A stretch of DNA of 33,811 nt from an uncultured Atopobiaceae bacterium (GTDB taxonomy: Bacteria > Actinomycetota > Coriobacteriia > Coriobacteriales > Atopobiaceae), in the NCBI GenBank assembly GCA_947625405.1, contig CANQOF010000017.1, positions 1-33,811 of the forward strand. Reading direction: 5' to 3'. The position numbers and the translations under genes are program-made. The notes beneath the pieces were generated by a model that was not told where the DNA came from, did no database searches, and saw only the letters and a list, made by a program, of their open reading frames with translations. Numbering within the stretch: the stretch's first letter is position 1; each line of letters begins with the position of its first letter. Positions 1 to 33,811 of this stretch are shown piece by piece.

Positions 1-174
1 GACGGCGTAGGCCTCGGAGACCTCCTTGAAGCGCTCCTCGGCATCGGGCGCCTTGTTCACGTCGGGATGGAGCTTGCGCGCCTTTTGCTGGAAGGCCTTG
101 CGAATCTCGTCGGTCGTGGCCTGCTCGGAGACCCCGAGGATCTCGTAGTAGTCCTTGTCGGTCATGAAGGCCAC
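1..174 (-). CDS. dnaJ: Chaperone DnaJ (Hsp40), N-terminal part only
   Basis: This is the 5' end of a J-domain co-chaperone that stimulates the ATPase of DnaK; the rest lies beyond base 1. The visible residues include the J-domain opening DYYEILGV and the invariant HPD tripeptide ([10 protein letters not shown]), followed by the [10 protein letters not shown] helix. The start is ambiguous. An ATG at 165 gives [10 protein letters not shown], but a GGAAGG Shine-Dalgarno at 184-189 sits 9 nt from an in-frame GTG at 174 ([10 protein letters not shown]), so I prefer the GTG. It follows hemW on the same strand after 97 nt. The J domain alone cannot exclude a DnaJ paralogue such as CbpA, because the zinc-finger region is outside the window. 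Confidence 0.9.
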
Positions 175-202
175 GGGCGCTGCCCTTCCAAGCCGGATCC
201 CA

Positions 203-223
203 TGCCGCGTGAGGCGCGCGGCA
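203..223. repeat. Inverted repeat upstream of dnaJ
   Basis: There is a perfect 7-bp stem (TGCCGCG/CGCGGCA) with a 7-nt loop in the hemW-dnaJ gap. It has no T-run on either strand, so it does not look like an intrinsic terminator. It could be an mRNA leader structure or an operator for dnaJ. It does not resemble the CIRCE or HAIR heat-shock operators as I know them. Confidence 0.4.
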
Positions 224-271
224 CATCAATCACGCAAGTGTACTGAATCTTGCTCGGGGCTTGGCGAGCCT

Positions 272-1519
272 TCACGCGAGTTGCACGGGCTCATCGGGTG
301 CAAGCGCCCAAAACGCGCCGAAGAGCTCGTTCGAGAGGAGCCACGCGGAGCGGGAGGGACGATACGCCCATGCGCCATTGCCCGCCTCCTCGAGGAGCCC
401 CAGTTCGACGAGGCGCGCGCAGGCGCCTTGGTACGCGACGCCGAACGCCCGGCGTGCCCGCGCGTCGAGCTCGCGCGAGATGCCCGTCGTGCAGCGCACG
501 GCGAGCATGAGGTCCTCCGCGAGGGCGGATGCCTCCGTGAGCCCCTCGACGGAAAACCCTGAGAGGGAGCGAAGCGGAGTGCGCGCAATGCGGTGTGGCG
601 TCGACGTGCACGTGAAGCGCAGTCGCGCCACCTCTCGGGGCGCCTCCGGAAGCGTCGGCACCACCTCCCGAAGCCGCGCGTAGGCCCCTCGGGAAAGCAT
701 CGACGAGGCGCCTTGGCCAAGGCCGAGATAGGGGGCGCCATCCCAGTAGTGGCGGTTATGGAGGCTCTCCTGCCCCTCTCGAGCGAAGCTCGCGATCTCG
801 TAGCGATGGAGGCCCCCCGCCTCGAGCGCCGAGGCCGCGCCCTCGAGCTCCTCGGCAACCTCGTCTTCGCCTGGCACCTCGACGCTTCCGCGCGAGACGG
901 CTCGCCCGAGGGGCGTCTGGCCGTGGACCTCGAGCGGGTAGAGGCTTACGTGAGACGCACCGTGCTCGACGAGCGTCTTAGCGTGGCGCGCGAGCGCGCC
1001 CGCACGCGCTCCGGGAAGTCCCGCCATGAGGTCGGCCGAGACGCGGTAGCCGAGACCATCCGCCACGCGCAGCGCCTCGAGCGCCTCGGCCGCGGTGTGG
1101 AGGCGCCCGATGCGCGCGAGTACGGCGTCATCGAGCGATTGGACGCCGATGCTCACCCGCGTGGCGCCCGCATCGCGCGCCGTCTCGAGGAGCCTCGGCG
1201 TCGCGCTCTCGGGATTCGCCTCGAAGGTGAGCTCTGCGAGCGGCCCCGCGAGGCCCGCGACCGATTCGACGAGGCGCGGTAGGGCCTCGCCGAGGACCGT
1301 GGGCGTGCCACCGCCGATGTAGGCCGTCTCGCAATCGCGGAGGAAGCCGGCATCGGACAAGGTGGCGAGCTTTTCGACGAGGGCGCGCGCGTAGCGGGAG
1401 GGGTCGACGTCCGCCTCCGAGAGCGCGCGGCTCTCGAAATCGCAGTAGGAGCAGCGCTTCTTGCAAAAGGGCACATGGAGGTAGAGCGCCTTCGGGAGGC
1501 CCGTGCCATCTCGGCTCAT
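272..1519 (-). CDS. hemW: Radical SAM haem chaperone HemW (HemN-like)
   Basis: This is a 415-residue radical SAM protein. Near the N-terminus ALYLHVPFCKKRCSYC carries the CxxxCxxC [4Fe-4S]/SAM motif (C19, C23, C26), followed by a GGGTPT motif typical of the HemW/HemN group. HemW-type proteins bind haem and pass it to haemoproteins; they are often misannotated as coproporphyrinogen III oxidase, and the lack of the longer HemN N-terminal segment favours HemW. The ATG at 1519 overlaps the dusB stop as ATGA, so translation is probably coupled. The reading frame stays open upstream of 1519, but that stretch is dusB read in another frame. The order lepA-dusB-hemW-dnaJ recalls the lepA-hemW-(hrcA-grpE-dnaK-)dnaJ order of other Gram-positives. 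Confidence 0.93.
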   Translation of the reverse strand: MSRDGTGLPKALYLHVPFCKKRCSYCDFESRALSEADVDPSRYARALVEKLATLSDAGFLRDCETAYIGGGTPTVLGEALPRLVESVAGLAGPLAELTFEANPESATPRLLETARDAGATRVSIGVQSLDDAVLARIGRLHTAAEALEALRVADGLGYRVSADLMAGLPGARAGALARHAKTLVEHGASHVSLYPLEVHGQTPLGRAVSRGSVEVPGEDEVAEELEGAASALEAGGLHRYEIASFAREGQESLHNRHYWDGAPYLGLGQGASSMLSRGAYARLREVVPTLPEAPREVARLRFTCTSTPHRIARTPLRSLSGFSVEGLTEASALAEDLMLAVRCTTGISRELDARARRAFGVAYQGACARLVELGLLEEAGNGAWAYRPSRSAWLLSNELFGAFWALAPDEPVQLA

Positions 1520-2592
1520 CGCACGGCTTCCCGACGCCCGACCTCGCGGCGCGCATCGCCTATGAGCTCGAGGAACTCGTCGAGCTCCTCGCAGCGCATG
1601 ATGCGCCGCCTCGCCTGGGCGGCTCCGGGAAGGCCCTTCAGGTAGTGGCAGGCGATCTGGCGCGCCTTCAGGATGTGCCCTCCGGTGGCATCGAGCAGGC
1701 GAAGGTGGAGCTCGAGGGCGCGCAGGCGAAGCTCGGGCGCCCTCTCGCGAGGCGCCTTCCCCTGAAGGAGCGCGCGGGCATCGGAGAAGATCCACGGATT
1801 GCCGTAGCTTCCCCTGGCCACGAGTACGCCCTTCGCGCCGCTTGCCCGAAGGAGCCCCACGCAGCGATCGGCCAAGAGCGCATCACCCGAGGCGAGGACG
1901 GGGACGTCCACCGCCCGTGCGACCTCGGCGATGGCCTCGTCCGAGGAACGACCCGCATAGCCCTGGCTTCCGAAGCGCCCGTGCACGGCGATGGCCGCGG
2001 CGCCCGCGTCCTCGAGCGCCCTCGCGAAGGACACGCCCACGGGGCGCTCGGGGGTCCTTCCCAAGCGGATCTTCGCGGTGACGGGGGTCCCAAGGCCCGC
2101 CTTCGCCACGCCCCGTCGACAAGCCCGCACGATGGCATCGGCACGTCGTGGATCGTCCATGAGCGCCACGCCCTCGCCCTTGCGCGCGACCTTCGCCACG
2201 GGGCAGGCCATGTTCACGTCGAGAAACGCGAGGCGATGGCCGAGGCGGCTCGCCACCTTTGAGGCCGCCTCCTCGAAGAGCGCGGGATCGCTCCCGAAGA
2301 GCTGGATGGCGATTTCGGGCTCCTCCCCATCGGGAATCACGAGCTCCCAAGTCTTGTCCGATGCGTAGTGGAGTCCCGCGACCGACACCATCTCGCTATA
2401 GGCGGTGGCCGCGCCGCCCGCGCGCGCCATGAGCCGCCACGCGCGATCGGACACTCCCGCCATCGGCGCCATGATGAAGGGGTTTTCGGCGAGCCGCTCC
2501 TCGAAGCCGCCCCCTCGGGGCCATGGCGCGCTCGGCCAGGAGAGCCCCGCGGCCTCGGCGTCGGCCGCAAGGAGCGCGCCCGCCTCGCTCAC
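1516..2592 (-). CDS. dusB: tRNA-dihydrouridine synthase (Dus family, DusB-like)
   Basis: This 358-residue FMN enzyme reduces uridine to dihydrouridine in the tRNA D-loop. The TIM-barrel core begins with [13 protein letters not shown] (residues 37-49). The catalytic cysteine lies in [17 protein letters not shown] (C130). An [11 protein letters not shown] segment and a [15 protein letters not shown]-phosphate segment follow, then a helical tRNA-binding tail. The family usually reads HGRTRxQ at the third motif, so F-G there is a deviation. The start is a GTG at 2592 overlapping the lepA stop as GTGA; the first ~35 residues are poorly conserved. DusB is the usual single Dus of Gram-positives, but the exact subfamily is inferred. 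Confidence 0.92.
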
Positions 2593-4418
2593 TCGCCCAC
2601 CTTGAGGATCGCCATGAACGCCTCCTGCGGCACGTCCACCTTGCCGATGGACTTCATGCGCTTCTTGCCCTCGCGTTGCTTCTCGAGGAGCTTGCGCTTG
2701 CGCGAGATATCGCCGCCGTAGCACTTCGCGAGCACGTCCTTGCGCCGTGCCTTCACGTTCGTGCGCGCCACGACGCGGCTTCCCACGACGGCCTGGATGG
2801 GCACTTCGAAGAGTTGGCGCGGGATGATCTCCTTCAGCTTCACGGCGAGGTCGTGGCCCATGGCCTGCGCCCGCTCGCGCGGCACGATGAAGGAGAGCGC
2901 ATCCACCGGATCTCCCGCGAGCAGGATGTCGAGCTTCACGAGATCGGCCTCCGCGTAGCCCGTGAGGTCGTAATCAAGCGAGGCGTAGCCCTTCGTGCGG
3001 CTTTTGAGCTGGTCGAAGTAGTCGAGGATGAGCTCTGAGAGCGGCACCTTCCAATGCATCTCCACGGAGCGCTCGGAGAGGTAGACCATGTTTTCGAAGG
3101 TTCCGCGATGCTCCGTCGTGAGCTCCATCACCGCGCCCACGTAGTCGGGTGGCACGATGACGGTGGCCTTGAGGATCGGCTCCTCGATGAAGGCGATCGA
3201 CGAGGGATCGGGGAGGTCCTTCGGGCTCTTCACGTCGAGCACGGTGCCCTTCGTGGTGTGCACGTGGTAGTCCACCGAGGGAGCCGTCGCCACGAGGTCG
3301 AGATCGAACTCGCGCTCGAGGCGCTCCTTCACGACCTCCATGTGGAGAAGGCCCAAGAACCCGACTCGAAAGCCGAAGCCGAGCGCCACCGAGTTCTCGG
3401 GCTCCCAGGTAATCGAGGGATCGTTCAGGGTGAGTCGTTCGAGCGCATCGCGCAGGGCCTCGAAATCGTTCGTGTCGGTGGGAAAGAGGCCGCAGAAGAC
3501 CATCGGCTTCGCCTCGCGGTAGCCGCCAAGCGCCTCCGTGGCCCCACCCTCCCTGCTGGTGATGGTGTCTCCCGCATGCACGAGGGCCGCGTCCTTGAGG
3601 CCGGTGACGACGTAGCCCACCTCGCCCGCGCCGAGGCGGCGAAGCGGCACTTCGCGAGGTTGGCGATATCCCACCTCCTCGGCGTCGAAGGGCGCCTTCG
3701 AAGCCATGAGCAGGAGCTGGTCGCGCGCGCGGATTTCGCCATCCATCACACGCACGATGGCCACGACGCCGCGATAGGCGTCGAACCACGAATCCACGAC
3801 GAGCGCGGCGAGCGGATCGCCATCGTCTCCCTCGGGAGGCGGTATGAGCGCCACGATGGCCTCGAGGAGGTCGTGGATGCCCTCGCCGGTCTTGCCGCTC
3901 ACGAGCACCGCGTCGTCTGCCGGGAGCGCGAGCACGTCCTCGACCTCTTCCTTGATGCGCTCGGGCTCGGCGCTCGGAAGGTCGATCTTGTTGATCGCCA
4001 CCACGATCTCGAGGTTCGCGTTCATCGCGAGGAGCGCGTTCGAGACCGTCTGCGCCTCCACGCCCTGCGTGGCGTCCACAACGAGCACCGCGCCCTCGCA
4101 CGCGGCGAGCGAGCGCGAGACCTCGTAGGAGAAATCCACGTGCCCGGGGGTGTCGATGAGGTTGAGGGCGTAGACCTCGCCGTCGTCGGCCTCGTAGAAG
4201 AGGCGCACGGCGTTTGATTTGATGGTGATCCCGCGCTCGCGCTCGATGTCCATCGTGTCGAGCACCTGGGAGGTCATCTCGCGATCCTCGAGGGTGTGCG
4301 TGGCCTCGAGGATGCGATCCGAGATGGTGGACTTGCCATGGTCGATGTGCGCCACGATGGAGAAGTTGCGCACGCGTTCGCGCGGCACCTGGGGGGAGTA
4401 TGCGTCTCGAGCGCTCAT
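2589..4418 (-). CDS. lepA: Elongation factor 4 (LepA)
   Basis: This 609-residue translational GTPase acts on stalled or mistranslocated ribosomes and in subunit biogenesis. The G1 motif is AHIDHGKST (residues 24-31), followed by DTPGHVDF (G3) and [10 protein letters not shown] (G4). The LepA-specific C-terminal domain ends with [20 protein letters not shown], the normal signature. The chosen ATG (4418) leaves 17 residues before [13 protein letters not shown], as in typical LepA, but has no Shine-Dalgarno; a TATCAT -10-like box lies 7 nt upstream, suggesting a leaderless mRNA. An in-frame ATG at 4484 with a GAGG 9 nt away would add 22 residues and run through the rpsT promoter. It is the first gene of lepA-dusB-hemW and divergent from rpsT. 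Confidence 0.97.
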
Positions 4419-4425
4419 GGGGATG

Positions 4426-4456
4426 ATGATAGCGGTAAGGCGAAGGCGTGGTACAA
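4426..4456 (-). promoter_or_regulatory. Putative lepA promoter (possibly leaderless)
   Basis: On the minus strand, TATCAT (4431-4426) is a good -10 hexamer ending 7 nt before the A of the lepA ATG at 4418, so the predicted transcript would begin at or next to the start codon. A TTGTAC sequence (4456-4451) could be the -35, with a long 19-nt spacer. It overlaps the -10 box of the divergent rpsT promoter. Confidence 0.45.
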
Positions 4457-4457
4457 T
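4449..4457 (+). promoter_or_regulatory. Extended -10 promoter of rpsT
   Basis: TGG-TACAAT is a TGn-extended -10 element about 65 nt upstream of the rpsT GTG. No convincing -35 is seen 16-18 nt upstream, which extended -10 promoters can tolerate. The leader also contains a short AGCCC-TCGT-GGGCT hairpin (4491-4504) before the ribosome-binding site. Confidence 0.55.
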
Positions 4458-4521
4458 GCGCAGACTGTTGGCATACACCACCATCGCTCGAGCCCTCGTG
4501 GGCTATCGGAAAGGTTCATTC

Positions 4522-4785
4522 GTGGCAAACATCAAGTCTCAAAAGAAGCGCATCAAGACCGCCGAGAAGGCTCGCATGCGCAACCGCGCTGTCCGCTCCT
4601 CCCTGAAGACCGCCATCAAGAAGGTGCACATGGCCGTGGAAGAGGGCGACGCCAAGACGGCGCAGGCGCTCGCAAACGACGCGTGCCGCCTCCTCGACAA
4701 GGCCGCCTCCAAGGGCATCATCCACAAGAACCAGGCGGCTCAGCGCAAGAGTGGCGTCCAGAAGCTCGTGAACACGATCTCCTAG
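4522..4785 (+). CDS. rpsT: 30S ribosomal protein S20
   Basis: This 87-residue, very basic protein is of normal S20 length. It opens with VANIKSQKKRIKTAEKARMR and is helical throughout, with the conserved NRAVRSSLKT and RLLDKAASKGIIHKNQAA segments that bind 16S rRNA. S20 is a primary 16S-binding protein of the small-subunit body. The start is GTG at 4522, with GGAAAGG at 4508-4514 as ribosome-binding site (7-nt spacing). It is monocistronic on the plus strand: its own extended -10 promoter lies upstream, an intrinsic terminator downstream, and holA converges on it. Confidence 0.98.
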   Translation: MANIKSQKKRIKTAEKARMRNRAVRSSLKTAIKKVHMAVEEGDAKTAQALANDACRLLDKAASKGIIHKNQAAQRKSGVQKLVNTIS

Positions 4786-4813
4786 CGCCACCGACCGTTT
4801 CCCTCGCGCTTTC

Positions 4814-4843
4814 GGGACCTCGGACTATCCGGGGTCCCTTTTC
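4814..4843 (+). terminator. Intrinsic terminator of rpsT
   Basis: The stem GGGACCTCGG/CCGGGGTCCC (10 bp including one G-T wobble) with loop ACTAT is followed by TTTTC. It lies 28 nt after the rpsT stop. Read on the minus strand the hairpin lacks a T-run, so it mainly serves rpsT rather than holA. Confidence 0.85.
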
Positions 4844-4872
4844 TTGGTCGCCGTGCCCGCACGAGGCGCGCG

Positions 4873-5880
4873 CTACCCGCAGATCTCGCAGATCCAGCGT
4901 ACGAGCTCGCTCTCCTCGTTCGCCGAGCCCTTGAGGGCGTCCTCGACGTCGAGCGCGCGATTGAGGAGCGTGACGAGCTCGTTTCTCGAAAATCGTCGCG
5001 AGGCGCGCCAGGGCTGGCGATGTCGCCACGCGTTTTGCGGGCTTCGGTCTTGGGGGCGCATGCCAAACCTCTCCGCGAGGATCTCCGTCCCTCGCTGTTC
5101 GCCGTAGCCCTCGCGCTCAAGCTCCTTCGCCACGAGCGCCTCTTTGAGGTAGCGCGTGATCCACACGTGGTAGCCGATGCGCCCCTCCTCGCCACTTTCG
5201 AAGATCAGCTCGAGCGCCTTCTCCGCGTCCTTCGAAATCACCGCGTCGGCCACGGTCCAGGGCGCCGCGGCCTCGTTGCGATCAACCAGGGCGCGAATCG
5301 TGTCCGCATCCACCCAGCTGAGGTCCTCGTGCTGCTCGCGAATGGTGCGAAGGGCGCGCGAGAGAAGCGGTGGGTTTATGCCCACGCGGTCGATGAGCTC
5401 GTTCTTCGCGAGGGGGTCGAGCCGTAAACCGAGCTCAGCCGCCATGCGGTCGACTTGGCTCGCCGCATCCCTCTTCTGGGGCTCGTTGCACCTGATGATT
5501 GCGCCCTTACCGAGCGCGCTCACCGCCTTGTAGAGCTTCGAGCGCGCATTGAGCTTGTCGGCCACGAGGAGAAGCGATGCCTCGGGATTGGGATCTTCAA
5601 GGTAGGTGACGATCGCGTCCCTCGCCTCAGGCGGGAGCGCCTGCGCCTCGCGTACGATCACCAAGCGCTGCCCCCCACCCATGGGAAGTTGGTTGAGCGA
5701 CGCGATGAGCCGCGCGACGTCCCCCTCCTCCATGCCCGAGGTGGCCGTGAGCTCGTCGAGGTCGAAGAAGGCCGCGGGGCCGTCGAGGCGGCCCTTGAAC
5801 CGCGTGATGGTGCGGTCCCGCTTGAGCGTGTCCGTGCCCACGGCGGCATACGCGCTGAGCAGCTTCTTCGTCTCCGCCAC
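4873..5880 (-). CDS. holA: DNA polymerase III subunit delta
   Basis: This is the 335-residue clamp-loader delta subunit, which opens the beta sliding clamp. It has the HolA layout: an N-terminal AAA+-like fold without a working P-loop, a central PEARDAIVTYLEDPNPEASLLL segment equivalent to the clamp-interacting lid region, and a helical C-terminal collar domain (RFSRNELVTLLNRALDVEDALKG in two runs). The reading frame allows a GTG at 5886, but a GGAGG ribosome-binding site sits 9 nt from the GTG at 5880 and only 3 nt from the earlier one, so I start at 5880 (VAETKKLL). It follows comEC by 33 nt, an arrangement (comEA-comEC-holA) that is common across bacteria, and converges on rpsT. Confidence 0.93.
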   Translation of the reverse strand: MAETKKLLSAYAAVGTDTLKRDRTITRFKGRLDGPAAFFDLDELTATSGMEEGDVARLIASLNQLPMGGGQRLVIVREAQALPPEARDAIVTYLEDPNPEASLLLVADKLNARSKLYKAVSALGKGAIIRCNEPQKRDAASQVDRMAAELGLRLDPLAKNELIDRVGINPPLLSRALRTIREQHEDLSWVDADTIRALVDRNEAAAPWTVADAVISKDAEKALELIFESGEEGRIGYHVWITRYLKEALVAKELEREGYGEQRGTEILAERFGMRPQDRSPQNAWRHRQPWRASRRFSRNELVTLLNRALDVEDALKGSANEESELVRWICEICG

Positions 5881-5913
5881 GCCCACTCCCCTCCGCTCGA
5901 CGTGGCGCTAAGT

Positions 5914-8328
5914 CTAGCCGAGCGAGGCAGCTTGGGCCCTTTCGCATCTCACGCGCGGGCCATCTGCGCCGGGGCGGATCTCCACGCTTCCCACGTCCTT
6001 CGTGCAGAGGAAGAGCGATCCTTGGGAGGTGAGTGCCTCCACGCATTCCTCCTTCGGGTGCCCGTAGCGGTTCCCCTCCCCCGCCGAGGCGACGGCCACC
6101 TCCGCGGAGAGCTCCCCCGCCTCCTCCTCGTCTATCGAGGCAGAGGAGCCGTGATGGCCCACCTTCAGGAAATCGACGTCGCCGATGAGCTTGTCGTCGA
6201 GGAGCGAGCGCAGCACGTCGCCCTCCGCGTCGCCGGTGAGAAGCCCCGTGAACGAGGCGCCGCGACGCTCAAAGGCAAGGCCCAGCACGAGCGATTCGTC
6301 GTTCTCATCGCCATCCTCCGGTTCCCTCGGCCAGAGCATCGTGAGGGTGAAGTCGCCGACGTGGACGCGCGTTCCCGCCTCCAACTCCTCGACATGCGCG
6401 CCGAGGTCGCGCGCCGCGGCCATACCCTCTTGCGTCATCGCCTCGCGCTGGCCCTCGGGGACGAGGATCGATCCCACGCGCACCTTGCCCGCGAGCTCGG
6501 GAAGACCTCCCGCGTGATCGTCATGCTGGTGCGTGAGGATCACGGCGTCGAGTGAGAGCACTCCCTCCCTCGCGAGCGCGGATACCACCGAGGCATCGGG
6601 CCCCGTGTCGATGAGCGCGCAATCCCATCCGTCTTGGACGAGGATCGCGTCTCCCTGGCCCACGTCGAGCACCACGACGCGCGCTCCCTGGACAAGCGGC
6701 CTCACGAGCATCCACGCGCAGAGCGCCGCGGCGGCCGAGCCCGCGAAGAGGCCGACCCTCTCGAGCGTCGGACGAGGCCACCACAGCCAGAAGCCAAGGA
6801 GGATCGTCCAGGGAAGGATCGTGGCCCAAGGCTCGGCCACCTCGAGTGCGACCTCAGCGAAGGGAAAGCGCCCCAGGCCCTCGGCGACGATGAGGAGGAG
6901 ATGGCCCAATACCGCGGCGAGCGTGACGAGCAATCCTGCGAACACGGGCACCCATGAGAGGAACGCGCTCGCCATCGAGAGGGCGAGGAACGCCTCGAAG
7001 GGCGTGACGAGGATCACCGCCGCAAGGGGCGCCATGAGCGAGAGGTCGCCGTACGTGGCGGCCACGAGCGGCGCGGAGACCACCGTGCAGAGGAGCGCGA
7101 GCGCCGCCTGGAGCTTGAGGGCCCGCCACGCCTCGACGAACGCGCGCTTCAGCCAGCGCCGTCGAGAGACGCCCTGGATCCTGCCATCGAGTCCGAGGAC
7201 GGCCCTCAACCACGGCGAGACGAGCGAGATGGCCGCCACGCAGAGGACCGAGAGGCAAAAGCCCAAATCCCCCACGCTCGTGGGATTGACGAGGACCATC
7301 GCCATCGCGCTGAGGCCAAGCGCGTGCAGCCCCCATGCGCGCCTTCCCGCGAGCAGCGCGATCTCGGATGCGCCCACCATGGCAAACGACCGAATGGCGG
7401 AGGTGGGTTGGCCGCAAAGGAGCACGTAGGCGAGGCCCGCCAAAAGAAGGGCGACGACGCGCACGGAGGCCTTGAGACGCACATGCTCGAGCGCCGCTCC
7501 CACGAGGCCGAGCAAGAGGGCCACATGGAGCCCGGACACGGCGATGAGATGGCTGAGGCCGATTTTCGAAAAGAGGTCGTCGATCCCGAAGCGCTTGATG
7601 CCCTCCCTCGCCCCGAGCGCCGATGCGGCCACGAGCGCGCGGCCTGGGCTCTCCTCTGGCGAAACGCCGGAGAGGAGGAACTCGCGAGCCTCCTCAACAA
7701 GCGCCGTCAAGCCCGTGGGAGGTTGCGCGTCGATCAGGGAGACGATGTTCACCGTGCCCGTGATGCCTTGGGTCTGCGAACTCACGCCCCACTCGTCGTC
7801 CCCAAGCGGCTCGAAGCGCCCGACCGCGTGCAGCTGAGTTCCCAGGGAAAGCGGATCGTTGCTCGAGACCCATACCCTTCCCGCGGATTTGCCTTCGATG
7901 ACGACGCGCGCGGAGCTCCAATAGCCTTGCTCGACGGGGCTCGGGCGTCGCTCGATGATGAGCTCCCAGGAGGAAACCGCGTGCGCTTCCATGGCATCGA
8001 GATCCCTGGCCTCTCGCGCGAGAATCGTGCGACCGAGGGCTCTTCCCACGCACGCGGCGGCAAGGCACATCCCGAAGACCACCGAAACGCGCACGCCGAG
8101 CGCCGCGCCCATCCCGTGCTCTGCGCGCTGCAGGCTCACTACGCACACCGCGAGCGTGGCGCCGCAGGCAAGCGCGCCCAGGAGCCACCACACGAGCGGC
8201 TCCTCGAGGAGCACGCTCGGGGCGCCGATCGGCTGCTCGAGCGTGAGGCGCGTGCCCGCGAAGAGCGCGATGAAGACGAGGACGGAGAGAGGGCACGAGG
8301 TGCGCTCGGGCCACGCGCGCTCAGACAC
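5914..8328 (-). CDS. comEC: Competence DNA channel ComEC/Rec2
   Basis: This 804-residue polytopic membrane protein forms the channel for single-stranded DNA uptake. Two hydrophobic segments and a DUF4131-like extracytoplasmic region occupy roughly residues 15-215. The Competence domain follows with the diagnostic HLIAVSGLHVALLLGLVG and several more membrane segments. A C-terminal metallo-beta-lactamase domain contains VVLDVGQGDAILVQ, LTHQHDDHAGG (metal ligands), LLTGDAE and LKVGHHGS, so the putative nuclease site looks intact. The start is a GTG at 8328 that overlaps the end of comEA by 8 nt, indicating translational coupling. All three domains are present, so the gene appears functional. Confidence 0.95.
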   Translation of the reverse strand: MSERAWPERTSCPLSVLVFIALFAGTRLTLEQPIGAPSVLLEEPLVWWLLGALACGATLAVCVVSLQRAEHGMGAALGVRVSVVFGMCLAAACVGRALGRTILAREARDLDAMEAHAVSSWELIIERRPSPVEQGYWSSARVVIEGKSAGRVWVSSNDPLSLGTQLHAVGRFEPLGDDEWGVSSQTQGITGTVNIVSLIDAQPPTGLTALVEEAREFLLSGVSPEESPGRALVAASALGAREGIKRFGIDDLFSKIGLSHLIAVSGLHVALLLGLVGAALEHVRLKASVRVVALLLAGLAYVLLCGQPTSAIRSFAMVGASEIALLAGRRAWGLHALGLSAMAMVLVNPTSVGDLGFCLSVLCVAAISLVSPWLRAVLGLDGRIQGVSRRRWLKRAFVEAWRALKLQAALALLCTVVSAPLVAATYGDLSLMAPLAAVILVTPFEAFLALSMASAFLSWVPVFAGLLVTLAAVLGHLLLIVAEGLGRFPFAEVALEVAEPWATILPWTILLGFWLWWPRPTLERVGLFAGSAAAALCAWMLVRPLVQGARVVVLDVGQGDAILVQDGWDCALIDTGPDASVVSALAREGVLSLDAVILTHQHDDHAGGLPELAGKVRVGSILVPEGQREAMTQEGMAAARDLGAHVEELEAGTRVHVGDFTLTMLWPREPEDGDENDESLVLGLAFERRGASFTGLLTGDAEGDVLRSLLDDKLIGDVDFLKVGHHGSSASIDEEEAGELSAEVAVASAGEGNRYGHPKEECVEALTSQGSLFLCTKDVGSVEIRPGADGPRVRCERAQAASLG

Positions 8329-9040
8329 AGATGAGGTCCTTCAGCGAGGCGAACTTCTTCTCGCCTATCCCCGAAACCCTCATGAGGTCCTCTGGCGAGG
8401 CAAAGGGGCCCGCGCTCTCCCTGTCGGCGATGATCTTCCTCGCCGTGGCCTCCCCCACGCCCGGTAGCTCGCAGAGCTCCTCCTCGCTCGCCTGGTTGAT
8501 GTTGACGAGGCTTGAGGCGCTCGAAGAGGAAGAGGATGTGGTGGCTTCCACGGTGCTCGTGGAGGAGGCCTGCGCCGCTTCGCCCGCACGGGGAATGTGC
8601 ACCTTATCGGCATCGCCCACGGGCGCCGCGAGGTTGACTTGCGAGACATCGGCATCTTCCGCGAGGCCTCCCGCGATCTCGACCACGTCCACGACACGCA
8701 GGTCCTCACCCGTGATCTCGTAGACCCCGGGAGCGGCGACCGCGCCATCGATGTGGACGCGCGCACGCGAGGGAGCCGCTTGCGCCTCCTCGCCATCCGA
8801 GGACGACGCTTCGGATGCTCCGTCGTCCTCGTCGGCGCGAGCGTCGTCTTCACCCGCTGCCGCACCTTCGACCTCGGACGTGAGACGCGGGATCTCGACG
8901 CCCGGCTCGCTCGTTTGCATGAGGAGCGTCGCGGCTGACCCCGCGCACAAGAGGCACCCGATGATGAGCGCGGCGTGCTTGCTCGCGAGTTGTCGCAAGG
9001 TTCTCGCGAGAGACACGCGGGTTCTTGATCGCCTGGCCAT
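8321..9040 (-). CDS. comEA: Competence DNA receptor ComEA
   Basis: This 239-residue membrane-anchored DNA-binding protein passes incoming double-stranded DNA to ComEC. A basic N-terminus and one transmembrane helix (about residues 23-41) precede an acidic Glu/Asp/Ser-rich linker. An SLBB domain follows (about 93-151, VHIDGAVAAPGVYEI), then a Ser/Thr-rich spacer and a tandem helix-hairpin-helix domain (about 178-238: VNINQASEEELCELPGVG and RVSGIGEKKF). GGAGGT lies 5 nt before the ATG at 9040. The order comEA-comEC-holA reads as one operon. No pilus (comG) genes are in the window. Confidence 0.94.
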   Translation of the reverse strand: MARRSRTRVSLARTLRQLASKHAALIIGCLLCAGSAATLLMQTSEPGVEIPRLTSEVEGAAAGEDDARADEDDGASEASSSDGEEAQAAPSRARVHIDGAVAAPGVYEITGEDLRVVDVVEIAGGLAEDADVSQVNLAAPVGDADKVHIPRAGEAAQASSTSTVEATTSSSSSSASSLVNINQASEEELCELPGVGEATARKIIADRESAGPFASPEDLMRVSGIGEKKFASLKDLICV

Positions 9041-9169
9041 GGCCCACCTCCGAGGCCATGGTGGAATTCCCTCGGCGAAGCGGAGCGAATTGGCGATTTA
9101 ATCGGGAGCCAGAACGTGCCGGGGGCCGACCAGCGGAAAGACGCGGCGTTCGAAACAGCGAGGAAGCGA

Positions 9170-9188
9170 CCCCAACAACCCCCAACAA
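9170..9188. repeat. Short direct repeat after thiI
   Basis: Two 9-nt copies (TTGTTGGGG on the minus strand) lie 1 nt apart in the 164-nt thiI-comEA gap. I see no convincing promoter or terminator in this gap, although a comEA promoter must be near unless transcription reads through from thiI. Confidence 0.3.
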
Positions 9189-9204
9189 GGGAGCGCAGAT
9201 ATCC

Positions 9205-10470
9205 TCACTCGCCTCGCGCGTCTCCACGAACCTTCCATGCCGCGGGCGCGAGCGTCGCGTGGCGCTCCGAAAGCGCACACGGGGGCTTGTAGCTGGGACA
9301 CCCCTCGATATCCACGTACTCGAGCGCCGAGAACCCCTCTTCCACGAGCTCATCGGGATCCAACGCCTCCCAGGCCCTTCGCACGACATCGAGACGCGCG
9401 TGGGTCTCGGGGCGTCGCGGCATGAAGAGCGTGCAGCAATCCGGCGCCTTCTCGCTCGAGAGATCGAAGGTGCCGATCTCTCGAGCGCGATCGATGATCT
9501 CGACCTTATCCGAGCCGATGAGCGGCCGTAGGATGGGAAGCGTTCGCACCGCGTCGTTGGTGGCGCGGATGTTATCGAGCGTCTGCGAGGCCACCTGCCC
9601 TAGGGATTCGCCGGTCACGAGCGCCTTCGCGCCCTCGAGCTCCGCCACTCGCTCGGCAATGGCGATCATCGCCCGCCGATAGAGGATCACGCGAAGATCG
9701 GGCGGGCCCTCGAGCGCCATCTTTCGCTGGATCTCCCCAAAGGGCACCACGTAAAGGCGCCCCACGAGCCCATAGGGCTTAAGCGCTTGGAGGATGTCCT
9801 GGACGAGCCATTCGCTCGCGTCCGAGGTGACGGGCCTCCCCGAGAAATGCACCGGGCATACGCACGCTCCCCTGCGGCCCACCATCCAACTCGCCACAGG
9901 CGAATCGAACCCGCTCGAGAGCAGCGACACGACCTTGCCGGCGGTGCCCACGGGAAGGCCGCCGGCTCCTCGCATCCCCTCGCCGAAGACGTACGATTGG
10001 CCGCCCACGATGTTGACGGTGATCGTCACATCGGGATCGTGCATTTGCACGATCTTCTCGGGAAACGCCGCGCAGAGCGCCGCGCCCACTGATCGGTTGA
10101 TGTCAAGGGTGTGCTCCGCGTAGTCGGTGTTCGACTTCTTCGCGTGGACCTTGAAGGTGCGGAAGTGTTCGCTCTCCCGCATGGCGAGGATGGCCGCTTC
10201 CGCGAACGCCTCCTCGGTGCGCGGCCCTTGCCAGGCGATGGCCACGCGCGCCACGCCCGGCACCTTCGCCGCCGCGGCGGCAATATCGCCCACCTGCGAT
10301 TCATCTTCCGATTCGCAGAGGATCCGGCCTTGGAAGCGCTCGAGCTTCGCAACGCGGAATCCGGAAAGCGCCGCACGGAGGTTCCTCAGGAGCGCGTCCT
10401 CGAAGCGCCGCCTGTTCTTACCCTTGAGGGCGATCTCGTGATAGGAGACGAGGCAGACCTTGCGGGGCAT
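9205..10470 (-). CDS. thiI: tRNA 4-thiouridine synthase ThiI
   Basis: This 421-residue ATP-dependent sulfurtransferase makes s4U at tRNA position 8 and can donate sulfur for thiamine thiazole. An N-terminal ferredoxin-like domain (VSYHEIALKGKNRRRFE) and a THUMP domain (to about residue 165) precede the PP-loop domain, which begins VVSLLSSGFDSPVASW. The P-loop reads SSGFDS (185-190), whereas SGGxDS is usual. EKAPDCCTLFMP near the C-terminal third is the expected conserved region of the AANH domain. There is no C-terminal rhodanese domain, so it is the short ThiI form. The ATG lies 3 nt after the rpoZ stop; no cysteine desulfurase gene is adjacent. Confidence 0.93.
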   Translation of the reverse strand: MPRKVCLVSYHEIALKGKNRRRFEDALLRNLRAALSGFRVAKLERFQGRILCESEDESQVGDIAAAAAKVPGVARVAIAWQGPRTEEAFAEAAILAMRESEHFRTFKVHAKKSNTDYAEHTLDINRSVGAALCAAFPEKIVQMHDPDVTITVNIVGGQSYVFGEGMRGAGGLPVGTAGKVVSLLSSGFDSPVASWMVGRRGACVCPVHFSGRPVTSDASEWLVQDILQALKPYGLVGRLYVVPFGEIQRKMALEGPPDLRVILYRRAMIAIAERVAELEGAKALVTGESLGQVASQTLDNIRATNDAVRTLPILRPLIGSDKVEIIDRAREIGTFDLSSEKAPDCCTLFMPRRPETHARLDVVRRAWEALDPDELVEEGFSALEYVDIEGCPSYKPPCALSERHATLAPAAWKVRGDARGE

Positions 10471-10473
10471 CGA

Positions 10474-10755
10474 TCAGTCGCTCTGATCGCCGTGAGCGAG
10501 GTCTTTTTCGAAGTCGCTCTTGTCGTAGCTCAGCGTGCCGTCGCCGATCTCCTTCATCGCGATGGAGATGGGGTCTTCCCCGCTGATGATCGCCGTCACG
10601 TCCTCGAAGCCCTGCGCGTCGGCAACGCGAAGGCGCTGGCCGTGGAGCATGTTGTTGATGTCCGCCGCGCGCTTGGACGCGATTGAACAGAGGAGGAACG
10701 GGTTCTCCTCGGTCTTCGAAAGCAGCTCATCGATATCGGGCGTCATGGCGTCCAT
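10474..10755 (-). CDS. rpoZ: RNA polymerase omega subunit
   Basis: This 93-residue protein assists folding and assembly of the beta' subunit. It shows the omega-family core NPFLLCSIASKRAADINNML followed by a variable C-terminal tail. The start is an ATG at 10755 with AAAGGA as ribosome-binding site; a second ATG lies three codons in (10746). Its position directly after gmk is the standard bacterial arrangement and supports the call. The length is normal for actinobacteria. Confidence 0.93.
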   Translation of the reverse strand: MDAMTPDIDELLSKTEENPFLLCSIASKRAADINNMLHGQRLRVADAQGFEDVTAIISGEDPISIAMKEIGDGTLSYDKSDFEKDLAHGDQSD

Positions 10756-10777
10756 GGGATTCCTTTCAAGCCTGTGT

Positions 10778-11335
10778 TCAAGCCTGCGCAATGCAACGCG
10801 CGAGCTCCTCGGCCGCGCGATCGGCGCCGTCGTTCAAGATCCGCACATCATAGAGCGGTGCCATCTCCATCTCGCCCTTCGCGTTCGCGAGGCGGCGCTC
10901 GATCTCGAGCGGCGTTTCCGTGCCCCTTGCCTTGAGCCTTCGCGCGAGCTCCTCCATCGAGGGTGGCTCGATGAAGATGAGCAACGCGTCGGGCCGCTTT
11001 TCGCGAATGGCGATGCCACCTTGCACGTCGATCTCGAGGATGATGGGATGGCCCTCGGCGAGGACCGTTTCCACTTGCTCCTCGGGCGTGCCATAGGAGG
11101 CACCGTGCACCTTTGCCCATTCGAGCAAGGCACCAGAAGAGACGAGACCCCGAAAGGTCTCGTCATCAACGAAGTGGTAGTCAATCCCGTCCCTCTCGCC
11201 GGGGCGCGGAGCGCGAGTGGTGCACGAAACACTATGCACGACCTCGGGATGGGCGGCAATCACCTTGTTGACCAAGGTGCCCTTTCCCACCCCGCTCGGC
11301 CCGGAGACGACGACGAGACGAGGAGGAAGCGGCAC
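10778..11335 (-). CDS. gmk: Guanylate kinase
   Basis: This 185-residue enzyme phosphorylates GMP to GDP with ATP. The P-loop is SGPSGVGKGT (11-20). The GMP-binding segment includes SCTTRAPRPGERDGIDYHF, and LEIDVQGG follows, all typical of Gmk. The GTG start at 11335 shares one base with the mihF TAG stop (TAGTG), so translation is probably coupled. mIHF-Gmk-RpoZ is a conserved actinobacterial trio, known for example from Streptomyces. Confidence 0.97.
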   Translation of the reverse strand: MPLPPRLVVVSGPSGVGKGTLVNKVIAAHPEVVHSVSCTTRAPRPGERDGIDYHFVDDETFRGLVSSGALLEWAKVHGASYGTPEEQVETVLAEGHPIILEIDVQGGIAIREKRPDALLIFIEPPSMEELARRLKARGTETPLEIERRLANAKGEMEMAPLYDVRILNDGADRAAEELARCIAQA

Positions 11336-11643
11336 TACTTGGTGAGGAGCTCGATCAGGTGCTCGCGCTGACGCTCGCCGAGACCCTGCACGCGACGCTT
11401 GGCGGAGATGCCGAGCTCATCCATCACCTTGGCGGCCTTTGCCTTGCCATAGCCGGGGAGAGACTCGATGAGGGCGCGGACGGGCATGCGCTGCGCGGCG
11501 GGATCGTCGGACTTCAGGACCTCTTCGAGAGTAACCTTCCCCTCCTTGATCTTCTCACGAAGTTCAGCGCGAGCATGACGCGCGGCGGCGGCTTTCTTCA
11601 GGTTCTCTGCGCGCTGTTCCTCAGAGAGCTTGGGAAGTGGCAT
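11335..11643 (-). CDS. mihF: Actinobacterial integration host factor (mIHF/sIHF)
   Basis: This 102-residue nucleoid-associated protein is unrelated in sequence to the E. coli IHF/HU family. The N-terminal half is a long charged helix (LSEEQRAENLKKAAAARHAR). The C-terminal half has the helix-two-turn-helix/H2TH-like DNA-binding region with ALIESLPGYGKAKAAKVMDE and ISAKRRVQGLGERQRE, the signature of mIHF/sIHF. Homologues bend DNA and affect phage integration, supercoiling and development. GAGGAG lies 5 nt before the ATG. The 93-nt gap to pyrE holds several inverted repeats. It is the best single marker in the window for Actinomycetota. Confidence 0.95.
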   Translation of the reverse strand: MPLPKLSEEQRAENLKKAAAARHARAELREKIKEGKVTLEEVLKSDDPAAQRMPVRALIESLPGYGKAKAAKVMDELGISAKRRVQGLGERQREHLIELLTK

Positions 11644-11666
11644 GGTTTCTCCTCACATCGTTCGAA

Positions 11667-11746
11667 CAGGCGTGTGCGGCCTGCGTCGTGGGCAAAGGCT
11701 TTTCTTTGCCCCGCTACTTTGGCATTGAAGCGCTTGCTATGCAAGC
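11667..11746 (-). repeat. Cluster of inverted repeats in the mihF leader
   Basis: There are three stems within 80 bp: CAGGC/GCCTG (11667-11671 with 11679-11683), a perfect 8-bp GGGCAAAG/CTTTGCCC with a 6-nt loop (11690-11711), and GCTTGC/GCAAGC with a 3-nt loop (11732-11746), the last running over the pyrE stop codon. None is followed by a T-run, so they are not standard terminators. They may be mRNA leader structure or binding sites. I see only weak -35/-10 candidates here. Confidence 0.45.
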
Positions 11747-12324
11747 TTTCGGGAGCCGGGCGCCTCGCTTTTTAACCCTTGGGCGCAAAGCGGACAATCC
11801 TCGGGAGCCCATGATTCGATGGCAAGGGCGAGGAGCGGATAGAACGGTGCGTCGAAGAGCCGATCCGTCTTGCGGTCGATGAGCGAGACGACGCCCACGA
11901 CCTCGGCTCCCGCCGCCTCTACGAGGTCTGAGACCTCCTTCACGCTGCCCCCCGTGGTGACGACGTCCTCGGCGACGATCACGCGGTCTTCGGGGGCGAT
12001 GGTGAAGTTTCGACGAAGGGTCATCTTCCCGTCCTGCCGCTCGGCGAAGATGAAATCGCGATCGAGGGCGAGCCCGAGGGCAAACCCGAAGGTGATGCCT
12101 CCCACCGCCGGGGAGACGACGAGCGTGGCGGCTTCCCGCACCTCCTCGGGAAGGCGGGAGACCGCCTCCTCCGCGAGCATGAGCGTCGTCTTGGGACTGC
12201 GCATGAGCTGGGCGCATTGCACGTAGCGGTTCGAGTGGCGCCCGCTCGTGAGCGTGAAGTGCCCGGTGCGCAGCGCTCCGGTCTCCTCGAGGATGGCGAG
12301 GATATCGGCATCGGTGAGAGCCAT
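11737..12324 (-). CDS. pyrE: Orotate phosphoribosyltransferase
   Basis: This 195-residue enzyme joins orotate to PRPP to give OMP, the fifth step of UMP synthesis. The PRPP-binding motif is VIVAEDVVTTGGSV (about 115-128), and an N-terminal HFTLTSGRHSNRYVQC segment is typical of the longer, Gram-positive-type PyrE. The C-terminus contains WAPEDCPLC, seen in related PyrE proteins. It is the last gene of the pyr operon, 54 nt after pyrF, with AAGGAG 6 nt before its ATG. The stop codon lies inside a small palindrome. Confidence 0.96.
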   Translation of the reverse strand: MALTDADILAILEETGALRTGHFTLTSGRHSNRYVQCAQLMRSPKTTLMLAEEAVSRLPEEVREAATLVVSPAVGGITFGFALGLALDRDFIFAERQDGKMTLRRNFTIAPEDRVIVAEDVVTTGGSVKEVSDLVEAAGAEVVGVVSLIDRKTDRLFDAPFYPLLALAIESWAPEDCPLCAQGLKSEAPGSRKLA

Positions 12325-12378
12325 GTCTTCTCCTTATCGAATGGTGCCTATGGGTTCGCGACGAGCCTTGGGGGGGAA

Positions 12379-13098
12379 TCATCTCTCCTCGCAAAGCTCC
12401 CGGATGATCGCATCGAAGGCCGCGCAGGGATCCTCTGCCGCCATGATCGGCCTCCCGATCACGAGCTTGGAGGCTCCGCGTGAGATCGCCGCCGAGGGCG
12501 TGGCCGTTCGTCTCTGATCTCCCTTCGCGGCACCCGCGGGGCGCACCCCGGGGCAGATGAGGAGCGCGTCGGGGCCCAGGAGCTCCCTGAGATGGCCGAC
12601 CTCCTCGGGCGAGCAGACGAGGCCGTTCGCCCCGTTTCCGAGCGCGAGCCGCGCGAGTCGCTCGACTTCGCTCCCCACGGCGTCCCCCACGCCGATGGAA
12701 TCCAAGGTGTCTTGGTTCATGGAGGTGAGGACGGTGATCGCGATGAGCTTCGCGGGATCTCCCTCCCCAAGCGAGGCCACCCCGCGAGCGGCCGCGGCGA
12801 CCATCTCCGCGCCTCCGAGCGCGTGAAGGGAGACGAGATCGGCCCCGCTTTGCGCTGCGGCCCTTGCCGCCCCCTCCACCTGGAAGGGGATGTCGAAGAG
12901 CTTGAGGTCGAGGAAGACCTTGAGCCCCCTCTCCTTCAAGGCGGCCACGATGCTCGGGCCCTCTTGGTAGTAGAGCGTCATGCCGACCTTCGCCCACTCA
13001 AGGCGTCCCTCGAGCCGGCCCGTGATTTCGAGCGCGCGGTCCTTCGCGCAGTCAAGGGCGAGGATGATCGCCTCGGCGGCGTCGTGGGTACTCAGCAT
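12379..13098 (-). CDS. pyrF: Orotidine 5'-phosphate decarboxylase
   Basis: This 239-residue TIM-barrel enzyme decarboxylates OMP to UMP, the last step of the pathway. The catalytic DxKxxDI motif is DLKLFDIP (D64, K66, D69). LALDCAKD near the N-terminus and ICPGVRPAG followed by RRTATPSAAISRGAS (phosphate-binding loop) match the type I bacterial family. The ATG at 13098 overlaps the pyrD end by 7 nt, so I start there; the frame is open upstream but runs into pyrD. Confidence 0.97.
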   Translation of the reverse strand: MLSTHDAAEAIILALDCAKDRALEITGRLEGRLEWAKVGMTLYYQEGPSIVAALKERGLKVFLDLKLFDIPFQVEGAARAAAQSGADLVSLHALGGAEMVAAAARGVASLGEGDPAKLIAITVLTSMNQDTLDSIGVGDAVGSEVERLARLALGNGANGLVCSPEEVGHLRELLGPDALLICPGVRPAGAAKGDQRRTATPSAAISRGASKLVIGRPIMAAEDPCAAFDAIIRELCEER

Positions 13099-14012
13099 AC
13101 GAGCGCTCCTCTGAGGTCGTTGATGTCGCGTACGCCCTGCTCCTCCACCCACGCCTCAAGCTCGGCGAGGATGCGAGGCGCGCAATCGGGCTCGAATAGG
13201 TTCTGCGAACCGATGGAGACGGCGGTGGCGCCCGCGAGGATGAACTCGGCCACGTCCTCGCCCGTCTGGACGCCGCCCACCCCGCAGAGGGGGATCGAGA
13301 CGGCTTGGGCGGCCTCCCAGACCATGCGCACGGCGATCGGGTGGCAAAGAGGCCCCGAAAGCCCTCCCGTGGGCTTTGAGAGCTTCGAGCGGCGCGTGTG
13401 TACGTCGATCGCCATGCCCGGGATGGAGTTGATGAGCGTGAGCGCGTCGGCGCCCTCGGCCTCGAGCGCCCTCGCGATCTCGCCCACGCGAGCCGGAGCC
13501 ATCTTCACGAGGAGCGGACGCGTGGTGCGCGGTCGCACCGCGCGGATGACCTCGGCCGCGCCCGCGGGAGTCGAACCCATGGCGATGCCGCCGCACGCGA
13601 TGTTCGGGCACGAGATGTTGATCTCGAGGCCGGAGGCGAAGGGCGCGAGCTCCTCGAAGAGCTCAACCGCGGCCACGTACTCGTCGACGGAGTGCCCCGC
13701 CACCTGGCAGATCACCGCGCAGTCGTGGTCCCTGAGGCCTTGGAGATAGTCCCCGCATTGCGCGACAAGGCCTCGCACGCCGGGGTTTTGCAAGCCCACG
13801 GAGTTGATCATGCCGCCATAGACGTCCGCCATGCGCGGCTGGTCGTTGCCATCCCACGGCTCGGCCGCGCACCCCTTGGTGGTGATGGCGCCAAGACACG
13901 AGACATCGTAGAAGCCCTCGAATTGCCAGCCGAACCCGAAGGTGCCCGAGGCGGTGTTGAGGGGGTTCTTCATGGGAATTCCGCCGAGGTTCACGGCAAG
14001 GGAAGCGCTCAT
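13092..14012 (-). CDS. pyrD: Dihydroorotate dehydrogenase, class 1B catalytic subunit
   Basis: This 306-residue FMN enzyme oxidises dihydroorotate to orotate. The class 1 catalytic cysteine is in LEINISCPNIACGG (C135). NPLNTASGTFGFG and INSVGLQNPG are typical of class 1B, and the partner pyrK lies immediately upstream, so the electron acceptor is NAD+ through PyrK. This cytosolic, quinone-independent type suits an anaerobe. The ATG overlaps the pyrK stop as ATGA. Confidence 0.97.
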   Translation of the reverse strand: MSASLAVNLGGIPMKNPLNTASGTFGFGWQFEGFYDVSCLGAITTKGCAAEPWDGNDQPRMADVYGGMINSVGLQNPGVRGLVAQCGDYLQGLRDHDCAVICQVAGHSVDEYVAAVELFEELAPFASGLEINISCPNIACGGIAMGSTPAGAAEVIRAVRPRTTRPLLVKMAPARVGEIARALEAEGADALTLINSIPGMAIDVHTRRSKLSKPTGGLSGPLCHPIAVRMVWEAAQAVSIPLCGVGGVQTGEDVAEFILAGATAVSIGSQNLFEPDCAPRILAELEAWVEEQGVRDINDLRGALVC

Positions 14013-14809
14013 GGGAAAACCACCTCCGAGGCGTCAAAGACGGGGCCATCCATGCAGGCGCCCTTCATCCCCCGTACCGTCTTCACGGCGCAGGTGGAGC
14101 ACGCGCCGAAGCCGCAGGCCATCGTGCGCTCGAGCGAAACCTCGCAGGGAACGCCCCCCTCGATCGCGCGCGCGGAGACGGCCTTCATGAGCGGCTCCGG
14201 CCCGCACACGAGCACGAGGTCGTAGTCGCGTTTCGCGAGAAGCTCGAGCGCGGGAACGCTCGCAAAGCCCTTCTCGCCCGCGCTCCCGTCATCGGTTGAG
14301 GTGATGATCTCCCCGCTCACGCGCGCCTTGAGCTCGTCGATCCCCCAGAGGAGGTCCTTCGTGCGCGCTCCCACCACCACGTCGGCGGCAATACCCGCCG
14401 CAGCGCAGGCGAGTGCGGCGGCGAAAATGGGGACGGTGCCCGTCCCCCCCGCGACGAGGAGCGCACGCGTGGCGTCCTCGGGGATGCGCCAACCGTTTCC
14501 CAGCGGGCCGAGGACGCTGAGCGTGCTTCCCGCTTCCACGCGAGAGAGCTGGGCCGTCCCCGGCCCGATGAGCGCGTAGACGAGCTCGATCGTGCCGGCG
14601 TCGTCGTCGGTTTGCGTGAAGGAGAGCGGGATTCGGGTGAGTTGGCGAGGCTGCCCCGGCACCGCCACGTTCACGAACTGTCCCGCGCGCAGCATGCGCG
14701 CGAGCTCGCCAACCTCGAGAACGATGCGGTGGATCTCGCCAGAAACGAGCTCGTTTGCCACCACGCGCGCATCGAAGAGGCGCCCCTTGTTCGGTGTCGG
14801 AATGGGCAT
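14009..14809 (-). CDS. pyrK: Dihydroorotate dehydrogenase electron-transfer subunit
   Basis: This 266-residue FAD/[2Fe-2S] partner of PyrD carries electrons from FMN to NAD+. A ferredoxin-reductase-like FAD domain (about 8-105), an NAD domain starting at VAGGTGTVPI and a C-terminal [2Fe-2S] site are visible. The cluster ligands are C232-x4-C237-x2-C240-x11-C252 (ACGFGACSTCAV), the normal PyrK pattern. The flavin motif reads RIPLSF where RPxS is usual, and the nucleotide loop reads GGTGTVP where GGIGxxP is usual. The ATG follows the pyrC TAG directly. Confidence 0.95.
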   Translation of the reverse strand: MPIPTPNKGRLFDARVVANELVSGEIHRIVLEVGELARMLRAGQFVNVAVPGQPRQLTRIPLSFTQTDDDAGTIELVYALIGPGTAQLSRVEAGSTLSVLGPLGNGWRIPEDATRALLVAGGTGTVPIFAAALACAAAGIAADVVVGARTKDLLWGIDELKARVSGEIITSTDDGSAGEKGFASVPALELLAKRDYDLVLVCGPEPLMKAVSARAIEGGVPCEVSLERTMACGFGACSTCAVKTVRGMKGACMDGPVFDASEVVFP

Positions 14810-16093
14810 CTACGCCACCTTCCCGGCTTTGAGCACATGGCGCCCCGAGACGAAGAGATCGACGGCGCGCCCGGTGAGGTGCGCTCCGAGGAATGCGGAG
14901 TTCGTGGACTTGCTCTCGAGGAAGCCCCTGTCCACGACGACCTTCGCCTCGGGATCGATGAGCGTGAGGTCGGCCTTCTTCCCCGCCTCGATCGTCACGG
15001 GGTCGAGGCGAAGGATCTTACGCGGGGAGATCGCCATGGCTTCCACGAGGCGCGCCCATGAGAGGCGACCCGGCCCCACGAGGTTCGTGATCATGAGCGG
15101 AAGCGAGGTCTCGAGGCCGATGGTGCCGAAGGCCGCGATCTCGAACTCGCAGTCCTTCTCGTGCTTGGCGTGGGGCGCGTGGTCGGTTACCACGCAGTCG
15201 ATCGAGCCGTCGATGAGGCCCTCGATGAGCGCCACCGCGTCATCGGGCGTCCTCAATGGCGGGTTCATCTTGAGGTTCGTCTGATAGGCGTCGGTGATGT
15301 CCTCCTCCGTGAGGAAGAGGTGGTGCGGAGTCACCTCGCACGTCACGGGCAGGCCGTCCGCCTTCGCCGCGCGTACGAGCTCAAGCGAGCGCGCCGTGGA
15401 GATGTGCGCCACGTGGAGAGGGCATCCCGTGATCCTGCAGAGTTCGATGTCGCGCATGATCTCGAGCTCCTCGCCGAGCGCCGGCCAGCCGAACATGCCG
15501 AGGCGCGTGGAGGCGCGACCCTCGTTGATGACGCCGTTCTTCGTGAGGGATTCCACCTCGGAGTGCGCGATGACCACGCGATCGAACTGCGAGACGTAGG
15601 CCATGCAGGTGCGCATCATGCCCGCGCTCTGCACGCCATGGCCATCGTCGGAAAAGCCCACGGCCCCCGCCTCGGTCATGTCGCCGATCTCCGCGAGCGC
15701 CTCGCCCTTCTCGCCTCGCGTGAGCGCGCCGATCGGACGGACCCGCGTTTTCTTCTCTTCGATGCCCCGATCGATCTGGTAGCGCACGGACGTGCCCGTG
15801 TCGGTCACCGGGTCGGTGTTGGGCATCGTGGCGACGTCCGTGAAGCCGCCCTTCGCCGCGGCGCGCACGCCCGAGGCGATGTCCTCCTTGTATTCGAAGC
15901 CGGGATCGCGGAAGTGCACGTGCATGTCGACGAGCCCGGGGACGAGGATCTTCCTGGCTCCCGCGACCACCTCCTCGTCACCCGCGCTGAGGCCCTTGCC
16001 CACCTCCGCGATGCGCTTGCCCTCGATGCGCACGTCGAGCACCTCGTCGAGCCCGATGGCGGGATCGATGGCGCGCACGTCTTTAACGAGCAT
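14810..16093 (-). CDS. pyrC: Dihydroorotase, class I
   Basis: This 427-residue amidohydrolase cyclises carbamoyl aspartate to dihydroorotate. The zinc ligands are visible in LVDMHVHFRDPG (H58, H60), the substrate region in ATMPNTDPVTD, and later metal ligands in VIAHSE, LHVAHISTA and VVTDHAPH. It belongs to the long Gram-positive PyrC type. A TTG further upstream (16108) is possible, but GGAGGT (16106-16101) lies 8 nt before the ATG at 16093, so I start there; this overlaps the pyrB end by 11 nt. Confidence 0.96.
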   Translation of the reverse strand: MLVKDVRAIDPAIGLDEVLDVRIEGKRIAEVGKGLSAGDEEVVAGARKILVPGLVDMHVHFRDPGFEYKEDIASGVRAAAKGGFTDVATMPNTDPVTDTGTSVRYQIDRGIEEKKTRVRPIGALTRGEKGEALAEIGDMTEAGAVGFSDDGHGVQSAGMMRTCMAYVSQFDRVVIAHSEVESLTKNGVINEGRASTRLGMFGWPALGEELEIMRDIELCRITGCPLHVAHISTARSLELVRAAKADGLPVTCEVTPHHLFLTEEDITDAYQTNLKMNPPLRTPDDAVALIEGLIDGSIDCVVTDHAPHAKHEKDCEFEIAAFGTIGLETSLPLMITNLVGPGRLSWARLVEAMAISPRKILRLDPVTIEAGKKADLTLIDPEAKVVVDRGFLESKSTNSAFLGAHLTGRAVDLFVSGRHVLKAGKVA

Positions 16094-17015
16094 CGTTTTC
16101 ACCTCCAAGCAGGAGATACATCGCCGCCATGCGCGTGGCGACGCCCGCCGTCACCTGGTCGAGCACCTTCGCCTGCGGCGAATCGGCCACCTCGTGCATG
16201 ATCTCCATGCCGCGGTTCATCGGGCCCGGATGGCAGATGATCGATCCGGGACGCATGAGGCTCCTCCGGCGCTCATCGAGCCCGAAGAGGCGGTTGTACT
16301 CGCGCTTCGAGGGGATGGCCGCGCCGCCCATGCGCTCGAGCTGCACGCGGAGGAGATAGACCACGTCGACCTCGGGGATGACCGCGTCGAGGTCAGCCGT
16401 CTGCTCCACGCCCCAATACGCGGGATCCGCCACCTGGAAGGTCGGCGGCCCCACGAGGATCGGAGTGGCCCCCATGGTCTTCAGCGCGGGCACGAGCGAG
16501 CCGGCGACGCGACTGTGCGAGAGGTCGCCGACGATGGCGACCTTGAGAGAATCGAGATGGCCGAAATGCTCGCGGATCGTGTAGAGGTCGAGCATGGCCT
16601 GGGTGGGATGCTGGTGCTTGCCGTCTCCCGCGTTGATCACCACGGCATCGGTGTTCTCCGTGATGAGGTGCGGGGTGCCCGCGAGCGAGGCGCGGCACAC
16701 GAACATGTCCACGTTCATCGCGCTGATCGTCTGGATCGTGTCGGCGAGGCTCTCGCCCTTCACGACGCTCGAGGTGGAGCCGCCCATGTTGAGCGAGTCG
16801 GCGGAGAGGCGCTTCTCCGCGAGCTCGAACGACGAGCGCGTGCGCGTGGAGGGCTCCAGGAAGAGATTCACGATCGTGCGTCCGCGAAGGGCGGGCACTT
16901 TCTTGATCGCGCGGCTGTTCACCTCGGCAAACGAACGACCCGTATCGAGAATCTGCGTGATGTCGTCGGCGGTGAGGCTCGTCGTGTCGAGGAGGTGCTT
17001 CACGGATAGCGCCAT
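16083..17015 (-). CDS. pyrB: Aspartate carbamoyltransferase catalytic subunit
   Basis: This 310-residue enzyme condenses carbamoyl phosphate with aspartate. The carbamoyl-phosphate loop is FLEPSTRTRSSFE (S56-R60), and NAGDGKHQHPTQAMLD and LVGPPTF match the family. No pyrI regulatory gene is present, as in Gram-positive unregulated ATCases. The ATG follows the pyrR TAG directly. carA/carB are not in the operon, so carbamoyl phosphate must be made by genes elsewhere. Confidence 0.97.
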   Translation of the reverse strand: MALSVKHLLDTTSLTADDITQILDTGRSFAEVNSRAIKKVPALRGRTIVNLFLEPSTRTRSSFELAEKRLSADSLNMGGSTSSVVKGESLADTIQTISAMNVDMFVCRASLAGTPHLITENTDAVVINAGDGKHQHPTQAMLDLYTIREHFGHLDSLKVAIVGDLSHSRVAGSLVPALKTMGATPILVGPPTFQVADPAYWGVEQTADLDAVIPEVDVVYLLRVQLERMGGAAIPSKREYNRLFGLDERRRSLMRPGSIICHPGPMNRGMEIMHEVADSPQAKVLDQVTAGVATRMAAMYLLLGGENDAR

Positions 17016-17582
17016 CTAGCTCTCCCTTCCCTCTTCGTCGACCTTGTCCCAAATCTCCACCGCCATCTTCCCATCCGTCTCGGGGAGCAGGACGCGCACG
17101 TCCTCCTCAGTGGCGGAGGGAACGTTCTTTCCCACGTAGTCGGCGCGAATGGGAAGCTCGCGATGGCCGCGATCGACCATCACCGCGAGCTGGACGGTGG
17201 AGGGGCGCCCGAAATCCATGATGGCGTCGAGGGCACCGCGCACCGTGCGCCCGGTGTAGAGCACGTCGTCGACGAGGATGATGTCCTTGTCGTCCACGGA
17301 AAACGGGATGTTCGTGGCGTGGAGGACGGGTTGGATGTGACGCACCACGTCATCGCGGTAGAACGAGATGTCGAGCGAGCCGACGGGCGGCCTCCTCCCC
17401 TCGATCTTGCCAAGCTCATCTGCGATGAGTTCGGCGAGATCGGCGCCACGCGTGACGATCCCCGCGAAGGCGATCGTCTCCGCGCCCTCGTTCGCCTCGA
17501 CGATCTCATGCGCGATGCGCGTGATCGTGCGGCGCATGTCCCTCTCGTCCATGATCTGGGCCTTGGGCCCATGTGCGTTCAT
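17016..17582 (-). CDS. pyrR: Pyrimidine operon regulator PyrR (with uracil phosphoribosyltransferase fold)
   Basis: This 188-residue protein binds pyr mRNA when UMP is high and often also has weak uracil phosphoribosyltransferase activity. The PRPP-binding loop is ILVDDVLYTGRTVRGALDAI, and the family segments RIAHEIVE and GIVTRGADLAELIA are present. It is the first gene of pyrR-B-C-K-D-F-E. Its 174-nt leader carries an intrinsic terminator and, directly before the ATG, a sequence like the PyrR-binding loop. This suggests autoregulation by attenuation, translational repression or both. Confidence 0.95.
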   Translation of the reverse strand: MNAHGPKAQIMDERDMRRTITRIAHEIVEANEGAETIAFAGIVTRGADLAELIADELGKIEGRRPPVGSLDISFYRDDVVRHIQPVLHATNIPFSVDDKDIILVDDVLYTGRTVRGALDAIMDFGRPSTVQLAVMVDRGHRELPIRADYVGKNVPSATEEDVRVLLPETDGKMAVEIWDKVDEEGRES

Positions 17583-17596
17583 AGCCTCACCTGCCT
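17583..17596 (-). promoter_or_regulatory. Candidate PyrR-binding element over the pyrR ribosome-binding site
   Basis: AGGCAGGTGAGGCT immediately precedes the pyrR ATG. It matches 12 of 14 positions of the PyrR-binding loop consensus as I recall it (ARUCCNGNGAGGYU). It also contains the ribosome-binding site. In mycobacteria a PyrR site overlapping the ribosome-binding site acts by translational repression. The flanking stem here is weak, so this remains a candidate. Confidence 0.4.
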
Positions 17597-17603
17597 CGTC
17601 ACG

Positions 17604-17650
17604 AAAAAAAGACGGCCTGCCTCATCGGCGCGGTCGTCTTCAGCGTGAAG
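17604..17650 (-). terminator. Leader terminator of the pyr operon with a competing upstream hairpin
   Basis: On the minus strand, AAGACGACC pairs with GGCCGTCTT (one mismatch), with an inner GCC-GATGA-GGC stem, followed by seven T (17640-17604). Just upstream CTTCA-CGC-TGAAG (17650-17638) is a perfect 5-bp hairpin whose 3' arm takes the first bases of the terminator stem, so the two exclude each other. This is the layout of an attenuator, 21 nt upstream of the pyrR ATG. It could also simply end transcripts from the glycosyltransferase gene. Confidence 0.7.
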
Positions 17651-17721
17651 GCTTGGTGGGTTCGTTTCGTCTGCGTTGGGCCTTGCGGGCATCTCGTACC
17701 GCGCTTAAAGGTCTGAGCGAG

Positions 17722-17730
17722 ACTTTACCA
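17722..17730 (-). promoter_or_regulatory. Possible extended -10 of the pyr operon
   Basis: TGG-TAAAGT on the minus strand resembles a TGn-extended -10 and lies about 140 nt upstream of the pyrR ATG, which would put the leader terminator inside the transcript. No -35 is recognisable, and the neighbouring sequence also forms an imperfect hairpin (17707-17727). Weak call. Confidence 0.28.
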
Positions 17731-17756
17731 CGGCGCGGCCCTTCCCTCGTCGACGC

Positions 17757-18893
17757 TTAGCCAGCGTCCTCGCTTCCCTTCGAGATCGCGAGGCGATCCC
17801 TGAGCGCACGCGCGTATTTCGAGAGGTAGCCGGCCGTGAAGCCGACGCCGTTTATGGAGAGGGAGTGCAGCCCCGCCTCCACGAGCGAGCGCGTGTAGGC
17901 GAGCCGATCGATCTCGGGTGGCTCCTCCTCGCGAAGGTGGAAGGCGAGCTCGCGAAGCGAAGGGGAGACGCTATCGAGGCTCGCGATGAGGGTGGGGTCC
18001 ATGCGCGCGAAGATCCGCACCGCCCCCTCGCGCACCCTCTCGTCATCGGGATAGGCGGCGAGCGCCTTCTCCACATAGCGAAAGCCGACGACGTAGAGCG
18101 CTTGGCGGATTTGAGGATCGTCGACTCCCAGGCGATCGAGCACGTCCATCATGTCCATCCAGCGCTCGAACTGCGTCTCCCAAGAAAGCGTGACCGAGGA
18201 CGAGCCCGGAAGGTCCTCTCTATAGTGGTAGTAGGGCTCGTCGGTGTAGACGATGGAGCTCGCCTGCGCGAGGGTCTCCACCATGAAGGGGTTGTCCACC
18301 CAGCCGGCCCCCGGCACCTCCTTGAAGCGAATGCCACGCGCTTCGAGGAAGGCGCGCCGGTAGAGCGCGCTCCAGATGGAGGGGTGGTAGCGGATGAGCC
18401 ATGGCTCATCGCGAAGCGTGAAGGGCTGGGACTTCGGGCGGATCGCGCGATAGTAGTCGTTGTGCCAGCGCCGGACGGTGCCGTCTTCGCCTTGCACGAG
18501 ACGCCAATACGAGGACTTCACCACGTCGGGGAAGTCGAAGCGCGCGGCGAGCTCGAAGAGGTCGTCGTACATGTGCGACGCGGGATAGTCGTCAGGCTCG
18601 AGGATGGCCACATAGCGGCCGCGCGCCCTCGAGAACCCGAGATTCACGGCCTGTCCATAGCCCCCGTTTTGCTTCGAGACGACCTTGACGCGCGAATCGC
18701 GCATCGCCACCCTCTCGGCGATCTCGCGCGTCCCATCGACGGACCCATCGTCCACGACGAGGATCTCAAGCGCGATCCGATTGTTCTTGCGCGCCGATTC
18801 GAGCGCCTCCTCGAGGTATACCTCGACGTTGTAGGTGGGCACCACGACCGAGACGTCGATTTCGCGCCCTTCCTCCTCGCGCTCCGCGGGCAT
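17757..18893 (-). CDS. Family 2 glycosyltransferase
   Basis: This 378-residue cytosolic GT-A enzyme has no obvious membrane segment. The nucleotide-sugar site is clear: SVVVPTYNVEVYLEEAL (15-31), VVDDGSVDGT (46-55), NGGYGQAVNLG (76-86) and the DxD-like ILEPDDYPASHMYD (97-110). A C-terminal helical region of about 150 residues has no motif I recognise. The ATG shares one base with the stop of the ABC ATPase upstream (TGATG). The pairing with a polysaccharide-type ABC exporter suggests a role in building or priming a surface glycan; the sugar and acceptor cannot be told from sequence. Confidence 0.88.
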   Translation of the reverse strand: MPAEREEEGREIDVSVVVPTYNVEVYLEEALESARKNNRIALEILVVDDGSVDGTREIAERVAMRDSRVKVVSKQNGGYGQAVNLGFSRARGRYVAILEPDDYPASHMYDDLFELAARFDFPDVVKSSYWRLVQGEDGTVRRWHNDYYRAIRPKSQPFTLRDEPWLIRYHPSIWSALYRRAFLEARGIRFKEVPGAGWVDNPFMVETLAQASSIVYTDEPYYHYREDLPGSSSVTLSWETQFERWMDMMDVLDRLGVDDPQIRQALYVVGFRYVEKALAAYPDDERVREGAVRIFARMDPTLIASLDSVSPSLRELAFHLREEEPPEIDRLAYTRSLVEAGLHSLSINGVGFTAGYLSKYARALRDRLAISKGSEDAG

Positions 18894-19726
18894 CAGATCT
18901 CCCCCATGGCTTCGTAGGCGTCACAGACCTCGTCGGCCGGTCCAAGCATGAACTGGCGACCCTTTTCTATCCAGCAGGCGCGATCACACATGCGCCGCAC
19001 GAGGTCAACGGAGTGGCTCACCAAAAGCACGGTCACCTCGCCCGATTCCACGAGCTGGCGGATGCGCTCCTCGCACTTCTTCTGGAAGAGGAAGTCGCCC
19101 ACGGAAAGCGTCTCGTCCACGATGAGGATGTCGGGCTCGGTGATGGTGGCGATGGCGAAGGCGATGCGCGCCACCATGCCGCTCGAGTAGTTCTTGAGCG
19201 GCATGTCGAGGAAGTCCTCGAGCTCGGCGAACTCGACGATGTCGTTGAAGCGCTCGTCGATGAACTCCTTCGCATAGCCGAGGAGCGCGCCGTTCAGGTA
19301 GATGTTCTCGCGCGCGGTGAGCTCCACGTCGAAGCCCGCGCCGAGCTCGATGAGCGGCGCGATGGAACCCCGCACGTCCACCGAGCCCCGGGTGGGGTCG
19401 AGCACTCCCGCGATGATCTTCAGCATCGTCGACTTGCCCGAGCCGTTCGTGCCCACGAGCCCGAAGGCCTCGCCCTTTCGCACCTTAAACGACACGTCCA
19501 CAAGCGCGCGGAACTCCTTGAAGTAGAGCTTTCCGCGCGCGAGCGAAATGAAGTACTCCTTCAAGGAGTTCAGCCGCTCGGAGGCCATGTTGAAGACCAT
19601 GGACACGTCGCGCACGTCGATCGACACCTCGCGCTTCGAGAAATCGATCGACGAGATCTCGGCGGCGAGGCTCTCCTCGCCCCCTCGAACTTCTGTGTCC
19701 CGTGCTTCTGCCACGCCGGCTTTCAC
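18893..19726 (-). CDS. Polysaccharide/teichoic-acid-type ABC exporter, ATPase subunit
   Basis: This 277-residue ATPase belongs to the TagH/Wzt/RfbE group. Walker A is GTNGSGKST (92-100), the ABC signature is NYSSGMVARIAF, Walker B is DILIVDE (199-205), and the H-loop histidine is in VLLVSHSVD. The SIAPLIELGAGFDVELTARENIYLNG stretch (121-146 in two parts) is diagnostic for this exporter family. The protein ends soon after the nucleotide-binding domain, so there is no Wzt-type carbohydrate-binding C-terminal domain. The GTG at 19726 fits a GGGGA ribosome-binding site; a second GTG is at 19714. It lies 10 nt after the permease gene. Confidence 0.9.
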   Translation of the reverse strand: MKAGVAEARDTEVRGGEESLAAEISSIDFSKREVSIDVRDVSMVFNMASERLNSLKEYFISLARGKLYFKEFRALVDVSFKVRKGEAFGLVGTNGSGKSTMLKIIAGVLDPTRGSVDVRGSIAPLIELGAGFDVELTARENIYLNGALLGYAKEFIDERFNDIVEFAELEDFLDMPLKNYSSGMVARIAFAIATITEPDILIVDETLSVGDFLFQKKCEERIRQLVESGEVTVLLVSHSVDLVRRMCDRACWIEKGRQFMLGPADEVCDAYEAMGEI

Positions 19727-19736
19727 CCCTCTTCCC

Positions 19737-20555
19737 CTAGATGTAGAGGATGAACTTGCGCTCGCTCGACTTGAAGATGAGCCAGCCCACGGCAAACACG
19801 ATCGCCGAGCACGCGACGCAGACCAGGTTTTGCTCGAGCGAGGGGGTTTGCTGGTAGAGGAGGATCTCTCGCAGGTAGGTGATGTACTGGTACATGGGGT
19901 TGAAGACGATCAGCCTCTGCATGAACTCCGGCAAGATCGTGATGGAGTAGAAGATCGGCGTGAGGTAGGTCCACGCGACGAGGACCACGCTCCAGAGGTG
20001 CATCACGTCGCGGAAGAAGACGGAGAGCGCGGAGAGCGCCATCGAGAGGCCCGCGCAAAATCCCACGAGATAGAGGAGGAAAAGCGGCACGAAGAAGACG
20101 TTCCAGGAGAGCGGTATCTGAAACCAGATCATGACGATCGCCACCGCGATGAGCGAGAAGGCGAAGTTCACGAGCGCGAAGAGCACCTTCTCGAGCGGAA
20201 AGACGATGCGATTGATCTTCACCTTCTTCAACAGCGAGGCGTTGTCGATGATCGACGCCATGCCCGCCGAGGAGCTATCGGAGAGCAAGGTGAAGGTGAC
20301 GTTGCCGATGATGAGGTAGAGCGGGAAGTTCGGGATGTCGCCTCCCACGCGCATGAAGTTCGAGAAGACGGCGGCCATGACGATCATCATGAGGAGCGGG
20401 TTGAGCACGCTCCACGCGACTCCGAGCACGCTCCTGCGGTACTTGTTCTTGAAGTCGCGTCCCACGAGCTGGGAGAGGATGAAGCGATCGCGCGTGAAGC
20501 CCGTGGTCCAAGGCGATTGCATGCCCGCCTTCGCGTATGCGTGCGCCCCGACCAT
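19737..20555 (-). CDS. Polysaccharide-type ABC-2 exporter permease
   Basis: This 272-residue integral membrane protein has about six hydrophobic segments. It shows the ABC-2/TagG/Wzm hallmarks: DFKNKYRRSVLGVAWSVLNPLL before the first membrane helix (seen in two parts), INRIVFPLEKVLFALVNF in the middle and a final FNPMYQYITYLREILLY before the last helices. It pairs with the downstream ATPase and glycosyltransferase to export a lipid-linked glycan. The start is an ATG at 20555 with a strong GGAGGA ribosome-binding site; the open frame extends 16 codons upstream without one. I see no clear promoter in the 138 nt between it and the tRNA. Confidence 0.9.
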   Translation of the reverse strand: MVGAHAYAKAGMQSPWTTGFTRDRFILSQLVGRDFKNKYRRSVLGVAWSVLNPLLMMIVMAAVFSNFMRVGGDIPNFPLYLIIGNVTFTLLSDSSSAGMASIIDNASLLKKVKINRIVFPLEKVLFALVNFAFSLIAVAIVMIWFQIPLSWNVFFVPLFLLYLVGFCAGLSMALSALSVFFRDVMHLWSVVLVAWTYLTPIFYSITILPEFMQRLIVFNPMYQYITYLREILLYQQTPSLEQNLVCVACSAIVFAVGWLIFKSSERKFILYI

Positions 20556-20644
20556 GGCCCTCCTCCCCGAAACGCCCTCGAACATTCCGCAAAACCTTAG
20601 CACAGGCGCTCAGGGCCCCCGTGAGGGCATGGGCGAATCCTCGA

Positions 20645-20673
20645 TTTGCGCCCGACGCCAGCTCGCGTATAAT
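20645..20673 (+). promoter_or_regulatory. Promoter of tRNA-Asn
   Basis: A perfect TATAAT -10 box (20668-20673) has TTTGCG 17 nt upstream as a weak -35. The predicted start site near 20680 is about 14 nt before the mature tRNA. Confidence 0.75.
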
Positions 20674-20693
20674 CTCCTCGCACGACAAACTAT

Positions 20694-20768
20694 TCCTCGG
20701 TAGCTCAATGGTAGAGCCCTCGGCTGTTAACCGAGTTGTTGTAGGTTCGAGTCCTACCCGAGGAGCCA
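20694..20768 (+). tRNA. tRNA-Asn (anticodon GTT), CCA encoded
   Basis: A full cloverleaf can be drawn by eye. The acceptor is TCCTCGG/CCGAGGA, the D stem GCTC/GAGC, the anticodon stem CTCGG/CCGAG with loop CTGTTAA (anticodon GTT at 20726-20728), the variable loop TTGTT, and the T stem GTAGG/CCTAC with loop TTCGAGT. The discriminator is G and CCA is encoded (20766-20768). It has its own promoter and terminator. No integrase or att duplication is visible next to it. Confidence 0.97.
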
Positions 20769-20776
20769 GAACACGA

Positions 20777-20806
20777 AAAGCGCCTCTTTCGAGGCGCTTT
20801 CTTTTT
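20777..20806. terminator. Bidirectional terminator shared by tRNA-Asn and rpoD
   Basis: This is a perfect 10-bp stem AAAGCGCCTC/GAGGCGCTTT. On the plus strand the loop is TTTC and the tail CTTTTT, ending the tRNA transcript. On the minus strand the loop is GAAA and the tail TTTT, directly after the rpoD stop codon (20807-20805). The plus-strand T-run overlaps the rpoD stop. Confidence 0.9.
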
Positions 20807-23237
20807 ACTCTTCTATGTAGTCCTTGAGCTTTCCCGAGCGGCTCGGGTGGCGGAGCTTTGCGAGTGTCTTCGATTCGATTTGGCGAATGCGCTCGCGGGT
20901 GACTCCGAACTCGCGTCCCACTTCCTCGAGCGTGCGCGGGTGGCCGTCTTCAAGGCCGAAGCGCAGCTTGATGACCTTGCGCTCACGATCCGCAAGCCCG
21001 TCGAGCACCTGGTCGAGTTGCGCGCGGAGCATCGAATCGGTCGCGGCCTCGGGAGGCTTCACCGCCGTTTGGTCTTCGATGAAGTCGCCAAGCTGCGAAT
21101 CGTCCTCCTCGCCGATGGGCGTTTCGAGCGAGACGGGCTCCTGGCTGATCTTCTGGATCTCGAGCACGCGTTCGGGGGTGATGTCCATCTCCGCGGCGAT
21201 CTCCTCGGGAGTGGCCTCGCGCCCGAGTTTCTGGAGAAGATTTCGCTGGATGCGCACCATCTTGTTGATGGTCTCCACCATGTGCACCGGGATGCGAATC
21301 GTGCGAGCCTGATCGGCGATCGCGCGCGTGATGGCCTGGCGGATCCACCAGGTGGCGTAGGTGGAGAACTTGAATCCACGCGTGTAGTCGAACTTCTCCA
21401 CGGCTCGAATGAGGCCGAGGTTTCCCTCTTGGATGAGATCGAGGAAGAGCATGCCGCGCTTGATGTAGCGCTTGGCGATCGAGACCACGAGGCGAAGGTT
21501 GGCCGAGATGAGGGCCTGCTTCGCGTCGAGGCCCATCTCCTCGATGCGATCGAGACGCCTGAGCTCCGCGCGCGTGAGGTTGATCTCGCCACGCTCGAAC
21601 GCCTCGAGCTTCTCGGTGGCGTCCGTGCCAGCCTGGATCTTCATCGCGAGATCGACTTCCTCGGCGGCGGTGAGCAGGTCGACTTTGCCGATCTCCTTCA
21701 GGTAGAGCCGCACGGGATCCTTCGCGAGGAGGAGCACCGAGGGATCCTGCCTGCGCCTCTGCGCGGCGCTCTTGCGCCTGTTCGACGCCTTTGCGCGGGC
21801 TTTGCCCGCGCCGCTCGCTCGCGACGGAGGCTCCGGCACTTCGACGTCCACGAGCTCCTCGACCTCAAGGTCCTCGTCCTCGAGATCCTCGTCCTCGGCG
21901 TCGGCGGCACCCGCGTCGTCTTCGCCGAGGTCCTCGATTGCGGGGTTCATGAGCTGGGAGGTGTCGCCCTCGAACGTGGAATCGATCTGCATGCCCGCGG
22001 CCTTGATCCTGTCGTAGAGATCCTCGAGCTCGTCATCATCGAGATCGAGCTCGCGAAGCACGTATTGGATGTCGTCCTCGCTGATGCGGCCCTTTTGGCT
22101 CGAGGCGAGCTCCTTCGCGGCGTTGAGGGCCTCCTCGGAAGTCGAGGGTGCCTTGGTGGAGGGCTTCGAGGCCCTCTTCGCGGAGGTTTTCTTCGAGGTG
22201 CCTTTCTTGGAAGCGGCTTTCTTCGGCTTCGCGGCTTTCTTCGGCTTCGCGGCTTTCTTCGGCTTCGCGGACTTCTCGGAATCCTTCGCCTCTCCTGCCT
22301 CGGCGCTCGCCTGCGCCTTCTTCGAAGCCTTCTTGGTGGTTTTCTTGGCGGTGGACTTCTTCGGCGTTGCCCCATCCGATGGTGCCTCAAAGGCGCCTCC
22401 CTCGGCGCCCCTCTCCGCATCCTCGGCCTTCGGCTCTTCGGCTTTCGTCTCCGGCTTCTTCGAGGACCCCTTTTTCTCGGGATTCGTTGACGACGATTTC
22501 TTCGTCGCGGGCTTCTTCGCGGCTTTCTTCGCGGGCTTCGGCTTCTCGGGCTCGACGCTCTCCTGCGAAACGACGGGAGCGTCCGCGCGTGCCGATTCCT
22601 CCTTCTTCTTCGAAGGGGATGTGCTCGACTTGGCTCCGGCCTCCGCGGCCTCGGCCGCCTTCTTCTCCGAACCCTTCGAGGTCGTCTTGGAAGCGGGCTT
22701 CTTTGACGCCGACTTCTTTGCAGCCGGCTTCTTCTCGGGCTTCGGCTGCTGCGCCGCTTCCGCGAGGGCGACGGGGATTTCCGCCTCGGAGATCTCTTCG
22801 CCCTTCTTGGCAGGGGCCTTCTTCGGCTTGGGCTTGGCTTTGGGCTTCGCCTTCGGCGCCTCGGCCTTGTCGTCCTCCGCTTTCGCGCTCTTCTTCGCGG
22901 GAGCCTTCTTCGCGGCGGATTTCTTCGCGGGCTTCTTCTCGGCTTGCGCGTCGTCAGCCTTCTCGTCCAAGGATTTTGCCTTTGCGGGCTTTGCGCTCTT
23001 CGGTTTCTCCGCCTTGGGGTTCGAAGCCTTCTTCGCGGGCGCCGCTGAGACTTCGGCAGGCTCGTCCTGCGCGGATTGCTCCGTGCCCTTCGAGGCCTTC
23101 GGCTTCGTGGACGCCTTCTTCGCCGGGCTCTTTGCCGAGGCTTTCGCGGTGGGTTTCTTCGCGCTCTTGGGCTTTTCTTCCGCCTTCTCTTGCTCTGTGC
23201 TTTTCTGAGCTTCGACCTCGTGCGACTTTGATGCCAA
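20805..23237 (-). CDS. rpoD: Principal RNA polymerase sigma factor (SigA/RpoD) with a giant N-terminal extension
   Basis: This is an 810-residue group 1 sigma factor. Residues ~507-810 are a standard core: [12 protein letters not shown] (region 1.2), [17 protein letters not shown] and [18 protein letters not shown] (2.1-2.2), [20 protein letters not shown] (2.3-2.4), region 3, and [19 protein letters not shown] (4.2 helix-turn-helix). A region 1.1-like segment ([29 protein letters not shown] in two parts) precedes an acidic and then a basic stretch. Before that lie about 380 residues of Lys/Ala/Pro/Glu-rich low complexity, with KPKKAA repeated three times. Actinobacterial sigma factors often carry such tails, but this one is unusually long. 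The TTG at 23237 has AAGGA 6 nt away. It is the last gene after dnaG. Confidence 0.95.
22213..22266 (-). repeat. Three perfect 18-bp tandem repeats inside rpoD
   Basis: The plus-strand unit GCGGCTTTCTTCGGCTTC is repeated three times head to tail and encodes KPKKAA on the minus strand. It is the most regular part of the low-complexity N-terminal region and could change copy number by slippage without breaking the frame. Confidence 0.85.
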
Positions 23238-23289
23238 GGGAATTCCTTCCGCCTGATTTAAAAGCAAATTATTTTACTCCGACCTCTGT

Positions 23290-25164
23290 TCACTCCCTAT
23301 GGTCGTTCCACGATCTCACGGAAGCCTCCAACTCCGAGATACGCGCCCGGAGGGGTTGGGCAATCTGCATGAGTTCTTGGATGCGCGTCTCGTCCCGGGA
23401 GATTTCCGCGGCGTGGAGCTCGGAGGACGTGCGACGGAGCTCCTGGGAAAGCGACTGCAACTCCACTTGATCCACGAGGAACGCCGCCTCGGCCTCGCCC
23501 CAACGCCCCTCGCGATCGAACTCAGATGCAGCGAGGATCTGCGGCGCGAAGGCGTCCACGGCACGCGCGGCGGCGAGGCGCTCGTGCGCGCTCGCGTTCG
23601 GGGTGGCCACCAACGCCGCGGCAATTCGCCCATGGCGAGCGTCCCCCCACGAGAGGGCGCCGATGCGCCCCATCTGGCGCGCAAAGGCCTGGGGGCGAGA
23701 GGAAAGCGCGGCGAGGAGCTCGCGCTCGGAGAGGATCCTCGAGCGATCCGAAGTGCTCATGCGCGAGAGATCTGGGAGGGGTTCGCCCGGCTCCCCCTCA
23801 TCCCGAGAAGAGCCGCCCTCGCGGCTCTGCACCCGGAAATCGTCGCGCGGGCGGGGGGCCATCTGCTGCGCTGCCGCCGCCCTGCGGATGCGTTCGTGGA
23901 CCTGGGCTTCGTCTATTGAGAAGGCATCGGCGACCATTCCCGCGTAGGAGGAGAGCGCAAGCGGCTGGCTGGAGAGCGGGGCGAGGATGGCGCAGATGTC
24001 CTCGAGGATCTTCGCGCGCTCTCCCACCGAGGCGCCGCGTGCCTGCGCGAGGCGTCGCTCGATCACGAAGAGCACGAGGTCGGAGGCCTCGGAAAGCCGC
24101 TTCATCATTTCCTGCGGGCCCTCCGCCTCGAGGTATTCCGCGGGATCCTTCCCCTCGGGCAAGACGACGCAGAGGAGCTTCGCCCGCGTGCTTCCCACGA
24201 GCGCGACGATCTTCTCCGCGGCGCGCTGGCCCGCCTCGTCACCGTCCAAGAGGGAGACGATCTCTCGCGGGCGATAGCGATCGAGCACCTTGAGGTGGTC
24301 GGACGTGAGCGCGGTGCCGAGGATGGCCACGGCGTTCGTGATCCCCGCCTCGTGGAGCGCGATGGCGTCGGTGTAGCCCTCGACGATCACCGCGCGGCCG
24401 GTGGCGGTGATGGATTCCTTCGCGCGATCGAGCGCGTAGAAGTTCTTGCGCTTGTGCCAGATCGACGAATCGCGGCTGTTCAGGTATTTCGGGAGCGAGG
24501 TGTCGATCACGCGTCCGCCGAATCCGATGACCGAGCCAGCAGCATCGCGAATGGGAAACATCACGCGTTCGTAGAAGCGATCCCGAAGGCCATGCGGACC
24601 CTCGACGCCGAGGTCGGCCGCGATGATCTCCCGCGGCGAGAATCCCTTGCCCCGAAGGTGGCTCACGAGGTCTCCCCGGCCAATCGAGAAGCCGAGTCCC
24701 CAACGCAGCGAGACGTCACGGCCGAGTGAGCGTTTGGAGAGGTAGTCGCGTGCCTGCTGACACTTTCCGGCTTGGTCGCGGGTGCTTAAGAGCAGTCGCG
24801 CGAAGTGGCGTTGCGCCTCCTCGAGGCAGGCGATGAGACGCCCGCGCCCAGGGCCCGCGGCGCCCCCGGCGCTTTCGTGGAGTTCGATGTGCGCGCGATC
24901 CGCGAGGTAGCGCACGGCATCGGCGAACTCGAGGTTCTCGCGCCTCTTCACGTAGTCGATCACGTCGCCCTTCGCACCGCATCCAAAGCAGTAGAAGAGG
25001 CCACGATCCGCCGAAACGTGGAACGATTCCGTGCGCTCCTCGTGAAAGGGGCATCGTCCCCAGAAATCGCCCGCGGACTTCTCGTGGAGCATCACGGTTT
25101 CGCCCACGAGCCCCACGAAGTCCGTCGCCTGGACCACCCGTTCCTTTTCCTCGGCTGAGATCAC
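23290..25164 (-). CDS. dnaG: DNA primase DnaG
   Basis: This 624-residue primase makes RNA primers at the replication fork. The N-terminal zinc ribbon is C38-x2-H41-x17-C59-x2-C62 (RCPFHEERTESF, YCFGCGAKGD). The TOPRIM core has VIVEGYTDAIAL (E262) and LLDGDEAGQRAA (307-314), with ERVMFPIRD and GFGGRVI upstream. About 180 C-terminal residues form the helicase-binding region. The usual TPSF after the zinc ligands reads TESF here. The GTG at 25164 overlaps the ribF stop as GTGA. rpoD follows after 52 nt, the classic dnaG-rpoD pair; rpsU is absent. Confidence 0.97.
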   Translation of the reverse strand: MISAEEKERVVQATDFVGLVGETVMLHEKSAGDFWGRCPFHEERTESFHVSADRGLFYCFGCGAKGDVIDYVKRRENLEFADAVRYLADRAHIELHESAGGAAGPGRGRLIACLEEAQRHFARLLLSTRDQAGKCQQARDYLSKRSLGRDVSLRWGLGFSIGRGDLVSHLRGKGFSPREIIAADLGVEGPHGLRDRFYERVMFPIRDAAGSVIGFGGRVIDTSLPKYLNSRDSSIWHKRKNFYALDRAKESITATGRAVIVEGYTDAIALHEAGITNAVAILGTALTSDHLKVLDRYRPREIVSLLDGDEAGQRAAEKIVALVGSTRAKLLCVVLPEGKDPAEYLEAEGPQEMMKRLSEASDLVLFVIERRLAQARGASVGERAKILEDICAILAPLSSQPLALSSYAGMVADAFSIDEAQVHERIRRAAAAQQMAPRPRDDFRVQSREGGSSRDEGEPGEPLPDLSRMSTSDRSRILSERELLAALSSRPQAFARQMGRIGALSWGDARHGRIAAALVATPNASAHERLAAARAVDAFAPQILAASEFDREGRWGEAEAAFLVDQVELQSLSQELRRTSSELHAAEISRDETRIQELMQIAQPLRARISELEASVRSWNDHRE

Positions 25165-26216
25165 GCGACCACGCTCTCATCAGAATCGCCTAAGAGGCGC
25201 CTCACTTGGTCAAGGTTGGCCCTCACGGTGGCGACGAGCTCTGATTCGCTCGAAAACCTTCTCGACGCGCGGAGTCGTTCTACGAGCACGACCGCCACTT
25301 CCTGCTCGTAGAGGTCTCCCTCGAAGCCGAGAAGCGATGCCTCCGCGAGCCACGTTCCCGCGTCGAGCGGCGTCGAATCGAAGCTCGGGGGGTTTCCGAG
25401 GTTCACCGCCGCGGGCCACGCCATTCCGCGGGCGGAGAGGATGCCGACGAACACGCCCTCGCGGGGAAACGCGTAGGAGTCGCTGAAATGCACGTTTGCC
25501 GTGGGAATGCCGAGGCCGTGCCCCTCTCCCCGTCCGCGCTCCACGCGCCCTCGCACGAAGGGATAGCGGCCTATGAGCTCGTAGGACGCGCGAATCGCCC
25601 CTTCATCGAGAAGCGCGCGAATGCGCGTGGCGCTCACGGGCATCCCGTCCACCTCCACGAGCTCGTGCCCGAAGAGCTGCACGCCGAGCGCCCCTGCAAG
25701 CACTTGGAGCGCCTCGAGGGTGCCTTGGCCTCCCGCGCCGAGGGAGAAATCCTCCCCCACGTGCACGGCGAGCACCTCCGCGAGGCCGAGGAGGCGCTCC
25801 GTGAAGAACTCCTCGTAGCCCATCGCCGCAAACTCGGCGTCGAAGTGATAGGCGACGATCGCGTCGGGGCGAAGCGAGGCGAGAGCGAGGAGCCTGTCGC
25901 TTCCCGAGAGGATTTGCGCCTCTCGGGTGCCCTCCGCGAGCACGCAAGCGGGGTCCGGATCAAAGGTGATGAGCACGAGCGGAACGCCCCTTCGCCTGGC
26001 GTCCGCCTCCGCCTCGGCGATGAGCGCCTGATGTCCCACGTGCACGCCATCGAAGGCGCCGATGGCAACCACGGCCGCACCGCCCGGTTTCCAGCGTCCG
26101 GTGAGATCGAGGAACATCGCCCCCTCGAGCGCACGGGCTAAGGGAAGCTCGGTGCCGACGAAGAGCGCTCTTTGGGTGATGGTGCGAAGCATGAGCTCGC
26201 GCGCACTCGTTGCCAT
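25161..26216 (-). CDS. ribF: Bifunctional riboflavin kinase / FAD synthetase
   Basis: This 351-residue protein converts riboflavin to FMN and then FAD. The N-terminal nucleotidyltransferase domain has AIGAFDGVHVGHQALI (HxGH at 59-62), LITFDPDP and VSATRIRALL. The C-terminal flavokinase domain has GIPTANVHF and FVGILSARG. The ATG at 26216 shares one base with the truB stop (TGATG). The pair truB-ribF is common in bacteria, and here ribF links that cluster to dnaG. Confidence 0.96.
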   Translation of the reverse strand: MATSARELMLRTITQRALFVGTELPLARALEGAMFLDLTGRWKPGGAAVVAIGAFDGVHVGHQALIAEAEADARRRGVPLVLITFDPDPACVLAEGTREAQILSGSDRLLALASLRPDAIVAYHFDAEFAAMGYEEFFTERLLGLAEVLAVHVGEDFSLGAGGQGTLEALQVLAGALGVQLFGHELVEVDGMPVSATRIRALLDEGAIRASYELIGRYPFVRGRVERGRGEGHGLGIPTANVHFSDSYAFPREGVFVGILSARGMAWPAAVNLGNPPSFDSTPLDAGTWLAEASLLGFEGDLYEQEVAVVLVERLRASRRFSSESELVATVRANLDQVRRLLGDSDESVVA

Positions 26217-27139
26217 CACTCGCTCCCCAAAAGCACGCCGTCGACGAGATTCGCCTTGGGACGGAGCTCTCCCGCTCGGTGCTCCCAGACCCCTCGCAAG
26301 AGGCCATCCCAGACCACTCCCACGAGCGGACCCTCCCCCTGCCGCGCGTAGAGCGATTGGCCGTTTCGTGCCCGCGCGATCTCGCCACCCTCGAGATCCC
26401 GTCGCGTGAGGCCCGCCAAGGCCAAGGGATCGAGCGCGCGGGATGGCACGACGTCCCAACCCCCCGCCGAAAGCTCATCGAGCGAAAGAGTATCCCTCAG
26501 CGTCACCGGGCCAGACGCACTCCTTTGGAGGGATCCCACATGCGCATAGCATCCGAGCTCTCGTCCGAGATCCCGCGCGAGCGCCCGCACGTAGCACCCC
26601 TTGGACACGCGAAGCGCGATCGTGGCGACGAGACGCCCTTCACGCTCGCATGCGGAGAGGAGCGTCGCGTCGTGGACCTCGACCTCCCGAGGGTCGAGAT
26701 CGAGTGCCTCGCCTTTTCGCGCGGCCGCATAGGCGCGCCTTCCCCCCTTCGACACGGCGGAAACCGAGGGAGGCACTTGCTGACGCACCCCCACGAGCGA
26801 TGCCACGGCTCGCGAGAGCGCTCCTTCTTCGAGAAGGCTCTCGGGCACGCGCGCCTCGCGGATGACCTCGCCCTGCGCATCGTCGGTGGACGTCTCGGCA
26901 CCGAAGACGAATTCCGCAAGGTAGGACTTGTCGGCAAGGGTGACCAAGCCCAGAAGCCGCGTCGCCTGGCCGAGTCCGAGGACGAGCACGCCCGTCGCCG
27001 CGGGATCGAGCGTTCCCGCATGGCCCACGCGCCTGAGGCCGAGCGCTCGCCGCACACGCGCCACCACGTCGTGCGACGTCATGCCCGAGGGCTTGTCGAC
27101 GGCGATGAGGGCGCCTGGATGATGTGCGCGCGCCTCCAC
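26216..27139 (-). CDS. truB: tRNA pseudouridine-55 synthase TruB
   Basis: This 307-residue enzyme makes the universal pseudouridine 55 in the tRNA T-loop. The N-terminus is GALIAVDKPSGMTSHDVV, and the catalytic aspartate is in VGHAGTLDPAATGVL (D45). CYVRALARDLGRELG near the middle is typical. The start is a GTG at 27139, 3 nt after the nrnA stop. The length is normal and includes a C-terminal PUA-like region. Confidence 0.96.
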   Translation of the reverse strand: MEARAHHPGALIAVDKPSGMTSHDVVARVRRALGLRRVGHAGTLDPAATGVLVLGLGQATRLLGLVTLADKSYLAEFVFGAETSTDDAQGEVIREARVPESLLEEGALSRAVASLVGVRQQVPPSVSAVSKGGRRAYAAARKGEALDLDPREVEVHDATLLSACEREGRLVATIALRVSKGCYVRALARDLGRELGCYAHVGSLQRSASGPVTLRDTLSLDELSAGGWDVVPSRALDPLALAGLTRRDLEGGEIARARNGQSLYARQGEGPLVGVVWDGLLRGVWEHRAGELRPKANLVDGVLLGSE

Positions 27140-27142
27140 GGG

Positions 27143-28162
27143 CTACCCACCGAGCACAAGGGCCTCGAGCTTGGGCAAGACGGTCTCCTTGGCCGCTTCG
27201 AGCGACACCTTGCCGAGCGAGAAGCCCGCAGCGGCCGCATGGCCACCTCCGCCGAGCTCCGTCGCAAGCCCCGAGACGTCGATCTCGCTCTTCGAGCGAA
27301 GGTTCCCGCGGATCGCGCCCTCGGGCGTCTCGCGGAGAAGCAGGGCCACCTCGGCTCCCTCGACACTTCGCACGATGTCCACGAGGCCCTCGGATTCGTC
27401 CTCGCCCGCGCCCGTGGCCTCGAAATCCTCCCAGAAGACCCAAGAGAAGGCGATGCGCCCGTCGAGCAACGTCGTGATGCGGCCCATGACCACCGATTCG
27501 AGGCGGAGATAGGAAAGTCGCATCGACTGGTAGACGTTGAGAGCCACGACCGAGGGATCCGCTCCCGCCGCCACGAGCTTTCCCGCGGCCCAAAACGCCT
27601 CCGCGTTCGCGTTTTGATATTGGAAGCGACCGGTGTCGGTCATGATCGCGCAGAAGAGGAGCATCGCGACGTCGCGCGTCACCGCGGCGTCGAGGTAGAG
27701 CGCGTATTCGAGGATGACCACCCCGCAGGCGGCGACATCCGGACGCATGATCGCGCCATCCCCGAAGGGGCGCTTCGTGGGGTGATGGTCGATGACGAAG
27801 ACCTCACGCGCGCGCTCCATCGTGGCGCGCGCATCGGCAAGGCGAGACGCCACCGAGAGATCGACGGCTATGAAGAGGTCCGGCGCCTCAGGCGCCTCGC
27901 GAGGAGGCACGAGCTCGTCGATCATCGGAAGGAAGCGCAGGTGGCGGGGCACCTCCTTGTGCTCGGCGAGAAGGCAGTGGACGCGCTTTTCCGGCCAGCG
28001 CTCGCGGATGATGGCCGCGAGGGAGAGCTCGGAGCCGAGCGCGTCGCCATCGGGCGACATGTGCGCGCAGATCGCAATCGTCCTTGCGCGCGTGATCGCC
28101 TCGCTGAGCTCGCAGAATCCCCTCTCCTGCCGGCAGCGTCGCCCTTCGGAAACACCCGTCAC
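27143..28162 (-). CDS. nrnA: DHH/DHHA1 phosphoesterase, NrnA-like (oligoribonuclease / pAp phosphatase)
   Basis: This 339-residue DHH-family protein probably degrades nanoRNAs and dephosphorylates pAp. Motifs are CAHMSPDGDALGS (33-44), AVDLS, VIDHHPT (DHH, about 124-130) and TDTGRFQY. The C-terminal DHHA1 domain ends with the conserved GGGGHAAAAGF. NrnA is common between rbfA and truB in Gram-positives, which supports the assignment over RecJ. The GTG at 28162 overlaps the rbfA stop as GTGA; the longer open frame upstream lies within rbfA. Confidence 0.92.
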   Translation of the reverse strand: MTGVSEGRRCRQERGFCELSEAITRARTIAICAHMSPDGDALGSELSLAAIIRERWPEKRVHCLLAEHKEVPRHLRFLPMIDELVPPREAPEAPDLFIAVDLSVASRLADARATMERAREVFVIDHHPTKRPFGDGAIMRPDVAACGVVILEYALYLDAAVTRDVAMLLFCAIMTDTGRFQYQNANAEAFWAAGKLVAAGADPSVVALNVYQSMRLSYLRLESVVMGRITTLLDGRIAFSWVFWEDFEATGAGEDESEGLVDIVRSVEGAEVALLLRETPEGAIRGNLRSKSEIDVSGLATELGGGGHAAAAGFSLGKVSLEAAKETVLPKLEALVLGG

Positions 28163-28569
28163 GAGCGCTCCCCCTCCCCGGGATCGCGCGCCTCGAGGGG
28201 ATAGCCCTCGTCGTCCTTGGCCTCGGTCATGGTGGGCGGCACGTGCCTCAGCGCCTCCGTGATGCGCTCGGCTTCCTCGGTGGAGGGATCGATTCGAAGG
28301 TCGAGCTCCGGGGTCACCCTCCAGCCGAGCGCACGCCCGAGAAGCCGGCGGATGTGGCCCTTCGCCCTGCCGAACGCCTCGGCAACCGCCTCTTCCTCCT
28401 CGGCAGGGCACGCCACGTAGGCTCTGATGAAGGACCTGTCGATCGAGACGTCGCAGCCGGTGACGACCACGCCCGCGAGGGCGGGATCAGACACCTTCGT
28501 CTGGAGGATCGCCGCGAGCTTTTCGCGCGCGATCTCGGCCGAGCGGCGAGTATGGGGTGAGCGCTTCAC
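28159..28569 (-). CDS. rbfA: Ribosome-binding factor A
   Basis: This 136-residue KH-like protein matures the 5' end of 16S rRNA in 30S assembly. It begins VKRSPHTRRSAEIAREKLAA, then has VSDPALAGVVVTGCDVSIDR and ALGWRVTPELDLRIDPSTEEAERI, the normal RbfA core, with a charged tail somewhat longer than in E. coli. The GTG at 28569 follows a GGGAGCGG ribosome-binding site; it is 13 nt after infB. The open frame running further upstream is a shadow of infB. Confidence 0.94.
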   Translation of the reverse strand: MKRSPHTRRSAEIAREKLAAILQTKVSDPALAGVVVTGCDVSIDRSFIRAYVACPAEEEEAVAEAFGRAKGHIRRLLGRALGWRVTPELDLRIDPSTEEAERITEALRHVPPTMTEAKDDEGYPLEARDPGEGERS

Positions 28570-28582
28570 GGTTTCCGCTCCC

Positions 28583-31159
28583 CTAGCTCGTGCGCGCCAC
28601 CTCGACGATGCGGTACGCCTCGACCACGTCGCCGATGTGGAAGTCCTGGAAGTTCTCGAAGGAGAGGCCGCACTCGTAGCCGGCGCGCACGCTTGGCACG
28701 TCGTCCTTGTAGCGACGCATCGAGGCGAAGGCGCCGTCGTAGACCACGACGCCGTTGCGCACGATGCGCACGCGATCGTCGCGTGAGATCTCGCCCTGGG
28801 TGACCATGCAGCCGGCGGCCACGCCGACCTTCGGCACCTTGAAGGTTTCGCGCACCTCCGCCTCGCCCATCTGCTGCTCTTCCTCGGTGGGCTTGAGCAT
28901 GCCGATGCGGGCCGCGTCGATGTCCTCGATCGCCTGGTAGATGACGGAGTAGGTGCGGATCTCCACGCCGTCGCGCTCGGCGAGGGAGCGCGCCTTCGCC
29001 TCGGGGCGCACGCCGAAGCCGATGATGACCGCGTCCGATGCCGAGGCGAGGATGACGTCGGTTTCCGTGATGCCACCGACCGCGCCGTGGATGACGTTGA
29101 TCTTCACCTCGGACTGGTCGATTTTGGCGAGCGCGTCGCGCAGCGCCTCGATCGAGCCCTGCACGTCGGCCTTCACGACGAGGTTGAGCTCGGCGACCTC
29201 GCCCTCGTCCATCGTCTCGAAGAGGTTCTCGAGCGTCACCTTGTGGGTGGCGTTCTGCTCTTCGATGCGAGCCTTGAGGGCGCGCTGCTCGGCGAGATCG
29301 CGCGCATCGCGCTCGTCTTGGAACACGCGGAACTCGTCTCCCGCGGCGGGCACGGAGGAAAGCCCGAGGATCTCCACCGCGTCGGAGGGCCCCGCGCTCC
29401 CCACGTTCTGCCCGTGTTGGTCGAGCATGGCGCGCACGCGCCCGTGGCTCATACCCGCCACGACCGCGTCTCCCACATGGAGCGTGCCGCGATTCACGAG
29501 CAGCGTCGCGACGGCGCCACGTCCGCGATCGAGCTTCGCCTCGAGCACGTAGCCGGAGGCGAAGGTGTTCGGGTTGGCCTTGAGCTCGAGCACGTCCGCT
29601 TGGAGGAGCACGGTCTCAAGGAGCTCGTCGATGCCGATCTTCTTCTTCGCGGAGATGTTCACGAACATGTTCTCGCCACCCCACTCTTCGGGGATGACCT
29701 CGTATTCCGTGAGCTCCTGGCGCACGCGATCGGGATTGGCGTCGTCGCGGTCGATCTTGTTCACCGCCACGACGATGGGCACCTTCGCGGCGCGCGCGTG
29801 GTTGATCGATTCGACCGTCTGCGGCATGACGCCGTCGTCTGCCGCCACGACGAGGATGACGATGTCCGTCACCTTCGCGCCACGCGCGCGCATGGCGGTG
29901 AAGGTCTCGTGGCCGGGCGTGTCCACGAAGGTGATCTTGCGCCCGTCGATCTCCACCTGCGAGGCGCCGATGTGCTGCGTGATGCCACCCGCCTCGGAGG
30001 CCACCACGCCGGTGTCGCGGATGGCGTCGAGCAGCGACGTCTTGCCGTGGTCGACGTGGCCCATCACGGTGACGACGGGCGAGCGCGGGAGGAGGTCGGC
30101 GGGGTCGTCGTAGAAGGTGAAGGAGTTCTCCTCCTCCTTCGTCATGACGCGCACCTCTCGGCCGAGATCGTCGGCCACGAGCTCGATGAGGTCGTCGGTC
30201 ATGGACTGGGTCATGGTGAGCGGTGTGCCGAGGAGGAAGAGGCGCTTCACGATGTCCGACGCGTCGACGCCGAGAAGCTCGGCGAGCTCGGCCACCGTCG
30301 AGCCCTGGGGCACCTTCACGGTGCCGAGCTGCGAGACGTCCTGGTCGTTGGCGATGGCCTCAGCGATCGCGCGCTCCTCCTCGCGTTGCGCCTGCTGCTG
30401 CTGGCGACGCTCCTTGCGCTTCTTGCGCCTGCCGGTGGACGCGCGGTTCGCCTCCTCGACCTGCGCGCGGGCATCCTCGAGCACCCGTTCGCGGTTGTAT
30501 TCCTCCGCGGCGCGGGCCATGCGCGCGTAGCGATCCTCGTTCTCCTGGCCCCTGCGACGCTTGTTCCCGCGCCCTCGGCGATCCGAGGTCGGCCTCTCGG
30601 GCTCCGGCATGGGAGCCGGCCGCTTCTCGTGGGTTTGGCGCGGCGCTCCTTGGCCCCTCGCGGCGTCCTTCGCCCGCACCGATGCCTCGGCCTGCCGCTT
30701 GAGCACCTCTTCCTGCTGTGCGATCTGCGATAGAAGCCCTTCGAAGGAGGGCGAGAGCTTCGGCGCGTTGTCGCGCACGCGATTCGCCTCTTCCTCGGCG
30801 CGCTTGCGCTCTTCCTCGGCGGCTTTCTCCGCCTCGCGGCGCTTGCGCTCCTCCTCGGCGGCCTTCCGCTCCTCGGCGCGACGACGCTCCACCTCGAGGC
30901 GCTCCGCCTCACGGCGCTTGCGCTCCTCCTCGGCGGCCCTCTCGGCTTCCTCCTCCTCGGCCTTCTTCTGCGCGAGGATCTCGTCCTGGCGAGCCTTGAG
31001 GATGGGACCGAGCTTTTGCTTGGCCATGGACACATAGGCGGGCACAAGCCCCGAGGAGGGCGACTTCGCCGGAATTCCCATTTCGGCGAGGTAGCCGAGG
31101 AGCTCCTTGCTCGACATGCCAAGATCCTTGGCGAGCTTATGGACGGGCGTGTTTGCCAT
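28583..31159 (-). CDS. infB: Translation initiation factor IF-2
   Basis: This 858-residue GTPase brings initiator tRNA to the ribosome. IF2_N modules are at residues 1-50 ([19 protein letters not shown]) and about 280-335 ([20 protein letters not shown]). Between them lies a highly charged helix (about 65-130, repeated [10 protein letters not shown]) and a basic Arg/Gln-rich linker. The G domain has GHVDHGKT (367-374), DTPGHE (413-418), NKID (467-470) and SAK (503-505), followed by domains II, III and the fMet-tRNA-binding C-terminus. AAAGG 10 nt before the ATG is a modest ribosome-binding site. It follows nusA by 46 nt; the ylxR gene usual here is missing. Confidence 0.98.
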
Positions 31160-31205
31160 CTATTCGCTACCTTTCGAGAGGATGCGCTTCGATACGCGGA
31201 CGGGG

Positions 31206-32426
31206 TTAGACGAGGTCGAACGCGTCGCTTTGGGCGCTTTCATGGACGCCGCAGAAGGCCGAGCCAGGACGTGCCATGTTGCGGCAACGCACCCCGTTCT
31301 CGTCCACATACTTGCAGCGATGCGAGCCCTCCTCCTCGAGCAGGTCGTCCGCCTCGTCGGCGAAGGAATTCGGGAAGAGGCCCTGGGCGAGATCTTCGTT
31401 CTTGATGTCGATCTTCCAGCCCGTGAGCTTCGCCGCAAGGCGGGCGTTCTGGCCGTCTTTGCCAATGGCGAGTGAGAGCTGGTCGTTGGGCACGATCGCC
31501 GTCGCCTGGCGCGATCTCTCGTCGATGAGTACGCGATTCACCTTCGCGGGCGAGAGCGCCTCGGCCACGCAGCGCGCGGGGTCGTCGGACCACTGCACCA
31601 CGTCCACGCGCTCCCCTCGAAGCTCGGAGACCACCGAACGCACGCGCGAGCCCTTCGGCCCCACGCAGGCGCCCACGGGATCGAGCCGGGAATCGATGGA
31701 GGCGACGGCCACCTTCGAGCGCACGCCCGGCTCTCGCGCGATGGAGCGGATCTCCACCACGCCGTCGTAGACCTCGGGAACCTCGAGCTCGAAGAGTCGG
31801 CGCACGAACTCCTTGTTCGTGCGGCTCACGATGATCGTCGGCCTCGAGCGCCGCGTGGGCTCGCCCTCATTCGGGTTCTTGACGTCGACGATGACCGCCT
31901 TGAGGCCCTTGTCCTTCGTGAGGTAGCGCTCACCGCGTGGCCGCTCGTTGCGCTCCTCGGGATGCCGGCGCGTGTCGAAGTGGGGAAGCTCCGCCTCCAC
32001 GCCCTTTCGGATTTGCAGGATCGTGAAGTCGAGGGTGGATTGGATCACGTCACCGGAGATGAGGTCGCCGATGCGATTAGAGAACTCCTCGTAGATGCGC
32101 TCCTTCTTCACCTTGTCGACGATGGCCATGATCTCGGCCTTCGCGTTGTGTGCGGCGATGCGCGACGTGTCCTCGGGGGTCACGTCCACGTAATCGAACT
32201 CCGTGTACTTGCCGGTTTCGGGATCGGGCTCGCCCTTGGGCACGATCTTCGACACGTAGATGTTGCCCGTGGCCTTGTCGATCGTCACCTCGGCGCCGTG
32301 CTCGAGGTTCATGATGTCGGCATAACTCTTGGCCAGCGACTTCTCGAGTCGGTCGATGAGGTAGTACTGGTCGATGCCTCGCTCTTGGCAAAGGGCCATC
32401 AACGCTTCCATCATCTCAGACGCCAT
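31206..32426 (-). CDS. nusA: Transcription factor NusA with a C-terminal Cys3His tail
   Basis: This 406-residue elongation, pausing and termination factor binds RNA polymerase and RNA. The N-terminal domain spans about 1-110, an S1 domain about 112-205 (ending TIIVSRTNKEFVRRLFELEV), KH1 about 225-290 (DPVGACVGPKGSRVRSVV) and KH2 about 300-345 (NDQLSLAIGKDGQNARLAAK). After KH2, where short NusA proteins end, an acidic linker leads to C371-x9-C381-x10-C392-x2-H395, which looks like a small zinc knuckle of the CKxxxxxGxxC...CxxH kind found in unrelated bacterial proteins. GAGGA lies 5 nt before the ATG. It is the second gene of the rimP operon. Confidence 0.96.
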   Translation of the reverse strand: MASEMMEALMALCQERGIDQYYLIDRLEKSLAKSYADIMNLEHGAEVTIDKATGNIYVSKIVPKGEPDPETGKYTEFDYVDVTPEDTSRIAAHNAKAEIMAIVDKVKKERIYEEFSNRIGDLISGDVIQSTLDFTILQIRKGVEAELPHFDTRRHPEERNERPRGERYLTKDKGLKAVIVDVKNPNEGEPTRRSRPTIIVSRTNKEFVRRLFELEVPEVYDGVVEIRSIAREPGVRSKVAVASIDSRLDPVGACVGPKGSRVRSVVSELRGERVDVVQWSDDPARCVAEALSPAKVNRVLIDERSRQATAIVPNDQLSLAIGKDGQNARLAAKLTGWKIDIKNEDLAQGLFPNSFADEADDLLEEEGSHRCKYVDENGVRCRNMARPGSAFCGVHESAQSDAFDLV

Positions 32427-32483
32427 GTTTCCTCACGCTCTCTCGTATCGTCATTTCGGGCCGGGGTATCCGCTCCCGCGGAA

Positions 32484-32960
32484 TCAGAGGTCGTCGTAAT
32501 CAGGCTGGAGCTGGGCCTTTTGGACGCTCTCGAGGGGAAGCTCGAAGCGCTCTCCATCTACCTCGAGCACGAGCGCGCCATCGCCCACCGAGACGATCTC
32601 GCCCGTGTAGGAGCGACGGCCCGAAAAGCCCGCCATCTTCACCTGGGCCCTCTCGCCCACATAGCGCGCGAAGTCCCTTTCGCGGCGAAGCGGTCGCGCG
32701 AGCCCGGGAGAGCTCACCTCGAGGGTGAAGGGGCCTGAGAAGAGCCCCGTTTCCTCCACCGCGGCATCCACCCACGAATTCGCCTTCGCAAGCTCCCCGA
32801 GGTCGATGGGGCCATCTTCTGGGGACGCGTGGTCGAGGTAGACGCGAAGGAGCGGCGCCCTGGACGCGCCCGCGAGCTCCACGTCCACGACGTCGAGCTC
32901 GGCTGGCGCCGCGTTCTCGAGCGCCTCGATGAGCCGCGTTCGTTGATCGATGGCCGCCAT
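32484..32960 (-). CDS. rimP: Ribosome maturation factor RimP
   Basis: This 158-residue protein assists 30S assembly. The N-terminal alpha/beta domain contains LDVVDVELAGASRAPLLRVY and GPIDLGELAKANSWVDAA. The core motif FTLEVSSPGLARPLRRERDF is diagnostic, and an SH3-like C-terminal domain follows (VKMAGFSGRRSYTGEIV). GGAGG lies 4 nt before the ATG at 32960; the frame is open upstream across the promoter but without a suitable start. It is the first gene of the rimP-nusA-infB-...-rpoD run, behind a promoter and a leader terminator. Confidence 0.95.
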   Translation of the reverse strand: MAAIDQRTRLIEALENAAPAELDVVDVELAGASRAPLLRVYLDHASPEDGPIDLGELAKANSWVDAAVEETGLFSGPFTLEVSSPGLARPLRRERDFARYVGERAQVKMAGFSGRRSYTGEIVSVGDGALVLEVDGERFELPLESVQKAQLQPDYDDL

Positions 32961-32980
32961 GCATCCTCCCCTCGTCCAAC

Positions 32981-33024
32981 AAAAAGGAAGCGGGGCGAAA
33001 ACTCGCTCCACTTCCTCGCGGAAG
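32981..33024 (-). terminator. Leader terminator of the rimP operon with a competing GCGA hairpin
   Basis: On the minus strand, GGAAGTGGAGCGA (33015-33003) pairs with TCGCCCCGCTTCC (32998-32986): 13 positions, one mismatch, one G-T wobble, 4-nt loop, then five T (32985-32981). The GGAAG of its 5' arm can instead pair with CTTCC at 33024-33020 across a GCGA tetraloop. The terminator lies between the promoter and rimP, ending 20 nt before the ATG, as in an attenuator. It could also end read-through from the PASTA gene. Confidence 0.8.
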
Positions 33025-33045
33025 ACCTTGTTTATCGGCACGCCA

Positions 33046-33074
33046 AGTATGGATTTGCGCCGCTCGCGGGTCAA
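33046..33074 (-). promoter_or_regulatory. Promoter of the rimP-nusA-infB operon
   Basis: TTGACC (33074-33069) and CATACT (33051-33046) are separated by exactly 17 nt on the minus strand, a good housekeeping-sigma promoter. The predicted start near 33039 gives a leader of about 80 nt that includes the terminator hairpin. Confidence 0.75.
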
Positions 33075-33125
33075 GCGAAGCGACCCATGCAGACAACTTC
33101 CCCAAACTTCCCCACGCGTGGGCGC

Positions 33126-33811
33126 TCAGCCATTCACCTTGAAGAACGGCACGTCGGTTTGCTCGTCGTAGAAGCCCACGAGCTTTCCCCCTTCGTCGAA
33201 GGTGAGGGTGACGGTGCGCGTGTCCTCCGAGCTCTCCGCACCCGCGCCGGGAAGGCCCTTCCAGTCCCAGTCCACCGTGACGGTGGCCGTGACCTGCCGC
33301 TTCTCGGGGTCGACGGAGAGATCCTCCTTCACGATCGAGCGAGGAAGGCTCTGGAGCTCGTCCGGCTGGTCGACGTAGCGCCCCCCGCGCTTCACGAGGT
33401 TCCACCACACGTCGTGGGCACTTTGCCCAGAGACCTCGCTCTCTGGCGAGAGGAGCGGGAGGAGCGCGTTGCCGATGGCGTCGTTTTCGGGATTCGTGTT
33501 ATAGACCGCGTTCAGAACCGCCATGGCGGCGTTGGTGTAGAAGTCCGTGGGATTGAGCGCCACCTTCGCCACCACCGTCGTGCCCGCGACGACGGCGGTC
33601 CCCGCGGCGGGATCCTGCCCCACGATCGTGCCCTCGGCTTGTCCCCCCGTGGCGAGGGCGTCTTCCGTCGAGAGCTTGAGGAAGAGCGACACGAGCTCGG
33701 ATGAGGCCTCGTCGGGGGTGAGCCCGGAAAGATCGGGGACGATCGGGCGCTTCGCCACGATCACCTGGACGACGCTATCGCGCCCGATGGGGGTGCCGGA
33801 GGCAATGCTGG
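33126..33811 (-). CDS. PASTA-domain protein, C-terminal part only
   Basis: The frame is open to the window edge, so the N-terminus is missing; 228 codons are visible. The first residues (ASGTPIGRDSVVQVIVAKR) are the end of one PASTA repeat. A second follows (IVPDLSGLTPDEASSEL to GTTVVAKVAL, about 65 residues). PASTA repeats bind muropeptides and peptidoglycan in Ser/Thr kinases and penicillin-binding proteins. The last ~140 residues form a domain I do not recognise, with WWNLVKRGGRYVDQP, two beta-rich stretches (VTATVTVDWDWKG, TRTVTLTFDEGG) and the end DVPFFKVNG. No kinase or transpeptidase part is in view, so the protein type is open. It precedes the rimP promoter. Confidence 0.75.
   Translation of the reverse strand, partial: SIASGTPIGRDSVVQVIVAKRPIVPDLSGLTPDEASSELVSLFLKLSTEDALATGGQAEGTIVGQDPAAGTAVVAGTTVVAKVALNPTDFYTNAAMAVLNAVYNTNPENDAIGNALLPLLSPESEVSGQSAHDVWWNLVKRGGRYVDQPDELQSLPRSIVKEDLSVDPEKRQVTATVTVDWDWKGLPGAGAESSEDTRTVTLTFDEGGKLVGFYDEQTDVPFFKVNG

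Follow-up and report, generated by a model that had tools for sequence, protein, structure and literature searches.

Locus and downstream gene block

The window, by which we mean the whole stretch of 33,811 nucleotides analysed here, is contig C17 of a metagenome-assembled genome of a gut bacterium of the Atopobiaceae (Coriobacteriia), 1.7 Mb in size and 98.5% complete. An uncultured Atopobiaceae bacterium has a NusA with 94% identity to the one encoded in the window, and for named strains of Olsenella, Thermophilibacter, and Collinsella the identity is 64-70%. A PASTA-domain open reading frame (ORF) on the minus strand ends at 33126, and between it and rimP the same strand carries, in this order, a promoter, a small hairpin, a terminator, and a Shine-Dalgarno sequence.

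The promoter is of the sigma-70 type (TTGACC-17-CATACT, 33046-33074, minus strand) and matches the consensus at 9 of 12 positions. Two promoter-like sites, one per strand, are present in the 1812-base region, compared to a mean of 0.2 in shuffled sequences, and the segments CTTGAC and CATACTT are invariant across the six leaders of the genus. From the position of these elements, we infer that transcription starts near 33039. The terminator stem-loop (32986-33015, minus strand), which corresponds to the general rimP-leader or nusA-leader hairpin, is recognized by its fold and, as discussed below, by covariation and its presence in all leaders read. It has the form GGAAGUGGAGCGA-GUUU-UCGCCCCGCUUCC from 33015 to 32986, a stem that includes a single A.C mismatch and a single U.G wobble, and the intrinsic terminator is completed by a T5 tract (32981-32985, minus strand) seen in the sequence and in alignment A1. 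The calculated folding energy is -18.7 kcal/mol, while shuffled sequences give -6.7 +/- 2.1 kcal/mol (z -5.8; none of 200 as good), and a hairpin of this stability followed by T5 could terminate transcription without any factor. The hairpin at 33015-32986 is absent from the minus-strand list of a simple terminator scan, which we think is due to the internal mismatch. The earlier note had called the promoter good and had placed a strong intrinsic terminator within about 55 nt; both assignments hold, the end of the terminator lying about 58 nt from the inferred start.

The Shine-Dalgarno sequence of rimP, read from the sequence as GGGGAGG (32965-32971, minus strand), is located between the end of the terminator stem at 32986 and the ATG start codon at 32960. 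The rimP gene, which encodes the 30S maturation factor, is the first of this block of essential genes (32484-32960; Pfam PF02576 and PF17384). It is followed on the minus strand by nusA (31206-32426; PF08529 and PF13184), likely both the controlled gene and the controller, and then, all assigned with Pfam, by infB (IF2; 28583-31159), rbfA (28159-28581), the gene of a DHH/DHHA1 protein (27143-28411) that we take to be of the NrnA type, truB (26216-27139), ribF (FAD synthetase / riboflavin kinase; 25161-26459), dnaG (23290-25164), and, as the last gene, rpoD (20805-23267). For the DHH/DHHA1 protein and ribF the coordinates are those of the ORF, and the true start is probably internal. A 10-bp hairpin just past rpoD (20777-20800), listed in the hairpin scan on the plus strand only, may be where the block ends on the minus strand. 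A plus-strand tRNA-Asn gene is convergent with rpoD (20694-20800), and the single hairpin between the two may terminate both.

The block had been proposed in the earlier note to extend to rpoD, and the gene order supports this, being kept from rimP to rpoD in seven of the nine stretches fetched. The two exceptions are L206, whose contig stops at dnaG, and L209, from another family, which has no rpoD within the fetched DNA. No other promoter is found within the block on the minus strand in a simple scan for one promoter type. The gap between nusA and infB is 46 nt (31160-31205) and is overlapped by a 101-aa ORF without a Pfam match, with no ylxR-like gene seen; at L078, a locus discussed below, the ORF after nusA is presumably ylxR-like.

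The terminator hairpin among relatives

Sixty genomes of relatives were sampled. A RimP match is present in 58 of them, and the upstream DNA was read in 56; in the other two (G014 and G040), where rimP was not re-found in the short fetched piece, the model matches stop 40 and 61 nt short of the rimP match. With the wider regular expression (core AGUGGG...CCC[G/A]CU or a near variant), the hairpin is found between the promoter region and rimP in all 56 leaders read (55 distinct), each with at least four T in eight of the next 12 bases, a pattern that 23 of 1120 mononucleotide shuffles also pass. The narrower core expression, applied to the 250 nt upstream of rimP, matches 43 of the 56 leaders, as against one of 1120 dinucleotide shuffles and none of 38 coding controls. 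On reading, its misses in these leaders and at the loci of the genome collection described below are mostly core variants. The T tail of L018 is poor, and an energy scan gives no terminator there.

The 12-pair stem is paired in 96.9% of the cells over 53 sequences, with changes on both sides in eight pairs. None of 500 shuffles is as good on any of five measures, and slid versions of the stem reach at most 65% pairing; these values are for related sequences and for a stem that was picked by eye on the alignment on which it was tested. Forty-nine of 53 Coriobacteriales leaders retain the U.G wobble at mid-stem (A1 columns 17/39, 33010 with 32991 in the window), the same position being C-G in three and U-A in one; in alignment A3, discussed below, the 12 Bacillota rows all carry U-A.

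A model built from the leaders of the relatives matches in 57 of the 60 genomes, the best match lying just before rimP in 56 of these. G056 has a model match, and no rimP was found in that genome. The three genomes without a match are G026, which also lacks a RimP match, and G044 and G051, in both of which the wider expression does find the hairpin. A second leader-like site in the genome of the window (G000 C6, E 0.004) was discarded, since the hairpin there follows an ORF that by eye reads as an oxidoreductase subunit; matches of the same score occur in G001 and G003. In G029 (C1, 1054090 and 1057368), two full rimP matches are each preceded by an identical hairpin, with a rimP fragment between them, reflecting either a duplication or an assembly artefact.

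The distance between promoter and hairpin is also conserved. The best promoter score is 9 or higher in 37 of the 56 leaders. Of these, 32 have 24-31 nt between the end of the -10 element and the hairpin, and five have 49, 54, 54, 54, and 67 nt; by this simple score, the remaining 19 leaders show no good promoter site. This spacing bears on an option that the earlier note had itself raised, namely that the hairpin serves just to terminate the PASTA gene, whose ORF ends some 110 nt farther upstream in the same orientation. We consider it highly improbable, because a conserved promoter separates the PASTA ORF from the hairpin, and a PASTA gene is located upstream in only 11 of 30 loci, whereas the hairpin is present in all 30, including the other 19. 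The kept spacing and these counts identify the hairpin as a leader attenuator rather than a PASTA terminator. The reading of the earlier note is thus supported as far as it sees an early stop signal of the rimP-nusA operon, with a promoter that belongs to it, a covarying stem, and a conserved spacing.

Beyond the close relatives, model matches are found in 31 of 246 genomes of a phylum sample. Of these, 21 are from the family, order, or class of the window, and all 21 adjoin rimP-nusA; 195 genomes without a match are unlisted, and the counts thus do not cover misses within the class. Ten matches fall outside the class, and none of the nine loci examined among them (G158 was left out) has rimP or nusA by tblastn. 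In the genome collection, the narrower core expression matches at 51 of 78 loci with rimP, and among these 78 loci a similar core precedes rimP in Clostridia, Bacilli, and one Armatimonadota locus (L089), with no core visible at L087. The cross-phylum alignment A3 has a 7-pair core that is 98.8% paired; for two of five covariation measures, 63 and 326 of 500 shuffles score as high, and these two are not above the shuffled background.

Two further models were used, namely R2, which contains the hairpins of L078, L081, and the window, and R3, a control built without these three. In a search of the 33.8-kb window with R3, which holds the leaders of other groups only, the window leader takes the top rank with a weak score (16.3 bits, E 0.038), and genome-wide in the genome of the window R3 gives no match at E <= 1. 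We attribute the weak score to the core of the window, GUGGAGC, which differs from the common GUGGGGC. The strand specificity of R3 is low, as both strands are matched and many of the hairpins are near-palindromes. The weak score indicates that the genus of the window is a divergent member, tied to this kind of leader mainly through its Atopobiaceae relatives.

The small GNRA hairpin of the genus

Upstream of the terminator, the leader contains the small hairpin CTTCC-GCGA-GGAAG (33011-33024, minus strand), a genus-specific element with a GNRA tetraloop that was identified from folds and the six-genome alignment. As the earlier note had pointed out, its GGAAG segment (33015-33011) is also part of the terminator stem, making the two stems mutually exclusive alternatives. 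The small hairpin alone has an energy of -6.1 kcal/mol (z -2.6), a value reached by four of 200 shuffled versions of the 17-nt segment. Taken in its 30-nt context and compared to shuffles that keep the arm, it does not stand out (p 0.105-0.23 across the six leaders of the genus).

The earlier note had suggested that NusA, or another factor, sets the expression of the whole block by deciding between the two hairpins, in which case the small hairpin would be a true antiterminator stabilized by that factor. Several observations are in line with such a switch. The exact 14-mer CTTCCGCGAGGAAG occurs once per genome in all six genomes of the genus, always in the rimP leader; over the 60 genomes it is found in ten, the other four (of 54) having it elsewhere, while the reversed control pattern is found in four genomes, twice in that of the window. 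The ten hairpin columns TCTTCCGCGA are invariant at 10 of 10 positions, compared to 4 of 21 in the preceding spacer (Fisher p 2e-5), a test over six genomes that treats sites as independent and uses columns picked after seeing the alignment. The hairpin is still invariant where the RimP identity to the window falls to 54% within the genus.

The stepwise equilibrium fold, in which the start is assumed at 33039, points in the same direction. The small hairpin is the first to form and then gives way to another, shifted pairing in which the same strand takes part; later, while the lower stem of the terminator is unformed, it returns beside the terminator apex and is displaced once the last bases of the 3' arm emerge. 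In this fold, the small hairpin thus sits on the lower stem, and it is the closing of that stem that melts the RNA-DNA hybrid.

On the other hand, the small hairpin is absent from the 50 other leaders of the order. In the best fold, 15 of these have at least four arm bases paired upstream, and only in L018 is the upstream pairing of the arm as stable (-7.6 kcal/mol, p 0.01), although such a p value is about chance level among 50 leaders. In the 29 Atopobiaceae outside the genus, no column upstream of the arm exceeds 0.63 bits except the arm-adjacent base (1.11 bits). A family-wide antiterminator or other conserved upstream element was therefore rejected on the basis of the upstream-arm folding and the column information. 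Energetically, the small hairpin (-6.1 kcal/mol) together with the terminator apex (-7.6 kcal/mol) is about 5 kcal/mol weaker than the whole terminator (-18.7 kcal/mol). Covariation, which the earlier note had proposed to look for in both stems, is found in the terminator stem; the small hairpin, being invariant in its six genomes, shows none, and such invariance is neutral on pairing.

As the small hairpin is confined to one genus and weaker than the terminator, we consider a true two-hairpin switch, in which NusA or another factor would decide, somewhat unlikely. What does stand from that proposal is NusA as the likeliest controller, on the grounds of the literature and of the occurrence of the leader with nusA described below; what lacks support is the choice between two hairpins as a general mechanism. 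Given its invariance within the genus, the small hairpin may have a modulating role.

The gene served by the leader and its possible control

At two loci, L078 (Coriobacteriia; genome G060) and L081 (Actinomycetota), no rimP precedes nusA and the hairpin is located just before nusA. Judging by eye from the translations, nusA is preceded at L081 by genes resembling proS and recD2. A search of the relatives of L081 with R2 gives matches in 35 of 41 genomes, and among the 30 loci examined, the hairpin precedes nusA without a rimP match in 26, precedes rimP-nusA in two (L184 and L197), and lies elsewhere in two (L199 and L200). The hairpin lies 31-124 nt ahead of the nominal start of nusA at 24 of the 26 loci, and farther away at L190 (177 nt) and L178 (more than 200 nt). 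R3 matches all 31 loci given to it, including the non-nusA loci L199 and L200.

The RimP_N domain is undetected in the 26 rimP-less genomes and in G060 by a search that is positive in 10 of 14 control genomes, and it is found in both rimP-first genomes. The loci L172-L201 represent an actinobacterial lineage without detectable RimP_N. The rimP-less genomes are mostly of one lineage, which amounts to few independent events; as the 26 are related, and their completeness is not given, we count the losses of rimP as probably two and not 27. Loss of rimP would passively leave the leader before nusA, and it is the persistence of the leader alone that would argue for function. The hairpin thus precedes nusA in 27 genomes in which RimP_N goes undetected. 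This makes a need for RimP as the sensor improbable and leaves nusA as the shared target, suggesting that the leader acts to control nusA.

The general rimP-leader was described in 2010 by Naville and Gautheret, who named NusA as the best candidate for its control, and the main text of that paper reports it in Firmicutes and Gammaproteobacteria (PMC2965389). The window leader resembles it, as described there, in having a G-rich 5' arm and a C-rich 3' arm followed by a T stretch before rimP-nusA-infB, and in the distance of the terminator from the start codon, which falls within the 4-130 nt given for the general form (32986 to 32960). No antiterminator can be seen in the general form. The core of that form, GGGc...gCCC, compares to GGAGC...GCCCC, with the A.C mismatch, in the window and four of the five other genus members; the remaining member, L006, has GGGAC...GTCCT, and other Atopobiaceae mostly have GGGG...CCCC. 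Unlike the general form as described, the window leader has a small hairpin added on the stem base, and its block extends to rpoD.

In B. subtilis, NusA is reported to be autoregulated by NusA-stimulated termination in its leader (PMC12288461). For S. agalactiae gbs0413-gbs0418, RNA-seq shows short and long transcripts from one start, with termination 31 nt after the operon start, and the authors propose feedback by NusA (PMC4448216). NusA has also been proposed to help suboptimal hairpins form (PMC8060035). As far as these sources describe their systems, the window shares with S. agalactiae a very short leader (about 58 nt inferred in the window, compared to 31 nt) with a promoter-proximal terminator before the genes of rimP, nusA, IF2, and rbfA, and with B. 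subtilis an intrinsic terminator before the nusA operon, the stimulation by NusA being reported on the B. subtilis side. The B. subtilis leader is likened here by description, and the Bacillus sequence compared is that of Bacillus sp. L092 only.

RF01770, which a table of PMC5955585 lists as "Gammaproteobacteria rimP leader", is alike in its operon position and in the idea of attenuation; however, the RF01770 model does not match the window leader. It is not found at the gathering threshold, where the sole match in the window is a tRNA, nor is it among the two matches at E <= 10 within 32900-33130. No Rfam model matches at gathering in 13 loci from several groups. Among the titles and abstract openings returned by searches of one open-access library, which leaves most subscription papers outside, none names a Coriobacteriia rimP or nusA leader.

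We interpret the leader as an attenuator of the rimP-nusA-infB-...-rpoD block that belongs with the general rimP-leaders and most likely provides feedback by NusA (probability of about 0.75). The effector would be NusA, judging from the B. subtilis report, the S. agalactiae proposal, and the occurrence of the leader with nusA. In the proposed mechanism, RNA polymerase would start near 33039 and reach the intrinsic terminator within about 58 nt. When NusA is plentiful, it would stimulate pausing and hairpin completion, and most polymerases would stop; when it is scarce, more of them would read through into the operon.

The conserved spacing and the near-invariant stem would also suit a constant set-point, that is, an attenuator that passes a fixed fraction of polymerases. 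As most of the block products act in transcription or translation, a response to RimP, IF2, or the state of the ribosome could likewise be envisaged. We regard both versions as quite improbable, because NusA control has been reported for the B. subtilis leader and proposed for that of S. agalactiae, and the 27 genomes discussed above speak against RimP as the sensor.

Within the NusA feedback reading, the small hairpin might have a particular function in this genus. It would keep GGAAG, at the base of the terminator, occupied up to the emergence of the 3' arm, slowing the last, hybrid-melting step, and the terminator would hypothetically become more dependent on NusA. The main sigma factor is a competitor of NusA for RNA polymerase. 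A more elaborate proposal can be formulated, in which the leader belongs to nusA, survives the loss of rimP, and has gained in this genus a GNRA hairpin that makes the final zipping require NusA, such that NusA sets the supply of sigma factor. We offer this combination tentatively and consider it unlikely as a whole.

The leader is documented here across the Coriobacteriia, and since 13 loci have no Rfam match at gathering, such leaders may go unannotated. The kind of leader is itself already known; what is new is the argument on its target, alongside a lineage-specific embellishment. The retention of the leader before nusA in the absence of a detectable RimP domain lends comparative, non-experimental support to the view that the "rimP-leader" works for nusA. 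If NusA controls the leader in this organism, IF2, primase, and the housekeeping sigma factor would all be coupled to the NusA level through a single attenuator. Should the leader indeed be owned by nusA and gated by the GNRA hairpin, NusA would set the supply of the main sigma factor, rpoD being the last gene of the block.
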